Part shown: positions 1 to 64,000 of the stretch, piece after piece
Layout of the letters: each line of letters begins with the position of its first letter
How positions within the stretch are numbered: position 1 is the stretch's first letter
Assembly (NCBI GenBank): GCA_027621915.1
Contig: JAQCAD010000001.1
Span: 62,001-126,000 of the forward strand
Length of the DNA: 64,000 nt
Source of the DNA: Pseudomonadota bacterium
GTDB taxonomy: Bacteria; Pseudomonadota; Gammaproteobacteria; Steroidobacterales; Woeseiaceae
Direction of reading: 5' to 3'
Program-made: the position numbers and the translations under genes
The notes under the pieces: model-generated
Told to the model about the DNA's origin: nothing
Database searches by the model: none
The model's input: the letters and a program-made list of their open reading frames with translations, nothing else

Positions 1-21
1 GGGTCCAGAAACCTGTGCATT

Positions 22-47
22 AAAAAAGGGGCCGGACGGCCCCTTTT
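22..47 (-). terminator. Rho-independent terminator
   Basis: A stem GGGGCCG/CGGCCCC (28-34 with 37-43) has AAAAAA before it and TTTT after it. It therefore reads as a terminator in both directions. It lies about 30 bases beyond the stop of the minus-strand methyltransferase gene and most likely ends that transcript. Confidence 0.8.
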
Positions 48-75
48 CAGCGCTTTCGGCGAGAACTTCCGATCG

Positions 76-834
76 TTAATTCGGCTTTTGATACTTGTGA
101 ACGAAAGTCGTCGTCTTTCCTTCAAGCCCGGTTTCAAACCAGACATTCATCCGGTCATCATCCGGGTTCATGTAGAGTCCGGGCGCTTCGTCAGCAAATT
201 CAAACCCAACGCCAGTAATGTCCGCTTTAGCCGTATTCGGTGGTGTTCGATGCCAGCCGGCACTTTGGGTGCGGGTAGCGCTTTCAACGGCCGCATGCTC
301 GATAACAATGAAAGTGCCACCAGGTTTCAGTACTCGTAAGAACTCCGAAACCAGCGCCGCTGATTTTGCCGGAAACGTTTCTCCGGAGTCCTCGGCATAG
401 TGCATGTGATGGTAGATATAGGACAGGAAAACGGTGTCGACAGAATCATCTTCGAGCGGCAAAGGCGTGCCGGACTCGGTCGGCAATAACTCGATGTTTC
501 CGAAGGGCGCGAGCTGTTCTGTCAGCGCCGCCTTGCGCGAATCAAATCTTTCCCCTGCTGTTTGTTGCGCATAAATCTTTCCGTCGCCTCCTGCGATGGG
601 GCTAAACAATTCCGACCAGTAACCACCGCCTGATCCGTAGTCGAGTACAACGTCGCCCGCTCCGACCGATACAAAAGCAAGCATACCCGCCGGTTTTCGC
701 GCTCCATCACGTTCCCGGTTCGCCTCAGCCCGATTAGAGTTTTCAATTGATTCCGAAATTGTCGCGCCCTGAACGGCGCCCGCGCAGGCCGTGATAATAA
801 AAACGGCTGCTGTAAGTCTTATTAATGCTTTCAT
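76..834 (-). CDS. Exported class I SAM-dependent methyltransferase
   Basis: The 252-residue protein begins with a signal peptide (residues 1-23, cleavage near VQG-AT) and continues as a Rossmann-fold methyltransferase. SAM motif I is VVLDYGSGGGYW (about 62-73), and the later segments DSVDTVFLSYIYHH and EFLRVLKPGGTF are typical post-motif strands. It resembles the predicted methyltransferases of COG4798, several of which carry signal peptides. Their substrate is unknown, and a periplasmic enzyme would have an unexplained SAM supply. The start is set by a GGGGGAG ribosome site 4-5 bases upstream. It is a single-gene unit closed by the terminator at 22-47. Confidence 0.8.
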   Translation of the reverse strand: MKALIRLTAAVFIITACAGAVQGATISESIENSNRAEANRERDGARKPAGMLAFVSVGAGDVVLDYGSGGGYWSELFSPIAGGDGKIYAQQTAGERFDSRKAALTEQLAPFGNIELLPTESGTPLPLEDDSVDTVFLSYIYHHMHYAEDSGETFPAKSAALVSEFLRVLKPGGTFIVIEHAAVESATRTQSAGWHRTPPNTAKADITGVGFEFADEAPGLYMNPDDDRMNVWFETGLEGKTTTFVHKYQKPN

Positions 835-1281
835 TTGCTCCCCCTGAGAATGATAGGCCCGTCACCGGTATTGCGAATTGCGGCTTCGGAGTTGAACGTC
901 CTCTTGCGTCCGCATAAACGTGATTCTACCCGGATCGGAGTGATTTGGCTCGATCGATGCCGGGAATGAATCTGGCCGCGGCAGAGTTTTGACCACGAAT
1001 TTCGCATTTAATTCCCGCGCCGCTGGCACGAAATCCCGTTTATCTTCCCCGTGACGCGATCATCGAAAGCCCGTAGCGTGATAGAAATATGTCGACGAGT
1101 AATTGAATAACATCATGGCGGCCAAGACTACTGGTCCAGCAAAAGAATTAATCTATCGGGCTTCTGTCCACTGTGTTTTATTATAGGCAAAAGCTTCGGG
1201 GATATATCTGGTAAATTCGGGTGGATATCCAACTGCCAAGCGACTTAATAACAACGAGTATTCAATTCTGGAACAGATCTT
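835..1281. other. Intergenic region, divergent promoters expected
   Basis: This region lies between the divergent methyltransferase and kdsB genes and must hold promoters for both. I see no convincing coding frame beyond a 23-codon run near 1115. There is no clear RNA gene, repeat or terminator. Confidence 0.4.
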
Positions 1282-2037
1282 ATGAACGATTTTGTTGTGG
1301 TAATTCCGGCACGTTATGCGAGCACTCGCCTGCCCGGTAAGCCACTCCGATTGATTGCCGGCGAACCCATGATCTGGCATGTCCATCAACTTGCGCTAAG
1401 GAGCAGTGCGAAGGAGGTATGGATCGCTACTGATGACGAGCGAATAGAGGAAACGGCTTTGGGTTTTGGCGCTAAGGTCTGCATGACACGATCAGATCAT
1501 CGGTCCGGGACCGATCGCCTGGCTGAAGTAAGCGACTTGCAAAAGTGGCCTGACGACCTGGTGGTTGTCAATCTTCAGGGAGACGAGCCACTGATGCCGC
1601 CTGAATTGATTGATCAATGTGCCGCTTTGCTCAATCCTGGCACAGCGGACATGGCAACCCTGGCAAGCTCGCTAGACGCGATCACGGATTTCCACAATCC
1701 GAGTGTCGTAAAAGTCATTGTCGACAGAAACGATGATGCGCTTTATTTCAGTCGCGCGGCGATACCACATTGTCGGGAAGAACAATCGATTGAGCGTCTC
1801 GAATCAGTAGCGCTTCGTCATCATGGTATTTACACCTATCGTCGGCATGTACTGCGACAACTCGTCGAGGCTGGTCCCTGTGCCCTGGAGCAGTGCGAGA
1901 TGCTCGAGCAGTTACGGGCGCTGTGGCTCGGCATCACGTTGCGTGTCGGGCGCGCTACGACCCGGCCCGGGCCCGGGGTGGATACCGAAGAAGATTTGAG
2001 CGTTGTGGAAGCAATGCTCAAGGCAATTTCTGAATAA
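1282..2037 (+). CDS. kdsB: 3-deoxy-manno-octulosonate cytidylyltransferase
   Basis: KdsB activates Kdo with CTP to give CMP-Kdo, the donor for the inner core of lipopolysaccharide, in the cytoplasm. The 251-residue length is normal for the family. The N-terminal nucleotide-binding signature IPARYASTRLPGKP sits at residues 8-21, followed by RSGTDR (74-79) and NLQGDEP (97-103), all family hallmarks. The ATG is preceded by a weak GGA ribosome site. The 3' end overlaps the convergent M24 peptidase gene by about 20 bases. Its presence indicates a Gram-negative, LPS-bearing host. Confidence 0.95.
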   Translation: MNDFVVVIPARYASTRLPGKPLRLIAGEPMIWHVHQLALRSSAKEVWIATDDERIEETALGFGAKVCMTRSDHRSGTDRLAEVSDLQKWPDDLVVVNLQGDEPLMPPELIDQCAALLNPGTADMATLASSLDAITDFHNPSVVKVIVDRNDDALYFSRAAIPHCREEQSIERLESVALRHHGIYTYRRHVLRQLVEAGPCALEQCEMLEQLRALWLGITLRVGRATTRPGPGVDTEEDLSVVEAMLKAISE

Positions 2038-3433
2038 CACCAACCTCTTCCATCAGTCGTTCAATGTCGTCCATTTCCACTGCCAGATTATCAGAGAGGT
2101 TTTCGACGCCAGTGTCGGTCACCACAACGACATCCTCCATCCTTACGTACAGCGTTTCCTCCGGCACCCATATCATCGGGTCGATCGAGAACACCATTCC
2201 GGGTTCCAGAATTCGATTACGGTAGTTGCCAACATCATGCACGGTCATCCCGACAGGATGGGAAAGGTGACCTTTGAAATCGAAGGCCGCTTCACAGGCG
2301 GTGCGATAGATTTCTTTAGAGAATTTGATTTTACTGAAAACGATTCGCATATCGCTCGCCGCTTCCGCCATCACCTGATCGGGCGTTACGCCGGGTCGAA
2401 TGTAGCGTAACAACGCCTTCTGGTACTCCACGATAAATCCGTAGAGATCCCTTTGATCGGGTGTGTAGCGGCCGTTGACCGGCCACATTCGGGTTACGTC
2501 GGATGTGTAGTAGTGATAGTCAGGCGCGACGTCCATCAATATGAGATCACCATCCGCGACCGGATCCGAATTGGCAGAGTAGTGACCCATCCAGGCGTTC
2601 GTTCCGCCACCTACAATTGCGCTGTAACTGAATCCACGCGCGTCATTCATCTTGAAAATAAACTGTGCCACGGCCTCGAGTTGATACTCCATCACGCCAG
2701 CGCGAGTCGAACGAATAGCCTCTGCAATGCCAAGACCGGCAAGTTCGCTGGCCCTGCGGATCAGGTCTATTTCCTTGCCGGACTTGATCAGGCGCATGTT
2801 GTCGAGAATCAGGGACAGGTCCCGAATTTCGAATTGCGGATATCGGAGTCTCAGCAACTGAATAAACTGGCCTGGTCTGGATGCCCTCCCATCCCAGGGA
2901 TCCGCAATGCGGCGCCCCTGTCCACTCAAAACTTCGTCGCGACTCTGGCGCTCCTTCTCGTCGGGACTAAAAGGCGTATAAAGTGCCGGCGTCGGCGGGC
3001 GCCACAGGTAGGCGTGCGTGAAGTCAGTCCCCATTTTCTCGATCGGACGAACGCGTTCGACGCCGGTGATCTTCATGATCAGCGCGTGGTCCTCTGCAGA
3101 AAATCGTTTTCCTTCCACGCGCTCTCGCTCCGGATCGCGATGCGGCAGATAAATAGTCGTCTCTTTTTTAACACCATCCAGCACCATGTAGGCTGAGGGC
3201 GTTTCGAGTCCGCTCAGGTAGAAAAATGTATTGCTCTGCCGAAAAACGACGAAGCCATCGACATCCTCGGCGCCCTGGATGATGGCGATATTCTCGCCGA
3301 TTGCAGCGTATACAGCTGAGCGTCGTTCTTGAAATTCCTCCACCGTAAAGTCATTCTGAAAGTGAAAATCCGGGGCCGCAGTGGATGCGAATGGAATCAG
3401 TGCGAAGATCAGGGCCGATACATTAAGTTTCAT
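2018..3433 (-). CDS. Secreted M24 family aminopeptidase (Xaa-Pro type)
   Basis: This creatinase/aminopeptidase-P fold metallopeptidase probably removes N-terminal residues ahead of proline in the periplasm. A signal peptide spans residues 1-20. The pita-bread ligands are D301 (LMDVAPD), D312 (TSDVTRMWP), H392 (LSHPVG), D418 (FSIDP) and E433 (RMED). The fourth ligand is Asp where Glu is usual; the paralogue at 14649-16133 keeps Glu. I chose the ATG at 3433 rather than 3457 because of its GAGG ribosome site and the ATGA overlap with the stop of the M1 peptidase, which implies translational coupling. The pair forms a peptide-degrading operon. Confidence 0.87.
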   Translation of the reverse strand: MKLNVSALIFALIPFASTAAPDFHFQNDFTVEEFQERRSAVYAAIGENIAIIQGAEDVDGFVVFRQSNTFFYLSGLETPSAYMVLDGVKKETTIYLPHRDPERERVEGKRFSAEDHALIMKITGVERVRPIEKMGTDFTHAYLWRPPTPALYTPFSPDEKERQSRDEVLSGQGRRIADPWDGRASRPGQFIQLLRLRYPQFEIRDLSLILDNMRLIKSGKEIDLIRRASELAGLGIAEAIRSTRAGVMEYQLEAVAQFIFKMNDARGFSYSAIVGGGTNAWMGHYSANSDPVADGDLILMDVAPDYHYYTSDVTRMWPVNGRYTPDQRDLYGFIVEYQKALLRYIRPGVTPDQVMAEAASDMRIVFSKIKFSKEIYRTACEAAFDFKGHLSHPVGMTVHDVGNYRNRILEPGMVFSIDPMIWVPEETLYVRMEDVVVVTDTGVENLSDNLAVEMDDIERLMEEVGVIQKLP

Positions 3434-5079
3434 GGCAGAACCTCGTTGAACGTCCATCGGGCAAGAAGGACAGTGCGTGGGTCGATGACCACCGTGTCAG
3501 GCTTTTCGGCAACCGGGATCGAAAGTCGGCCGCCACCGGCCTCGAGCATCAGTTGATGAACGGAAGGGATTGCCTCCCCGCTCGCATATACACCGATTTC
3601 GACAACTGTCGAATATTTTGAGTCACCACCCTGTGCTTGCGCCAGGGAGATATCTACACTGCCGGACTGTTCATTGTACTGCCATGTTCCATCAAGCACG
3701 ATATTACCGCCCTGATAAAGCCACTGATCAAAGAATTCCGTCAGATCGCAGCGACAAGCCGATTCCATCTCAAAGCGAAAGTCCGCAGTGCTTGCATGTG
3801 AGTTCATATATTTTCGATAATAGTTTTGAATTCCATTCCACCAGTTTTCGTCACCCATCAAATTTCTCAGCATATGCAATGTCCATGCACCTTTGTTGTA
3901 GATCTGACGTGTAGTCACTTTTGTCATGTCGTCAAGATTATCGTGGACGATTCGATAATCAGGCTGCTCGTCATGGAACTCGAAAACCTTGTCGCGTACG
4001 TCAGCCATGCTTTCAATGAAGAGGTCGTAGCCGTCGGCGTACTCGAAAAACAAGTATGAAAAATACGTCGCGAAACCCTCGCTAAGCCATACATCGTCCC
4101 AACTCGCCTCGGTGACGGAGTTTCCGAACCATTGATGTGCGATTTCATGGACGATCACATAACGCCATCGGGCAGTGCGCTCACCGGTAACCGCAGCATC
4201 CGAATACAAAATGGCGGACGCTGCCTCCATCCCTCCGCCAACACTATTGCCCTGAATATTGGCGAGCTTCTCGTACACGAACGGCCCAACGTAACTCGAC
4301 ATGAATTCCAGTACCTGCCGCGTCGGCACGGCAAAATCGTAGAATCCCGCATCGCGGTCCTGGCGATAAACCCACGTCTGAATGGACTTGTGATCGAACT
4401 CATCAACGTATTGAACAGCAAAATCGGCCGCTGCCAGGACGTAGAGCCAGGGCGCGATTGGAACGGATTGGCGCCAGTGAGTCCGGCGCATACCATTGCC
4501 GAGCCCGGACTGCTCCACGAGTAAACCGTTGGATACGACCTGCCATTGTTCCGGCGCGGTAATCAACATCTCACTCGTCGCCTTGTCGGAAATGTGGTCA
4601 ACGGTCGGCAACCAGTTGCGCGCTTTGTCCGGCCAGTTATCGCTGAATGCGGTGAGTTCGCCGTACTTGTTCTCTTTGATCAGAAGGCCTGTAACGGGGA
4701 TTCCAGAATATCCGATGAAGACTTCCAGCACGTCATTGGCAGTGGAGAGTTCAGGCAGATCGATCAAAAGGACATCGCGCTCATGCCGGAACTTCAGCGG
4801 ATTTCCTTCTGCGGTTACGACACTAACAGTCATTCCACGCCCGGCTCGTTCTCTCGTTTGATTGACGAGGTCAAGGCGCAATTGACGAATGCCGCTGGTC
4901 AGAAACTTTGCCTGGACTCCTGCGGTAGCCACGATGCGCCCCGATTTATCGCCCAGGTCAATTTCGAATCGATAGTGAACAATGTCGATGCCAGGGTTTA
5001 CCGGGTAGGTATCCGCAATCGACACAAAAGGCACTATCATCAGGATGAAAAGAGAGGCGATGCGGTGGCGCAATTTCAT
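3430..5079 (-). CDS. Secreted M1 family zinc aminopeptidase
   Basis: A gluzincin aminopeptidase of 549 residues with a signal peptide (1-22). The exopeptidase motif reads GGMEAAS (282-288) instead of the common GAMEN form. The zinc motif is HEIAH (311-315), with the third ligand E334 in WLSEG. The QIYNKGAW segment probably supplies the catalytic Tyr. The enzyme lacks the long C-terminal domain of PepN and is closer in size to shorter secreted M1 peptidases. The start has a GGGAG ribosome site. The gene overlaps the downstream M24 gene by ATGA, so both products probably trim extracellular peptides together. Confidence 0.9.
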   Translation of the reverse strand: MKLRHRIASLFILMIVPFVSIADTYPVNPGIDIVHYRFEIDLGDKSGRIVATAGVQAKFLTSGIRQLRLDLVNQTRERAGRGMTVSVVTAEGNPLKFRHERDVLLIDLPELSTANDVLEVFIGYSGIPVTGLLIKENKYGELTAFSDNWPDKARNWLPTVDHISDKATSEMLITAPEQWQVVSNGLLVEQSGLGNGMRRTHWRQSVPIAPWLYVLAAADFAVQYVDEFDHKSIQTWVYRQDRDAGFYDFAVPTRQVLEFMSSYVGPFVYEKLANIQGNSVGGGMEAASAILYSDAAVTGERTARWRYVIVHEIAHQWFGNSVTEASWDDVWLSEGFATYFSYLFFEYADGYDLFIESMADVRDKVFEFHDEQPDYRIVHDNLDDMTKVTTRQIYNKGAWTLHMLRNLMGDENWWNGIQNYYRKYMNSHASTADFRFEMESACRCDLTEFFDQWLYQGGNIVLDGTWQYNEQSGSVDISLAQAQGGDSKYSTVVEIGVYASGEAIPSVHQLMLEAGGGRLSIPVAEKPDTVVIDPRTVLLARWTFNEVLP

Positions 5080-5647
5080 TTGTGCTCCCTGGATCGACGG
5101 CCGAGACAGACACTAAAATGATTGAAAACGCGATCGCACGCAAGTTTGCCGTATGAAATTTTCGTGTGACGAAAAATCAAACTATAGACCGAAGGATTTG
5201 CGGAGAATCGGCGTCCTGCCTGTAGAAGCGTTCTTTTTACAGGCAACCCCGGATGCTACCTTCGATCAACGCTGCTCCATGGTGACTATCTCTTGCGGCC
5301 TCAATCTTCATCGAAAGCGCGAACAATTCACAGCTATTCGCAGCCTTATTCGACTTGCTTGATATCTCGTCGCAATCCGACCCTGGATTTCTCCTTACAA
5401 TCCTCCTGTTGATGGTGATGGTCCTGGTTCACCGGGCTCATCTTCGTATCGCTTTTCAAGGCGCGACTGATCTGCGTTCAGTTCGAGATTCAGATTAACA
5501 ATATGTAGCGCCGAGCCTGCGAAATATGTCCATAAACTCATGAATCGCTGAAGTTGACCCATTCCCGATGTCGCAATGCGGTGACACTGTGACGGTCAAG
5601 ACAAAGCGACTATGCTGACGACGAACCCAATTCGAAAGGGGCGACCC
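5080..5647. other. Long intergenic region
   Basis: This stretch lies between the divergent M1 peptidase and sugar dehydrogenase genes. An open frame at 5153-5362 (69 codons) has no ribosome site, no recognisable composition and no family resemblance. An imperfect hairpin GCCTGTA...TACAGGC occurs near 5219-5246. Otherwise I see only expected promoter space. Confidence 0.35.
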
Positions 5648-6622
5648 GTGGGCAGTCAAATCATCAATTCTCGATCGATTATTTCGTTTCTCTCGATTCT
5701 GTTCGTCGCGTCATGCGGTAGTGGTGGCGGCAGTGCGAGCGCTCCTCCTCCGCCCTCGCCCCCACCCCCGCCTCCGCCCCCGGCGGCCCTGTCGGTCGCG
5801 ATAACCGAAGTGTTTGACCAGGTCACGATGCAGGCCCCGGTAGCCTTGATCCAGGCACCTGGCGACGCGAGCCGGTGGTTTGTCGTCGAGCAACAAGGCA
5901 TCGTCCGCGTTTTTCCGAACGTCGCCAATGTCACCAACAACGACGTCAGTGTCTTCATCGACATCAGTGCGCGTGTGCTGAGCGGCGGCGAGCGCGGATT
6001 GCTCGGAATGGCGTTTCATCCGGATTTTGGCAACGGCAATTATGAGGTTTTCTTTTCTTACACACGCAACAACGGCGGCACCGAGTCTGCGATCACACGG
6101 TTTCGCAGCAACGACTTCGGCCTGTCACTGGATACTTCAGTGGAGGACATCATTCTCACTATTCCGCAGGATTTTGATAACCACAATGGCGGGCAAATTG
6201 AGTTCGGACCTGACGGGTACCTGTACGGGGGATTGGGCGACGGCGGCGACAGGATAGAAAACGGCAATAACTATGGCTGGAAGATAATGGAAGGTGCGCA
6301 CTGCCGCCCGCCGACAACGGGCTGCAGCATGACCGGCCTGGTCAATCCTGTTACTGAATATGATCGGAGCCAGGGGCAGTCCGTGACCGGGGGATACGTC
6401 TATCGTGGAGCTTCAATTCCTGAACTACAGGGAATGTATGTGTATGGTGATTTCGGGTCGGGCCGAATCTGGACGATACCGGCAACGAGTCAGCAGGGTA
6501 CGGTAGGCCAGTTGCTGCTTTCGACGGGGTTTGGGATTTCCTCGTTCGCCGAGGACATCGACGGTGAACTCTACGTCATCGATTATGGCGGGGCCGTGCA
6601 TCAGCTCGTCGATGTACCCTAG
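5648..6622 (+). CDS. PQQ-dependent sugar dehydrogenase family lipoprotein, internally shortened
   Basis: A beta-propeller protein related to soluble glucose/sorbosone dehydrogenases. A lipoprotein signal ends in FVASC, followed by a long proline tract (PPPP-S-P8). Family motifs seen are GERGLLGMAFHPDF, the DNHNGG catalytic-His segment (His near residue 179) and NYGWKIMEG. Between GLGDGG and DRIENG the usual stretch of roughly 80-90 residues (GKILRID, GLRNP and GDVGQ motifs, which bind PQQ and calcium) is missing. The join at about 6245 keeps the frame. The GTG at 5648 has an AAAGGGG ribosome site and is preferred to the ATG at 5612. It may be a non-catalytic propeller. Confidence 0.75.
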   Translation: MGSQIINSRSIISFLSILFVASCGSGGGSASAPPPPSPPPPPPPPAALSVAITEVFDQVTMQAPVALIQAPGDASRWFVVEQQGIVRVFPNVANVTNNDVSVFIDISARVLSGGERGLLGMAFHPDFGNGNYEVFFSYTRNNGGTESAITRFRSNDFGLSLDTSVEDIILTIPQDFDNHNGGQIEFGPDGYLYGGLGDGGDRIENGNNYGWKIMEGAHCRPPTTGCSMTGLVNPVTEYDRSQGQSVTGGYVYRGASIPELQGMYVYGDFGSGRIWTIPATSQQGTVGQLLLSTGFGISSFAEDIDGELYVIDYGGAVHQLVDVP

Positions 6623-6670
6623 TGTTCGACTTCGCTCACTATGTCATGACAAAAAGAATCCCTTCGAGCC

Positions 6671-8167
6671 CTATGCGTCGAATTCGATCCAAGTGGTTTT
6701 CAGCTCGGTGTAGTCGTCAAATGCGTGCATCGACTTGTCACGTCCATTTCCGCTTTGTTTGAACCCGCCGAAAGGCACTGTCATGTCGCCACCGAAGTAG
6801 TTGTTGATGCCCATCGTTCCGACCCTAACCGCAGCCGCGACCCGGTGCGCAGTATTGATGTTATTGCTCCACACGGCTCCGGCAAGCCCATAGATTGAAT
6901 CATTGGCAATCGCAACCGCCTCCTCTGCGTCCTTGAAGCCAATGACAGACATGACCGGGCCGAAGATCTCTTCCTGCGCCACTCGCATATTGTTGTTCAC
7001 GTCATCAAGTATGGTCGGCTCGTAATAGCTGCCGCCTGACTCCTCCATGACCTGCTTTCCGCCAGCCATCAGGGACGCGCCTTCCTGCTGTCCGATTTCG
7101 ACGTAATCGGCTACTGTTTTGAGCTGCGCTGCGTCTATCATCGGGCCCATCGCCGTCGAAGGGTCCAGTGGATCACCCGGCATCCATTTCCTGCTTTGTG
7201 CAACGACCATTTCGACGAACTTTTCCCGGATGCTCTCTTCGACGATTAACCGCGTGCCGGCTGTACAGGTCTGGCCACCGTTGTAGAACACCGCAATCGC
7301 CGCGAACATAGCCGCTTTCTCGAGATTTGAATCTGCGAAAACGATATTCGGACTTTTGCCGCCGAGTTCCAGGAAGGTGCGTTTCAAGTTCGACGCCCCC
7401 GAATACTGCATCAATTGCTTGCCGACCTCTGTCGAGCCGGTGAAAGTTAATCCATCGATGTCGTCATGCAATGCAAGATGCCGCCCCAGGCTGCCACCCG
7501 ATCCCGGCAACACCTGCAGTACGCCATCAGGTAAGCCTGCGTCGCTCGCGAGACCTGCGATACGTAGCGCTGACAGCGGCGTATTCGACGCGGGCTTGAG
7601 AATGACAGAGTTTCCTGTTGCCAATGACGGCGCGAGCTTCCATGCAGTGGTTGAAAGCGGGAAGTTCCATGGGACGATCGCCGCTACCACGCCCAGGGGG
7701 AGCCTTTGAATCAGCGCAAGGCAATCCCGTGGTGTCGGCGCGATCTGGTCATACGCTTTGTCAATCGCTTCGCCGCTCCAGCGAATAGTGCGAATCGCGG
7801 ATGGAACGTCAACACCCGCTGTATCCGCTATCGGCTTGCCGACATCAAGACACTCGAGCAGTGCGATTTCGTCGGCATTGTCCTCGATCAGTTCGGCCCA
7901 TCGAATCAGTACCGTTTTCCGGTCGGCGGGCGACATCGACGCCCATATGCCACTTGCAAATGTCGCCCTCGCGACCTGCACCGCACGGTCCGCGTCTTCG
8001 ACTCCGCAATTCGCGACGTCGGTGAGCTGCTGGCCATTGGCCGGATTCACTGTTGCGCGTGTTCCCCCGGCCAGGGCGCCCTGGTATCGGCCATTGATAA
8101 ACGCCCGACCCTCGATCTTCAACCCCGCAGCCAGCGATTTCCAATCATTTTTGGTTTTGTCCAACAT
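6671..8167 (-). CDS. NAD(P)-dependent aldehyde dehydrogenase (PuuC-like)
   Basis: Full-length ALDH of 498 residues oxidising an aldehyde to the acid. Motifs include PWNFPLS (166-172), the catalytic general base E267 in LELGGKSP, and nucleophile C301 in GGQTCTAG. The sequence is closest in style to gamma-glutamyl-aminobutyraldehyde/betaine-type dehydrogenases, but the substrate cannot be fixed. The start at 8167 has a GAGGA ribosome site 7 bases upstream. The longer frame to 8245 would add an arginine-rich tail without support. It is divergent from the sodium symporter at 8340, so the pair may take up and oxidise a common substrate; this is inference. Confidence 0.88.
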   Translation of the reverse strand: MLDKTKNDWKSLAAGLKIEGRAFINGRYQGALAGGTRATVNPANGQQLTDVANCGVEDADRAVQVARATFASGIWASMSPADRKTVLIRWAELIEDNADEIALLECLDVGKPIADTAGVDVPSAIRTIRWSGEAIDKAYDQIAPTPRDCLALIQRLPLGVVAAIVPWNFPLSTTAWKLAPSLATGNSVILKPASNTPLSALRIAGLASDAGLPDGVLQVLPGSGGSLGRHLALHDDIDGLTFTGSTEVGKQLMQYSGASNLKRTFLELGGKSPNIVFADSNLEKAAMFAAIAVFYNGGQTCTAGTRLIVEESIREKFVEMVVAQSRKWMPGDPLDPSTAMGPMIDAAQLKTVADYVEIGQQEGASLMAGGKQVMEESGGSYYEPTILDDVNNNMRVAQEEIFGPVMSVIGFKDAEEAVAIANDSIYGLAGAVWSNNINTAHRVAAAVRVGTMGINNYFGGDMTVPFGGFKQSGNGRDKSMHAFDDYTELKTTWIEFDA

Positions 8168-8339
8168 AAACGAATCCTCAATTGCGCCTTGATGAGTACA
8201 GTCCATCGATCGCGCGCGATGTGGCCGGTACCGATAAGGTAGCACCTCCTCGACCGCTCCGGAAACCGAGCGCCTTCCGGTTGTTGGTGGGCGCTGCGAT
8301 TATTCGTCATACTGCCGCTACAGCCGGGGGATAATCCGA

Positions 8340-10076
8340 TTGGACATATACACAACAACTATCGCGATTAGCATCGTCATCTACATTGCGATCGGCAACT
8401 ACGCCGGGCGCGGAGTAAAGAAGCTTGATGACTACTACGTAGCAGGACGGCGGGCGCCGACACTGGTCATCGTTGGAACGCTCGTTGCGAGCGTGATGAG
8501 CTCAACGATGTTTCTGGGCGAGGCGGGGTTCGCCTACGCCGGCCAGGCCGGACCCTATGTTTTATTTCCCCAGGCCGCGACCGTTGGCTACGTTTTTGGC
8601 GCCATTTTTTTCGGCCGCTACCTGCGACGAAGCCGCGCGACGACCCTCGCGGCTTTCTTCGGCGCGCGATTCAACAGCGTCCGCGTTCAGATATTGGCAG
8701 GGATAACGATCATCCTGGCACTAGGCGGCTATCTCCTGGCGGTCACACAGGGTGCCGCCATTCTATTGTCGCAGCTGACCGAGCTGGGCTATGTGCAAAG
8801 CCTCATCGTTGCATGGTTGAGCTACACGACGTTCACGATGTATTCCGGCTCGCGCGGCGTCATCCTGACCGACACGCTGATGTTCCTCCTTTTTACCGTT
8901 GCCAGTATCGCTGCAGCTATCTACCTGATCAGCGACCTTGGTGGTATGACAAACATAATCGAAAAACTCGCGACTATCGAAGCGAAAGCAGACCTGATGT
9001 CCTGGCATGGAATCATTGGTCCCGGCACCGAGTGGCCGACGGCGACCGACTTTCTGATCTGGATGCTCGTCATCGATGCCAGCTGGGCTCTCGTATATGT
9101 CGTGAGCCCATGGCAATCGAGCCGGCATTTGATGGCGAAAAACGAACACGTGGTACTTCGTTCGGCCTGTATCGCTTGCCTCGCGGTCGGCCTGTTACAG
9201 GTTATCGTCTATGGAATGGGCGGCGTGATTAATCTCGGTAAACTAGATATCGATCCGCCTGAAAGCGCGACGATCTGGGCTTCGTTGACGATGATGCCCG
9301 GTATTCTCGGCGCGCTGATGTTAGCGGGCATCATGGCCGCCGTGTTGTCATCCGCCTCGACATTCCTCTCGCTTGTAGGCTTCAGCGCGAGTAACGATAT
9401 TGGCATTCACAAAAACGTGGACGAATTGAAAACGCTTCGTTTCAGTCGCCTGATGATGCTTGTGATTGGAACCATTGCGCTCGTCTCAGCACTGATTTTC
9501 CCTCCGAACATTTTCTGGCTGACCACATTTATCGCGACGGTGTTTGCTTCCTCCTGGGGCCCGGTCGGACTGATGAGTATATGGAGCAAGCGCATCACAG
9601 AGGCGGCCGCGTTCTGGGGAATGCTGTCGGGACTTGTATTTAACGTCGTGCCAAAGTTTTTTGAATATAACGGCATGATTGAACTGCCGTCCTATCTCAA
9701 TCCGGTCATTATTGGTGCGATCGCAAGTCTCATCGTCACATTGGCTGTATCGCGCCGCACGATTGTGAGCAAGGAGGAGAGTTCCTATTTATCTAAACTG
9801 CACGAAACGCCAGCGGATGAAATCAACGCCGGCAAAACACGGACAACACTTTGGGCACCAGTGATCTTAGTTGCCAATGGACTGATCATGCCCTTTCTGC
9901 TCATCTCCTATTACGTTCGTCCTTATCAATCAGCGACCGGCACGCTGTCGGCGGATGGATCGCTGGACTGGTTTTCAGGTGAAAGCATTCTCGTGATGAG
10001 CTGGTTCGTCGTGTATGTCACGCTCGGCATATTCGCGTTCAGGATCATTCGAAACGCGTACTCGCCTTTGCGATAA
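8340..10076 (+). CDS. Sodium:solute symporter (SSS family)
   Basis: A multi-pass inner-membrane protein of 578 residues with 13 or more hydrophobic segments. The N-terminal GNYAGRGVKKLDDYYVAGRR loop and the VASVMSSTMFLGEAGFAY segment are typical of SSS transporters. The inferred start is TTG at 8340 with GGGGGA 7-8 bases upstream; no in-frame ATG fits better. The substrate is unknown (carboxylate, amino acid or sugar in other members). A cytoplasmic loop lies near 470-500, and the C-terminus is hydrophobic. The gene is divergent from the aldehyde dehydrogenase with a 172-base shared promoter region. Confidence 0.87.
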   Translation: MDIYTTTIAISIVIYIAIGNYAGRGVKKLDDYYVAGRRAPTLVIVGTLVASVMSSTMFLGEAGFAYAGQAGPYVLFPQAATVGYVFGAIFFGRYLRRSRATTLAAFFGARFNSVRVQILAGITIILALGGYLLAVTQGAAILLSQLTELGYVQSLIVAWLSYTTFTMYSGSRGVILTDTLMFLLFTVASIAAAIYLISDLGGMTNIIEKLATIEAKADLMSWHGIIGPGTEWPTATDFLIWMLVIDASWALVYVVSPWQSSRHLMAKNEHVVLRSACIACLAVGLLQVIVYGMGGVINLGKLDIDPPESATIWASLTMMPGILGALMLAGIMAAVLSSASTFLSLVGFSASNDIGIHKNVDELKTLRFSRLMMLVIGTIALVSALIFPPNIFWLTTFIATVFASSWGPVGLMSIWSKRITEAAAFWGMLSGLVFNVVPKFFEYNGMIELPSYLNPVIIGAIASLIVTLAVSRRTIVSKEESSYLSKLHETPADEINAGKTRTTLWAPVILVANGLIMPFLLISYYVRPYQSATGTLSADGSLDWFSGESILVMSWFVVYVTLGIFAFRIIRNAYSPLR

Positions 10077-10102
10077 TTCGGGAGAAATAGGTTTACGGCG
10101 CT

Positions 10103-10876
10103 CTAGCGAATATCCTCGATTCTCGCCGCAACACTGTCCCAGTTAATATTGTCGAAGAACGCATCAATATAGCGGGCTGTCGCTGCACCAAAATCCATGT
10201 GGTATGAATGTTCGTACATATCCATCACCAGTAACGGCACCGTTGTTGCCGGTGAATGCATGTGGTCTGCCATCCAGTAGTTTTCCAGTGCGTCAAAATG
10301 TCGGTTGTAACCAAGGACTACCCATCCGGAGCCACCGCCAAGGCCGGCCGCAATGCGACGGAACTCGGTTTCCCAGCGATCGAAATCGCCGAAAGCAGAG
10401 CCGAGCAGTTGTCGTGTACCAGATGCGGCCTGACCGTCACCTCCCAGGTTGTCAAAGTACAGTTCATGCAGGATCACTGACCCCGTTCGCATTAGATGTT
10501 CACGCTTCAAATCGTTGTATACGAACGCCGGAACGTCGGCATCGGACAGTGCCGCTGCCAGGCGCTTGTTGGTCTCGTTCAGCGCCCTGACCGAGCCACC
10601 ATAATTATTCGACCAATGCGACTCGATAAGGCGAGCAGAGAGCCCATTCAACTTCGCAGCGTCAAATGACAGTGGTTTCGGCTGATGCGCCTGGTCAAAC
10701 GCTTTTGTTTCAAGGCCGGAAATACCGGCTGATCCTTCTGCCTGCGCCTGCGCGCCAGACGAGGTAGGCAGTAGCCCGGCGGCCATTCCGGCAGCTGCGG
10801 CCCTGATGAGATTCCGCCGGTCCAGTGTGTGCGGTCCCGCCGGGTTATCACCAGGCGCTCGAATTATCGGTTTCAT
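10103..10876 (-). CDS. Tat-exported Fe/Mn superoxide dismutase
   Basis: A 257-residue protein with a twin-arginine leader (DRRNLIRAAAAG, about 19-30, cleavage near GAQA-QA) followed by a complete Fe/Mn SOD domain. The four metal ligands are visible as H87 (ESHW), H137 (VILHELYF), D219 and H223 (MDMYEHSYH). Tat export implies folding with metal in the cytoplasm and action in the periplasm against superoxide. The usual DVWEHAYY signature is changed to DMYEHSYH, so the activity or metal preference could differ. The start has a GGGGATAG ribosome site. It stands alone between the symporter and chrA. Confidence 0.87.
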   Translation of the reverse strand: MKPIIRAPGDNPAGPHTLDRRNLIRAAAAGMAAGLLPTSSGAQAQAEGSAGISGLETKAFDQAHQPKPLSFDAAKLNGLSARLIESHWSNNYGGSVRALNETNKRLAAALSDADVPAFVYNDLKREHLMRTGSVILHELYFDNLGGDGQAASGTRQLLGSAFGDFDRWETEFRRIAAGLGGGSGWVVLGYNRHFDALENYWMADHMHSPATTVPLLVMDMYEHSYHMDFGAATARYIDAFFDNINWDSVAARIEDIR

Positions 10877-10963
10877 AAACTATCCCCAGGCTGTTTTACG
10901 TCATCAGGATTGCGACAGCATTTTGCCGGATACCGGGCTCTCCGATTGCTGGCAACTATATTC

Positions 10964-12313
10964 CTATTTTAAAACCAACAAATACACCGTGCCGAGCAGC
11001 GTACTGACCGCAAGCGTGGTCAGCATACCCACCTTGTAGCGCAACATGGCTGTCAGTGCTGCAACAGTCAGTACCAGCGCTCCTGGCTCAAGGGTTGCAA
11101 ACTCAGGCACCTGCAACGTCGCTCCAAAAGCAGGAACTTCATTCACGGTCCCAAACATTACATGCAGTGCAAACCAGATCGATAGATTCAGAATGACGCC
11201 GACGACCGCTGCGGTGATTGCTGACAGCGCCGCACTCAGCGCCTGGTTTCCACGCAGCGACTCGACATATGGCGCTCCCAGAAAAATCCAGAGGAAACAG
11301 GGTACAAAAGTCACCCAGGTGGCGAGCAGCCCGCCCAGCGTACCCGCGAGCATCGGATCGAGCAGGCCCGGGTTGCGATAGGCACCCAGGAAACCCACGA
11401 ACTGAACCACCATGATCAGAGGACCCGGCGTTGTTTCCGCCAAACCTAATCCATCCAGCATTTCGCCGGGTTCAAGCCAGCCATAGGTGTCTACCGCCTG
11501 TTGCGCCATGTATGCCAGGACCGCATAGGCTCCGCCGAAGGTCACCACGGCCATCTTGCTGAAGAACACACCTTCCTGGACATAGACGTTACCCGCGCCG
11601 AGCCAAATCGCCATTGCAACTATGGGCAATAGCCACAACGCCATACACACTACGGTCACTTTCAGCGCTCGTGATAAGGATGGCCGTGAATGTAACGATG
11701 TCTCGGTTTCGACAATCGTTGTCACCGCACCAGTGGACATCTTCTGCGTTCCGTGCGGCTGACTCGGCGGTAACATTTGCGGTGTGATTTTATAAACGAT
11801 AAAACCGATCAATCCTGCCGCAATGACGATAAGCGGAAAGCTAACGTCAAACAAAAAAATTCCAACAAATGAACACGCTGCAATGACGTACATCAGGGAG
11901 TTTTTCAGTGCCCGCTTGCCGATTCTGAGAATAGCCTCTACGACGACTGCCAGGACAGCGGCCTTGATGCCAAAAAATACCGCCTGCGTAATCGTAAACT
12001 GCCCAAATGCAGCGTAGAGGATACTCAATACCAACATGACCGCGGCGCCGGGCAACACGAACAGGATTCCCGCTGCAAGCCCGCCTTTGACCCGGTGCAG
12101 CAGCCATCCGATATAGATCGCCAGTTGCTGCGCTTCCGGCCCAGGGAGCAACATGCAGTAATTCAGTGCGTGAAGAAAACGATCTTCATCAACCCACTTT
12201 TTCTCTTCGACGAGGATCTTGTGCATCAACGCGATCTGGCCGGCGGGACCGCCGAAACTAAGCAGGCCAATTTTTGTCCAGACGCGAAACGCATCGGCAA
12301 ATGTCACCGGCAT
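10964..12313 (-). CDS. chrA: Chromate efflux transporter ChrA
   Basis: A full-length two-domain CHR family transporter of 449 residues. The N-terminal half shows the family motif FGGPAGQIALM and the LPGPEAQQLAIYIG segment. The second half repeats the fold (FGGAYAVLAYM, GLAETTPGPLIMVVQFVGF). Ten or more transmembrane segments are seen, with a hydrophilic loop near 185-215 between the halves. The family exports chromate. No chrB regulator lies beside it, so control is not apparent. No strong ribosome site precedes the ATG. Confidence 0.92.
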   Translation of the reverse strand: MPVTFADAFRVWTKIGLLSFGGPAGQIALMHKILVEEKKWVDEDRFLHALNYCMLLPGPEAQQLAIYIGWLLHRVKGGLAAGILFVLPGAAVMLVLSILYAAFGQFTITQAVFFGIKAAVLAVVVEAILRIGKRALKNSLMYVIAACSFVGIFLFDVSFPLIVIAAGLIGFIVYKITPQMLPPSQPHGTQKMSTGAVTTIVETETSLHSRPSLSRALKVTVVCMALWLLPIVAMAIWLGAGNVYVQEGVFFSKMAVVTFGGAYAVLAYMAQQAVDTYGWLEPGEMLDGLGLAETTPGPLIMVVQFVGFLGAYRNPGLLDPMLAGTLGGLLATWVTFVPCFLWIFLGAPYVESLRGNQALSAALSAITAAVVGVILNLSIWFALHVMFGTVNEVPAFGATLQVPEFATLEPGALVLTVAALTAMLRYKVGMLTTLAVSTLLGTVYLLVLK

Positions 12314-12431
12314 GGCGACTTAATCCGTCGTCGTGAATATCTTCGCGTCATCGTCAAGCCATGGCCATCATCGCGGCGTCGATACCGATAACGCGTCCGG
12401 TGCTTTTCGATAATTAGCAATCTGCCTCTGG

Positions 12432-13835
12432 CTACTCGACTGCCATCAATGCGGTTCCAACCCGTTTGGGCACCTGCCCCACAGAAATCGTGGCGACTTT
12501 CTGCATGGTTGCGACGTCGATAGCATGCGTTTCATTATCGCCCGCCGCTCCGATGTACACGAACCTGCCATCGGGCGTGAACGTTACCCATTCAGGATGC
12601 TGACCGACGAACACGCGGCCGATTTCCCTAAGAGCAGGCAGAGAATACACATAGGCATGACTGTAGACTTTGCTGGTTGACCATAAAGTCTTGCCATCCG
12701 GTGAAACGCCAATTCCGTGTGCCGGTGCGCCCTGCAATCCGTCTGTATGCGCCTGTTCTCCAGGCACGGGCGGATGCTCCACGCGAGCAATTTCCTGACG
12801 CTTGTTGAAATCGACAACGGCGAAACCGTGAAATTCGGAAAGCTGTACGTAAATATTCCTGGTTGAGCCGTCAGGATGGGAATCAAAAGTCATCGGCCTG
12901 ATCCCGGCACTCATTTTCAATTTCCACACCAACTCATCTGTCGTTGTGTCAATGACGTTTATCGTGCTCGTCTGAATTGAACCGGCAACTGCATATTTTC
13001 CGTCCGGCGTGACATAAACATTATGAATCGCGCCATCCACCGGTACAGTTTTGACGTTCGTCAGCGCCCTGGTATCAATGACGTCCACTGAGCCTGGCAT
13101 TTCCATAATACCGACATAGACTTTTCGTCCATCTTTGCTTACCGAAACGTTATTTGGCCGTCCACTCAGTGGTATCCGCCGCTTCACCCTCAGGGTTCGG
13201 GAATCTATTACATCAAGACTGTGGAGAGATTCATTGGACAGGTACAACTGCGTACCATCCGGGGCCGAAGCGATGCCATGCGGAATTTCGACATCGTCAA
13301 TAACCCCAACCACTTCGTTTGTTGCCGGATCGATGACATAGGAGTCGTCGCCAGCGGCGTTAGTCTGAATAATTCGCACGACCAGTTCCGATGGCTTCCT
13401 GCGACTGGTGGCGCCGGAAACCCAGTCGGCAATGATGCGCCACTCCGGATCATCTTTGCTGGCAAAATGCTTGCCACCACCGTGAAAGGGATCACCCCCT
13501 GCGTCTTTTGCCAGCGGATGCGTCAGCAGTCGACTCCGGAGCGGTCCCGTTCCGGGCACTACGAATGCGCGCGCCGAGGCGTAGTTGAGACGAGTCTGGG
13601 TATCGGTCCAGAACAAGGCCCCGTCATCCAACGGTTGCAAAAGAAACCCACTGCTGCGCGTATGACACTGAATGCAGCGAACATTATTGTTGCGCTTGGC
13701 CAGGAATATCGGCTGCACTTCGTTTTTGAAGTAGTCGAAATCCAGATCCCGGGGTGTCTGTTGGGCGCTCGCTGTCGGAGTCAATATCAGCACAACACAA
13801 AACGCGATCAGAGCTCTTGCGGCAATATATTCCAC
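12432..13835 (-). CDS. Exported haem-c/beta-propeller protein (YncE-like)
   Basis: A 467-residue exported protein. After a signal peptide (cleavage near ASA-QQ), a single c-type haem site CIQCH (about 54-58) lies in a short cytochrome-like domain. A seven-bladed propeller follows with repeats such as YLSNESLHSLDVID, KVYVGIMEMPGSVDVID and FVYIGAAGDNETHAID. This is the YVTN/cytochrome-d1-type fold. The start is GTG at 13835 with AAGGGG upstream; the longer frame to 13907 has no signal sequence at its end. A periplasmic electron-transfer or sensing role is inferred; the substrate is unknown. Confidence 0.8.
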   Translation of the reverse strand: MEYIAARALIAFCVVLILTPTASAQQTPRDLDFDYFKNEVQPIFLAKRNNNVRCIQCHTRSSGFLLQPLDDGALFWTDTQTRLNYASARAFVVPGTGPLRSRLLTHPLAKDAGGDPFHGGGKHFASKDDPEWRIIADWVSGATSRRKPSELVVRIIQTNAAGDDSYVIDPATNEVVGVIDDVEIPHGIASAPDGTQLYLSNESLHSLDVIDSRTLRVKRRIPLSGRPNNVSVSKDGRKVYVGIMEMPGSVDVIDTRALTNVKTVPVDGAIHNVYVTPDGKYAVAGSIQTSTINVIDTTTDELVWKLKMSAGIRPMTFDSHPDGSTRNIYVQLSEFHGFAVVDFNKRQEIARVEHPPVPGEQAHTDGLQGAPAHGIGVSPDGKTLWSTSKVYSHAYVYSLPALREIGRVFVGQHPEWVTFTPDGRFVYIGAAGDNETHAIDVATMQKVATISVGQVPKRVGTALMAVE

Positions 13836-13992
13836 GGGTGACCCCTTCTGGTGCGATGTCGTGACCTGATTATAGTAGACGTTTACCATGCCGCCGACAC
13901 CCATCATCGGACCACCCGCCTGGAGAAATGAACTAGACTCGCAGCAAGTGACTGGAATTAGCGGTAATAAAATGCAGGCACTGCGGTCTGTT

Positions 13993-13998
13993 TATAAT
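13993..13998 (+). promoter_or_regulatory. Candidate -10 element TATAAT
   Basis: A perfect TATAAT lies 29 bases upstream of the ATG of the TlpA-like gene in an otherwise empty divergent gap. No good -35 hexamer sits at the standard distance, so this is a weak call. Confidence 0.4.
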
Positions 13999-14027
13999 GA
14001 CAATCGGATTTTCTGGGGAAAACCATA

Positions 14028-14534
14028 ATGCTTAAACCTATCGCGCTGTTCATTGCACTCATCGGTCTCGCCGGACCCGTCATGGCGGTCGAGGTCGGCG
14101 AGGTCGCGCCAGCCTTTACCGGGATGGACGAATTTGGCAATGAAGTAAACTTCCCTGCCGTAATCGATGGCAAACCGACAATTTTACTTTTCTGGGCAAC
14201 CTGGTGCCCGTATTGCAAAGCATTCATGCCTTATCTCGAGCAGATAAAGAAAGACTATGGTGATGACATCAATGTCCTGATGATCAATCACAAGGAACGC
14301 GGTGCGGGAGATCCCGCTGCCTATATCAAGGCGCTGGATTTCAAAGTGATCGCGGTGCTGGATGGCGATTCGATCGGCGATGCTTATGTCGTTAATTTCA
14401 TTCCGGGCCTTATGATCGCCGGCGCGGACGGTCGTATGGCATGGAAGCGCCAATCGACCGATTTGCCCGCAGGACAGGCGGTTGGCGAATTCTGGAATAT
14501 GGTCGTGAGGGAACAGCTCGACAAAATGCTCTGA
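14028..14534 (+). CDS. TlpA/ResA-like periplasmic thioredoxin
   Basis: A 168-residue thiol-disulfide oxidoreductase with a cleavable signal peptide (about 1-20, VMA-VE). The active site is WATWCPYC (C60, C63), and the cis-proline is probably P126 in NFIPG. The VAPAFTGMDEFGNEV segment is typical of AhpC/TSA-TlpA redoxins. It probably keeps periplasmic cysteines or haem-c sites reduced; the adjacent divergent haem-c protein could be a client, which is inference. The ribosome site is GGGGA, 8 bases before the ATG. Confidence 0.85.
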   Translation: MLKPIALFIALIGLAGPVMAVEVGEVAPAFTGMDEFGNEVNFPAVIDGKPTILLFWATWCPYCKAFMPYLEQIKKDYGDDINVLMINHKERGAGDPAAYIKALDFKVIAVLDGDSIGDAYVVNFIPGLMIAGADGRMAWKRQSTDLPAGQAVGEFWNMVVREQLDKML

Positions 14535-14648
14535 CTGACCTCGTCGTGGATCGTTGGGTGAAGTAGAATCGGGTTTGAAGCATACCTGGTGTCGCTAACG
14601 CGATATGATGTTTTCTCTTTGGACACCGTCAGGGGCGTCAGCATTGTT

Positions 14649-16133
14649 ATGTTTACAAAAGCCACATCTCTGATGCTGCTTGGTATGAGCATTCTTATAG
14701 CGAGTGCCAATATTGTTTTGGCTCAGGATGCCCCGCTTTTTACTCTGGATTTTCCACCGGAAGAGTTCGCCGCCCGACGGGCAAAAGTGTACGACGCCAT
14801 AGGGCCGAACGCCGTAGCTGTACTTCAGGGCGAAGCAACCGTTCGTGGATTTGTTTGATTCAGACAGTCCAACGAGTTTTATTACCTGTCCGGCATCGAA
14901 GTGCCACACGCGTATCTCGTGTTGAACGGTGCGGATCGACAGGCCACGGTATATCGTGAGCATCGCAGAGAAGTCCGGGAAGCGAACGAGGGCAAGGTAC
15001 TGTCTGCGGAAGATGCCGATCTCGTTCGCAGCCTGTCGGGACTCGATCGTGTCGCGCCGGTGGAAGACCTGGCGGCAGACCTGGGCGGCATGCTACGCAA
15101 GAATGCTGGCAGTCATATCTATACCCTGTTCCAGCCAGCAGAGGGGTTTGCTGAAAGTCGCGATCTGGGCGTTCGGCGGGTGACGGATCGCCTCTCGGAT
15201 CCGTGGGATGGGCGTCCTTCGCGCGAAGCACAGTTTATCGGACTCCTTCAGGACCGGTTTCCAGGATTTAAACTAAGCGACTTGAACCCGATTCTGGACG
15301 AACTACGCATGATCAAGAGTCCGCTTGAGATGAAAATCATTCGTCAGGCGACACGCCTTTCCAGTTTGGCCATTTTGGAAGCGATGCGTTCGGTGGAACC
15401 GGGTGTCGTTGAACGGGAACTGGACGCATTAGCGAAATTTGTTCATTACCGGCATGGCGCACAAGGCGACGCATACTATTCGTTGATTGCGAGTGGACCA
15501 AACGCTCCTTATCCACACTATCACCAGGGTTCGCGGACGATGCGCGATGGTGAATTACTGCTGATGGACTATGCGCCAGATGTCGGATACTACATGTCCG
15601 ATGTAACCCGCATGATGCCGGTCAATGGTCGTTTTTCGGCCGTCCAACGTGAGCTCTACGGATTTTATCTTCGCGCCTACCGGGCCATCCTGGACCATAT
15701 TCGACCCGGCGTGACGGCCAACGAAATTAAGAAAGAGGCTGTCGTGTCAATGCGGGAAACGCTTAAGAACTGGACGTTTACACAAGAGAACCACCGCGCG
15801 GCTGCCGCAAGTTTTGTAGACTCGTACGAAACCTCCAGCAATAGTCCCGGCAGTGGTCGATTGGGTCATGGAGTTGGCATGGCCACTCATGATGTAGGCC
15901 TGTTTGAAGGTCCGTTGCGCGAAGGCATGGTATTTACGATAGAGCCGGCTCTTCGGGTTCCGGAAGAAGCGATTTACATTCGCATGGAGGATCTTATTAT
16001 CATCCACAAAGACCATGCTGAAATCGTTTCTGACTTTTTGCCAATGGAAATTGAAGATATTGAAACATTGATGCTAGAGGAGGGGATTCTGCAACGCTAC
16101 CCAAACTTGCTGGAGCACAGCGAGTTGTTCTAG
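14649..16133 (+). pseudogene. M24 family peptidase interrupted by an in-frame TGA
   Basis: A second secreted M24 peptidase, paralogous to the one at 2018-3433. A signal peptide starts at ATG 14649, and the frame runs to a TGA at 14856-14858 in the context GFV-stop-FRQSN. The paralogue has GFVVFRQSN there. The same frame then continues open for 425 codons to 16133, retaining ligands in LLMDYAPD, MSDVTRMMP, RLGHGVG, FTIEP and RMED. No frameshift is needed. It may be a very young nonsense mutation, a read-through gene, a sequencing error, or two genes with a GTG restart at 14901, which would lack the signal peptide. Confidence 0.8.
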
Positions 16134-16148
16134 CCGTAGTCATTTCGA

Positions 16149-16790
16149 TCAGAATTCTATCGATCGGCGCGCCATGTGCAGCATGCACGAGCGGCGTGGC
16201 TTCGCCGCCTGTCGTCGCGCTTTTCGGACTGAGCTAATCTGTGACCCTATGAGTAGGGGCAGATATGACAGCCAGCCTTCTGAGATCCGTTTCCAGATCG
16301 CCCGCCACAGTGAATTCCCTGGCTTGTCGTCCCGAAATCGGGCGTAACGCCGACACACCGGATACAGCAAGCTGACAACCAGCATCCACCCGCCGTAGGT
16401 AACCCAGTAACTTGCACCGGCACGAAAAAACAGACCGAGGAGCGAAAGCAACCAAAGGTGTGCAAGATAGAAAACCAGGGGCGTTCGGCCGAAAACCTTG
16501 AGAACATCGATAACTCTCCCAGTCGATCCTGCCCATTCGCGAAGTAAATACAACAAGATATTGAACGACTCCTGCACTTCATCAATCTTCGGGATCATGT
16601 AATGTGACACGACGATTACGACTGCGCTGACGACAAGTACAGTGGCGGTCTTTAGCCGGAGACAGAACGCCCAGAACAGCATCGATATTGATAGCGAATC
16701 AAGAACACCGAATGCAGTCAGTGGGTCAGCGCCGCCACCCGGCATGACGCCTGGTGAATACGTATCAATCGGAACCTGAGCAGTGAGCAT
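16149..16790 (-). pseudogene. Truncated DUF1624-type membrane acyltransferase
   Basis: The 213-residue frame matches the C-terminal half of heparan-alpha-glucosaminide N-acetyltransferase-like proteins: FGRTPLVFYLAHLWLLSLLGLFF, a SLLYPVCRRYARF helix and the usual C-terminal WLSYL. Full proteins begin with a conserved LDALRG-type helix and several more membrane spans; these are absent. After WLSYL, where family members normally stop, another 35 or so basic residues follow, so the natural stop also seems lost. The frame begins exactly where an ECF-sigma remnant starts on the other strand, which suggests a rearrangement breakpoint. It could still make a membrane protein. Confidence 0.55.
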
Positions 16791-16995
16791 GGCTAGTACC
16801 CAACCTGCGAGTTATGGACTATTAATGACAACTGGCATCGAGTACGACGGTCTTGTCGTGCGTGCGCAGGCGGGTGATACCGAGGCTTTCTGCAAACTGA
16901 TCGACCCGGTGAAGTCCTGAGTCAGAAAAATGGCCGGTCAGCCGGAGGACGGTGACGACATGCGCCAACAAGCCAAAGATTTCAAACAGTTATAG
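16789..16995 (+). pseudogene. Remnant of an ECF sigma factor N-terminus
   Basis: The frame from ATG 16789 reads LVVRAQAGDTEAFCKLID, like the start of ECF sigma factors (VRRAQAGDREAFEELY). It meets TGA at 16918-16920 and then continues in the same frame as VRKMAGQPEDGDDMRQQA, which aligns with the region-2 pattern LTGxPEDAEDLVQEAF. It ends at TAG 16993-16995. No region 4 helix-turn-helix follows. I read this as a decayed sigma gene lying just upstream of the ATPase regulator, although the resemblance rests on short motifs. Confidence 0.5.
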
Positions 16996-17139
16996 AAATA
17001 GTTCCCGATACGATTCGCTGCAACATCGGTCGAACGATTGAGCACCTGACGGTTGCTTGAGAACAAGCCTGACGCGGCGGAAGCGCGATATACTTCGTCG
17101 TCCCCTGCGTGGATGCCGAAGGGCAGCACCAACCCGCAC

Positions 17140-18930
17140 ATGAAGAAAAGAATCAGCGACATTCTGTCACAGATGCCACATAGCCGGGCTCGAGGCCGAA
17201 CTGACGAGTTGATGAGAATGTGCCAGTGCCTGCGGGACGAAGGACCTATTGTCGTTTGGCTGCACGGACCGATCGGCGCCGGAAAATCAAGGCTACTGTC
17301 CGAATTCGAAAAGAGAGTCAAGGGTGACGGTGCGGCGATTCTCAAGATCGACTGTCGCACGGTGGAACCAACCCAATCAGGTTTTCTTGACGCGCTGCGA
17401 GATTTAGTCGGCGTCACACTGAATGATCTTGATCATGCCGCGTCCACTGTGTCGACGTCGAGTGACCGGACGGTTATCGCGTTTGATAACTACGAAGTGT
17501 TCAGACTTGCCGATTCGTGGTTACGTCGTGAATTTATTCCAGCACTCGCCGAAACGGCACGTGTCGTTTTCGTTAGCCGCGAACCGCCAGCAGCCGGGTG
17601 GATGATCGCAAAAGAGTGGCGCGACTATTTCCTTTCCGTATCGCTTGATGTTCAGGCTGAAATGAACCCGGAGGACCTGGCACGGCGTTACCTTGAGGAA
17701 GTGCCCGAGCCTGAAATTCGCGCTGTACTAAATGCTGCTTCTGTCGTCAGGCGAGTGACCCGACCGATGCTGACCGCGCTATGCCCGGATATTCAGACAG
17801 ACGAGCTGTTTGAGAAAATAGCGACGCTGTCATTTGTGGAAAGACGTCGTGACGGCCTGGTAATTGAGGATTCAGTTCGCAAAGTGATTGGCAGCCGACT
17901 GCAATCCGCTGATGTCGAACAATACAGACGCTATCAGCAAGCGGCGTGGAAACTTCTTCGCCGTCAGCTCAAGGACTCTGCGCGTGCTGATCTCTGGCGA
18001 TGCACAGCAGACATCATCTACCTCATTGAGAACCCGGTGATTCGCGAGGCGTTTTTTCCCAGCGAGTCAGCACAGTTTTCGGTAGAGCCTGCGGCGCTCG
18101 GCAACAAAGACGATGTGATGGATATTGCTGCCAGTCACGAGGGACCGGCAGCAATCGAGGCGCTGGAGCTCTGGTGGAAACACCTGCCGTCGGCATTCCA
18201 CGTGGTCAAGGATGCGTCGGGAAGGACTGTTGGCTTTTACTGTATGGCGAAACCGGATGAGTTGTTTGGCAACTGGATGAATGCCGACGCGGTTGCACGA
18301 AACTGGCTACATCACCTCACTCTGACCGGCAGGTCGGCGAGACCGCCATCGCTGTTTCTCAGACGTTGGCTGAGTCGCGAGGATGGGGAGGCGCCGTCCA
18401 CCGTACAGGCCGCGGCGTGGATCGATATCAAGCGGACGTACCTGGAACTCCGTCCGGGATTAAGGCGTGTTTACCTGGCGCTTGCGGATATCGGTCCCTA
18501 TGGCCCGGTCGCCACAGAACTTGGTTTCACAGTGCAGGAAAATCTGGCGGCGAGCCTGAGCGGAAAACTATTTCACACGGCGATGCTGGACTTTGGACCG
18601 GGCTCGGTTGACGGCTGGATATGCGGCTTGTTGGCAACGGAACTACGCATTTCTGAGAATAGATTACTCGACGCTGCAACCCGCGAACTCGTCGTTAATG
18701 GCAGCCGTGTCCCTTTGACACCACTGGAATTCGATTTGGTCACAATGCTTGAAAGCCGCGCCGGAGATGCGGTTAGCCGAAGTGAATTGCTGGAACAGAT
18801 ATGGGGTCACAGTTATGAGGGCGGCAGCAATGTCGTCGATGCCGTAATTCGGGGACTTCGCAAAAAATGCGGTAAGCAAGCCGAAATCCTTGAGACTGTC
18901 CGGGGAATTGGCTATCGGTTACGCGCCTGA
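17140..18930 (+). CDS. STAND-type ATPase with C-terminal OmpR-like winged helix
   Basis: A large cytoplasmic regulator of about 597 residues. An N-terminal P-loop NTPase has Walker A GPIGAGKS and a Walker-B-like TVIAFDNYE. The middle region (GRTVGFYCMAKP, RRVYLALADIGPYGPVATELGF) loosely resembles a GNAT fold. The C-terminus (about the last 90 residues) is a complete OmpR/PhoB DNA-binding domain with VPLTPLEFDLV, SRSELLEQIWG and ETVRGIGYRLR. Usual SARP/LAL regulators place the winged helix at the N-terminus, so this order is unusual. The start is uncertain: ATGs at 17140 and 17113 or TTG at 17053 are all without a clear ribosome site. No receiver domain is present. Confidence 0.75.
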   Translation: MKKRISDILSQMPHSRARGRTDELMRMCQCLRDEGPIVVWLHGPIGAGKSRLLSEFEKRVKGDGAAILKIDCRTVEPTQSGFLDALRDLVGVTLNDLDHAASTVSTSSDRTVIAFDNYEVFRLADSWLRREFIPALAETARVVFVSREPPAAGWMIAKEWRDYFLSVSLDVQAEMNPEDLARRYLEEVPEPEIRAVLNAASVVRRVTRPMLTALCPDIQTDELFEKIATLSFVERRRDGLVIEDSVRKVIGSRLQSADVEQYRRYQQAAWKLLRRQLKDSARADLWRCTADIIYLIENPVIREAFFPSESAQFSVEPAALGNKDDVMDIAASHEGPAAIEALELWWKHLPSAFHVVKDASGRTVGFYCMAKPDELFGNWMNADAVARNWLHHLTLTGRSARPPSLFLRRWLSREDGEAPSTVQAAAWIDIKRTYLELRPGLRRVYLALADIGPYGPVATELGFTVQENLAASLSGKLFHTAMLDFGPGSVDGWICGLLATELRISENRLLDAATRELVVNGSRVPLTPLEFDLVTMLESRAGDAVSRSELLEQIWGHSYEGGSNVVDAVIRGLRKKCGKQAEILETVRGIGYRLRA

Positions 18931-19028
18931 TTTAGCCATCGACATCAAGGATTCTCATCAATTTTTCATGAATCGAGCGGCACTTCGCCTTACAGTCGTG
19001 CCTGACAATCAATCGGGGAGATCGAAAA

Positions 19029-19493
19029 ATGCACAAGAACTTAAGCAAAACCGTGGCCTTGTTCTATCTGACTTTCGTTTCAGGCCTGCTAACCGTCGGC
19101 CTGACCGCTCAGGCGGACGAGTCCACGACCGCGACACTCTACGAACGCCTTGGCGGCTGGGACGGTATCGATCGGGTTGCCCGGGACACTATCGCGCGGC
19201 ACCACAAGAATCCGGCGATCTCGCATTATTTCGACAAGGTCGACGACGACCAGCTCGCTGCGCATGTGACAGCGTTCTTCTCTGCGGGAACGGGCGGCCC
19301 TTCCAAATACGAAGGCCGCGATATGACGACGACCCACGCGAATATGAAACTGTCCGATGCCGACTTTGACAGCGCCGTCGCCGACGTTCTTAGCGCCGTT
19401 ACGGCGAACGGAATTGGCGCAGCCGAGAAAGCCGAGGTTGCCGCCATACTGGAGTCACTCAGACCGGCCGTGATGGGAACCGCAGGTACCTGA
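19029..19493 (+). CDS. Exported group 1 truncated haemoglobin
   Basis: A 154-residue protein with a signal peptide (about 1-30, TAQA-DE) and a 2-on-2 globin domain: TLYERLGGWDGIDRV, HYFDKVD and a YEGRDMTTTHANMKL segment with the proximal His. Group 1 truncated globins bind O2 or NO. A secreted form suggests NO or peroxide handling in the periplasm; this is inference. The ribosome site is GGGGAG. The transcript ends at the bidirectional terminator at 19525-19550. Confidence 0.87.
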   Translation: MHKNLSKTVALFYLTFVSGLLTVGLTAQADESTTATLYERLGGWDGIDRVARDTIARHHKNPAISHYFDKVDDDQLAAHVTAFFSAGTGGPSKYEGRDMTTTHANMKLSDADFDSAVADVLSAVTANGIGAAEKAEVAAILESLRPAVMGTAGT

Positions 19494-19524
19494 ACTGTCA
19501 GGAACACTTCGATCGGCACGAAAC

Positions 19525-19550
19525 AAAAGGGTCCCATTGGGACCCTTTTT
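19525..19550. terminator. Bidirectional Rho-independent terminator
   Basis: AAAA, then stem GGGTCCC/GGGACCC (19529-19535 with 19539-19545), loop ATT, then TTTTT. It separates the convergent globin gene and serine hydrolase gene and can serve both. Confidence 0.88.
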
Positions 19551-19566
19551 ATCTAGTGGCAGGTCA

Positions 19567-20676
19567 TTATTGCTGCGCGCGAAGCGCAGGTAACGCGGCT
19601 TCGATGAACGGACGCAGGGCAATCGAGAATGCGAGCGTCGCATCGGTGGGAGAGCCACCATCAACCTGGTTTTCCTGCATCGCGATGATGCCATAGTCGC
19701 CATTGTCAAAATCAATCCACGGGTTCCAGCCAAACGCCCCGGGACTCGACGACAGACGGCGACTATCGCAGCTGCTATCCCAGGTCGGTTGAGCACACTC
19801 GCGCCAATGCCCCAGCGCATATCGAAAATCAACATTGTTATTGTCGATTGCTGGAGGGCGTGAGCCGATCACCACCGGAGGTCCCGTACGATCTCGTTCC
19901 ATTTCGTCCACGACACCGCTGAGATAGCTGCCACTCAGAATTGACTGCATGAGCACGCCATAGTCTGCAGCGCTGGACACCGCGCCGCCCCCTATTCGTG
20001 GGTTGGCGCCGACCGGCACCAGGAACAACGTCGATTGCAGGCCGAAGCGAATCGTCTGTTGCAATATGGCCAGATCGGCAAAGTCCAACTGCGTCGCAAC
20101 CTCTGCCATGCGACCGGCGATCTGCAGATGCGCCGGACCATAATAGAATGTACTGCCTGGCTGGTAGGCAAGACCACCGTCGTAGAACGCTCGGGCACAA
20201 TCGTCCAGCGTAATGGAGCCATCCGTCACGCAACTTGCATCATCGGGTCCGGTGTTGAAGCCTGCGGTGAAACTCAGCAAATGCTCGAGCGTAATTTCGC
20301 TACGCGGATCGGCGGGATCTGCTGTCCACCAGGCGAGGTAGTCCTGCGGCCGGTCATCGAGTGACATCACGCCCTGCTCGACGAGGTCCATGATCACCAT
20401 CGCCGCAAGCCACTTGGTCGCGGAGGCAATAAAGTGGGATTCCGTCACGGAGAAATTGCCGAATTCTCGCGACAACAGTACGCCATTCGCGTCACCAATT
20501 ACGACGGCGTAGTTGGCAACATTCAGGTCGTCCAGATGTGTTTCAAGTACGGCGACATGATCGACGCCGGGCGGCATGATCGGCGGCGCGGTGCGATTGC
20601 CGCCACCACCTCCACCGCAGCCAACGAGCGAAATCGCCGCCAGCAAGAGGCCAACGTACCAACGGGCCTGGTTCAT
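19567..20676 (-). CDS. Serine hydrolase lipoprotein, beta-lactamase/penicillin-binding fold
   Basis: About 369 residues. The lipobox LVGC is followed by a glycine run, so the mature protein is membrane-anchored. The nucleophile motif S-x-x-K reads SATK (about 85-88), within FIASATKWLAAM. A second-motif Tyr is probably in FYYGPAHLQIAG. Class C-like esterases, D-aminopeptidases and PBP4-type hydrolases share this fold, so the substrate is not predictable. I chose the start at 20676 for its GGTGAG ribosome site and a proper lipoprotein signal. The longer frame to 20772 lacks both. Confidence 0.83.
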   Translation of the reverse strand: MNQARWYVGLLLAAISLVGCGGGGGGNRTAPPIMPPGVDHVAVLETHLDDLNVANYAVVIGDANGVLLSREFGNFSVTESHFIASATKWLAAMVIMDLVEQGVMSLDDRPQDYLAWWTADPADPRSEITLEHLLSFTAGFNTGPDDASCVTDGSITLDDCARAFYDGGLAYQPGSTFYYGPAHLQIAGRMAEVATQLDFADLAILQQTIRFGLQSTLFLVPVGANPRIGGGAVSSAADYGVLMQSILSGSYLSGVVDEMERDRTGPPVVIGSRPPAIDNNNVDFRYALGHWRECAQPTWDSSCDSRRLSSSPGAFGWNPWIDFDNGDYGIIAMQENQVDGGSPTDATLAFSIALRPFIEAALPALRAQQ

Positions 20677-20853
20677 TTCTGTCTCACCGTGTCCCTGAGT
20701 TTGTAACAACGCGCTGCAATGGCTTTCGTTGACCGTGAAGGGAAACAACGGTTTATCTGGAATCGCGAACATGCGTCAAAAATACACTACTCAAGCCCAT
20801 CTTCCATGGCGGAGTACACAAAAAAGAAGAAATTGTGGAACCTGACGATCCGG

Positions 20854-21927
20854 TCATTGCCCCGTCAAATGACGAGTTGCGGCGTCAGGATCGCAATCGT
20901 AGTCCGTCATAACCATGTTGTTACGCAATACAAACCTGCCATGTTGCTCGACCGGGACTCCGGTCAGGTACTCAGGATCTGCAACTGTGTAAGTTACACT
21001 CAAGACCTTGCCATCGTCAGTCAGTGAATAGCGTTCCTGCACTTCCTTCTGTTCGCCGGAGGGCACACCACGGCCATTGCCCCAGCGATCATAGGTGAAA
21101 TATTTCGAATCGATGACGAGTTCGTTCTCTTCCATCCGACCGATTGAATAGCCCATGGGACCTGGAGAAACGTTTGCCGGAAACGATGACTTACCCATGT
21201 GAACTTCACGAACAACATTGTGGGATTGGTACCGGATGGTCAGCAGGTCATCGCTTACCCATGTAAATTGAATCGGCAAAACTGGAACAATTGTCCGCGG
21301 CAGGGTCGCCGACAAGCATTCAAACGACGGATCGTCGTTCGGATCAAATTCTGCTACAGCTGCTTTGCCCTTTTCTGTCAACGGCAAATCAGCCGGAGCG
21401 AAAGGGTCCCGGCGCGGGCGATCTTCGCCTCTGACTCGTGCACGGTTCCAGATGCCGGAAAAATCGGTTGATCCGACCGCCGCTGGCATGTGCAGAGGAT
21501 TCGGATTTCCCTTTTCCTGGCGTGCCCTTTCTTCCGGCGGGCGTCCAAAGGACCACATTCTTTCGCCGCTACGACCAATGACATAGGCGACAAACAGTTG
21601 TTTTCGATCTGCACGTTTGTCTGGGTTACCACTTACATGAATCGTATCGCCAACCGCAAGCGTGTCACCGCTCCAGCCCATGCTGCTTAGAATGATCTTT
21701 GAATTCATCTCAAGTAACAGACGCGTCGGCTGACCTGTCTCGTCCACGACTTCGATGACTGCAAACGCGTGGGGGTTGCTCCACTTGAATTCAACGACGG
21801 TGCCGTCGTATTCCAGAACTTCGTCCATGTTGTAGTTCGAGCGAGAATGATGAGCGTCAGCATTTCCGGCCGCGAATGCGCTAACAAGCACAACGAGGAT
21901 TGATATTTTTGAATTCATTGACAGCAT
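20854..21927 (-). CDS. DUF6152-type exported protein
   Basis: A secreted protein of about 357 residues. After the signal peptide (ending NADA), the motif AHHSRSNYNMDE and the stretch GTVVEFKWSNPHAF identify the DUF6152 fold, an OB-like domain common beside TonB-type and hydrolase genes in gammaproteobacteria. The C-terminal half (SGIWNRARV, then a beta-rich region) resembles the companion part found in longer members. The function is unknown. Starts at 21927 or 21918 both give a signal peptide; neither has a strong ribosome site. Confidence 0.65.
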   Translation of the reverse strand: MLSMNSKISILVVLVSAFAAGNADAHHSRSNYNMDEVLEYDGTVVEFKWSNPHAFAVIEVVDETGQPTRLLLEMNSKIILSSMGWSGDTLAVGDTIHVSGNPDKRADRKQLFVAYVIGRSGERMWSFGRPPEERARQEKGNPNPLHMPAAVGSTDFSGIWNRARVRGEDRPRRDPFAPADLPLTEKGKAAVAEFDPNDDPSFECLSATLPRTIVPVLPIQFTWVSDDLLTIRYQSHNVVREVHMGKSSFPANVSPGPMGYSIGRMEENELVIDSKYFTYDRWGNGRGVPSGEQKEVQERYSLTDDGKVLSVTYTVADPEYLTGVPVEQHGRFVLRNNMVMTDYDCDPDAATRHLTGQ

Positions 21928-22060
21928 TAGGAGTTTTCCATTCGTCACCGAATCAGGTCAGCACCGACATAGTGCAATAAGTAATAGACCATCGACAACC
22001 ATGGATTATTACAGGAATCACAGACTCTCTTCGCGATTGGTTCGATAGAGCGAGATGAGG

Positions 22061-23152
22061 CTATTGAACATCTTCCGTCATCCGCGCCTCGTACCACGGC
22101 TTGGTCCGGTTGACGATCCACACAACCGACAACATGACGGGTACCTCGACCAATACGCCAACGACAGTGGCAAGTGCGGCACCCGACTGTAGGCCGAACA
22201 GGCTAATTGCGGCTGCAACCGCCAGCTCAAAGAAATTGCTCGCCCCAATCAGTGCGGACGGTGCTGCTACGCAATGCGCGACACCAAAGGTCCGATTCAG
22301 CCAGTAGGCAAGACCGGAGTTGAAGTAGACCTGGATCAGGATCGGAATGGCCAGCAACAGGATGATGACCGGCTGCTCGATGATCTGCTTGCCCTGGAAG
22401 CCGAACAACAGAACCAGTGTGATCAGAAGGGCTGAAAGGGATACCGGGTGCATGCGATCCAATACGCGCTTCAATCGTGCTTCGCCGTCAGCCGAACTCA
22501 TCAAATAGCGGCGCCAAAGACTTGCCGCGATGACCGGCAGCACGATGTAGAGAACCACGGACAGGAACAGCGTCTCCCACGGCACGTGGATAGACGAGAT
22601 GCCGAGCAACAGGGCAACAATCGGTGCAAAGGCAAACACCATGATGATGTCGTTCAATGCGACCTGCGAGAGCGTAAAACCGGGATGCCCGTTGCTGAGA
22701 TTGCTCCACACAAAAACCATTGCCGTGCACGGTGCCGCCGCCAGAATAATGAGGCCGGCGATATAACTGTCCAATTGATCCATGGGCAACCAGCCGGCGA
22801 ACACATTGCGGATAAATATCCAGGCCAGCAATGCCATCGAGAACGGCTTGACGCCCCAATTGATGAAAAGGGTGACACCAACACCGCGCCAATGGTCTTT
22901 CACCTCCACCAAGGAGTGAAAGTCGATCTTCAGGAGCATGGGCAGGATCATCAGCCAAATCAGGACAGCCACCGGTAAATTGACGCGCGCGATCTCCATC
23001 GCGCCAAGCGAGTCGAAGGCCGGCGGGAACAGCCGCCCGAGTGCGATGCCGACCACGATGCACAGCGCGACCCAGACGCTCAGATATTTCTCGAAGAAGG
23101 GCATCTCCGTTCCGGCCGCACGGCGGCCTGTCGTTTCACATTGTGCGCTCAA
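22061..23152 (-). CDS. acr3: Arsenite efflux permease, ACR3 family
   Basis: An ACR3-type arsenite/antimonite exporter of 363 residues (or 347 from the ATG at 23104) with ten hydrophobic segments. Key stretches are PLMINP-equivalent INWGVKPFSMALLAW, and AAPCTAMVFVWSNLSNG, which contains the conserved cysteine. It pumps As(III) produced by the neighbouring ArsC out of the cell. The annotated start is TTG, overlapping the arsC stop; the ATG at 23104 has a GGA ribosome site and is a real alternative. Third gene of the arsR-arsC-acr3 operon. Confidence 0.92.
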   Translation of the reverse strand: MSAQCETTGRRAAGTEMPFFEKYLSVWVALCIVVGIALGRLFPPAFDSLGAMEIARVNLPVAVLIWLMILPMLLKIDFHSLVEVKDHWRGVGVTLFINWGVKPFSMALLAWIFIRNVFAGWLPMDQLDSYIAGLIILAAAPCTAMVFVWSNLSNGHPGFTLSQVALNDIIMVFAFAPIVALLLGISSIHVPWETLFLSVVLYIVLPVIAASLWRRYLMSSADGEARLKRVLDRMHPVSLSALLITLVLLFGFQGKQIIEQPVIILLLAIPILIQVYFNSGLAYWLNRTFGVAHCVAAPSALIGASNFFELAVAAAISLFGLQSGAALATVVGVLVEVPVMLSVVWIVNRTKPWYEARMTEDVQ

Positions 23153-23586
23153 CGGATTTCTCCCGTTTTGATCGATTCGAGCAATTTATTGACCCGGCCT
23201 TCGATCTCTTCACGGGTCGCCCGGAACTCGGCCATGATTTCCTCTTCGGTGCCGATGGCCTTCGCCGGGTCTGTCAGTGGCCAGTGCAACTTGGTGATTC
23301 CCGGTGGCAATACTGGGCATTGTTCGTCCGCATGACCGCAGACGGTTACGACAACATCGGCATCTTGCAGCATGCCGTCATTGACGCTGGTCGACTCCTG
23401 TCCCGAGATATCGATACCAATCTCTCGCATCACCTCAATCGCACGGGGATTCTTGCCGTGTGCCTCGATACCGGCGGACTGCACGACGACAGCATCGCCA
23501 CCGATATGCCTCGCCCAGCCTTCGGCGATTTGAGAGCGACAGGAATTGCCGGTGCAAAGAAATAGAATATTTACAGAGTCAGGCAC
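23149..23586 (-). CDS. arsC: Arsenate reductase, thioredoxin-coupled
   Basis: A low-molecular-weight phosphatase-fold arsenate reductase of 145 residues. The P-loop CTGNSCRS (11-18) supplies the nucleophilic Cys, and C83 and C90 (VCGHADEQC) give the Cys relay typical of the thioredoxin-dependent class. It reduces As(V) to As(III) for export by ACR3. It overlaps arsR by 8 bases at its start and acr3 by 4 at its end, consistent with one mRNA. Confidence 0.93.
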   Translation of the reverse strand: MPDSVNILFLCTGNSCRSQIAEGWARHIGGDAVVVQSAGIEAHGKNPRAIEVMREIGIDISGQESTSVNDGMLQDADVVVTVCGHADEQCPVLPPGITKLHWPLTDPAKAIGTEEEIMAEFRATREEIEGRVNKLLESIKTGEIR

Positions 23587-23923
23587 AGATCCTCTCCGGT
23601 CGGTTGTTCATTTTTGTCAGCCGTTGCGCGTCTCGGCGAAAAGTCGCGAGATCTGTCAGCCGAGCATGGCTACATTCGATAATGTCGCGCGCCCAATCGG
23701 GTAACGACGAACTCAAACGGTAGTGCATCCACGTTCCTTCCCGGCGAGACTCTACAATTCCCGAGTCCCGCATCAGAGCGAGATGCCGTGAGACCTTCGG
23801 TTGCGATTCCTGCAAAGCGTGGGTTAATTCACACACGCAAACCTCCCCTTCAGACTGGATAAGCATGATTGCCCTGACGCGAGTCGGATCAGAAAGAATG
23901 TTGAACAGTATTTCTGGCTTCAT
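23579..23923 (-). CDS. arsR: ArsR family metalloregulator
   Basis: An ArsR/SmtB winged-helix repressor of about 114 residues. The metal-sensing ELCVCDL-type motif is present as VCVCEL (Cys about 29 and 31), followed by the recognition helix QESQPKVSRHLALMRDSGIV. Arsenite binding should release it from DNA. The start is the ATG at 23923 (GGTG ribosome site). The longer frame to 23965 would be translated from inside the operator palindrome at 23933-23970 and is rejected. First gene of the ars operon; autoregulation is expected. Confidence 0.93.
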   Translation of the reverse strand: MKPEILFNILSDPTRVRAIMLIQSEGEVCVCELTHALQESQPKVSRHLALMRDSGIVESRREGTWMHYRLSSSLPDWARDIIECSHARLTDLATFRRDAQRLTKMNNRPERICA

Positions 23924-23932
23924 GGCACCAAT

Positions 23933-23970
23933 TATATATGTCTCTACATATATATGTACAGACATATATA
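23933..23970. promoter_or_regulatory. Palindromic operator of the ars operon
   Basis: A 38-bp dyad: TATATATGTCT, c, TACATATATATGTA, c, AGACATATATA. Both arms and the 14-base centre are perfect inverted repeats; only the two C positions break symmetry. It begins 9 bases upstream of the arsR ATG and should be the ArsR binding site, overlapping the promoter. Its AT content contrasts sharply with the GC-rich surroundings. Confidence 0.8.
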
Positions 23971-24208
23971 CTGACCACCAACGCGTTGTCGAGAGTCGGG
24001 CATCGCTTACATCCAGTTCGACGTACGCGAAAACCGATACGCAGCTCTGAACAAAGATCTGCAGTCACCGGGAACAAGGCATTCGACCGGCAGGTTTCCG
24101 GAATAGTCACCGCTCAGGCGGAGTGCGAAGAAAGGGTCAATACTTGCCAATAGCGATTTGGAAGCGCGACAGGGCCTCACGGGACTGGTTTTCGAGTTCC
24201 TCCTCTTC

Positions 24209-25834
24209 TCAATCCGAGCAGTATTGACAGCCCCTATATTTTCCGTCCATATGATAGAAGAACCAATCGCAGTGTCCGAAGGAGCTCATAATTGAAAGTT
24301 TTTTCGTGCCCTTCTTTGTCTGCGCATTGAATGGATTGGTTTGCAGCATGTATGGACAGAATCGATCACCCGACTGTGGACTTCGATCAAGCAGGGTATT
24401 TGCCCAAGGCGCCCAATCGACGAAATCCAGCTCCGCTCTGAACCCTCCTGGTTCACGCTCGGTAAGGTCAGAACAGCTGTATTCACCCAGACTCTCTGGT
24501 GACCATTGGCCGTTGCAAACAACGACAAATCCGATCGGTCCCTTATCCAGGTGCGGGTCGAACGTCGCCCCCTGCTCGATAAGAACCGCTGCAAAATCGC
24601 GCACCCCATTCGCATCGAAATCGCCGAAAAGAATATCGTCAGAAAAGTTGTTCGGTGAATACCTGTTTCCCCGCAGGTTCTCATCGCCCTTTGGCCCATA
24701 TACCGGACCCGTCACCACAAAGCCTGGAAAACGATCCTGCAAAATCCTTAAGTAGCTATCCGTACTTCTTGGCCATTCGCCGAGCTCCGTGGCACAGAGA
24801 TTCTTTGCCTTGTCACCATGTAGCAGGCATGCGAACTTCCGCCAACCAAATGTCGGCTGCGGATGTTCCAGCGCACCTGCCAATTCCTCCGGCCACTGGG
24901 GTTGGTAGGACATGTGGTTGCCAAACATTGCATAGTGATAAAGCGGTTCTGCGCCGGGCAACTTCACACCATTCTTGCTAGCCTCAGAAAGTGTGCGATA
25001 GCTTGATGGTCCCAGCCAGTCTGCGAGGACCGCCAGCGGGTTGTTCTCAACGCACGTTTGTGAAGCCGCGACTCGAACCACAGGCCGCTGGCCATCATAA
25101 TCAAATTCACGATACGCAGAGTAACGTGCTAGTACGGCAGTATCATTCGCTACCCGGAACAGTTGTGAATGTGTGACTACCCAAACATTCGATGACCAAG
25201 GGTCGACCACAAGCTTATTGACGATGTCACGAGCGATATCCAAGTGGACAACAGGATCGCCGTTTTTGGGTACTACCAGTACTCCTTCTGAACCGTAGTT
25301 ACCATGGTCGCCCGGGGTATAAGTACCAATCCAAATGGAACCATCGATCGACACTGCGCTCGAAACACCGGATCGACACAGCATTTCAACGTCAATCGCC
25401 GTGGATGGCAGTTGCAGTATCCTCCGACCGGTTATGTCGTGATCGCCGCCGTCGTACCGGTACCCTTTGTTATTGCAATCATCGGTGGGTGACAGGTCGA
25501 TGCCCAATTCAGTGGTTTCGCGAGTTGACTCGTGAACATGCTCTTCCAATGTCAACGAGTGGAATTTCTGTTCGCTGATTTCTTGGAAGGAATAGCTCTC
25601 CCGATCGGCAAGAAAGTAACTAGTCCGATTTGCCCCGAGATATCCCGATGAGTCTCGAACGACTGTCAGTGCAATGCTGCCCTCGGTGAACACCAAGGAT
25701 GTCACCGCGGGAATGTCATCAGCTTCGCTGTACTCGGCGGCATCACCGCTAATCGCTGTCAATAATAGTGCAATACACAGGGTCGCCTGAAAGAGCCAAG
25801 GTCGGGAAGCCGTCGATTTGGATGCTCTGTTCAT
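24209..25834 (-). CDS. Exported protein of unknown function
   Basis: 541 residues with a signal peptide (LTAISGDAA-EY near 33). I recognise no family. The N-terminal half may be a beta-propeller-like or sensor region (SVSIDGSIWIGTYTPGDHG resembles two-component reporter-propeller blades, and WSSNVWVVTHSQLF another blade). The C-terminal half contains an FG-GAP-like acidic repeat (ILFGDFDANGVRDFAAVLI) and a cysteine-rich end (CDWFFYHMDGKYRGCQYC). No partner gene is apparent. Its neighbours are the ars operon and an AAA_14 ATPase, in a patch ending at the integrase remnant, so it may be horizontally acquired. Confidence 0.6.
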   Translation of the reverse strand: MNRASKSTASRPWLFQATLCIALLLTAISGDAAEYSEADDIPAVTSLVFTEGSIALTVVRDSSGYLGANRTSYFLADRESYSFQEISEQKFHSLTLEEHVHESTRETTELGIDLSPTDDCNNKGYRYDGGDHDITGRRILQLPSTAIDVEMLCRSGVSSAVSIDGSIWIGTYTPGDHGNYGSEGVLVVPKNGDPVVHLDIARDIVNKLVVDPWSSNVWVVTHSQLFRVANDTAVLARYSAYREFDYDGQRPVVRVAASQTCVENNPLAVLADWLGPSSYRTLSEASKNGVKLPGAEPLYHYAMFGNHMSYQPQWPEELAGALEHPQPTFGWRKFACLLHGDKAKNLCATELGEWPRSTDSYLRILQDRFPGFVVTGPVYGPKGDENLRGNRYSPNNFSDDILFGDFDANGVRDFAAVLIEQGATFDPHLDKGPIGFVVVCNGQWSPESLGEYSCSDLTEREPGGFRAELDFVDWAPWANTLLDRSPQSGDRFCPYMLQTNPFNAQTKKGTKKLSIMSSFGHCDWFFYHMDGKYRGCQYCSD

Positions 25835-26142
25835 CCGTCAAGTATCGCTCAGGAATGTGGCAAAACAGTGCGTCGAAGTACGCAGTTTTTCCAAGACTGT
25901 TGATTTGTACGCTGGATTGACCCTACTTTTGCAACCTGGGAATGACCCGTCCTACTCATGGTGCAAAGCAATCTTTTCAATGAACTAGCAAACAGCAGAC
26001 GGGTCAGCTTTCAATGCAAAAAATGGCTGTTTTTGGACCACATTTCGGTGCAAATCAACACCAAGGATGAGCTTCGTACCCGATATTGGCAGCTGTCTTT
26101 GGCTTTTTCATTGCACGCTTCTTCTTCGCCATGATTCTTTTC
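25835..26142. other. Intergenic region
   Basis: 308 bases between two minus-strand genes. I see no coding frame with support and no terminator hairpin. The upstream promoter of the unknown exported gene should lie here. Confidence 0.35.
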
Positions 26143-27390
26143 TTAGCCCGTTTCCCAGAGACGCCGAATGGGTACGGCGTAGAGCGAGTCCCCGAAACTC
26201 GCGCTGATTTCACCGTCGTACAATATCACTCCGACCGCGAACCGGTTTCCGGCAGCCGAGGCCAGTTTCCGCAGACCGCGAAAGTCGGAGCTGCTGACGC
26301 TGGCTGCGGCTTTCACTTCAACACCGGCGACCTGGCGTGTGCCTTTTTCCAGGACGAGGTCCACTTCGTACCCATCCTTGTCACGGAAGTGATGGAAACG
26401 GATGTCATCTTCGTGTCCACTGCTTTGCCGCCGCAATTCCTGATAGACGAACGTTTCGAGGAATTGTCCCAACAGTTCTCGATCTGCCGCCAGATCCTGG
26501 GCATTGACGCCAAGCAGCGCTGCTGCCAACCCGGTATCACCAATATGCAGCTTGGGCGTCTTCACCAGACGGCTTAATCGATTGGTATGCCACGGGGGCA
26601 ATTCATCAACCAGAAACACTTTTTCAAGCAGCGTGACATAGTCACGGATCGTCGGACGGCTGATCTGGAACGGTCCCGCCAATTCTGAAATATTGAGCAA
26701 CCGCGAAGTTTGTCCGCCAACTAGTGTCAGCAGCCTGGACAATACATCCAGCGAGGCAATCCGGGCAAGGTCCCTGACGTCACGTTGCACGATGGCCTCA
26801 ACGTAATCGCGGTACCAGGCGGCTCTTCGGCGAGGTGTGTTTCGTGCCAACGCCGCCGGGTAACCTCCGGCGACAATTCGCTGCGGTAGTTGTTGTTGAA
26901 GTCGCTCGTACTTTCTAATCTTGAAATTGCCGCTAAACAGGGCATCGAGAAACGCCGATTTTTTCTTCTCAATCTCGCGTTGAGCGAATGGAAACAGGCG
27001 AATGATCTCCATGCGCCCCGCGAGCGAATCCGCAAGTTTCGGCACGAGCAATACGTTCGCCGAACCAGTCAGCAGAAAGCGCCCCGGTGAACGATCACTA
27101 TCGATCACGGACTTGAGCGCCGTGAAAAGGGCCGGGACCCGTTGAACTTCGTCGAGGATCGCCCGGTCCGGCAGGTCTCCGACAAACCCCATCGGGTCAT
27201 CCTCGGCGGCCCCACGGAGCACGTCATCGTCGAGGTTGAAATAGCGGTAGCCACGCTTTTTGCCGACGATTTGGGCCAACGTCGTCTTGCCGGACTGACG
27301 CGGGCCGTGTATCAGCACGGCGGGACTGTCGTCGAGTGCTTCGACGAGCCGCGGTTCGACTAAGCGGGGGATGATTTTGCCGGATGCCAT
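26143..27390 (-). CDS. AAA_14/DUF4143 ATP-binding protein
   Basis: 415 residues of the widespread bacterial family with an N-terminal P-loop ATPase (Walker A HGPRQSGKTT, 28-37; Walker B RAILDEVQ), a sensor LLTGSANVLL, an HTH-like segment (LAGPFQISRPTIRDYVTLL) and a C-terminal DUF4143 restriction-endonuclease-like domain (DGYEVDLVLEKG, VEVKAA). The D...E-x-K pattern of a nuclease fold is visible. The family is scattered by horizontal transfer and its function is unproven; toxin/antitoxin-like or defence roles have been suggested. The upstream region carries repeats at 27403-27451. Confidence 0.88.
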   Translation of the reverse strand: MASGKIIPRLVEPRLVEALDDSPAVLIHGPRQSGKTTLAQIVGKKRGYRYFNLDDDVLRGAAEDDPMGFVGDLPDRAILDEVQRVPALFTALKSVIDSDRSPGRFLLTGSANVLLVPKLADSLAGRMEIIRLFPFAQREIEKKKSAFLDALFSGNFKIRKYERLQQQLPQRIVAGGYPAALARNTPRRRAAWYRDYVEAIVQRDVRDLARIASLDVLSRLLTLVGGQTSRLLNISELAGPFQISRPTIRDYVTLLEKVFLVDELPPWHTNRLSRLVKTPKLHIGDTGLAAALLGVNAQDLAADRELLGQFLETFVYQELRRQSSGHEDDIRFHHFRDKDGYEVDLVLEKGTRQVAGVEVKAAASVSSSDFRGLRKLASAAGNRFAVGVILYDGEISASFGDSLYAVPIRRLWETG

Positions 27391-27402
27391 TGCGGCTGAT
27401 TG

Positions 27403-27451
27403 TAACCTTTGCTATCGGCTAATTGAAAGGTTATAAATCGGCCGATTGAAA
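27403..27451. promoter_or_regulatory. Direct and inverted repeats upstream of the AAA_14 gene
   Basis: ATCGGCTAATTGAAA (27414-27428) recurs as ATCGGCCGATTGAAA (27437-27451), 23 bases apart and 13/15 identical. ATCGGCCGAT is itself palindromic. An inverted pair TAACCTTT/AAAGGTTA (27403-27410, 27426-27433) overlaps the first copy. This cluster sits 13-61 bases before the ATPase start and looks like an operator, possibly for its own HTH region. Confidence 0.55.
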
Positions 27452-27463
27452 CTTTGCGGTTAG

Positions 27464-27625
27464 AATCGGCAGGACTTGTTAGGACACCGGTCAGGGCGTA
27501 TTACGAGCCACTACTCGGCAGCCGAATTAGGCAACCTCATTGAGGCTGCAAACCAGGTTGTCGGAGAGGGGTCCCGCAAAAGTCCCGCACTGGTGGTGCT
27601 AAAGAAAAAAGCAGCTAGCGCATGA
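27464..27625 (+). pseudogene. C-terminal remnant of a phage-type tyrosine integrase
   Basis: After a TAG the frame reads NRQDLLGHRSGRITSHYSAA and on to SRKSPALVVLKKKA before TGA at 27623-27625. LGHRSGRITSHYS is the end of the tyrosine recombinase catalytic domain: the second box His and the nucleophilic Tyr are both present. The rest of the gene, about 300 residues, is gone. It points at the duplicated tRNA-Arg 3' end 32 bases downstream, the usual place for an integrase of a tRNA-integrated element. Confidence 0.85.
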
Positions 27626-27656
27626 GGCAATAACTGCTTGATTTAACTTTGAAAAC

Positions 27657-27676
27657 GTGGCGCGCCCGGAGAGATT
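27657..27676. repeat. 20-bp att-like copy of the tRNA-Arg 3' end
   Basis: GTGGCGCGCCCGGAGAGATT is identical to 27831-27850, where it covers the 3' acceptor strand, CCA and part of the T-arm of tRNA-Arg. Its position next to an integrase tail marks it as an attachment-site duplication. Confidence 0.82.
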
Positions 27677-27678
27677 GG

Positions 27679-27704
27679 TCAGAATCGCTCCTAAGCGATT
27701 CTGA
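27679..27704. other. 11-bp-stem hairpin
   Basis: TCAGAATCGCT, loop CCTA, AGCGATTCTGA. The arms are perfect. It begins two bases beyond the att copy and lacks a T-tract on either side, so it is not a standard terminator. Confidence 0.6.
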
Positions 27705-27738
27705 GGTCTGCGACCCGTCGTCGCTTCGCTCCTCCGCC

Positions 27739-27756
27739 CAAATCGCATGCGATTTG
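27739..27756. other. 18-bp perfect palindrome
   Basis: CAAATCGCATGCGATTTG reads the same on both strands. It lies in the 154-base segment between the two att copies, together with the hairpin at 27679-27704, and shares the ATCGC core with it. Confidence 0.6.
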
Positions 27757-27792
27757 TCGAACTGGAGTTCTCATCTTCATCCAGGACACTTC

Positions 27793-27830
27793 TAAATAAA
27801 AAGGGGCCCCGATGGGACCCTTTTTATTTA
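27793..27830 (-). terminator. Terminator of tRNA-Arg
   Basis: Arms TAAATAAAAAGGG (27793-27805) and CCCTTTTTATTTA (27818-27830) are perfect 13-base complements around a GC-rich centre with an inner CCC/GGG. It ends one base before the tRNA 3' CCA, so it terminates the minus-strand tRNA transcript, and it can also act on the plus strand. Confidence 0.82.
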
Positions 27831-27850
27831 GTGGCGCGCCCGGAGAGATT
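27831..27850. repeat. 20-bp att-like repeat within tRNA-Arg
   Basis: The second copy of the repeat at 27657-27676. It includes the tRNA CCA and acceptor strand and is presumably the original bacterial attachment site retained by the intact tRNA. Confidence 0.82.
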
Positions 27851-27908
27851 CGAACTCCCGACCACCTGGTTCGAAGCCAGGTACTCTATCCAACTGAGCT
27901 ACGGGCGC
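27832..27908 (-). tRNA. tRNA-Arg (anticodon TCG)
   Basis: On the minus strand the acceptor stem is GCGCCCG/CGGGCGC with discriminator G and encoded CCA. The D-arm is GCTCAGTTGGATAGAGT. The anticodon stem is CCTGG/CCAGG with loop CTTCGAA, so the anticodon is TCG (codon CGA). The T-arm contains GTTCGAATC. Total 77 nt, normal. It is the integration target of the element whose scar lies at 27464-27676. Confidence 0.96.
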
Positions 27909-28100
27909 TTTATTCGTATATTCGTGAGATAGCCCGTGCTATCTCAATTTACCATCGCTTCGCCACCAGCCATTCCTCTGCCACACAAGATCTGGCTGTG
28001 GCACTAAAGGTCAGCCCGCGCCGGACAAAATCTCTTTAGCCAACATTTCCTGCGGACTGGAGCGACGGGCGCATTGTTTGGTGCCGTTTGCGGGCGAGTA

Positions 28101-29021
28101 TCATACCTGATCGATTGCAACTGTCATCCGTTTCCTTTCTGCATCGTCCGGCAGTCGCCCGAAGGCGGCCCTCGCGTTTTCCTCCATGTGCCGGGCACTA
28201 CTGGTCTCAGTTAGCACGCAGGTGACGGCAGGGTGCGGCAGAATGTATTTGAGAGAGAACTGTGCCCATGACTCGCAACCGAACTCGGCCGCCCACCCGG
28301 GCACCGGTCTAGCCCCAAGTCGCTCGAAATACGCCCCGTTCATGAAAGGTCGGTTGACGATCACGGCGATTCCAAGGTCTGCAAACAGGGGAAGCATACG
28401 GTCCTCCGCGCCTCTCTCGGTGATGGAGTAGTTGATTTGCACGAAGTCCGGTTTTTCCCGTTTCAGAAATCTCTCAAGTGGAACATAGAGTTCCTCGTTA
28501 GCCACCGTAACTCCAATGTAGCGGGCTGCACCTGTTGATTTCCAATCCTTAAGATTGCGCCATTGTGTGCCGAGGTCAGTGAGGCTGAAAACCTGCACCA
28601 GGTCCAGCGTCTCTCTTTGATATAAACGCTGTGTCTGACGGAACTGCTCGATTCCGGCTTCCTTGCCGATCTGATCGATCTTGGTCGTCACAAACAACGC
28701 GTCTCGCAAATCCGCTTCGGCAATTACCTCGCCGAACGCCGCGTCATTGCCAGGGTTTCGCGGCCACGTATCCACCACACTGCCGCCATTGGCGACGAGT
28801 GCCCGCAACACATCAGTAATCGGTCCGGTTCCTTTCTCTGCAATCTGCGACACCGGCTTGCTCGAGCCGAGACCAATTACAGGGAGATACTCGCTGGTTC
28901 CCGGAATCTGTCGTGTTGGCATCCGCTCCTGGCCGACTACTCTGTCAGTTGCCAGTCCGGATACTCCAACGGCAGACATCAGGGCAAGAAACGCTCGTCG
29001 GCTCGTCGTCTCAGCTTTCAT
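28101..29021 (-). CDS. Tat-exported aldo/keto reductase family protein, degenerate active site
   Basis: 306 residues with a twin-arginine leader (TSRRAFLALMSAVG). The AKR barrel is recognisable: VIGLGSSK, FGEVIAEADLRDALFVTTKI, LDLVQVFSL and IGVTVANEE. The catalytic tetrad is incomplete. Asp is present in VVDTW and Lys in VTTKI, but the Tyr position after the Asp reads N (DTWPRN instead of the DxxxxY pattern), and the His of QVHN is replaced by Phe (QVFS). A binding or redox-chaperone role, or a different chemistry, is more likely than ordinary ketone reduction. Single gene. Confidence 0.8.
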   Translation of the reverse strand: MKAETTSRRAFLALMSAVGVSGLATDRVVGQERMPTRQIPGTSEYLPVIGLGSSKPVSQIAEKGTGPITDVLRALVANGGSVVDTWPRNPGNDAAFGEVIAEADLRDALFVTTKIDQIGKEAGIEQFRQTQRLYQRETLDLVQVFSLTDLGTQWRNLKDWKSTGAARYIGVTVANEELYVPLERFLKREKPDFVQINYSITERGAEDRMLPLFADLGIAVIVNRPFMNGAYFERLGARPVPGWAAEFGCESWAQFSLKYILPHPAVTCVLTETSSARHMEENARAAFGRLPDDAERKRMTVAIDQV

Positions 29022-29136
29022 TGAAGAATCCTCGTAGCGGTTTGGAGCGAATCATTCGAATCACTCCCACCGTCATAGTGCCATTGTATCCTCAAACAGG
29101 ATTGGGCAGCGAATCTGCAATTCCTGCCCCTTATGT

Positions 29137-29180
29137 TTACCCAATCGACACGTAAAAAGAATGTGCTTACGCAATCGACA
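29137..29180. repeat. Pair of 14-bp direct repeats
   Basis: TTACCCAATCGACA (29137-29150) and TTACGCAATCGACA (29167-29180) differ at one base and start 30 bases apart, three helical turns. They lie in the 387-base gap (29022-29408) between the divergent reductase and the membrane-protein operon. No gene is seen in that gap. A regulator site is plausible. Confidence 0.5.
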
Positions 29181-29408
29181 AATAGTTTTTTCTGAGTAAA
29201 TAATTCTCGAAAATTATGTCCAACCAGACAGCGTTGTTTTTGTGGAGGTTTTTTTTCGAAGTGTGGCGAGTTCAAACAAATTCACTTTGTTTGTTGACAC
29301 CGCATTTTCGCCTGTGAAAGTCTCCGAGAACCATAGACAAAGGCACTCCTTTCGCGAGGAAGGTTCGCAAAGCCACCGGTCTACAATCTAGACAGCGGAG
29401 TTACCAAA

Positions 29409-30824
29409 ATGACTTTTCTACTCGGCATTACGCCATCACCGATTCTTTCTGCGCTCCTTTGGATCGTGCTCGTTGTCACGGCACTCTATTTCGCACGACC
29501 AACGGCACATCAATTCATTCTTGCCATTGGCGTGGCTTCGCAACGGATGTTTCGCACCGGATCTCAATCAGTCGCAAACGCCGAGCGGGGTCTTGCGGCG
29601 CGAAACCGCGAGGTATTGCTCGCGGCTGGTCGCGAAGCGAAAGAACGAATTGTAGAACGCGAGTTTGACCGCATTAATGAGACGGTCCGTAAGGACCTGG
29701 GAAATTTCTCTGTATTGCATCGAAACCTGAGTGAGTCGATCAATCGCATCGAGAATGACCACAGTGCCGCCGTTGACGTTCCACCCGATCCGCCAGGTTG
29801 GGTCGCTGCAGTGCAGGCAGTTGCGGCGATGGACTCGAAAGACAGCCGCGTCGGCGTGGGCAATGTGCTTGCCGACATTCACAAGTCGCTGGTCAAAGCA
29901 CACAAAGAGGCGATGGTTGCGTACCACGAGGCCAGCGGCAAGCGTCACACACTTCTGAGAAAAATGCGGCCGGACTGGCGCGAGATCCAGCAGACTCTCG
30001 GCAAAGTCGGAAAGAACGTGGATAGCTTGCTTGGCCGCTCAGTCACCATCGATCGCCACATGGCAGAGTACGAGGACATCGTCAAAGGCGAAGACCGGGC
30101 CGTGTCGATCCTGTCATCGTCATCGCTCGTATTCTTCTTTGTATCCGCACTGGTCATGGTGGTCGCAATAGGCGGTGCGACGATCAACTTCTCACTGATT
30201 GCACGACCGATGGCCGAAATGGTTGGTGGCACCAGTATGGTTGGCAACTTTCAGACGGCAGATATCGCCGCTCTCGTCATCATCCTGGTCGAGATATCGA
30301 TGGGTCTGTTTCTCATGGAGTCGTTGCGAATAACTCGCTTGTTTCCAGTTATCGGTGCATTGCCGGACAAGATGCGCGTTCGCATGATCTGGATCACGTT
30401 CACCATCCTATTCCTGCTGGCCAGCGTAGAGGCTGGGCTCGCCTACATGCGTGAAGTGTTGTTGCATGATGAACTTGCGACCAGTGCGCTTCTGCGAGGT
30501 GATATCGGCGCGGTCTCGACCAGCGAGTACATGTGGATTACGACCGCCGCCCAAATGGGTATGGGCTTTATCCTGCCTTTCGCGCTGACATTCGTCGCGA
30601 TACCACTGGAGACGTTCGTTCACTCATTAAGAACAGTGGTTGGATTGATCGCTATCGGCATCCTGCGATTTGTATCGCTTGTCTTTCGTCTGACCGGCAG
30701 CGGGCTTCGCAATTTCAGTGTCCTGTTAACCCATCTTTATGACTTGCCGCTGTTCATACCCCTGTGGTGGGCGGCGCGAGATCGTAACGACGCAAGTTCT
30801 GATCTAACGGAGGTGCGATCATGA
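29409..30824 (+). CDS. Multi-pass membrane protein with long coiled-coil region
   Basis: 471 residues, no family recognised. One membrane span at about 10-29 is followed by about 190 mainly helical, charged residues (about 45-230; heptad-like runs such as REAKERIVEREFDRINETV and LHRNLSESINRIEND). Further spans lie near 236-258, 284-305, 327-347, 376-399 and 406-426. The stop overlaps the start of the VWA lipoprotein by ATGA, so the two are translationally coupled. A structural or mechanosensing membrane partner for the VWA protein is an inference from architecture only. Confidence 0.75.
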   Translation: MTFLLGITPSPILSALLWIVLVVTALYFARPTAHQFILAIGVASQRMFRTGSQSVANAERGLAARNREVLLAAGREAKERIVEREFDRINETVRKDLGNFSVLHRNLSESINRIENDHSAAVDVPPDPPGWVAAVQAVAAMDSKDSRVGVGNVLADIHKSLVKAHKEAMVAYHEASGKRHTLLRKMRPDWREIQQTLGKVGKNVDSLLGRSVTIDRHMAEYEDIVKGEDRAVSILSSSSLVFFFVSALVMVVAIGGATINFSLIARPMAEMVGGTSMVGNFQTADIAALVIILVEISMGLFLMESLRITRLFPVIGALPDKMRVRMIWITFTILFLLASVEAGLAYMREVLLHDELATSALLRGDIGAVSTSEYMWITTAAQMGMGFILPFALTFVAIPLETFVHSLRTVVGLIAIGILRFVSLVFRLTGSGLRNFSVLLTHLYDLPLFIPLWWAARDRNDASSDLTEVRS

Positions 30825-31456
30825 AATCACTGACACTCGCATTTTTTAGCCTGATCCTTACCAGTTGCGCGCCGCCGCAATCGAGCAGTGCTGGCGTGTA
30901 CATGCTGGTGGATACGTCGGGTACTTACCGTGAAGAGATTCAGAAGGCACAGCAGATCATTCGCTATACCTTGTCGCGACTGGATGCGGCGGACACTTTC
31001 GCGGTGGCTCGTGTCGATACGGGCAGTTTCAGTGAAAAGGACATCGTAGCGAAAATGACCTTTGAAGATCGCCCAAGCACGGTCAACCGACAGAAGCGGC
31101 TTTTTGCCGAGCAGGTGGAGGCCTTTGTGAATGAAGCGCAGTCATCAGCGTACACCGACATTACGGGAGGGTTGCTGCAGGCCGTTGAGTACCTGAATGA
31201 GAAAGAACCTGGTGTCAAAACGGTATTGATTTTTTCAGACCTGAAAGAAGACCTGCAGGACGGCTACATCCGGGACATCGAATTTGATCTGGAAGGCTTC
31301 GACGTCATCGCACTGAACGTTACCAAACTTCGTTCGGACAATGTCGATCCACGCGAGTACCTGACGCGACTGGCGGAATGGCAGACGAAGGTCGAAAAAT
31401 CGGGTGGTCGCTGGCGTGTGATCAACGATCTGGATGGTCTGGAAGGCTTGCTTTGA
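30821..31456 (+). CDS. VWA-domain lipoprotein
   Basis: 211 residues. The lipobox LTSC (Cys16) predicts a lipid anchor. A von Willebrand A domain follows with the MIDAS motif DTSGT (31-35), a second element YTDITGG and the third FSDLKED, so metal binding seems intact. VWA lipoproteins usually mediate metal-dependent protein contacts in the periplasm. It is encoded with, and overlaps, the coiled-coil membrane protein, and the two are presumably partners. No chaperone ATPase (MoxR type) or protease is adjacent, unlike common VWA operons. Confidence 0.8.
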   Translation: MKSLTLAFFSLILTSCAPPQSSSAGVYMLVDTSGTYREEIQKAQQIIRYTLSRLDAADTFAVARVDTGSFSEKDIVAKMTFEDRPSTVNRQKRLFAEQVEAFVNEAQSSAYTDITGGLLQAVEYLNEKEPGVKTVLIFSDLKEDLQDGYIRDIEFDLEGFDVIALNVTKLRSDNVDPREYLTRLAEWQTKVEKSGGRWRVINDLDGLEGLL

Positions 31457-31504
31457 GAAAAGAAAGTACGCGGCTTTGCGAATATCAGAAAATTGCGTCG
31501 CCGC

Positions 31505-32257
31505 CTATTTTTCTCTCGCGTAAAAATAGAGCAGGACATCGTCAAGAAGGGGTCGCCAGTTATCCCAGTTGTGATCTTGAGTGACCTCGATGTATTTCAT
31601 GTCATAACCTTTTTCCTGCAATACGGTCCTGAACTTGCGATTAGCCTGTGTATTGTCGTCCGGTCTGCCCGTACTCAGGAAAATCTTCAGCGGCAACAGG
31701 GGCATCTCCGCATAGGCTGACAGGAGTGCCGGCACCGGATGATTGGCCGGGGATAACATGCCGAGTCCTGAAAATGTGTCAACGCCGAAGAGCCCGAAGC
31801 AGGCCGCGTTCAGTCCACCAAATGAGAGCCCCATGATGGCTCGTCCTTCCCGACTGCTGTTGACCGGGTAATTCTCCTCGATTTCCGGGATCAGTTCGTC
31901 AACATAAAACTTCAGGTATTCCTTGTTGCAGAGAAATTGTGCGTTGCGACGATTGTCTCTCAGGTTATCGGGATTTCGCGCATCCACGAAAACAGCAACG
32001 ATCGGTCCAATATTTTGATCGGCGATTAACTTGTCGAGAACGTGCGGCATGCGCCCCTCGCTTATAAAGCCCGGCCCATCAGTCAGGTAAAGAACGGGGA
32101 GGTCGCTGAGCGAATCGTAGCCTGCCGGCGCGTAAACCCGGTATTGCAGATCGTAACCCAGTACCGTGCTTGAAATTCTCGTGTCATTGGTCACGGTGCC
32201 AGCTGCGAATACAACGCCGGTAAATAGCAGCAGTCCGATTGATCTCAGCATGAACAT
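31505..32257 (-). CDS. Exported esterase of the enterochelin-esterase/EsteraseD type
   Basis: 250 residues with a signal peptide (VVFA-AG). Alpha/beta hydrolase features are the oxyanion region LYLTDGPG, nucleophile S145 in MGLSFGG and a C-terminal His in TQDHNWDNW. The acid is probably in the STGRPDDNT loop. The family hydrolyses siderophore, S-formyl or feruloyl esters; the substrate is not evident. It lies nine bases downstream of the glycosylase gene on the same strand, so the two may share a transcript although their functions do not match. Confidence 0.8.
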   Translation of the reverse strand: MFMLRSIGLLLFTGVVFAAGTVTNDTRISSTVLGYDLQYRVYAPAGYDSLSDLPVLYLTDGPGFISEGRMPHVLDKLIADQNIGPIVAVFVDARNPDNLRDNRRNAQFLCNKEYLKFYVDELIPEIEENYPVNSSREGRAIMGLSFGGLNAACFGLFGVDTFSGLGMLSPANHPVPALLSAYAEMPLLPLKIFLSTGRPDDNTQANRKFRTVLQEKGYDMKYIEVTQDHNWDNWRPLLDDVLLYFYAREK

Positions 32258-32266
32258 ATCGAGTAA

Positions 32267-32872
32267 CTAATCTTTCAGAAGTTCAACCGGACAGGATGAA
32301 ATATTGACTCTGAAACGATACGGCAGAAGCGCGTCTTCTTGAGCATAGCCAACTCCGACCCTGGGACCCGCCTGAATGTCATTTGCAAGAACATCGATAC
32401 CGTGGTCCTCGATCCAGACTTCGTCACTTTGAAGACTATGACCGGTCAGGCCCGTCGTAATGCCCAGGGCCTTTGCAAGTGACCCGGGTCCGGCAAGCAG
32501 TTTCGAATCGACGATACGTTTGTCGCGTCGTGCCAGCATCACGTCCGCGCCCTCAAGCGGATGGCCGGCGCGTATTAATACGGCGTCTGGCGTGCCTTCT
32601 ACGTTGGTGACCACATTAAACAAGTGATGAATGCCGTAGCAAAGGTATACGTAAGCCGCTCCACCCCGTCCGAACATCGGTTCAGTGCGCCTGGTTCGCC
32701 TGCCACCGAAGGCGTGACTCGCTTTGTCCGTAACGCCTGCATAAGCTTCCGTTTCCGTGATGACGATTTTCGTCAATTCGCCGTGAATCTCGGTGCTTAG
32801 CACCTTACCCAGCAAATCCCTGCCTACTGCAACAACGTCGTCCCGTAAATAGAAATTGTTGCGCAGTTTCAT
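32267..32872 (-). CDS. 3-methyladenine DNA glycosylase (AAG/MPG family)
   Basis: 201 residues, normal for bacterial AAG-type glycosylases. It removes alkylated and deaminated purines from DNA for base-excision repair in the cytoplasm. Motifs are LLGKVLST, the catalytic ETEAYAGVTDKASHA with its Glu, RTRRTEPMFGRGG, and YVYLCYGIHHLFNVVT. The nucleotide-flipping Tyr is probably in AYVYLCYG. The product is soluble with no signal peptide. Confidence 0.92.
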   Translation of the reverse strand: MKLRNNFYLRDDVVAVGRDLLGKVLSTEIHGELTKIVITETEAYAGVTDKASHAFGGRRTRRTEPMFGRGGAAYVYLCYGIHHLFNVVTNVEGTPDAVLIRAGHPLEGADVMLARRDKRIVDSKLLAGPGSLAKALGITTGLTGHSLQSDEVWIEDHGIDVLANDIQAGPRVGVGYAQEDALLPYRFRVNISSCPVELLKD

Positions 32873-32900
32873 CGCAGAACCGATATCGATCAGTTTTAGA

Positions 32901-34505
32901 CTAACGTGATCGCAGAATCTTGCCAGGCCGTGCGCCGGTCATCTCGCCGTTTAACAGTACGGCCTCTCCTGAAACAAAGACGTGATGTGCACCTTTCGCA
33001 TACTGATGCGGGTTCTCGAAGGTTGCCGTGTCAATCACTGTCGCCGGATCGATTACAGCAATATCAGCAATCGCGCCCTCGGCAATCCGGCCACGATCAC
33101 GGAGGCCAATTCTGTCGGCCGGTAACATTGTCATTTTATGAACCGCCGCATGCAGCGGCAGTACGCCTAACTCCCTGACGTAACGACCAAGCACTCTCGC
33201 GAACGTACCGTAGTTTCTCGGATGCGGCACACGCTCAGAAGGCCCTTCAATGCCTCCATCCGACGCCGGCATGGTTACCCGGTGACGCATGATATTGATC
33301 ATGTCGTCTTCATTGATAGCATGAAACACTGCGCTGCAATTACCGGCTGCGACAAGCTCCATCAGAAGCTCCGCTGCATTGTCGTTGTTGACCTCTCTCT
33401 CCTGCTGGCGAAGGAGTTCTGACAAATTGCGTCCGTTGATCGTGTTGTCGTGAGGACAGTTTGACAACACCACATTGGCGGGGTCGTTACCGCCGCGATC
33501 GACTTCAATGCGATAAACGATTTCCTGCCGCATTCGCAAACGCTGCTCCGGGTCCGCCATCCGTGCCAGCAAACTTTCCCGGCCGCCATCGAGACTCCAT
33601 CCTGGAAATAGAATCGTCAGGCTGGTCGACGATGCGGTATAGGGATACTGGTCGATCGAAACATCGACGCCGCGCGCAAGCGCCTCGTCAACAAGCCGCA
33701 AGGTCTCGGTCGACTTTCCCCACATTGGAGCACCGACGATCTTGTGATGCGTTAACTGCGTCGGCAATCCACCTTCCTCGCCGATGCGGATGGTCTCGGC
33801 AACGCTCTTAAGGACATCAAGGCCCTCTTCGCGCATATGACTGATATAAATGCCGTCGTATTCTGCAGCGACTTTGGCCAGTTCAATCACTTCTTCCGTG
33901 GTTGCGAACCTTCCCGGCGCGTAAATCAGTCCGGATGACAACCCGAACGCACCCTGCTGCATCGCTTTGCGGACTTCATCGCGCATCGACTGCAATTCGT
34001 CCTCCGTCGGCGGGCGATCATCGTCCCCGATTATCAAACCACGAATTGAGCCATGACCTACAAACGTGCCGAAATTGACAGAGGCCGTACTTTTCTCGAT
34101 CGCCGCCAGCGTTTCGGAGATCGGCAACGGCGAACCTCCGTCGGGGCCACCGATGACGGTAGTCACTCCCTGGCGAATCTGATTCTCCGCATCGGGCCAG
34201 CGAAAAATTCCGTCGCCGGGTTCGGAACGAACAGCATGACTGTGAATATCGATGAATCCCGGCATGACTGCGAGACCGGTGACGTCCAGGCGAGTCCCGG
34301 CATCACTGTCACCGAGGTCACCGAGCGCAACAATACGATCGCCGACGATCCCAACGTCCGAGACGACGGGAGCGACATCCACGCCTGAATAGACGTCGCC
34401 ACCTTCGAGAACGATATCGAAACTTTGCCTCGTGTCACCCGTGTCTCCACCAGGAGCACAACCAGCGAATACCAGCGTGACTAAAATCAGACCTAGTATG
34501 CGCAT
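32901..34505 (-). CDS. N-acyl-D-amino-acid deacylase family lipoprotein
   Basis: 534 residues of the amidohydrolase superfamily. The lipobox VFAGC predicts membrane anchoring. Metal-site elements are DIHSHAV (H-x-H) and the ISHMREEG segment; GGPDGGSP and the GRIAEGAIADIAVID end are typical of D-aminoacylase. It should remove acyl groups from D-amino acids, feeding amino-acid salvage. The start at 34505 has AGGAGA six bases upstream; the alternative at 34523 would overlap the transporter stop but has no ribosome site. It follows the DASS transporter gene, so uptake and hydrolysis may be linked. Confidence 0.85.
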   Translation of the reverse strand: MRILGLILVTLVFAGCAPGGDTGDTRQSFDIVLEGGDVYSGVDVAPVVSDVGIVGDRIVALGDLGDSDAGTRLDVTGLAVMPGFIDIHSHAVRSEPGDGIFRWPDAENQIRQGVTTVIGGPDGGSPLPISETLAAIEKSTASVNFGTFVGHGSIRGLIIGDDDRPPTEDELQSMRDEVRKAMQQGAFGLSSGLIYAPGRFATTEEVIELAKVAAEYDGIYISHMREEGLDVLKSVAETIRIGEEGGLPTQLTHHKIVGAPMWGKSTETLRLVDEALARGVDVSIDQYPYTASSTSLTILFPGWSLDGGRESLLARMADPEQRLRMRQEIVYRIEVDRGGNDPANVVLSNCPHDNTINGRNLSELLRQQEREVNNDNAAELLMELVAAGNCSAVFHAINEDDMINIMRHRVTMPASDGGIEGPSERVPHPRNYGTFARVLGRYVRELGVLPLHAAVHKMTMLPADRIGLRDRGRIAEGAIADIAVIDPATVIDTATFENPHQYAKGAHHVFVSGEAVLLNGEMTGARPGKILRSR

Positions 34506-34519
34506 TGTGATTCTCCTGC

Positions 34520-36001
34520 TCATGTAAGCAGCACGGGCGCGAGGAAAAGTGCTGCTGCTGAAACGATAATAATGCCGATGATATTCAGAAATACGCCAGC
34601 CTTGACCATTTGTGGAATGCTGATGGCACCGGTTGAAAACACAATCGCATTTGGCGGCGTGGCCACTGGCAACATGAACGCGCAGCTTGCTGCAATGGTG
34701 ATCGGCACGGTCAGCACGATAGGAGGCACGCCGGCCTGAATCGCGATTGCGCCCATAACAGGCAGCAGAGTTGCGGTGGTCGCGAGATTACTGGTGAGCT
34801 CGGTGAGAAATATCACCAGCGTAACGGCTGCCACGACCAGCACTGCTGTGCCCCAAACGCTGAGCGGGGCAAGTTGTTCGCCGAGCCAAAGCGCCAAACC
34901 GCTGTCGGATACCGCCGTGGCCAGACTCAATCCCCCACCGAACAATACGAGTACTCCCCAGGGAAGCCTGGCCATGTCTTCCCAGACAGCAAGCCTCGGG
35001 TTACTTGAATCGCCGCTCGGCAACAGAAACAGCAAGAGCGCTATTGTGAGTACGATCCCGGTGTCCGATACGCCGGAGATTCCAAGTGCCTCGGTAACGG
35101 GCTGCCTGAACATCCACGCAGCAACGAGACAACCGAAAGCAATGGCGACGCGTTTCTCTGCAATCGACATCGGCCCAAGTTCCGCCTTCAGCTCGCGCAA
35201 GTGAGCACGGACCGCGGCGCTCGACGGTATATCACACGGAAACAGAAAGCGTGTCAGTCCGATCCACGCGATGGGAAGCATGATGAAACTGACGGGAATG
35301 CCTACCAGCATCCAGCGCGCGAAGCTGATCTCGATACCATAATTATCTGCCATGAAACCCATTAACAACGCATTTGGCGGAGTGCCGATGAGTGTCGCCA
35401 GTCCGCCAATGCTCGCTGAGTACGCGAGACCGAGCAGCATCGCAATCTGAAAGTTATTTCGTGTTTTCTCCGAGAGATCGGGAATGTTGTCACGGATAAC
35501 CACCGTCACTGACAAAACGATCGGCAGCAACATCATCGTTGTCGATGTGTTCGTCATCCACATGCTTAAAGTAGCGCAAACAAGCATGAACCCACCGATC
35601 AGGCGCCGGCCGTCCGTGCCGGTTCTTGATACGATCGCAAGGGCTATGCGCCGATGCAGGCTCCATCGCTCCAGCGTCAGAGCCATAATGAAACCACCCA
35701 GGTACAGGTAGATCGTCGGATTGGCATAAGGGGCCGCCGCGTCACGAATACTGAGGATGCCCAACGGATCAAAAATCACCAGTGGCAGAAGGGCGGTCAC
35801 CGGAACCGGGATGGCTTCGGTTGCCCACCACACGGCCATCCACAGGCCCACGGCGGCAACACGCCAGGCGTCAGCCGACATGAAGGCCTGCGATTGATCA
35901 ACGGCAAACATTACGGCGAAAATAGCTGGCCCAAGGATGCGGCCCACTATCTGGTAGGTTTCGAGCGGCTGGTTAGCTGTCTGTTCTGTGGAAGTAGTCA
36001 A
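34520..36001 (-). CDS. DASS/SLC13 family anion:sodium symporter
   Basis: 493 residues with 11-12 hydrophobic segments. The first SLC13 signature region reads NTSTTMMLLPIVLSV, GTPPNALLMGF is in the mid region, and the second half has ELTSNLATTATLLPV and ATPPNAIVFSTG, the paired SNT-type motifs. It transports dicarboxylates, citrate or sulfate with sodium. It is the first gene of a minus-strand run with the D-aminoacylase lipoprotein. Confidence 0.9.
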   Translation of the reverse strand: MTTSTEQTANQPLETYQIVGRILGPAIFAVMFAVDQSQAFMSADAWRVAAVGLWMAVWWATEAIPVPVTALLPLVIFDPLGILSIRDAAAPYANPTIYLYLGGFIMALTLERWSLHRRIALAIVSRTGTDGRRLIGGFMLVCATLSMWMTNTSTTMMLLPIVLSVTVVIRDNIPDLSEKTRNNFQIAMLLGLAYSASIGGLATLIGTPPNALLMGFMADNYGIEISFARWMLVGIPVSFIMLPIAWIGLTRFLFPCDIPSSAAVRAHLRELKAELGPMSIAEKRVAIAFGCLVAAWMFRQPVTEALGISGVSDTGIVLTIALLLFLLPSGDSSNPRLAVWEDMARLPWGVLVLFGGGLSLATAVSDSGLALWLGEQLAPLSVWGTAVLVVAAVTLVIFLTELTSNLATTATLLPVMGAIAIQAGVPPIVLTVPITIAASCAFMLPVATPPNAIVFSTGAISIPQMVKAGVFLNIIGIIIVSAAALFLAPVLLT

Positions 36002-36084
36002 TTCGTCGATCCATCGGCATAAGCGGAAAAAGAACTCAGCGATTGTCGCAACCTGCCAGAGAATTCGAAGTCGTCAATCGCACG

Positions 36085-36675
36085 TCAGAGTCTCGCGCTA
36101 CCAATTATGGCCGAAGCTGCCGCGATGTGCTTGTCATAGTAGTGTGGTTCAGCACCGAGGAAAAACATCAGGTAAAGATTGTCTGTACCAACAAACGCAC
36201 CGACTGTACCGCGATAGGCCGGGCTGTCTGTCACAGTGACTTCGAGATCGAATCGAATGCCTGTGATCTCACCGTAGCGGTGCGGACGCAGGTTGGACGT
36301 GCTGACAACGGCACTGCCTTCACCGAACAGCTTTACGATCGATGATTCAACCAACTCTTCGAGTTCGTTCGGCAGCATGTCTTTCCGGAATACGGGCAGC
36401 GCAGCTGACTTGTTTCGGCTCACCATGATGGGCTGACCATCCGGGATGGCCGGTGCAATAACCAGTCGATCCAGCAACATGCCGTCCTTCGTCCATGTTT
36501 CCGCGCCCTTGCGAGCGGACGGTGTGTGCATGGCAGGCGCCCGGTTCCAGCCGGCGTCAGCCTGCACGCCGAGATCCTGGACCGCGACAGGACCTGCCGC
36601 CACCAGCGAATAGCCGGTCGCGCAACCGGAGAGGCTGGCGATTATCGCCAGCATAGCAATTCTCTTGCACTTCAT
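36085..36675 (-). CDS. Lipoprotein of unknown function
   Basis: 196 residues. The lipobox SLSGC (Cys18) gives a lipid anchor. No known domain is recognised; the C-terminal half (ITGIRFDLEVTVTDSPAYRGTVG, LYLMFFLGAEPHYYD) is a compact alternating beta pattern like small outer-membrane-associated lipoproteins. The ATG overlaps the M48 protease stop by ATGA, so it belongs to the protease operon. Confidence 0.7.
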   Translation of the reverse strand: MKCKRIAMLAIIASLSGCATGYSLVAAGPVAVQDLGVQADAGWNRAPAMHTPSARKGAETWTKDGMLLDRLVIAPAIPDGQPIMVSRNKSAALPVFRKDMLPNELEELVESSIVKLFGEGSAVVSTSNLRPHRYGEITGIRFDLEVTVTDSPAYRGTVGAFVGTDNLYLMFFLGAEPHYYDKHIAAASAIIGSARL

Positions 36676-37850
36676 TGTCCATCCTCCGCAAGGTAAAACT
36701 CGATCATCGCCCGATCCGAAGCTTCCGGATTGATCTCAAGGTACTTGCGAAAACTATCCTTCGCTTGCTGATTGTTTTTCGCTTTCAGATAAAGATAGCC
36801 AAGATTCTTGTGTGCTTCCGGCGGCGCCAGGTTACTTTCAACAGACTTTGTATAGGCGGCCACTGCGAGCTCCTGGTCGCCCTCGTCACCGCGTTGACGA
36901 TACATCTCACCAAAGAAATAATTCACCAGGCCAGGTTCCACGCCAATCTTGGTATGTCGCTCCAGTATTTCCCGCGTCCTTCCGAAGCGATTGGTATCGA
37001 GTTGATCTTCCATCAAGAGCAGATAGTAATTATTCAGGATGTCGAGAAGCCCCTGATCCGCAACTTGCTCGACGTCGGGTCGTCCATATCTGTTCTCGAC
37101 GTAGCTCTTCAGGTAACCGGCACGATCTTCCGAATTTGGATGCGTTTGAGAAAAAACCCCGACGTTTTCCCGTTTGACTTCTGCGGCGGCCTCCTCCGCA
37201 AGCAAGCCGTACCAAACCCTGTAGGACGCGTGCGGATCGTAGGCAGCTTCCGCGAGGAGGCGCGTTCCAAGAAGATCTGCTTCGGTTTCCTGTTCGCGGT
37301 TAAAAGATAAATAGTTCAGGAGTGCCGTCGCCTGACCCAGCGGCACGGAAACGCCGGTCAAAACGGCGAGGCCGAAATCGAATACGCTGCCTTTTGTCAT
37401 TTGCGATTTGAGTTTGCGGAACCCCTGTAGCGAATGGAGTCGCGTGTAGTGCGCGATTTCATGACCAATTACCGCGGCGATTTCGTCGGTCGACGACGCC
37501 CGGACGATCAGACCCGTCCAGACCTGCATCATGCCGGTAGCCGTCATCGACGCGTTGAAGCCCGGGTTTCGGACAAGGTATACGCGAAAATCGTTGCAAT
37601 ATTCTCCGGCTACGCGGCAGACAATTCCGTCAACGTAGTTTCTGAGCTCTGCATCCCGCACGAGGAGTGCAGACTTGTTCAGTTCGCGCTCCATCTCTTT
37701 GAATTCCATCCACAGGCCTTGCTCATCCCGTGCTTCTTCCGGCTGATAGCCAGGTTCGATCAGGTGGTCAAGCTCATCGTCGGCGAAAAGCAGCACAGGC
37801 AAAAGAAGGAGGTGTAGTCCCAACCTGGATTTGCGGCGGCGCAACATCAC
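36672..37850 (-). CDS. Exported M48 metallopeptidase with TPR repeats (BepA-like)
   Basis: 392 residues. A signal peptide (1-23) is followed by the M48 catalytic domain with zinc motif HEIAH (130-134) and the third ligand in NREQETEADLLG. The C-terminal 100 residues form TPR-type helices (AHKNLGYLYLKAKNNQQAKDSFRKYL). The architecture matches BepA/YfgC, which handles stalled outer-membrane proteins such as LptD. A GTG at 37850 or ATG at 37847 starts it, overlapping the upstream lipoprotein gene. Flanking lipoproteins on the same transcript may be its partners. Confidence 0.87.
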   Translation of the reverse strand: MMLRRRKSRLGLHLLLLPVLLFADDELDHLIEPGYQPEEARDEQGLWMEFKEMERELNKSALLVRDAELRNYVDGIVCRVAGEYCNDFRVYLVRNPGFNASMTATGMMQVWTGLIVRASSTDEIAAVIGHEIAHYTRLHSLQGFRKLKSQMTKGSVFDFGLAVLTGVSVPLGQATALLNYLSFNREQETEADLLGTRLLAEAAYDPHASYRVWYGLLAEEAAAEVKRENVGVFSQTHPNSEDRAGYLKSYVENRYGRPDVEQVADQGLLDILNNYYLLLMEDQLDTNRFGRTREILERHTKIGVEPGLVNYFFGEMYRQRGDEGDQELAVAAYTKSVESNLAPPEAHKNLGYLYLKAKNNQQAKDSFRKYLEINPEASDRAMIEFYLAEDGQ

Positions 37851-38584
37851 TCGGTGTCGCCGGTCTCTCGGGCTGCCGGAATATCTTTGAAAAGCGTCCG
37901 GACAGCCGCTGCGGCTCCCGACTCCTCACGCATCTCACCACTGCCCGCACCAACAACGTTGAACCAGACGACATCGCCGGTACGAAGATCCACCAACGAG
38001 GCGAATCCGTGCTCAGATCCGGTTTGCATGTAACCCCCGGCGGCGGCGGCAAGAATAGCGAACGCCACGCGTCCGCCTGTTGCCTGGTAATCCCTGTAGT
38101 GCACGAAGAGCGCATAGTCGGCATCGTGTTCATCCGCGAGCCTGCTGACGCCAGGGCCAAGTGACCAATCGAAAATCTGGCCGTTTCCTTTGCTGGGCAA
38201 TTTCGTCAGGCCGAAATGATGATTCAGAATTGTCGCACCGACAGCAGAATGTAGTTTCTCGTATTCAAACTCGACTTCGCCAATGTCGTCCGGATCAAGA
38301 GTCTTGAGGTCGGTTCCAATCGATTGCGCATAATCCTGTGTCGCGTTCGTGAAATTATCTTGCGCAAGCCTGGTCCACTCGGCATGGGGCTCAGGTAGGC
38401 CACCAGCTGACAACAGGTAATATCGGATATCCGGCGGCATCAGGATGACTCGCGGATTGTCAGCAATCGATTCAAGTTTTTCGATTTGCTGAACATTCTG
38501 TGTGGCCACGCAACCGGCAACTAAAACGCCTGACCCGCACAACATAGTCACTCGCAACCACCGCATACACGATACTGACCTCAT
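37847..38584 (-). CDS. Lipoprotein of unknown function
   Basis: About 245 residues with lipobox VLVAGC. I see no catalytic motif. The end region VAFAILAAAAGGYMQTGSEHGFASLVDLRTGDVVWFN resembles GNA1162/CsgG-like lipoproteins that report on or assemble in the outer membrane. The start at 38584 has AGGA four bases upstream. It is the first gene of the M48 operon, overlapping the protease start. Confidence 0.65.
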   Translation of the reverse strand: MRSVSCMRWLRVTMLCGSGVLVAGCVATQNVQQIEKLESIADNPRVILMPPDIRYYLLSAGGLPEPHAEWTRLAQDNFTNATQDYAQSIGTDLKTLDPDDIGEVEFEYEKLHSAVGATILNHHFGLTKLPSKGNGQIFDWSLGPGVSRLADEHDADYALFVHYRDYQATGGRVAFAILAAAAGGYMQTGSEHGFASLVDLRTGDVVWFNVVGAGSGEMREESGAAAAVRTLFKDIPAARETGDTE

Positions 38585-38745
38585 CAAGTCCTGCGTCATT
38601 CGCAAACCCTCAACCGGAAACAGGTCGCTATTCTAGTATGAATCGCGAAATGGTGTAGCGCCGCCTGAAGGTCAGATCAATTTGTGTTTGCACGACGCCG
38701 CTCCCCGAACGTCCAGTCCTTCGCGGCATAAGCGCGTCCATGCGC

Positions 38746-38776
38746 AAAAAAAAGGCGGTGAGCTTGGCTCACCGCC
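38746..38776 (-). terminator. Rho-independent terminator
   Basis: A ten-base perfect stem GGCGGTGAGC/GCTCACCGCC (38754-38763, 38767-38776) with loop TTG. On the minus strand it is followed by a run of eight T. It lies 20 bases past the stop of the aminotransferase gene. Confidence 0.92.
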
Positions 38777-38796
38777 CTGACTTAAACTTGACAGCG

Positions 38797-40080
38797 TCAG
38801 GCAACATTAGCGCGAGGCACGATATCGCTAAGCACATTCAACACATGCTCAATTTCAGATTTGCTGTTGTAATGTACGGGCCCCACCCGCACGGCGCCAC
38901 CCGTGTCGTAGATATCCAGCGCTCTTGCCGCTTCGACGGCGTAAAAATGACCGCTCCAGACAAATATGTTTTTCGCGGCGAGTTCTCTTGCAATTTCGTC
39001 CGGGTTCATGCCATCGACTGTGAAAGATACCGTTGGGACACGACGATTCATTGCGTCGGGAGACGTTATGCCCTTCACGCGAACACCCGGCAGCTGTTGT
39101 AATCCGGAAACCAGCTTTAGCGCCAGGCCCGCCTCATAGTCAAAAAGGCAATCCATTGCGGAATGCACGAATTTTCTGCGACCGGAGAACTGAGGGTATT
39201 TGTCATGGTAGTGCCGGGACATCGATTCGCCGATCCAGGAAAAATACTCGACGGCCGCTAACGTGCCCGCCATGCCTTCATGACTTTGCGTTCCGGTTTC
39301 AAAGCAGCCGGGAATCTCAGTCGGCGCCGGCCGAACTTTATATGGAACCAGTTGTTCCATTAACTCACGCCGACCCCAGAGGATCCCCTGGTGCGGCCCG
39401 AAGAACTTGTAAGCAGAACAAACGAGAAAGTCGCAGCCCAAATCCTGCACATCCGTTGAGACGTGCGGGACTGACTGCACCGCATCGATATACGTCATCA
39501 CGCCGGCATCCCTTGCCTTCTGGCAGATGGTTCTGACATCGTGGATCGTGCCCGTCAGATTGCTTGCGCCACCTATGCAAATTAGTCGGGTCCTCCTCGT
39601 AAACAGGTCGTCCAGTTTATCCAGCTCAAATTCGCATGATTCCGTGTTGAAGGGCAGCCATTTCACGACGAGATCAAAATCTTCCGCCATCAGCAACCAC
39701 GGCGCAACGTTTGCGTCATGATCCATACGTGACAGTATGATTTCATCACCTTGCTTCAGCAGTCGACCAATGGATCGCGACAGATGCAACGTAATGGTCG
39801 TCATGTTCTGCCCAAACATAATTTCCTGGGCTGACGGGGCATTAAGTAGATCGGCCATCGCCATATGTGCGTCAGCAATCAACGCGTCTACTTTTTGCGA
39901 CGTCCGAAACTCACCCTGCACATTGGCGTTCGATTCAATCAGGCATTGAGTCATCCGTTCGACGACGCCCTTTGACACCTGGGTGCCAGCGGGATTGTCG
40001 AAATAAATTCGGGCGCGATTATTGTCAGTTATCGCGAGAGCAGGGAACTGTGCGCGAACGGCATCGAGGTCAAATTGCAT
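38797..40080 (-). CDS. Cysteine-desulfurase-like class V aminotransferase
   Basis: 427-residue PLP enzyme. The Schiff-base lysine is K225 in SAYKFFGP, and the cofactor-binding segments YIDAVQSVPH and GGASNLTGT are typical. The family is the cysteine desulfurase-like group (TIGR01976 style). The product lacks an obvious SufS-type mobile Cys loop, so desulfurase activity is not assured. The gene has its own strong terminator and is not next to iron-sulfur assembly genes. Confidence 0.85.
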   Translation of the reverse strand: MQFDLDAVRAQFPALAITDNNRARIYFDNPAGTQVSKGVVERMTQCLIESNANVQGEFRTSQKVDALIADAHMAMADLLNAPSAQEIMFGQNMTTITLHLSRSIGRLLKQGDEIILSRMDHDANVAPWLLMAEDFDLVVKWLPFNTESCEFELDKLDDLFTRRTRLICIGGASNLTGTIHDVRTICQKARDAGVMTYIDAVQSVPHVSTDVQDLGCDFLVCSAYKFFGPHQGILWGRRELMEQLVPYKVRPAPTEIPGCFETGTQSHEGMAGTLAAVEYFSWIGESMSRHYHDKYPQFSGRRKFVHSAMDCLFDYEAGLALKLVSGLQQLPGVRVKGITSPDAMNRRVPTVSFTVDGMNPDEIARELAAKNIFVWSGHFYAVEAARALDIYDTGGAVRVGPVHYNSKSEIEHVLNVLSDIVPRANVA

Positions 40081-40117
40081 AAGAAGGCCTGTACAAGTGG
40101 TATTTGGAATTAATTAT

Positions 40118-40366
40118 TCAACGACCTGGCGGTCTTGCCTTGCGGCGACGGACAGGGAGAACTTCTTCGTCTTGTCCACCCCATTTTTCGCGGTGCGCAT
40201 TCTCAGCTTCCTGACGAACCCTGGAATGTCGTGCTGAAAGCAATAACGTGTTCGGATCACACACTACCGCTTTGATCAGGCCAAGGTCGCTCGCGGCATC
40301 AAAAAGACTTGGATACCAGCGTTCCCAGTTCGACAAAAGCTCTTCGACCTGACTTCGGAGATTCAT
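40118..40366 (-). CDS. Small hypothetical protein
   Basis: About 82 residues from ATG 40366: NLRSQVEELLSNWERWYPSL, an amphipathic helical start, then a very basic tail (VLPVRRRKARPPGR). No family and no clear ribosome site. It directly follows the anti-sigma gene on the same strand and could be the last gene of that operon. Reading through to TTG 40483 is less likely. Confidence 0.35.
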   Translation of the reverse strand: MNLRSQVEELLSNWERWYPSLFDAASDLGLIKAVVCDPNTLLLSARHSRVRQEAENAHREKWGGQDEEVLPVRRRKARPPGR

Positions 40367-40460
40367 GAACCGAATGTATACGACGACGTCAATCATGACA
40401 ATGACGCGGCACCAGGATTTCGCGAACGATTTCCGCGGAGCGATTGTAACCGGAGAGACT

Positions 40461-40808
40461 CTATTCCTCGAGCATTCGGCCAATCATCAGCAGCGTGCCG
40501 AGCAGCATCACACCCATGAGGATTGTAGACATCGCTGGCAGGCTTTCGATCGGCAATCTATCCATACTCAGGCTGGAAACAGGTACGGCCCCGAACAGCT
40601 CGGGCAAAGTACGAGCCAGCTGAGTCAGTGGTTTAGCACTGATTGCTGCGCCAACAATGAACGCACATGGCAGAGCGAGGCGTCTCAGCCACATCTGACG
40701 CCGAACTCGCGAGATCACCCGAACAGAAAAACCGTCGTCGACCACCGGATCAGATCGAAACAAAGATTCGAGTCTCTGATCTTCTTTATCTTTCAGTCTG
40801 TCAACCAT
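40461..40808 (-). CDS. Probable membrane anti-sigma factor
   Basis: About 115 residues. A soluble N-terminus (RLESLFRSDPVVDDGFSVRVISRVRRQ) is followed by two membrane spans (LALPCAFIVGAAISA and SLPAMSTILMGVMLLGTLLMI). The layout and its position, overlapping the stop of an ECF sigma gene by eight bases, suggest it holds the sigma factor at the membrane. No zinc ZAS motif (HxxxCxxC) is seen, so it is not a classical zinc anti-sigma. Confidence 0.7.
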   Translation of the reverse strand: MVDRLKDKEDQRLESLFRSDPVVDDGFSVRVISRVRRQMWLRRLALPCAFIVGAAISAKPLTQLARTLPELFGAVPVSSLSMDRLPIESLPAMSTILMGVMLLGTLLMIGRMLEE

Positions 40809-41316
40809 ATTTATGATCTTCGATTCCAAAATTTTCCCTTACTTTTTCTTTGCCGCGAAAAATAATTGATTTCACAGTTCCGATCGGCATGTTCGCAGCG
40901 TCTCCGATTTCCCTGTGCGACAGCCCGCAAGCATAAGAGAGAATCATCACGGCTCGCTCTTCTTCCGTCAAGACTGCCAGGAATTTATCGAGGTCCGAGA
41001 TTTCGTCAGAATCCTCGGTGTGCCGGCTACCAAGGGCACCGGCGTTGTCACCCACCTCAGCGAGAATCTCGACATATCTTGTCGATTTCCGCTTCGACTG
41101 CAGGAACGTTGTATAGGCAACTTTGAGCAGCCAGCCAACGAACGACCCCTGACCGGTGAACGTATGCAACTTGTCCCATGCGTGCAAAAACGCGTCCTGA
41201 GCCAGATCATCCGCAAGGACGTAATCACGCGACAGCTTGCGCAGAAAATTCCGCACCTGGGATTGATGACGCCGCACCAGCTCGCCGAATGCTTCGGCGT
41301 CGTGCTGCGCCACCAC
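40801..41316 (-). CDS. ECF-family RNA polymerase sigma factor
   Basis: 171 residues as called, with region 2 (AFGELVRRHQ, DLAQDAFLHAWDKLH) and region 4 (LTEEERAVMILSYACGLSHREIGDAANMPIGTVKS). The frame is open upstream and encodes DNDLIAQV directly before the GTG at 41316, which fits the usual ECF N-terminus. That segment has no ATG, GTG or TTG, so a CTG (41328) or ATT start behind GGTGAT is possible. The sigma directs RNA polymerase to a small regulon and is probably controlled by the overlapping membrane protein. Confidence 0.9.
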   Translation of the reverse strand: MVAQHDAEAFGELVRRHQSQVRNFLRKLSRDYVLADDLAQDAFLHAWDKLHTFTGQGSFVGWLLKVAYTTFLQSKRKSTRYVEILAEVGDNAGALGSRHTEDSDEISDLDKFLAVLTEEERAVMILSYACGLSHREIGDAANMPIGTVKSIIFRGKEKVRENFGIEDHKYG

Positions 41317-41372
41317 TTGGGCAATCAGGTCGTTATCACCAACCCCGGGTGCCCCCGACTTTTCGCTGACGG

Positions 41373-41738
41373 TTATGATGCTTTCTTTGCCCCATAGGCA
41401 TACATGATCATGTAGGCAGAGCCGATTGAGAACGGCAATGCGGCGCCCGCCAGCAATCCTCGCAGCGCTTCGGCCTCTTGCAACGCAAATCCAATCAGCA
41501 CGAGCCCCAATGCCAGCGCGTACCAGATCAGTGCGCTTCGCAGGTCACGATCCCTGCCTGGCTCAGGCGTTCCCAGTTGCCTGATTAACTCCGGGGTCAT
41601 TTCATTCCCTTTTTCAAGCGCGAGCCTGATGGTCTGTTGCGTCTCAACCCGTCCTTTGTGCTTGAAATATAGCCAGCCGAGGAAGGAAATTGCGAACGAG
41701 CCGAAAACGATAAACGGAACCAATATTTCTTCTGCCAT
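41373..41738 (-). CDS. DUF6249 membrane protein
   Basis: 121 residues with an N-terminal span (LVPFIVFGSFAISFLGWLYF), a short charged loop (QTIRLALEKGNEMTPELIRQLG) and two further spans. It matches the DUF6249 pattern, a family commonly found beside ECF sigma/anti-sigma pairs. It is upstream of, and probably co-transcribed with, the sigma gene. Its function is unknown. Confidence 0.82.
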   Translation of the reverse strand: MAEEILVPFIVFGSFAISFLGWLYFKHKGRVETQQTIRLALEKGNEMTPELIRQLGTPEPGRDRDLRSALIWYALALGLVLIGFALQEAEALRGLLAGAALPFSIGSAYMIMYAYGAKKAS

Positions 41739-42002
41739 AACGTACTCCGATAAAATCTGGGCCTGACTGGCCGCTTTTCACCAATCAGATGCGTGCTGGA
41801 AACCGATTGGATGCAATTTAGCGCGGGATTCGGTAAAAATATTTATTGTGATTTTTCAATAACTTATGTCACCATCAGCGTTTACACGCCACCGCCTCGT
41901 GACAAATTCAGCCCTTCGGCTCATATCGGCCACCGGCCCGGAAACAGAACCGGGGCCAGAGCAAGCGACGAGACCGGACAGGCCGATCGTGACGAGCAGG
42001 TG

Positions 42003-43643
42003 CTACAGATCTTCCGGCAGCAATATTCCAAGCGCTTTGCGCTGCACGCGCCACAGCGCAACCAGCTCAGTCAATTTCTCGGGTTCATCGTCTGCGAGAT
42101 TCGTGGTCTCCGCCGGATCGGTTGCCAGATCGTACAGCTCGAACATCTCTTCCGAAAACGGCGGGTCCAGTGTTGAGATTTTCCAGTGCCCTTTTCTGAG
42201 ATAGGCGCGACCGCCGGAGAACTGCGCGGTGACGTAGTTTTCGTCGTGAACGACATCTGTTTTGCCAGCAAGAAATCGGGTAGCGCTCTCACCCAACATC
42301 GGTCGAACCGAACCATCGTCCGGATAGCGTGCGCCTGCAATATCGAGAAACGTTGGCGCAAGATCCATGACTGTAAGGTAAGTACCGTTAATAGCACCGC
42401 TTGCTGAAACGCCGGGTCCGGCAACCATCATTGCCGCGACAATGCCACCTTCGCGAGTGAAACCCTTATATTTTTGAAACGGTACGGAACCGGCCTCCGC
42501 CCATGGTTTGTCATACGAAACGAAGGATTGAGCAGTACCCATTTTTTCGTAGGTGTTTTCATAGTGCGCCCTGAGATAACTACTGTAGGGGCCACGATCA
42601 TAGAAATCGCCGCCGTCCGCACCGTTGTCTGACATGAACACGATCACCGTGTTTTCGTAGAGATCGTTCGACTTGAGATACTCAAGCAGGCGGCCAACGT
42701 GATCGTCGAGGTTATCGACCATTGCCGCGTACAGCTCCATTTTTCTGGACTCGCTGCGTTTGCTCTCCGGTGTCAAATCATCCCATAGCGGCACGTCATC
42801 ATTTCGGGGTGGCAACTCCATCGACAATGGCACGATGCCAGCCTCCTTCAGAGAGTCGAAGCGACGCAGGCGCAGTGCATCGTAGCCATCGTCGTATCGC
42901 CCGGCGTAGATATCCAGGTAATCATCCGGCACCTGCAATGGCCAATGGGGGGACGTGTACGATGCGAACGCAAAGAAAGGCTTTCCATCATCTTTATTGC
43001 TGTCGATGAACTCGATCAATTTGTCCGTGTACAGTTCCGTCGAGTAACGGCCCTCCGGATACTCAACCAGTTCCCTGTCTTTTCGAAAGCTTAGCCCGCC
43101 TTCCCTTAGGCCGATTGAATTAAAGTGCGAGCCACCGCCATCAAGCATCGCAAATGACCGGTTGAATCCGGCTGCGTGCGGGCTCGTCTCCTCTGTCAAT
43201 CCCAAATGCCATTTTCCGGCCATGTAGGTGTTATAGCCAACGTCCTGCAGCAGACGGGGAAACGGCATGATTCGGTCGGAGAGACTGTTTTCGTAGCCAG
43301 CAACGGGGAAACCAAGGATTCCGTTCGTGTTTTGCCTGGCCATACCGGCCACATGATTATTGTTTCCGCTCAACAACATGGCGCGCGTTACTGCGCAGGA
43401 CGGTCCGGTATGAAATTGAGTGAGCAGCAAACCCTGCGAAGCGAGCGCATCAATATTCGGTGTCGCGATGTCACCGCCGTAGGCACCAAGATCTGTATAA
43501 CCCAGGTCGTCTGCGACAATCAGGAGAATGTTTGGACGATTGCCAGGTCCCTCCACAATCACCGGTTCACTGGGCGGGCGCGAACATCCGGCAGCGACAC
43601 TGGCCAGCATTACAAGCAGAAAGATAACCTGTCGAATACGCAC
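42003..43643 (-). CDS. Sulfatase-family lipoprotein
   Basis: 546 residues of the alkaline-phosphatase fold. The lipobox VAAGC anchors it. Metal site DD45-46 lies in IVADDLGYTDLG. The formylglycine motif region reads GPSCAVTRAMLLSG (C83, R87), with Val in place of the Pro of the usual C-x-P-x-R. Other sulfatase signatures are GKWHLG and MSDNGADGG. It probably removes sulfate esters at the cell surface. The CxVxR change may still be modified by the maturation enzyme but is unusual. No sulfatase-maturating enzyme is in the window. Confidence 0.85.
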   Translation of the reverse strand: MRIRQVIFLLVMLASVAAGCSRPPSEPVIVEGPGNRPNILLIVADDLGYTDLGAYGGDIATPNIDALASQGLLLTQFHTGPSCAVTRAMLLSGNNNHVAGMARQNTNGILGFPVAGYENSLSDRIMPFPRLLQDVGYNTYMAGKWHLGLTEETSPHAAGFNRSFAMLDGGGSHFNSIGLREGGLSFRKDRELVEYPEGRYSTELYTDKLIEFIDSNKDDGKPFFAFASYTSPHWPLQVPDDYLDIYAGRYDDGYDALRLRRFDSLKEAGIVPLSMELPPRNDDVPLWDDLTPESKRSESRKMELYAAMVDNLDDHVGRLLEYLKSNDLYENTVIVFMSDNGADGGDFYDRGPYSSYLRAHYENTYEKMGTAQSFVSYDKPWAEAGSVPFQKYKGFTREGGIVAAMMVAGPGVSASGAINGTYLTVMDLAPTFLDIAGARYPDDGSVRPMLGESATRFLAGKTDVVHDENYVTAQFSGGRAYLRKGHWKISTLDPPFSEEMFELYDLATDPAETTNLADDEPEKLTELVALWRVQRKALGILLPEDL

Positions 43644-43687
43644 GTCGCAGCCCCTGGCTATGAATTCAATTGTTTAGCGGACGCTGC

Positions 43688-44803
43688 CTATGCGTTTTGC
43701 TCGTGCCAGAGGGCCAGTACTTCAGCTTCTTTGTCCGCGCTCAGACCTGCGTGCAACGTTGCGGATCGCTCCGCCGGTAAAGTTTTCCACCAGGCTACGG
43801 TGTCGCGAGCTGTTTCGCGCGTCGGACGATTCTTGAGTCCGGCAGCGGCCGCGCGACTGCCGTCAACAGTCAGCAACTGCGAGTTCGTCCCTTTTGGATC
43901 TTCCCATATTGGCAATTGAACGCCGTCCTGTTGGTTGAGAAACTCTGTTGCCACCCAGGTCGGTGACATATTTGCCGCGGTTACCGCAATGCAATCTTCC
44001 AACAGGTTGCCCATCTTAAATGAGCCCTTCGGCGTCACTGTATTGTAAACGCCCATGATCTTCTGCTCGAGGCAATCGATCGTAAAATTCGCCAGGTCAC
44101 GTACGTCGATAATCTGAATATCGTCATCGGGCGTTCCGGGCCACAGCATTTCACCGCCGCGCATCGTGCGAATCGGCCAGTAGCTATAGCGATCGGTTCG
44201 ATCGCCAGGTCCACAGATGTAAGTGGGCCGTAAAATCGTTGCGCGTTCGGCGCCAATCTCGGAGATAACGCGTTGCTCGCAAAGCGCCTTCAGGGGACCA
44301 TAAGATTCGCCGGTCACTTCCTCGGCTGTCGGGTCTTCCATCGTGCCCACTGCAGTATCTTCATTAATGGGTTTCGAAAAGTCTCCGTAAACGGAAATCG
44401 TCGAAATATACAAATAATGGGAAACTACAGGCGCAAGCAATCTCGCGGAATCTTCAACGTGCCTCGGGACATAGCCCGAATTGTCAATGACGACGTCCCA
44501 ACTGCCCCCCTCCAACGCATCCAGCCCGTTATCTCTGTTGCCCTCCAGCAATTTGAGATCCGGAAACAGGTCGCTGTCAGTACGGCCCCTGTTAAACAAC
44601 TCGACAATGTGCCCGCGCCGCAACGCCTCGCGCACCATGTGCGGTCCAATGAATCCAGTGCCGCCAAGAATAAGGACGCGCAATGGTCGCCAGGGAGCGG
44701 TAGAACCTCTCGCGTCTGTCGACACCTCCGTTGTGCAGCCAGCCGCAACCGCAGCGCCGCCTAAGAGACCTGCTTTCAGAAATCGCCGCCTGGTATTGTT
44801 CAT
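43688..44803 (-). CDS. Tat-exported NAD(P)-epimerase-like protein
   Basis: About 371 residues. A Tat leader (TRRRFLKAGLLGGAAVAAGC, which also resembles a lipobox) is followed by an SDR-type Rossmann fold with GGTGFIGPH, DVVIDNSGY and YISTISVYGD. The SDR catalytic Tyr is probably Y in ESYGPLKALCE (Y-x-x-x-K). Periplasmic location of a nucleotide-sugar-epimerase fold is unusual but recurrent in this family. The longer frame to 44947 lacks a leader at its start. Confidence 0.82.
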   Translation of the reverse strand: MNNTRRRFLKAGLLGGAAVAAGCTTEVSTDARGSTAPWRPLRVLILGGTGFIGPHMVREALRRGHIVELFNRGRTDSDLFPDLKLLEGNRDNGLDALEGGSWDVVIDNSGYVPRHVEDSARLLAPVVSHYLYISTISVYGDFSKPINEDTAVGTMEDPTAEEVTGESYGPLKALCEQRVISEIGAERATILRPTYICGPGDRTDRYSYWPIRTMRGGEMLWPGTPDDDIQIIDVRDLANFTIDCLEQKIMGVYNTVTPKGSFKMGNLLEDCIAVTAANMSPTWVATEFLNQQDGVQLPIWEDPKGTNSQLLTVDGSRAAAAGLKNRPTRETARDTVAWWKTLPAERSATLHAGLSADKEAEVLALWHEQNA

Positions 44804-45062
44804 ATGCCGGATTATCCTTCGTTGATTTTTCTTGAGACGCTTTTTGTATCGTCGACAGATGCACAGACAAACCGCCATCACTACCAGCAGGTATTGTTGA
44901 GTCTGTTGGACTCTGTTTTTATTCAGGTGGTCGGGATATACCGCCAAACATGATTGTTAGCAGGCATTGTAGAACGCGACAAGTGAAAATGCGATGAGAA
45001 CGCGGAGCCCGCGCGAACCTTAATGTTTCCGGCTGGAAATGCCCTTGCGGGCCTGGGCCCGG

Positions 45063-46118
45063 CTAACGATATCGATTCATCAGGTCGGCAAGCTTGTCGG
45101 CGCCAGGATTTAATTCGGCATACGGCAACCGTGACAAAGGTGTCGCAATGGTTTCTGAATCGCTATGCATGTCTCCGGCGCTGCTATCGATATAGAGCAG
45201 GCCCGTACTGATTTCACCTTTGCTGATGCTGTCTCGCAAGAATGCGAAAGCAGCGGCTCGACTGGTAGGATCATAGCCTTTGTCGATTTTTCGAAATACA
45301 ATTTTGCTGCCGTCATGCAATTTGACCGGCATCGCCTCGCCCTCGTCGTACGCGGCAACAATTTCCTTGCTCGGAGCAACGAAGTCCGCGTCAATCACGT
45401 GGTGGAAATGTTTTCTCGTGTGCGCGTAACTCTTTGTCGAGCCAACATTGTCATTAAATGTGACGCAAGGGCTGATTACATCCAGCAAAGCGAAGCCTTT
45501 ATGGGTCAACGCGCCTTTAATCAATGGAACGAGTTGCTGCTTGTCGCCGGAGAAGCTGCGCGCAATGTAAGTCGCGCCAAGACCAATCGCTGTGCTAACC
45601 GGATCTATTGGCATCTGCCGGTTAGGAGCTGCTTTCTTGGCAATGCTGCCGATGTCTGCGGATGCAGAGTACTGGCCTTTTGTCAGGCCGTAGACACCAT
45701 TGTTTTCGATGATGTAACACATGTCCAGGTTACGGCGGATGACGTGCGCGAACTGTCCCATTCCGATTGACAGTGAATCGCCATCGCCTGACACGCCGAT
45801 GTACATCAGATCCCTGTTTGCAGCATTCGCGCCTGTCGTAACTGACGCCATACGGCCGTGAACCGAATTGAAGCCGTGCGCCTGGCTGACAAAATACGCC
45901 GGGGTCTTCGATGAACAGCCGATACCGCTCATTTTCGCCAACATGTGTGGCTGAACGCCCAATTCGAATACCGCCTGAATGATTGCTGCCGTGATCGAGT
46001 CGTGTCCGCACCCGGCACAAAGGGTGGAAACGGCACCTTCGTAGTCCCGTGCCGTTAACCCAAGTTCGTTCCGCGGCAGTTTCGGATGCGAAACTTTCGG
46101 CTTTGCTATGTAACTCAT
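45063..46118 (-). CDS. korB: 2-oxoacid:ferredoxin oxidoreductase, beta subunit
   Basis: 351 residues. The TPP-binding subunit of a pyruvate/2-oxoglutarate:ferredoxin oxidoreductase: iron-sulfur Cys in LCAGCGHD and IGCSSKTP, and the TPP/Mg motif GDGDSLSIG...NNGVYGLTKGQYS. It binds thiamine diphosphate and one 4Fe-4S cluster and decarboxylates the 2-oxoacid to acyl-CoA while reducing ferredoxin. The start has GAGAGAG five bases upstream. The gene lies 22 bases from korA, downstream of it. Confidence 0.92.
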   Translation of the reverse strand: MSYIAKPKVSHPKLPRNELGLTARDYEGAVSTLCAGCGHDSITAAIIQAVFELGVQPHMLAKMSGIGCSSKTPAYFVSQAHGFNSVHGRMASVTTGANAANRDLMYIGVSGDGDSLSIGMGQFAHVIRRNLDMCYIIENNGVYGLTKGQYSASADIGSIAKKAAPNRQMPIDPVSTAIGLGATYIARSFSGDKQQLVPLIKGALTHKGFALLDVISPCVTFNDNVGSTKSYAHTRKHFHHVIDADFVAPSKEIVAAYDEGEAMPVKLHDGSKIVFRKIDKGYDPTSRAAAFAFLRDSISKGEISTGLLYIDSSAGDMHSDSETIATPLSRLPYAELNPGADKLADLMNRYR

Positions 46119-46140
46119 GTCAGCTCTCTCGGCCGGCCGC

Positions 46141-47943
46141 TCAAGCGGCCTGCCCTTTCGATATTTCCTGCAATACGCGCTCGGTAACGAATTTCGCGCT
46201 CAATGGAATGCCATTGTAATGAAGCATGGAAACAAGTTTCTTCGGATCCGCATTCGCATCCAGCATCAGCAGCGATCTTAATTGCCCATCGCGATTTTGT
46301 TCAACGACGTAAATGCGATCATGTTTGTCTATAAAATCCATCACAGTGTCGGTGAATGGGAAAGCCTTAACACGGCAATAATTCAGACCGACGTTTTTCT
46401 CTTTAAGCTGCACCAGCGCCTCTTTGACCGCGCCGTCACAGCTGCCCAGGGTCAATATTGCCTGCTTGTTGAATTTTGAATATAGAATTTCCGCTTCCGG
46501 CACGAGCGTTCTTGCCGTCTCCCACTTCGTCAATAATCGATCAATGACATCCTGGTATTCCGCGGCATCTTCAGTGTACCCGCCATACTTGGTATGTCCC
46601 GAACCACGTGTGAAGTAGGCACCCTTGGGGTGAACGCCAGGTAAAGTCCGATAGGGGATTCCGTCACCATCAGAATCGAGGTAACGATAGAATTTATCCA
46701 TACCTTCCAACTGTTCTGCGGTTAGAACCTTGCCACGATCCGGCACGTAGCTTTCATCCCACTTCAGGTCCGGGCACATCCAGTCGTTCATGCCGATATC
46801 GAGGTCGGAAAGAACCATCACCGGCGTCTGCAACCGTTCTGCCAGGTCGAATGCCGTCGGTGCCATATAGAAGCACTCCTCGGGATTCGCCGGGAAAAGC
46901 AGTACGTGCTTGGTATCGCCGTGAGATGCGTAAGCACAAATCATCAGATCACATTGTTGCGTGCGGGTTGGCATACCGGTCGACGGACCAGTGCGCTGCA
47001 CATCAAATATTACTGCCGGGACTTCCGCGTAATAGGCAAATCCGATGAACTCGCTCATCAGTGAAATGCCGGGTCCGCTCGTCGGGGTAAATGAGCGCGC
47101 GCCATTCCAGGCGGCGCCCAGTACCATGCCAATTGCGGCAAGTTCGTCTTCCGCCTGAATGATGCAGTACTTCTTGGCACCGCTTTCGCTGTCTGTACGA
47201 TACCGCTTGCAGAATGACGTAAAGGCATCCATCAGCGATGTCGATGGGGTGATCGGATACCACGCACCTACCGTTGCGCCGGCATACACGCAGCCAAGAC
47301 CTGCTGCAGTATTGCCGTCGACGATAATGTGGCCTTTTGTCTTATCCATCGCCTCGACTTTTACCGGCAACGGGCAGGAAAATTGTTGTGTCGCATAGTC
47401 ATAGCCAAGACGAATAGCATCCAGGTTCAAGTCAACCAGGTGCTTCTTGGACGCAAAGGTTTCGCCCAGCAGCTTCTCGATGACGTCGAGATCGATATCC
47501 AGTAGCGCAGCGATCACCCCGACGTACGCAATGTTCTTCATCAGGATGCGTTCGCGGGCACTTCCAAAGTGTTCATTACACATACGCGAGAGCGGCACAC
47601 CGAAGACACTGATGTCCTCGCGTTCCAGCAATCGGCTGCGTGGCCAGGTCGAATCGTAGACCAGCCATCCGCCAGGTGACACGGCCGCCAGATCCTGCTT
47701 GTATGTCTGCGCGTTCATCGCAATCATCAGATCGATCTTGTCCGCACGGGATTGATAGCCTTCGCCGGTGACCCGAATCTCATACCAAGTCGGCAGACCC
47801 TGAATATTGGATGGAAAATAATTCTTGCCAACGACCGGAACTCCCATGCGGAAAATTGCTTTCATGAGAAGCCCATTTGCACTTGCCGAACCAGTTCCGT
47901 TAACCGTGGCAATCTTAATGACGACGTCGTTCACTTTAGACAC
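46141..47943 (-). CDS. korA: 2-oxoacid:ferredoxin oxidoreductase, fused gamma-alpha subunit
   Basis: 600 residues. The N-terminal gamma domain (GTGSASANGLLMKA, about 15-190) is fused to the alpha domain (YPITPSTSLMDAF, GPGISLMSEFIGFAYYAEVPAVIFD). The alpha-gamma fusion is the KorA form of 2-oxoglutarate oxidoreductase, although pyruvate cannot be excluded. The start is GTG with TGAGG upstream. It forms a heterotetramer with KorB. In aerobic gammaproteobacteria this enzyme can supply a ferredoxin-linked alternative to the 2-oxoglutarate dehydrogenase complex. Confidence 0.92.
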   Translation of the reverse strand: MSKVNDVVIKIATVNGTGSASANGLLMKAIFRMGVPVVGKNYFPSNIQGLPTWYEIRVTGEGYQSRADKIDLMIAMNAQTYKQDLAAVSPGGWLVYDSTWPRSRLLEREDISVFGVPLSRMCNEHFGSARERILMKNIAYVGVIAALLDIDLDVIEKLLGETFASKKHLVDLNLDAIRLGYDYATQQFSCPLPVKVEAMDKTKGHIIVDGNTAAGLGCVYAGATVGAWYPITPSTSLMDAFTSFCKRYRTDSESGAKKYCIIQAEDELAAIGMVLGAAWNGARSFTPTSGPGISLMSEFIGFAYYAEVPAVIFDVQRTGPSTGMPTRTQQCDLMICAYASHGDTKHVLLFPANPEECFYMAPTAFDLAERLQTPVMVLSDLDIGMNDWMCPDLKWDESYVPDRGKVLTAEQLEGMDKFYRYLDSDGDGIPYRTLPGVHPKGAYFTRGSGHTKYGGYTEDAAEYQDVIDRLLTKWETARTLVPEAEILYSKFNKQAILTLGSCDGAVKEALVQLKEKNVGLNYCRVKAFPFTDTVMDFIDKHDRIYVVEQNRDGQLRSLLMLDANADPKKLVSMLHYNGIPLSAKFVTERVLQEISKGQAA

Positions 47944-48023
47944 AAATGTACTACCTCAGGGAGTGTCGTTGATTCTGGAAAAACAGGGCAGAAGGATGTC
48001 ATGATCAGTCTTGTCAATTCAGC

Positions 48024-49844
48024 CTATTCGCCAGCTGCGCGAGCTCTGCGAACTACGGTTGGACATCCGACCTGATCACTTGCATAAGGAATCAGAATTT
48101 CAGATTTCTGCATATCCCAGGCACCGGTGGGACAGCGCTCTGCACAAAGACTGCAATGCACGCAAAGGTCCTCGTCCTTGACCATGACCCGGCCGGTCTG
48201 CGGCAGGGCCGCGGAAACATAAAGCGCCTGCTCTTCATTCTCGGCCGGTGCTGACAATCGGGTCCTGAGATCATCCTCATTACCATTTGACGTAATCGTC
48301 AGGCAGTTGACCGGGCATACGTCAATACAGGCGTCGCACTCGATGCAAAGGTCGGCGACAAACTCGGTCTGAATGTCGCAATTCAGACAGCGCTCGACTT
48401 CCTTTATGGTTTGCTCGACAGAAAAACCAAGCTCAACCTCGATGTTCAGCTTTTTAAATCGTTCCTTGAGGTCGACGTGCGGCATAAGCCGGCGTTCGGA
48501 CGAGTCATAGTTGTTGGAAAAACTCCACTCGTGGATGCCCATTTTCTGACTGCTCAACGTAACGCCACGCGGCAGCCGGTCAGTTATCTTTTCGCCGCTG
48601 CAGTATTTATGTATGGAAATGGCAGCCTCGTGGCCGTGCGCGACAGCCCAGATAATATTCTTGGGACCGAAGGCAGAGTCGCCTCCGAAGAAAACTCCGT
48701 CGCGGGAACACATCATGGTGGTTTCATCGACGATCGGACAATCCCAGTCGTTAAACTCTATGCCAATATCTCGTTCGACCCATGGAAACGCGTTGTCCTG
48801 CCCGATAGCAAGGATTACGTCATCACAGGGAATCGTAACTTCACGCATCACCGTGCCGCGATCGATTCCCCCGTGCTCATCAATCTTGTATTCCATCTGA
48901 TCGAATTTCATTCCAACCAGCTTGCCATTCTCGATGACGAACTCTTTCGGGGAGTGGTTGACGACGATCTCGACATTCTCTTCTTCCGCGTCTTCAAGCT
49001 CCCAGGCAGAAGCCTTGAAGAAACCGCGCGGCTTCCGGGCCATCACTTTGACATTTGCCGCGCCGATTCGAAGAGACGTCCGGCAGCAATCCATCGCAGT
49101 ATTGCCAACACCGATGATCAACACCTTCTCACCGATTGCTTTTACGTGCTCAAAAGCAACGGATTCAAGCCAGTCGATGCCTATATGCACATTCTCTGTA
49201 TCGTAACGTCCTGGCAGCTCCAGCTCTTTGCCACGCGGCGCGCCGGTTCCAACGAACACGGCATTAAAACCGCCGTCATCCAGCAACGCTTTCATGCTGT
49301 CAATGCGGTGATTCAGCTTCAGATCAGCGCCCATATCGACGATGTAACCGATTTCCTCGTCGAGCACTTTGGGTGGCAACCGAAACTGCGGAATATTGGT
49401 TCGCATCAAGCCACCGGTTGTCGCCAGTGCTTCAAATATGGTCACTTCATATCCGAGCGGAATCAAATCGTTTGCGACCGACAGAGAGGCACAGCCTGCG
49501 CCGATCAGTGCGATCTTCTTGCCATTTGTAATCTCGGGAGCACGCGGCAGCCGGTCGGCAATGTCGTCACGATGATCGGCCGCCACTCGCTTCAATCGGC
49601 AGATGGCGACCGGCTTTTCCTCCACACGACCACGCCGGCACGCCGGCTCACATGGCCGATCGCAGACACGACCAAGGATGCCGGGAAATATGTTGGATTG
49701 CCGGTTCAGCATGTAGGCGTCGGAAAACTGGCCTTGTGCGATCATGCGAATATAGCCTGGCACGTCTGTATGAGCCGGACAGGCCCACTGACAGTCGACT
49801 ACTTTGTGAAAATAATCAGGATTGGACGTATCAGTTGGCTTCAT
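48024..49844 (-). CDS. GltD-like FAD oxidoreductase with C-terminal ferredoxin domain
   Basis: 606 residues. The N-terminal Fe-S segment (CQWACPAHTDVP, CDRPCEPACRRG) and two dinucleotide folds (GAGCASLSVAN for FAD; GVGNTAMDC for NAD(P)H) match the glutamate-synthase small-subunit group. The C-terminus carries two 4Fe-4S motifs (CIECDACIDVCP and CVHCSLCAERCP). It is the first gene of the korAB operon (80 bases upstream of korA), so it probably moves electrons between the KorAB ferredoxin pool and NAD(P)H. It is not a glutamate synthase, because no large subunit is near. Confidence 0.88.
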   Translation of the reverse strand: MKPTDTSNPDYFHKVVDCQWACPAHTDVPGYIRMIAQGQFSDAYMLNRQSNIFPGILGRVCDRPCEPACRRGRVEEKPVAICRLKRVAADHRDDIADRLPRAPEITNGKKIALIGAGCASLSVANDLIPLGYEVTIFEALATTGGLMRTNIPQFRLPPKVLDEEIGYIVDMGADLKLNHRIDSMKALLDDGGFNAVFVGTGAPRGKELELPGRYDTENVHIGIDWLESVAFEHVKAIGEKVLIIGVGNTAMDCCRTSLRIGAANVKVMARKPRGFFKASAWELEDAEEENVEIVVNHSPKEFVIENGKLVGMKFDQMEYKIDEHGGIDRGTVMREVTIPCDDVILAIGQDNAFPWVERDIGIEFNDWDCPIVDETTMMCSRDGVFFGGDSAFGPKNIIWAVAHGHEAAISIHKYCSGEKITDRLPRGVTLSSQKMGIHEWSFSNNYDSSERRLMPHVDLKERFKKLNIEVELGFSVEQTIKEVERCLNCDIQTEFVADLCIECDACIDVCPVNCLTITSNGNEDDLRTRLSAPAENEEQALYVSAALPQTGRVMVKDEDLCVHCSLCAERCPTGAWDMQKSEILIPYASDQVGCPTVVRRARAAGE

Positions 49845-50027
49845 TCGTACGACACCCGGACGGCGCTCCTGCTATCCGGCGATCCGGCGATCACCGCCGC
49901 TGCGCGATATTTCGCGTAGGATAGCGACATCGACCGGAAAGTAAACTGTTTTGGGTTGACTGCGATTCGCAGTGCGATTTGATTCATCAATATGCCGTGT
50001 CAAAGTTGCATTCAAGGTTGTCGAACG

Positions 50028-51368
50028 CTATCGCGCCCGATTGAATTCCATCTTCCGCCCGGCAATCTGCCCGGTAAGGAGCCCTTGCTGATAGACCACT
50101 ATTCCGTTGACGATGGTCGTGTCCACGGTCGATCTGAAAGCGTGACCCTCAAACGGCGACCAGTGACACTTGGCGAGCAGGCTGCCTGAGGTCACTTTTG
50201 TAGGTTTATCCGGGTCCATTATGACAAGGTCAGCGAAATAGCCTTCCCGCACATACCCCCGATCGGGAATACCGAAGATATCCGCGACAGAATGACTCGT
50301 CTTGTCGACGATTTTTTCAAAACTCAGCTTGCCTGAATGGGCGAGATCGAAAAGGCACAGCATGACATGTTGGACCAATGGCAGGCCGGCGGGCGCTTTG
50401 AAGTAGGTCTTCCCTTTCTCGCTGACCGTGTGCGGGGCATGGTCCGTCGCAATGATATCGATGCGATCATCGTTCACAGCCTTGATCAGGGCGGCACGAT
50501 CTTCAGCAGTCTTGATCGCAGGATTACACTTGATCCGCGTACCGAGATCCACGTAGCGACTTTCATCGAACCATAAATGATGCACGCACACCTCTGCTGT
50601 AATGCGTTTCTCACTTCGGTGCCCTTTGGAAAAGAGCCCCATCTCGATAGCAGTCGTCAGGTGCAACACGTGCAACAGTGCATCGTGCCGCCGCGCAAGA
50701 TCGACAGCCTGGCTGGAGGACAGCAGGCAGGCATTCGCCGAGCGAATATTTGGGTGCTCTGACATCGGCACGTTCTCGCCAAACTCAACTTTGGCGCGTG
50801 CTTCGTTGTCCCGAATCGTGGGAGAGTGTTCGCAATGAGTCAGGATGATCACAGGTGCATGTTCGAACAGTTTCTCCAGCGCCTCCGGATCGTCTACCAG
50901 CATGTCGCCCGTTGAGGCGCCCATGAACGCCTTGATTCCGCAGGACTCCCCGATTTGCAACGCCTTGATCTCTTCGATATTGCGATTCGTAGCCCCAAGA
51001 TAAAATCCATAGTTGGCTCGGCACCGACCTGACGCCAGTTCGTACTTCTCCGCAAGCGCAGCCCGGTTGGTCGTTTGCGGATTGACGTTCGGCATATCCA
51101 TGAAACTGGTGACACCCCCGGCGACCGCCGCAGCGGATTCAGTAGCCAGGTCACCTTTATTGGTCAAACCGGGCTCACGAAAATGAACCTGGTCGTCGAT
51201 CATGCCTGGCATCAGCAACTTGCCCGCCGCATCCAGGACCTCTGTGCCATCGTCGGCGGACAGCCCAGAACCAACTTTTTCGATTCGATCGCCCACAATC
51301 AACACGTCGGCGTCACGCGTGTCGCCCTCGTTGACGAGACGTGCGTTGGTAATCAGGAGTTTATTCAT
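50028..51368 (-). CDS. pyrC: Dihydroorotase (class I type)
   Basis: 446 residues of the amidohydrolase superfamily, making dihydroorotate from carbamoyl aspartate in pyrimidine synthesis. Motifs are GMIDDQVHFREPGLT, GIKAFMGASTG and the ATDHAPHT metal-His stretch. The first His of the usual H-x-H is replaced by Gln (QVH), a variant known in the group written DDQVHFREPG. The gene starts 18 bases downstream of prolyl aminopeptidase on the same strand. Confidence 0.88.
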   Translation of the reverse strand: MNKLLITNARLVNEGDTRDADVLIVGDRIEKVGSGLSADDGTEVLDAAGKLLMPGMIDDQVHFREPGLTNKGDLATESAAAVAGGVTSFMDMPNVNPQTTNRAALAEKYELASGRCRANYGFYLGATNRNIEEIKALQIGESCGIKAFMGASTGDMLVDDPEALEKLFEHAPVIILTHCEHSPTIRDNEARAKVEFGENVPMSEHPNIRSANACLLSSSQAVDLARRHDALLHVLHLTTAIEMGLFSKGHRSEKRITAEVCVHHLWFDESRYVDLGTRIKCNPAIKTAEDRAALIKAVNDDRIDIIATDHAPHTVSEKGKTYFKAPAGLPLVQHVMLCLFDLAHSGKLSFEKIVDKTSHSVADIFGIPDRGYVREGYFADLVIMDPDKPTKVTSGSLLAKCHWSPFEGHAFRSTVDTTIVNGIVVYQQGLLTGQIAGRKMEFNRAR

Positions 51369-51386
51369 CGATATCGGACTCTGGAG

Positions 51387-52343
51387 TTATGCGAACGCAT
51401 CGGTCGCCATGACAAGTTCGTGTACATTACCCGGCTCGAATGCGGCATGCCCGGCGTCCGGAACGATTCGAAGATCTGCTTCCGGCCACGCCTGCGACAG
51501 CTCCCATGCAGAGATCGCCGGACAAACGACATCATATCGACCTTGCACGATTACCGCCGGAATGTTTCGTATCGCGCCAACTTCATCGATCAGCTGATTG
51601 TCCCGCATGAATCCGTTGTTCACAAAGTAATGGCACTCGATTCTCGCCAAAGCAAGCGCCATCTCATCCGCACCAAAGACTTTCGCGATACCTTCGTTCG
51701 GAAGCAGGGTGCTGGTCGTTCCTTCCCATATTGACCAGGCTTTCGCCGCCGCCAGCCGGACTTCAGAATCATCGCTGGTAAGACGTTTGTAATAGGCGCT
51801 CAGCATGTCATGGCGCTCGCGCTTCGGGATAGGCGCCAGGTATTGCTGCCAGAGATCCGGAAAAATTTCGCTGGCACCATGTTGGTAAAACCAGTCGATT
51901 TCCTTCTTCCTCAGCATAAAAATGCCGCGCAAGACTATTTCGGTGACACGATCCGGGTGCTTTTGGCAATAGGCCAGCGCGAGCGTACTTCCCCACGAGC
52001 CTCCGAAAACCTGCCAACGATCGATCTGCAGAGCAGCGCGAAGCACTTCGATATCTTTGACAAGGTCCCAGGTCGTATTATTTTCGAGGTGCGCATGTGG
52101 CGTACTCTTGCCACTACCGCGCTGATCAAAGAGCACGATACGGTAGACATCCGGATTCCAGAACCTGCGCATTCCCTCCGAGCAGCCACCGCCCGGACCT
52201 CCGTGCAGAAAGACGACAGGTTTGCCGTGTGGATTGCCACATTCTTCGTAATACAGCTTGTGGCCACTATCGACAGTTAGAAAACCGGTGCGGTTGGGCT
52301 CGATGGGTGGATACAGCTTGCGCCGCGTCAGGTCTGATGTCAT
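51387..52343 (-). CDS. pip: Prolyl aminopeptidase (S33 family)
   Basis: 318 residues. An alpha/beta hydrolase that releases N-terminal proline from peptides. The family's oxyanion motif HGGPGGGCSEGM and the nucleophile S116 in GGSWGS are clear. The C-terminal His is in DAGHAAFEPG. It has no signal peptide and acts on imported peptides, complementing the secreted M1/M24 peptidases elsewhere in the window. Upstream of pyrC in an apparent two-gene transcript. Confidence 0.94.
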   Translation of the reverse strand: MTSDLTRRKLYPPIEPNRTGFLTVDSGHKLYYEECGNPHGKPVVFLHGGPGGGCSEGMRRFWNPDVYRIVLFDQRGSGKSTPHAHLENNTTWDLVKDIEVLRAALQIDRWQVFGGSWGSTLALAYCQKHPDRVTEIVLRGIFMLRKKEIDWFYQHGASEIFPDLWQQYLAPIPKRERHDMLSAYYKRLTSDDSEVRLAAAKAWSIWEGTTSTLLPNEGIAKVFGADEMALALARIECHYFVNNGFMRDNQLIDEVGAIRNIPAVIVQGRYDVVCPAISAWELSQAWPEADLRIVPDAGHAAFEPGNVHELVMATDAFA

Positions 52344-52443
52344 GAGGCAGATTATGAAAGGGCTGATGCGTTATTGCTATCGTTTTGAATGAATAGCCGT
52401 GGGACGGTAGTTTACATCTGACACACGAACAAAAAAAAATCCC

Positions 52444-54525
52444 TCATCTGGGCCGAAGGGAAATTACTTTCCCGGCGAGTGCGATTGCGTCAGGTCGATG
52501 AGCGACGCTGATAATCGTCATCTTGGTTTTCGCAATATTCCGCAGCACGCGCTTTTCGGTCTCAATATCGAGATGGCTGGTTGCTTCGTCCAGGAACAGA
52601 ATGCGTGGCTGCCGGTACAGCGCACGCGCCAATGCCAGTCGCTGCACCTGTCCGCCTGACAGCCCGATTCCCGTATCGCCAATCAGCGTCTGCGTTTGCA
52701 TGGGCAACCTCTGGATGTCTGCCCAGATTTCCGCTTCGATGGCCGCCGACCGAACACGCATGAGGTCGGGCGCCGTCGAAAACGCCGAAATATTTTCTGC
52801 GATCGTGCCCTGGAAAAGGCAATCGTTCTGTAGAACCACAGCGCACTGATCGCATAACAAGTGGTTGCTCCACAATGGCCGTTCGATCCCGTCGATCAGA
52901 ATCTGACCGGTGTCGGGAGATATCTGCCCCGCCAGTAACTTCAGTAAGGTCGTTTTACCGCATCCTGACGGACCGGTAATGACGACGTTCGCTCCTGCCG
53001 AAATATCGCAATGGAAATTTTCTATGACAGGATTGCCGCTCTCATATCCGTACCCGAGATTGATTGCCTGCAGGGTGCCACAAAGCCTGGCGCTGACAGC
53101 ACCCACGAGGTCTTCGGGAGCACGCGGTGCCAGCACGATATCGGACAGCCGGTTCGTATGAACTTTCAGCACGACGAATTTTTGCAGCAGATCAGTCAGT
53201 GCGTAGACGGCTCCGCTAAGGCGGCCCCGAAGCACCATGAACGCAAACAGGACGCCGAGAGAGATTTCCCTGTCCAGGATTCCCGCGACGCCGATCGCCA
53301 GAAAGGCGACCTGCTCAAGGGCACCGATCGTTCCAATCGCCGCGGAGCGAAAGATGCCCAGTTTTCCCTGCGCAACCCTGGCATGGGTCGCTTGCAGAAA
53401 ACACCGTTGCCAGTGCAATCTCCTGGCGCGTCCAAGACCGAGGCTTCGCATCGTCTCATACGCCTTCAGCGATTCAACGAGTGAGCTGCTCTCCTCTGCA
53501 TGATGAATAAGCGCCTTTTCGCTCAGTCGACGACTTCGCGGCAGAATCAAAACGACCAGGACGACGGTCAGTGAAAGTCCGACCAGTGACACTGCTGTAA
53601 GCGACGAACTGTACAAAAACATGATGAGCAGGGTGGTGACCAGCATGACGCCCTGCACGGTCGCGTTGATACTGTGTTCAGTAAGTGCTTGCCGAATCGG
53701 CGTCAGGGACTCCAGCTTGGACATCAGGTCTCCAAGGTGACGACGACGGACAAACTCAACTGGTTGGTTGAAAAGGTGATTGATAACGCTGACGGTGCTG
53801 TCTGCGGTCAGTCGTGTTCCTGCATAGAGGCTGATCCAGCCGCGAAAGGCGTCCAGCATCGTCCCGATCAACATGACAACAGCCAGCCCTCCCAGCGCCC
53901 GGTAAAGCCAGATTCGATCTTGCCCAAGCACAACTTCGTCGATGACGATCTGCGCAGCGACCGGCGGCACCAATGCCAGGACCTGGGAAACCAGCAGCAG
54001 GCAAAACATCAGCGCAACGTACCTGTACAGGTGCCTGAACGACCCGACGTAATCTGCGATAGCCACCCGCTTGCGATTCTTTCCAGGCATAAATTCCGGA
54101 CTTCGCGTGACTTCCAGCGCAACTCCAGTGAATGACTCGTCAAACTCTGCACGCCCGACACTTCGTTTGCCTGTCGAGGGATCGTGAACACAGAACCGCC
54201 TTCTGCCCACGCTGACAAGTACGACGAAGTGGTTCATGCGCCAGTGCAGGACCGCAGGAAGCTGCAATTGCGGCAACTCTGCCATCGACAGGCGAACCGG
54301 CCGTGCGATCATCTGCAACTGATCGGCAGTTGCCAGCAGCTCCTGAAAAGTCGCACCTTTTCCAGACATCCCGGACTGCTGGCGTAACTGGGCAAGATCG
54401 GCATCTTTTCCGAAATACCCGGAGATCATGGCCAGGCACACCAGCCCGCATTCCGCTCGTTCGTGCTGCAAAATGACAGGCACCCGTCGACGGACAAGCC
54501 GCAGGTCGGAATCAGGCTTGAACAT
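52444..54525 (-). CDS. C39-peptidase ABC exporter
   Basis: 693 residues. The N-terminal C39 bacteriocin-processing peptidase has catalytic Cys26 (ECGLVC), His99 (MNHFVV) and Asp115 (VHDPSTG). Six membrane spans follow, then the ABC domain with Walker A GPSGCGKTT, the LSGGQ signature and Walker B ILFLDEATSHLD. This architecture (CvaB type) cleaves double-glycine leaders and exports the product. The start at 54525 has GAGG six bases upstream and overlaps the HlyD stop by 14 bases. No candidate precursor with a GG leader was seen nearby. Confidence 0.9.
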   Translation of the reverse strand: MFKPDSDLRLVRRRVPVILQHERAECGLVCLAMISGYFGKDADLAQLRQQSGMSGKGATFQELLATADQLQMIARPVRLSMAELPQLQLPAVLHWRMNHFVVLVSVGRRRFCVHDPSTGKRSVGRAEFDESFTGVALEVTRSPEFMPGKNRKRVAIADYVGSFRHLYRYVALMFCLLLVSQVLALVPPVAAQIVIDEVVLGQDRIWLYRALGGLAVVMLIGTMLDAFRGWISLYAGTRLTADSTVSVINHLFNQPVEFVRRRHLGDLMSKLESLTPIRQALTEHSINATVQGVMLVTTLLIMFLYSSSLTAVSLVGLSLTVVLVVLILPRSRRLSEKALIHHAEESSSLVESLKAYETMRSLGLGRARRLHWQRCFLQATHARVAQGKLGIFRSAAIGTIGALEQVAFLAIGVAGILDREISLGVLFAFMVLRGRLSGAVYALTDLLQKFVVLKVHTNRLSDIVLAPRAPEDLVGAVSARLCGTLQAINLGYGYESGNPVIENFHCDISAGANVVITGPSGCGKTTLLKLLAGQISPDTGQILIDGIERPLWSNHLLCDQCAVVLQNDCLFQGTIAENISAFSTAPDLMRVRSAAIEAEIWADIQRLPMQTQTLIGDTGIGLSGGQVQRLALARALYRQPRILFLDEATSHLDIETEKRVLRNIAKTKMTIISVAHRPDAIALAGKVISLRPR

Positions 54526-55789
54526 TACCGGCCTCGCCAAAAAGAGAATTGGCAAGCCATTCATAGAGCCGCAGGCGACGCTGAATGATGTCGGCACTAA
54601 AGGAAATCCCCGGCAACAACGGCCATTTCAGCCCGGGCGCATCCACATCGTTCGACTGAAGCTCGGCCTTGACTTCGAATACCGGCCCCGAGAGCAGTAA
54701 CGGCGCACGGATGTCCCCTGGCAGTAATGCGATTCCGGAAACTGAAGCCACGACTGCGGTGTACGTGCCATAAACTTCGCGCGGATATGCATCGAGGGAT
54801 ATCTCGACGGCCTGCCCCGCCTTGAGGAGCCGGGCACTGGCGGTCGGCAAATAAAGCCAGGCCTGTAGCCGCGCCTTTGGCCGACTCAGCTTCGCCAGTA
54901 CCTGGCCGGAGCGAACCGCATCTCCGGGCTGGGTTAGAACCTGCACGACCAGACCTTGCTCGGAGGCGCGATACTCCTGCAGCGCATCGTGCCGACCCAG
55001 TTTGATATTGCGATTCAGTCGTTCCGTACTCACGGCATGCTGGACCTCGTTCAACGCCAGTTGCTTTTCCGTTTCCTCGAGCGACCTTGAAAGCGTGCCT
55101 ATGATCCGGGAGTGTTCGACGGCCCTTTGCCGAATTTCGGCATGTTCGGTACGCGCCCGCAGCAGATTGGCCTGCTCGGCCTCAAAAGCATCTCGTGATA
55201 CCAGGCCGTCGCCAACGAGCTGCTGCCGTCGCAGGCTCCTACTCTCGAGGACCTCGATCTCGCTTAGGTGTGACGTGAGCCGTTCGTCGGCGATATCCTG
55301 CTGTTCGATCGCCATGACCATCTCGTCCTGCAGAGCCACCATCCGGTCGGCCGTCATTTCCTGTTGACGTTCGTGGGCGACATCCAGAAGCTCAAGCTCT
55401 TTCCTCAACGACCGGAGATTCGACTCCGGCGCTGACTCACCGTGCAGATGGGCACCATCATTGATAGTGAAGAGCAGTCGGTCTTTGTCGATCAGCTGAC
55501 CCGATCTGATGAACACGGCACTGACCTGGCCGGCCCGGTTGGCAACTACATCCAACATTCCACCAACCGGCATCAGAACGCCGGCTGCCCTGATTCGCTC
55601 TGGCACTTCGACAATATAGAACACTGTTGCAAGCGAACTCAGTGTCAGCAGTGCGATTGCGAGCGCGAGCTTTGTTGACGGCGGCGATACGACAGTAACG
55701 CTTCCGAACAGACGATATCCGATCGCTTTCGTAGCCGACGAACGAAATAATTTCTGTCCCGACCGCCGCCTCGCGACATCCTTGCACAT
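54512..55789 (-). CDS. HlyD-family periplasmic adaptor of the C39 exporter
   Basis: 425 residues. One N-terminal membrane anchor (LALAIALLTLSSLATVFYIV), a lipoyl-like half (GMLDVVANRAGQVSAVFIRSGQ), a long coiled-coil hairpin (LRKELELLDVAHERQQ, RRQQLVGDGLVSRDAFEAEQANLL) and a C-terminal beta domain. It links the inner-membrane exporter to an outer-membrane channel. The start at 55789 has GGGAT upstream. The gene overlaps the exporter, forming a two-gene unit. No TolC homologue is in the window. Confidence 0.87.
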   Translation of the reverse strand: MCKDVARRRSGQKLFRSSATKAIGYRLFGSVTVVSPPSTKLALAIALLTLSSLATVFYIVEVPERIRAAGVLMPVGGMLDVVANRAGQVSAVFIRSGQLIDKDRLLFTINDGAHLHGESAPESNLRSLRKELELLDVAHERQQEMTADRMVALQDEMVMAIEQQDIADERLTSHLSEIEVLESRSLRRQQLVGDGLVSRDAFEAEQANLLRARTEHAEIRQRAVEHSRIIGTLSRSLEETEKQLALNEVQHAVSTERLNRNIKLGRHDALQEYRASEQGLVVQVLTQPGDAVRSGQVLAKLSRPKARLQAWLYLPTASARLLKAGQAVEISLDAYPREVYGTYTAVVASVSGIALLPGDIRAPLLLSGPVFEVKAELQSNDVDAPGLKWPLLPGISFSADIIQRRLRLYEWLANSLFGEAGNVQA

Positions 55790-55970
55790 CAGCCGATCCC
55801 TGGTGTTCCGACGCAACGATTTGAGCATTTGCCAGTGATGCAATCGAATGACGAATGAGGGCAGATTGCACTATTTCTCGCCTATGGTCGGCCGATTCAA
55901 TGGAAACCATCGCTCTCATAGCCGCCAATGCGCTAATCTAGCAAGGCCCGTTAGCCTCTGACTGCCCCGA

Positions 55971-57488
55971 ATGAAAATTTCTGATTACGTGACGCTGATT
56001 GATGAGGCGTCTGTCTACGACGTTGCGAATGTATCGCCGCTCGAACTCGCCGGAAATCTCTCGCTGCGACTTGCCAACAAAATCTTGATGAAAAGGGAGG
56101 ACCTTCAGCCCGTTTTCTCTTTCAAATTACGTGGCGCCTACAACAAGCTGGCATCGTTGCCTGACAGCGCTATCGCGACAGGTGTCATTTGCAGTTCGGC
56201 AGGCAATCACGCCCAGGGCGTCGCACTGGCGGCCAGGCGGCGGCAAACACGGGCGGTTATCGTCATGCCGGTCACGACACCTACCATAAAGATCGATGCC
56301 GTCGTCGCGCTGGGCGGTGAGGTCATTCTGCATGGCGACAATTACGACGCCGCCTATTCAAGGGCACTTGAAATAGCGAAGGCCGAAAACCTTGCGTTCA
56401 TTCATCCATTTGATGACCCGGCCGTTATCGCCGGACAGGGAACGATCGGGCGTGAGCTCATCGATCAGATGGACGCGGACGTAGCTGCGGTTTTTGTTCC
56501 AATTGGCGGCGGAGGCCTTATCGCCGGAATCGCCAGCTATATAAAGAGTAAACGGCCTGAGATCAAGATTATCGGCGTAGAACCTGAAGATTCTGCGGCA
56601 ATGAAGGAATCACTCACTGCAGGCATGCCAATAACCCTCGCACACGTTGGCCTTTTCGCCGACGGAGTTGCCGTCCGCCGGGTTGGCGATGAGACATTTC
56701 GGCTCTGCCAGGAGTTAGTCGATGAGATCGTGACCGTCGACACGGATCAAATCTGTGCCGGCATCAAGGATATTTTCGAAGACACTCGCTGCATTGTCGA
56801 GCCCGCCGGCGCGCTCGCCGTAGCCGGCGTCAAGAAGTACGTCGCCGACAATGCAATACGCGGCCAATCGTTTGTCGTGATCAACGGCGGCGCCAATGTT
56901 AATTTTGACCGTCTGCGACATATCGCCGAACGCGCCGCAGTCGGCGAACAGCAGGAAATGCTGCTTGCAGTAGAGATTCCCGAGAAGCCCGGAAGTTTTC
57001 GCAAATTTTGTGAAGCACTGGGACGTCGCGGCATTACGGAATTCAATTATCGGTTCAACGACGAGAAAAGCGCACACATATTCGTTGGCGTACAACTACG
57101 AAATGGCAGGAAGGAACACAAAGAACTGGTCGACAGCCTGACCAGGCTGGGATACCCGCTCGCCGATCTGAGCGACAATGAAATGGCAAAGCTGCATATC
57201 CGGCACATGGTCGGCGGCAGCGCGGCCAGGATCAAAAACGAACGCCTGTTCCGGTTTGAATTTCCGGAAAGACCCGGCGCCTTACTGGATTTTCTGAAGG
57301 CGATTGGAACCGACTGGAACATCAGCCTGTTCCACTACCGCAACCATGGCTCCGATCACGGACGAGTGCTCGCAGGCATCCAGGTCCCGGAAAATGAATC
57401 AGACGAACTGGAAGCGCATCTTGCCGAGCTTGGTTACGAACATTTTGAGGAAAGTGACAATCCCGCGTATCGCATGTTCCTGGCGTAA
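55971..57488 (+). CDS. ilvA: Threonine ammonia-lyase, biosynthetic
   Basis: 505 residues. A PLP enzyme converting threonine to 2-oxobutyrate, the first step of isoleucine synthesis. The PLP lysine is K52 in FSFKLRGAYNK, and the phosphate-binding glycine loop is IGGGGLIAG. The C-terminal 180 residues hold two ACT-like regulatory domains (EIPEKPGSFRKFCEAL and EFPERPGALLDFLKAI), which give isoleucine feedback inhibition in the family. It is convergent with, and four bases from, the class II aldolase gene. It is divergent from the HlyD gene. Confidence 0.95.
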   Translation: MKISDYVTLIDEASVYDVANVSPLELAGNLSLRLANKILMKREDLQPVFSFKLRGAYNKLASLPDSAIATGVICSSAGNHAQGVALAARRRQTRAVIVMPVTTPTIKIDAVVALGGEVILHGDNYDAAYSRALEIAKAENLAFIHPFDDPAVIAGQGTIGRELIDQMDADVAAVFVPIGGGGLIAGIASYIKSKRPEIKIIGVEPEDSAAMKESLTAGMPITLAHVGLFADGVAVRRVGDETFRLCQELVDEIVTVDTDQICAGIKDIFEDTRCIVEPAGALAVAGVKKYVADNAIRGQSFVVINGGANVNFDRLRHIAERAAVGEQQEMLLAVEIPEKPGSFRKFCEALGRRGITEFNYRFNDEKSAHIFVGVQLRNGRKEHKELVDSLTRLGYPLADLSDNEMAKLHIRHMVGGSAARIKNERLFRFEFPERPGALLDFLKAIGTDWNISLFHYRNHGSDHGRVLAGIQVPENESDELEAHLAELGYEHFEESDNPAYRMFLA

Positions 57489-57492
57489 CAGT

Positions 57493-58263
57493 TCAGGTGC
57501 GATATGATGGATCGCGCCGATCCAGTTTTCGGAGCAGCGCCGGCCACGCCAGCGCACCGCCCATACCCTTTGTCACCATTTCCACCTGCGCCTGTATGCC
57601 GGCAACGATAGCGGGGCTGACTTCCGTCAATGCGGTACCCCCTGATTGTGCCGCCAGCTGAATCTGACAGGCAGTTTCCAGCGCGTACATGAAAAGAAAA
57701 GCGTCCTCGATCGACCTGCCCACGGTCAATAGTCCGTGATTTCGCAGGATCAGAAAATTTCGCTCGCCGAGGTCAGCGACCAACCGCGGCTTTTCGTCCT
57801 CATTAAGCGCGATGCCTTCGTAGTCGTGATAGGCAAGCGATGCAAAGGGCAAGAGCGCGATCTGCGATATCGGCAGCAGCCCGCCGGCCTGGGCTGAGAC
57901 GGCAACACCCGCCCTGGTATGGGTGTGCAGTACGCAACCGGCATCATGGCGCGCCGCGTGTATGGCGCTGTGAATAGTAAATCCAGCAGGATTAATCATA
58001 TATGGTGAGTCAAGTACGATCTCCCCGGACAGGCCCACCTTCACCAGGCTGCTGGCTGTCATTTCCTCGAACAACAGGCCGTACGCATTGATCAGGAAAT
58101 GATCATCAGGGCCGGGCACCCGAGCCGAGATATGAGTAAAGATCAAATCGTCCCAGCCGAACATCGCAACGAGCCGATAGCAGGCCGCAAGATTAACCCT
58201 TAACTGCCACTCTTCGTCGCCAATCTGCTCTCTGACTGAAACCCGGTCTACTGCAATGCTCAT
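57493..58263 (-). CDS. Class II aldolase/adducin family protein
   Basis: 256 residues. The zinc-binding H-x-H motif appears in VLHTHTRAG, with another His in ILRNHGLLTVG. The fold covers fuculose-1-phosphate aldolases and adducin-like proteins, so the substrate is unknown. The N-terminus (YRLVAMFGWDDLIFTHISARVPG) is typical. The final bases lie four from the ilvA stop. Confidence 0.85.
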   Translation of the reverse strand: MSIAVDRVSVREQIGDEEWQLRVNLAACYRLVAMFGWDDLIFTHISARVPGPDDHFLINAYGLLFEEMTASSLVKVGLSGEIVLDSPYMINPAGFTIHSAIHAARHDAGCVLHTHTRAGVAVSAQAGGLLPISQIALLPFASLAYHDYEGIALNEDEKPRLVADLGERNFLILRNHGLLTVGRSIEDAFLFMYALETACQIQLAAQSGGTALTEVSPAIVAGIQAQVEMVTKGMGGALAWPALLRKLDRRDPSYRT

Positions 58264-58513
58264 GAGCCGTTCCCCCTGGTGAACATTGGCAGGATTATAC
58301 GACGGGACCGGTATGTCGTTACATCGGTGACGTACTTTTCAGAATATTCGGGTCGCTTATTCCAGAATCGTTGCAACTATTTGCGGCACCTGTGCATCAA
58401 ATCGTCAAGTCCTGCAAAAAGCGGGCGAGAATGACTTTCTGGTGTGGGCGAACCTCATGCCAGGGTGGCATACGAAGCAATTGAATCTCCCAAAGGTTTT
58501 GTTTCGTAACTTG
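58264..58513 (+). other. Gene-free region, possible small RNA
   Basis: 405 bases separate the aldolase start from the DUF1761 gene, with a strong plus-strand terminator at 58514-58542 but no plus-strand gene before it. A local hairpin ATGCCA-GGG-TGGCAT occurs near 58457-58471. A small RNA of about 100-200 nt ending at the terminator is possible. Apart from the plus-strand terminator and hairpin I see no conserved RNA family. Confidence 0.35.
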
Positions 58514-58542
58514 AAACGGTGGCTTCGGCCACCGTTTTTTTT
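58514..58542 (+). terminator. Rho-independent terminator
   Basis: AAACGGTGGC, tetraloop TTCG, GCCACCGTTT, with eight T in total after the stem. The U-tract is on the plus strand only, so the terminated transcript must come from the left. Confidence 0.88.
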
Positions 58543-58668
58543 GACTAGGGTAATGATGGGAACGCTGACCCCAATTGATCCTGTTTCGCGCTGACCAGGC
58601 AGGGATAGTTAAGGTCACTATCCCCAAAACTGCTAAACTGTCGAAACTAAAATAACAAGGAGCGCAAG

Positions 58669-59085
58669 ATGCCTCTTGCCCAAATCCTGTCCGACGTTAA
58701 TTGGTTTGCAGTTGTCACTGCTACTGCCGCCGCGTTTATGCTCGGCGGACTCTGGTATTCAAAGTCTCTGTTTGGCAAAGCCTGGATGCAGGAAGTAGGC
58801 CTGACAGAGCAAGCCATAGGCAATGCCAACATGGTGCGCACCTTTGGCGGCACGATCATATTGCAGGCATTGTCTGCAACCGCACTATCCGCCTTTCTTG
58901 GGGCGGACAGTACCTGGCAAACCGGACTTCAGGCGGGTCTTTGGGTGGGACTGTTCTGGATCGCTACTGCATACGGCGTCACCTATTTATTCGAGCAACG
59001 CTCACTTCGACTTTTCTTTATTAATGCAGGTTACTACGTCGTACTGTACGCCGTGGCTGGCACGATCATCGGCGCCTGGCGCTAA
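58669..59085 (+). CDS. DUF1761 membrane protein
   Basis: 138 residues with four membrane spans (WFAVVTATAAAFMLGGLWY, FGGTIILQALSATALSAFL, AGLWVGLFWIATAYGVTYLF, AGYYVVLYAVAGTIIG). Family features are SDVNWFAV and GGLWYSKSLFGKAW. No function is known. The stop codon directly abuts the stop of the convergent helicase gene with no gap. Confidence 0.9.
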   Translation: MPLAQILSDVNWFAVVTATAAAFMLGGLWYSKSLFGKAWMQEVGLTEQAIGNANMVRTFGGTIILQALSATALSAFLGADSTWQTGLQAGLWVGLFWIATAYGVTYLFEQRSLRLFFINAGYYVVLYAVAGTIIGAWR

Positions 59086-61185
59086 CTACCACATTTCCTT
59101 CAGGCGCCCGGCAACATCCAGTTTCTTGTCTGACCTTGGCGCAAACCGGTTTGCCACCTCGGGCCTGCCGTGGAATGAGGGCTCCATTGTTGCCATCAGG
59201 GAACTCGTCATAAACCGACTGCGCGCGCCATAGACATGTTTGTCTCCATCGCGACGTTGCTGGGTAACGTGATAGCGAAGTGGTGCAACGAGCGTCAACG
59301 CCTGTTTTGCGCGAGTCATTGCTACATACAAAAGTCTCCGTTCTTCCTCGATCAGCTCGGGTTTCCCCGTGGAAAACTCTGACGGGAAATTTCCATCGGA
59401 AAAATTCAGGATGAACACGGCATCCCACTCCTGACCCTTGGCGGAATGCACGGTCGACAAAATCAAATAGTCTTCATCAAGATACGGATCGCCCGCCAGA
59501 TCGCCTGCCGCCGCAGGAGGATCCAATGTCAGTTCCGTTAAAAATCTCTCTCGCGTCGGGTACTTTCCGGAGATCTGTTCAAGTTGCTCGAGATCAGCCT
59601 CGCGGGTATCGAGGCCATCGTACAAACGCTCGAGATGCGGCTGGTACCATTTACGCGTCTCGGCTAGTCCGGTCTGCCAGGCCGGCGCGTCGGCCTCGGC
59701 CGCTGAAAGTGACATCATCAGCTCACAAAACGCAGGCCAGTCAACGCGAGTCGCCGCAGGTGGAAGAAAATTTCGCAGCGCCGAAAATGAGTATCCGTTA
59801 GCCGACATGAATTCGAAACACCGAGCCGCATACGCCGGACCCATGCCCGGCAACAACTTCAATACGCGAAAAGCGGCAACCTGGTTGCGCGGATTGTCCC
59901 CCCACTTAAGTACAGAAAGCAGGTCTTTCACGTGGCCCGCCTCAAGGAACTTAAGCCCGCCATACTTCACGTACGGAATGTTTCTCCGGACGAGCTCCAG
60001 TTCCAGTCTGTCGCTGTGATGCGCGCCGCGAAATAAAACCGCCTGGCGCTTAAGGTCCAGGCCCTCCTCTCTGCGGGCGAGAACAGACTCCACGACAAAC
60101 TCGGCCTCTGCGTCACCATCCTCAACCGTTACATATCTCGGTCTGCCACCACCTTTCCTTGTGGAGTAGAGGTTCTTTTTGTACTGCCGGTCGCTTTCGG
60201 CAATCAGGCAATTGGCGCTGTCCAGGATAGGTTGCGTTGATCGATAATTTTCTTCGAGCGTAACTATCCGTGCCGCAGGAATGTACTGGTCCGGGAAACC
60301 AAGTATGTTTTCAACTTCCGCAGCACGAAAGGAATAAATTGATTGTGCGTCATCGCCTACAACGGTGACTCCGGCGCCGTCAGGACGAATCGCATTTAAA
60401 ATTTCTGACTGCAAAATATTGGTGTCCTGATACTCGTCGACGAGAATGTGATCGAACCAGGTACCCAATTCGGCAGCAAATTCCTCGTCCGAAACAAGGT
60501 AACTCCAGTAAAGCAGCAAATCGTCATAATCCAGTGCCTGGCTTTCCTGCTTATGGTCTACGTAATCACGAAACAGAGTGCGCAGCTCCTCTTCCCAATC
60601 CGAACACCACGGATAGGTCTCATTCAGGCAATCGACCAGCGGCTTCCTTGAATTAACACATCGCGAATAAATTCCAAGACACGTGTCCTTTTTTGGAAAG
60701 CGACGCGATTTTCGAGACAGGTCAAGTTTGTGGCGCACCACATCCATCAGGTCCGCGGAATCTCCACGATCGAGGACCGAGAATCCCGGATCAAGGTCAA
60801 GATTGTGTGAGTACCGACGCAACAACCTGTTCGCCACGGAATGAAAGGTCCCGGACCAGGCGAGAACATTCTTCGTCACCGGTGGGTCATTTTCCCCGCG
60901 AAGCGTCTGTCGCACGATGGCCTCTACCCGGCGAATCATTTCCTGTGCGGCGCGGCGAGTGAACGTGAGCAGAAGGATCCGTTCCGGATTCACACCCTGA
61001 ATAATCAGGTGCGCGACGCGATGCGCCAGTGTCATCGTTTTCCCCGTTCCGGCGCCGGCAATAACAAGGAGCGGACCCGACTGAAAGCCACCGTCAGGTT
61101 TTCTTTGCCCGTAAGACGCGGCCTGCCGCTGGGCCGGATTCAACCTGCCCAGGTAGTCGTTTTGAAGTTCTGCCGCATCACCCAT
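59086..61185 (-). CDS. UvrD/Rep-family ATP-dependent DNA helicase
   Basis: 699 residues. SF1A helicase motifs are seen in order: Q-motif LNPAQRQA, Walker A AGAGTGKT (43-50), motif Ia TFTRRAAQEM, motif II VDEYQDT, motif III GDDAQSIYSFRAA, motif IV YRSTQPI, motif V STVHSAKGQEWD and motif VI YVAMTRAKQAL. It unwinds DNA 3'-5' in repair or replication. The sequence is shorter than UvrD and closer to the UvrD-like paralogues found beside unrelated genes; assignment to Rep or UvrD is not secure. Confidence 0.92.
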   Translation of the reverse strand: MGDAAELQNDYLGRLNPAQRQAASYGQRKPDGGFQSGPLLVIAGAGTGKTMTLAHRVAHLIIQGVNPERILLLTFTRRAAQEMIRRVEAIVRQTLRGENDPPVTKNVLAWSGTFHSVANRLLRRYSHNLDLDPGFSVLDRGDSADLMDVVRHKLDLSRKSRRFPKKDTCLGIYSRCVNSRKPLVDCLNETYPWCSDWEEELRTLFRDYVDHKQESQALDYDDLLLYWSYLVSDEEFAAELGTWFDHILVDEYQDTNILQSEILNAIRPDGAGVTVVGDDAQSIYSFRAAEVENILGFPDQYIPAARIVTLEENYRSTQPILDSANCLIAESDRQYKKNLYSTRKGGGRPRYVTVEDGDAEAEFVVESVLARREEGLDLKRQAVLFRGAHHSDRLELELVRRNIPYVKYGGLKFLEAGHVKDLLSVLKWGDNPRNQVAAFRVLKLLPGMGPAYAARCFEFMSANGYSFSALRNFLPPAATRVDWPAFCELMMSLSAAEADAPAWQTGLAETRKWYQPHLERLYDGLDTREADLEQLEQISGKYPTRERFLTELTLDPPAAAGDLAGDPYLDEDYLILSTVHSAKGQEWDAVFILNFSDGNFPSEFSTGKPELIEEERRLLYVAMTRAKQALTLVAPLRYHVTQQRRDGDKHVYGARSRFMTSSLMATMEPSFHGRPEVANRFAPRSDKKLDVAGRLKEMW

Positions 61186-61215
61186 AACTGGGTTTTTATA
61201 CAGTACTGATTATAT

Positions 61216-62121
61216 TTACACAATACTGTCCGGATCGGCGCGGAGAAAGCCCTCGACGGCCTTTGCCAGTTGCGCCGGCTGTTCAAAATGCACCATATGC
61301 CCGCAGTCGGGGATGATCGCGGTCTCTTCATTGCGAAAAGGGTGAGCCGACTTGTCAGGATCGATCCAGGTTTTCGCGGCGGCGGTAAAGTCGGTATCCG
61401 CGCCCACGACGAGCAAGACCCGGGCGGTCACCTTGTTCCAGCAGGCCTCGGCTTCAGCGCGACGATACTGCACCGCGTTTGGCAGTTTGTGTGCCGGATC
61501 CGCGCGCAGCGTGATCGATCCGTTTTCCATTGTCGCCCAGTGCTGAGAGACAAACAGTGCCTTGTCGTCGCTCATCAGAGGACTTCTCTTACGGATTCGG
61601 TCTGCCAGTTCCTCGAATGACCGGTATGTCGCATAGGACGGCATATTTCGGCTTTGCGTAATCCAACGCCGGTAATGATCCGGCGCATTTGACGGATCGC
61701 CATCAGCCAGTCCGAATCCTTCGACGTTGACGAACGATCGCACGCGCTCCGGAAATATCCCGGCGTAGAGACCGGCAACGTTCGCGCCCATACTGTGGCC
61801 GAGCACGTTGACCGGGTGCTCTGGCTGATAACGGGATATAAGCGCATCAAGATCAGCCACGTAATCCGGAAACCAGTAGCTATCGGCCCGGTGGTGAGAA
61901 CATCCGAACCCTCGCCAGTCCGGAGCGACCACGAACCAGTCACTTGTTAGCTCATCGACGACGAACTGAAACGACGCTGCGCAGTCACCCCAGCCGTGGA
62001 GCATTATCAAAAGCGGGTGACTTCGGTCTCCCCATTCCAGGACGTGGTAGCGAATTCCTCTGATATCGATCTGTACGGAAACCGGTTCGCGCTTTGCTTC
62101 GTATAATTGTGACTTCGTCAT
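61216..62121 (-). CDS. Alpha/beta hydrolase
   Basis: 301 residues. Oxyanion region MLHGWGDCAASF, nucleophile S110 in LGHSMGANVAG, and a C-terminal His in DCGHMVHFEQP. It has no signal peptide. Resembles general esterases/haloalkane-dehalogenase-like hydrolases. Divergent from the SLC13/RCK transporter with a roughly 100-base gap. Confidence 0.85.
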   Translation of the reverse strand: MTKSQLYEAKREPVSVQIDIRGIRYHVLEWGDRSHPLLIMLHGWGDCAASFQFVVDELTSDWFVVAPDWRGFGCSHHRADSYWFPDYVADLDALISRYQPEHPVNVLGHSMGANVAGLYAGIFPERVRSFVNVEGFGLADGDPSNAPDHYRRWITQSRNMPSYATYRSFEELADRIRKRSPLMSDDKALFVSQHWATMENGSITLRADPAHKLPNAVQYRRAEAEACWNKVTARVLLVVGADTDFTAAAKTWIDPDKSAHPFRNEETAIIPDCGHMVHFEQPAQLAKAVEGFLRADPDSIV

Positions 62122-62219
62122 TTGCTGACAGTAACTCGTTGGCTCATGCTATGTTGGCCATGTATAAATCCTCTTCATTCTCAACGTTGACTTTACAGTA
62201 GTACAGGTTACGGCGATTA

Positions 62220-64000
62220 ATGACATTTGAGATCGCACTCGTCTTAGGCATTCTGATCACCTCGCTGATACTTTTTGTCAGCGAAGTCATTCGAATGGAT
62301 CTGGTCGCACTACTAGTGTTGTCCGCCCTCGCCGTTACCGGTCTGGTAACGACCGACCAGGCATTTTCTGGTTTTTCCAACAGTGCCGTCATCACTGTCT
62401 GGGCAATGTTCATCCTCAGTGAGGGTCTGACCCGCACGGGCATCGCAGATATCATTGGTCGCCAGGTTATGCGCCTTGCCGGCCGCCGCGAAGTCGCAAT
62501 GATTATCGTCATTATGGTCACGGCAGCTGTGCTGTCTGCATTTATGAACAATATCGGCGTTGCCGCATTGATGCTTCCAGTCGTTGTGGAGGTCGCAAGG
62601 CGCACAAGAATCTCGCCCTCTCGCCTGCTGATGCCGCTTGCCTATTCAACTTTGCTGGGTGGCCTCATGACCCTGATTGGCACACCTCCTAACCTGCTGA
62701 TCAGTGAGGCAATGGTCCAGAACGGACATAAACCGTTCGCGTTGTTTGATTTCACTCCATTGGGTGGCGCGGTCATGGCCATCGGCGTTGCCTTCGTCGC
62801 GCTCGCAGGCCGATACCTGTTGCCGAAAACCAAGATTGATCAGCGCGGCAGACACCAGAGCCAGCGAAGCCTTCGTAGTCGCTACAAGCTGCAGGAACGT
62901 ACCTTTATGTTGCGGGTATCGATGGAATCTATCCTGGTCGGCAAGACGTTGGGTGAGACTCGCATCGGATCCGCGACGGGTCTCATTATCCTGGCGCTGA
63001 CCCGGTTCGGGCGCAGCGAACCGCTGCCCGGCCGACAGACGGTACTGCGTGGCGGTGACGGGCTGCTCGTGCAGGGGCGAGTCGACCAGTTCAAGGAATT
63101 ACAGCGCTGGAGCGACCTGGTCATTGAGCGCGAAGCGCCTGTTCTCAAATCAATGGTCGCAGCCAAGATCGCATATGCAGAAGTAAAACTTGCCGTTGGG
63201 TCGGTGCTCGTCGGGGAACTCATCCGACACGCTGGCTTTCGCAGTCGATTCAAAGTCAGCGTAGTCGGTATTTATCGTCGCAATAATTTTCGCCTTACCA
63301 ATCTTGCGTATGTCCCTTTAAGAGCCGGCGACCGGGTACTCGTCCAGGGTGAGACTGAAGACGTCGCAGAGCTCAGCGGGTTTGCCGATTTCAGCGAGGC
63401 CCGAGTGCTGAAAGACGATGATCTCAGCGAACGTTACAATGCCGATGAACGAATGTTCGTTGTCCGCTTGCCGAAATTCAGTGGTCTTGCCGACGCCACA
63501 CTCGAAAAAAGTCGTCTGGCGGACGTTTTCGATTTTCGTGTCGTTGCGATTTTTCGAGACGGCAACCTCAAGGTAATGCCGCGTGGTGACGAGGTTCTGG
63601 AGGGCGGAGACCTGCTACTTATTGAAGGTCAACCTGAAGACCTGGACGTGCTGCGTGGCCTGCAGGAACTTGATGTCGAAACCAAAGTCACCGGAAACCT
63701 GGGTTCTCTCGAATCTGAAAGACTGACACTGATGGACGCCACGCTGGACCCACGCTCGAGTCTCGCCGGCAAGACTGTTGGCGAGCTCAATTTTCGTGAA
63801 CGCTATGGCATCGAGCTCGCCGGCATATGGCGTGAGGGCGGGCCGATCGGGGTCGATCTCGCCGATGAGCGCCTGCAGATTGGCGACGCCTTGCTGATGC
63901 TTGGGCCTCGCGATCGGTTGCAACTCCTGAGTGATGATTCTGACTTCCTGATTTTGACGCCGCTTGGCAGGGCGCCGCCCGATACCCGGCGCGCTCCCCT
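62220..64000 (+). CDS. SLC13 permease with RCK (TrkA-C) domains, runs off the window
   Basis: From ATG 62220 the frame is open through 64000 (593 codons, no stop). An N-terminal SLC13 half has MNNIGVAALMLPVVV, LIGTPPNLLISEAM and several spans. Residues from about 215 onward are soluble and contain at least four TrkA-C-like repeats (for example RGGDGLLVQG, RAGDRVLVQG, EGGDLLLIEG, QIGDALLMLG). In known members a second membrane half follows, here beyond the window. These proteins transport anions (sulfate, dicarboxylates) with cytosolic ligand-sensing domains. A minus-strand open frame inside it is only a shadow. Confidence 0.9.
   Translation, partial: MTFEIALVLGILITSLILFVSEVIRMDLVALLVLSALAVTGLVTTDQAFSGFSNSAVITVWAMFILSEGLTRTGIADIIGRQVMRLAGRREVAMIIVIMVTAAVLSAFMNNIGVAALMLPVVVEVARRTRISPSRLLMPLAYSTLLGGLMTLIGTPPNLLISEAMVQNGHKPFALFDFTPLGGAVMAIGVAFVALAGRYLLPKTKIDQRGRHQSQRSLRSRYKLQERTFMLRVSMESILVGKTLGETRIGSATGLIILALTRFGRSEPLPGRQTVLRGGDGLLVQGRVDQFKELQRWSDLVIEREAPVLKSMVAAKIAYAEVKLAVGSVLVGELIRHAGFRSRFKVSVVGIYRRNNFRLTNLAYVPLRAGDRVLVQGETEDVAELSGFADFSEARVLKDDDLSERYNADERMFVVRLPKFSGLADATLEKSRLADVFDFRVVAIFRDGNLKVMPRGDEVLEGGDLLLIEGQPEDLDVLRGLQELDVETKVTGNLGSLESERLTLMDATLDPRSSLAGKTVGELNFRERYGIELAGIWREGGPIGVDLADERLQIGDALLMLGPRDRLQLLSDDSDFLILTPLGRAPPDTRRAP

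Follow-up and report, generated by a model that had tools for sequence, protein, structure and literature searches.

The P1–P2 locus

Two genes, here named P1 and P2, lie on the plus strand of the window, the whole stretch of 64,000 nucleotides of DNA that was analysed. The first-pass annotation had described an ATGA overlap between them, and both open reading frames (ORFs) and the overlap were present as described:

29409..30824, plus strand: P1, encoding a 471-aa membrane protein with an N-terminal span, a long charged helical hairpin and about five spans; no named family
30821..31456, plus strand: P2, encoding a predicted 211-aa lipoprotein with a VWA domain
30821..30824, plus strand: ATGA stop/start overlap of P1 and P2, with a GGAGG-like ribosome site just 5'

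The flanking genes on either side (aldo/keto reductase-like, esterase-like, DNA glycosylase and amidohydrolase) were on the minus strand, and P1 and P2 thus form a two-gene island. An ORF at 26143–27390 of the window, also on the minus strand, presumably resembles an archaeal-type DUF4143/AAA ATPase. Both genes appeared to be under purifying selection, with dN/dS values of 0.04 (P1) and 0.062 (P2) in a single comparison, with L038, at a dS of 1.4–1.7, which is near saturation.

The pair was said by the annotation to fit no known operon type. Window P1 reached no curated Pfam cut-off (best Tsi6, 14.9 bits against 26.9). NCBIfam and PADLOC gave no match to it, and the best PHROGs match had an E value of 0.18. 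When 28 P1 members were compared with the families, the matches were scattered and weak, the best being DUF7341 at 8.6e-6 in 4 of the 28. Foldseek, queried with a weak P1 model, returned 191 matches at E ≤ 10, of which none reached E ≤ 0.001. The comparison of the P1 sequence with the PDB gave nothing below E 0.08, and no credible match. P1 is without a name in every library searched, and no named system for the pair emerged from the Pfam, NCBIfam, PADLOC and PHROGs searches, in agreement with the annotation.

Structural comparison matched P1 with coiled coils (Smc5/6 arms, SH3BP5 and Tc toxin stalks), the highest Z score being 10.0. These matches were set aside because their high rmsd and 3–11% identity are uninformative for helical models; the comparison excludes no family.

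The N-terminal part of P1 was divided as follows:

29439..29495, plus strand: first membrane span of P1, residues 11–29, by hydropathy
29496..30116, plus strand: charged helical arm of P1, residues 30–236, a predicted hairpin (30–120 / 150–226), predicted cytoplasmic

A charged helical region of roughly 190 residues had been noted between the first two spans. It was found to be about 207 residues long (34–240), with 31 K/R and 28 D/E. In the predicted model it formed two long helices (30–120 and 150–226) joined by a connector (121–149). The confidence of this model was only moderate (mean pLDDT 69.8, pTM 0.46) and that of the membrane bundle weaker still. Later hydrophobic peaks were near residues 241–259, 285–303, 326–344, 386–404 and 410–428. 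In one relative (G013), P1 was broken at profile position 232, where the arm meets the membrane part, into two ORFs.

Charged residues were counted for the positive-inside rule. The family means were 5.0 K/R and 2.0 D/E in the loop 304–325 (after span 3), and 2.0 K/R and 5.1 D/E in the loop 346–376 (after span 4); the N-terminus had 0 K/R. These counts favour a cytoplasmic rather than a periplasmic location of the coiled arm. The annotation's reading of the pair as a two-component envelope sensor or scaffold is still a conjecture, and the predicted location argues against the arm serving as a periplasmic scaffold.

The following features were located in P2:

30866..30868, plus strand: lipobox Cys16, invariant in 52 sequences
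30911..30925, plus strand: MIDAS motif D31-T-S-G-T35, with D31 and S33 invariant and T35 at least 90% conserved in the 52 sequences
31154..31156, plus strand: MIDAS T112, invariant in the 52 sequences
31238..31240, plus strand: MIDAS D140, invariant in the 52 sequences

The predicted model of P2 (pLDDT 84.4) had a VWA fold, with Z scores of 14.8–16.1 to VWA chains among the best 50 matches. By sequence, window P2 matched VWA_2 at 21.5 bits, below the Pfam cut-off of 27, and 22 of 27 P2 members matched VWA_2 at E ≤ 0.1; comparison with the PDB gave no credible match. Judged by sequence and model, P2 is a VWA-fold protein with the MIDAS residues DxSxT...T...D, a predicted metal site. It is also predicted, from its signal peptide with lipobox Cys, to be a lipoprotein. 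The intact MIDAS on a lipid anchor described earlier was thus borne out by the conserved MIDAS and the invariant Cys16.

Pairing of P1 and P2 across genomes

A scan of bacterial genomes identified 134 stretches with P1 relatives, of which 80 (54–89% identity) were kept. They came from Woeseiaceae, other Gammaproteobacteria and a few Alphaproteobacteria. P2 was directly downstream of P1 on the same strand in 77 of the 80, with 0–162 bases between the matches. Two of the other three were cut at the contig end (L037 and L081), and the third (L069) had 268 bases left. The four-base stop/start overlap was present in 60 of 77 scored loci, the window's own genome included. The remaining junctions had a one-base overlap (eight), an 11-base overlap (one) or no overlap (eight). 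The start codons in this scoring were chosen by script, and L002 was not scored.

The commonest other neighbour family occurred in 11 of 82 sequences, so that no third gene recurred. An ORF family on the opposite strand, which lay over P2 in all 14 sequences that held it, was left out of this count. As the annotation had stated, no MoxR or Bat partner gene was near the pair.

Two samples of genomes were searched. In the phylum sample (299 genomes), P1 matched in 19 and P2 in 18. All 17 genomes with a strong P2 match also had P1; in the remaining one (G256) the P2 match was weak, to part of an 850-residue frame. In the window's class (369 genomes), P2 was found in 47 genomes as 50 copies, of which 49 were directly behind P1. 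The survey of homologues that the annotation had proposed thus revealed a conserved pair, the opposite of homologues always occurring apart. The sole P2 without an adjoining P1 was in G533 (L182:6283–6933), where P1 was not detected even at E 10.

P1 gave 59 matches in 52 genomes of this class. Ten had no P2 behind them: six were full-length and distant, one (G596:C212) was cut by the contig end, and three (G628, G695:C23 and G508:C12) were weak and confined to short stretches of the coiled arm. The last three were set aside as coiled-coil matches.

Counted by genome, 46 had both genes, one P2 only, five P1 only and 317 neither (Fisher p 9e-52, a value that ignores relatedness and leaves one weak arm match uncounted). 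The spread was patchy, with P1 in 13 of the 97 genomes of the window's order. P2 was present in 16 of 78 genomes of a further class, that of G275. These results supported P1 and P2 as a dedicated pair.

Three P2 copies in open frames of 1181, 931 and 358 aa were considered as possible fusions with a longer protein. The first two (L188 and L177) were taken to be GC-rich open frames and not fusions, because P1 overlies them in another frame. The third (L191) was rejected, with P1 and P2 being separate ORFs.

Some genomes departed from a single intact pair. In G005 (L150:7473–9607), rated 100% complete, P1 and P2 were fragmented across several frames, by decay or poor sequence. G136 had short extra P2-like pieces at C104:23693–23833 (which holds stops) and C51:2–130, in addition to an intact pair. 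Two full pairs, usually from different branches, were present in each of G405, G489, G678 and G260.

The MIDAS site and the polar residues in the membrane

Eight P1 relatives had no MIDAS partner. Seven of them (L094, L097 and L225–L229) had no detectable P2. In the eighth (L183), P2 was present as a decayed VWA domain (probability 98.9), with DAEGV in place of DxSxT. In L227 and L225 an ORF overlapped the P1 stop by four bases; that of L227, considered as a replacement for P2, had no detectable similarity to it.

These eight were compared with 53 paired rows, the total of 61 being obtained from 140 rows by thinning at 72% identity. Truncation of the P2 region led to the exclusion of L026 and L069 from the tree. 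The positions considered were in or near the predicted spans of P1:

30186..30188, plus strand: P1 N260, polar, span 2; 53/53 MIDAS-paired rows versus 3/8 without a MIDAS partner
30291..30293, plus strand: P1 E295, acidic, span 3; 53/53 versus 1/8
30429..30431, plus strand: P1 E341, acidic, span 4; 53/53 versus 2/8
30450..30455, plus strand: P1 R348-E349, predicted periplasmic end of span 4; residue 349 is D/E in 53/53 paired rows
30552..30554, plus strand: P1 Q382, polar, span 5; 52/53 versus 2/8

At the 35 positions that were at least 95% conserved in the paired rows, the partnerless eight retained 178 of 280 cells. For N260, E295, E341 and Q382 together, 8 of 32 were retained. Among the remaining conserved charged sites (R30, R179, E304, R323, R348, E401 and D445), 48 of 56 cells were retained. 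The losses were uneven, with L094 losing only E295, and L226 losing E341 and Q382 and keeping N260 and E295.

This count was post hoc, the sites having been noticed first and then counted on largely the same rows. The eight partnerless rows require three changes on a quick 61-row tree with long branches, and with about three independent losses a sign test is unable to reach 0.05. We read this post hoc pattern, of about three losses, as suggesting that the MIDAS and the polar site in the membrane are one working unit.

Three of the paired rows (L175, L178 and L179) had a variant MIDAS with Asp at the last position. In two of them (L175:6637–11476 and L178:6934–11776), genes for a response regulator and a kinase-like HATPase_c protein lay in divergent orientation to the pair. 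In L176 a sensor kinase gene was also present, 3' of the pair.

Taking together the pairing, the linked losses and the VWA fold with its conserved MIDAS, we tentatively propose that P1 and P2 form an inner-membrane complex whose periplasmic face is capped by the MIDAS lipoprotein, with a probability somewhat short of even. In this complex, P1 would be anchored by its first span, and its helical hairpin would reach about 130 Å (90 residues × 1.5 Å) into the cytoplasm. The chain would then re-enter the membrane and form a bundle of some five spans, with N260, E295, E341 and Q382 towards the periplasmic side. P2, held by its lipid and a linker of about ten residues, would lie flat on the periplasmic face. 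Its MIDAS metal would bind P1, most likely at an acidic residue such as E349, a candidate ligand. By docking in a metal-dependent manner, P2 would hold the polar site or gate it, perhaps with ion passage, and the cytoplasmic arm may relay the change to a putative partner inside the cell.

The closest working parallel to this proposed complex is alpha2delta on the calcium channels of animals, which binds the channel subunit through its MIDAS and for which a channel Asp is reported to matter (PMC6527056). Alpha2delta and CACHD1 are likewise described as membrane-tethered extracellular VWA-MIDAS proteins with a multi-span membrane partner (PMC6527056). The fold comparison of P2 returned alpha2delta chains at ranks 8, 15, 16 and 18. 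On the other hand, P2 has only a VWA domain and lacks the cache domains of alpha2delta and CACHD1, and no relation of P1 to ion channels was detected by PDB sequence or Foldseek searches, the latter with a weak P1 model.

A bacterial parallel is the McaA–McaB pair of magnetotactic bacteria, likewise membrane proteins encoded by two genes and including a periplasmic VWA domain, in which the McaA MIDAS is reported to be required for the location and function of McaA (PMC9512821). It differs in that McaA itself contains a span and a cytoplasmic tail, and a single span is predicted for McaB.

The residue following the lipid Cys bears on where P2 resides. Among 122 sequences this +2 residue was Ser in 58, Gly in 24, Ala in 12, Asp in nine and Thr in eight, so that Ser, Gly, Ala and Thr together made up 102. 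In E. coli, lipoproteins with such +2 residues are sorted to the outer membrane. By this rule most P2 proteins would be placed there, out of reach of P1 for a ten-residue linker, which argues against the cap.

The main rival to the capped complex is therefore a trans-envelope pair, in which an outer-membrane P2, as adhesin or envelope sensor, would signal to the inner-membrane P1 via the wall or a third protein. Besides the +2 residue, VWA lipoproteins and MIDAS adhesins known elsewhere (PMC11003981) are consistent with this arrangement, as are the response-regulator and HATPase_c genes that adjoin the variant pair in two genomes. However, the P2 linker from lipid Cys to domain is short (median 10 residues, range 8–20), P1 shows no sign of a large periplasmic domain, and no third gene is conserved. 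We consider a trans-envelope pair rather unlikely.

VWA proteins often take part in the maturation or positioning of other complexes, and P1–P2 might act on another envelope complex in the manner of MoxR–VWA pairs. The fold matches of P2 included the VWA domains of NorQ–NorD (ranks 26 and 27) and BatB (ranks 29 and 32), the VWA proteins of the MoxR and BatA/BatB systems also having a MIDAS. However, within the neighbourhood of P1–P2 there was no MoxR ATPase or Bat gene, no other ATPase and no conserved client gene. The MoxR partners of VWA proteins work in the cytoplasm, whereas P2 is a predicted lipoprotein. A role as assembly factor thus appeared improbable, and the capped complex was retained as the preferred reading.

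The distant branch in type III-B CRISPR loci

Four P1–P2 pairs (G275, G180, G260 and G245) formed a distant branch, starred in the tree, with 35–54% identity to the P1 of G275. Two of the four were located among the cas genes of type III-B loci. In G275 (L107, 263–7516), the order was Cmr6, a transmembrane (TM) protein with CARF/SAVED, a Csx1-like CARF protein, P1, P2, Cas1 and Cas2. The TM protein had a CARF/SAVED match at 2.8e-25 and a Pfam SAVED match at 2.6e-7. In G260 (L108, 35–3738), it was Cmr6, a TM protein with CARF (3.9e-35), Csx3, P1 and P2. The intergenic gaps in the latter were at most 45 bases. Both genomes were drafts, with contamination of 9 (G275) and 3 (G260) per cent.

The G180 pair adjoined an Obg-type GTPase, and the G245 pair was flanked on one side by a gene for SAICAR synthetase and on the other by further genes unrelated to CRISPR. 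The tree of the branch fits a CRISPR linkage gained twice or lost twice alike. No CRISPR array was found on L107 (stretch 1–2300) or L108, and cas10, if present, would be beyond the contig ends.

P1 and P2 themselves had no CARF or SAVED match, and most copies of the pair, the window's included, had no CRISPR link. In these two respects they differ from Cam1, Cap1 and Csx23, which are likewise membrane proteins encoded with type III CRISPR (Cam1 and Csx23: PMC11229360). The likeness lies in the distant branch, where the pair directly adjoins a TM+CARF gene.

These loci raise the possibility that the whole family is a phage-defence module that damages or senses membranes, with type III CRISPR as one trigger among others. 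The two copies beside a membrane CARF/SAVED-like gene would fit this, as would the patchy spread in the 369 genomes (P1 match in 52, P2 in 47). However, the window genome (G000, 95% complete) had neither Cas10 palm2 (PF22335) nor Cas1 (PF01867), and PADLOC gave no match for the P1 and P2 of the window. Searches of plasmid records for P1, P2 and distant P1, and of phage records for P1, gave no match, and two viral-contig scans gave no confirmed match. Typical copies in one class were among housekeeping genes (CTP synthase and heptose/KDO synthesis, named by eye), and the other two distant-branch copies were away from CRISPR genes. A general role in defence is quite unlikely on this evidence.

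A narrower proposal extends the capped complex. P1–P2 could be a bacterial two-subunit gate that conducts ions or protons, with a lipid-anchored MIDAS cap and a cytoplasmic lever arm, and the CRISPR branch could be a membrane effector recruited by type III-B systems and driven by CARF/SAVED. During phage infection, cyclic-nucleotide signalling would open or close the gate via the adjoining membrane CARF/SAVED protein. We regard this proposal as speculative and very unlikely to hold in full.

The linked loss of the MIDAS and polar residues and the CRISPR-sited branch point rather towards a complex in the membrane for which the VWA protein serves as a cap or gate. The near-constant pairing together with this branch makes P1–P2 look like a real, undescribed membrane machine. 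The finding is an undescribed family pair, rather than a proven new mechanism. The VWA domain is already known, and pairs of a VWA protein with a membrane protein exist.

In the literature searched, survey supplements aside, no description of the P1–P2 pair was found. A 2019 survey of type III accessory genes reportedly contained 39 new families. VWA is unmentioned in the main text of a later survey of type III effectors (PMC11229360). The FLSHclust survey reported vWA systems at CRISPR loci with transmembrane and other proteins, which were compared with P1–P2 by description only, and the CRISPR lead may therefore be partly in print (PMC10910872).

P1 is widespread and unnamed in the libraries searched and its partner is nearly invariant, and the two can therefore be studied as a single testable unit. 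A MIDAS lipoprotein that capped a polar site within the membrane would give bacteria a counterpart of the cap that alpha2delta forms on calcium channels in animals. Should the CRISPR-linked branch prove to be an effector, a standing envelope module would have been taken over by type III immunity, and comparison of the free and CRISPR-linked copies would reveal its function. If the gate reading is true, an extracytoplasmic lipoprotein would belong to the working part of a CRISPR effector.
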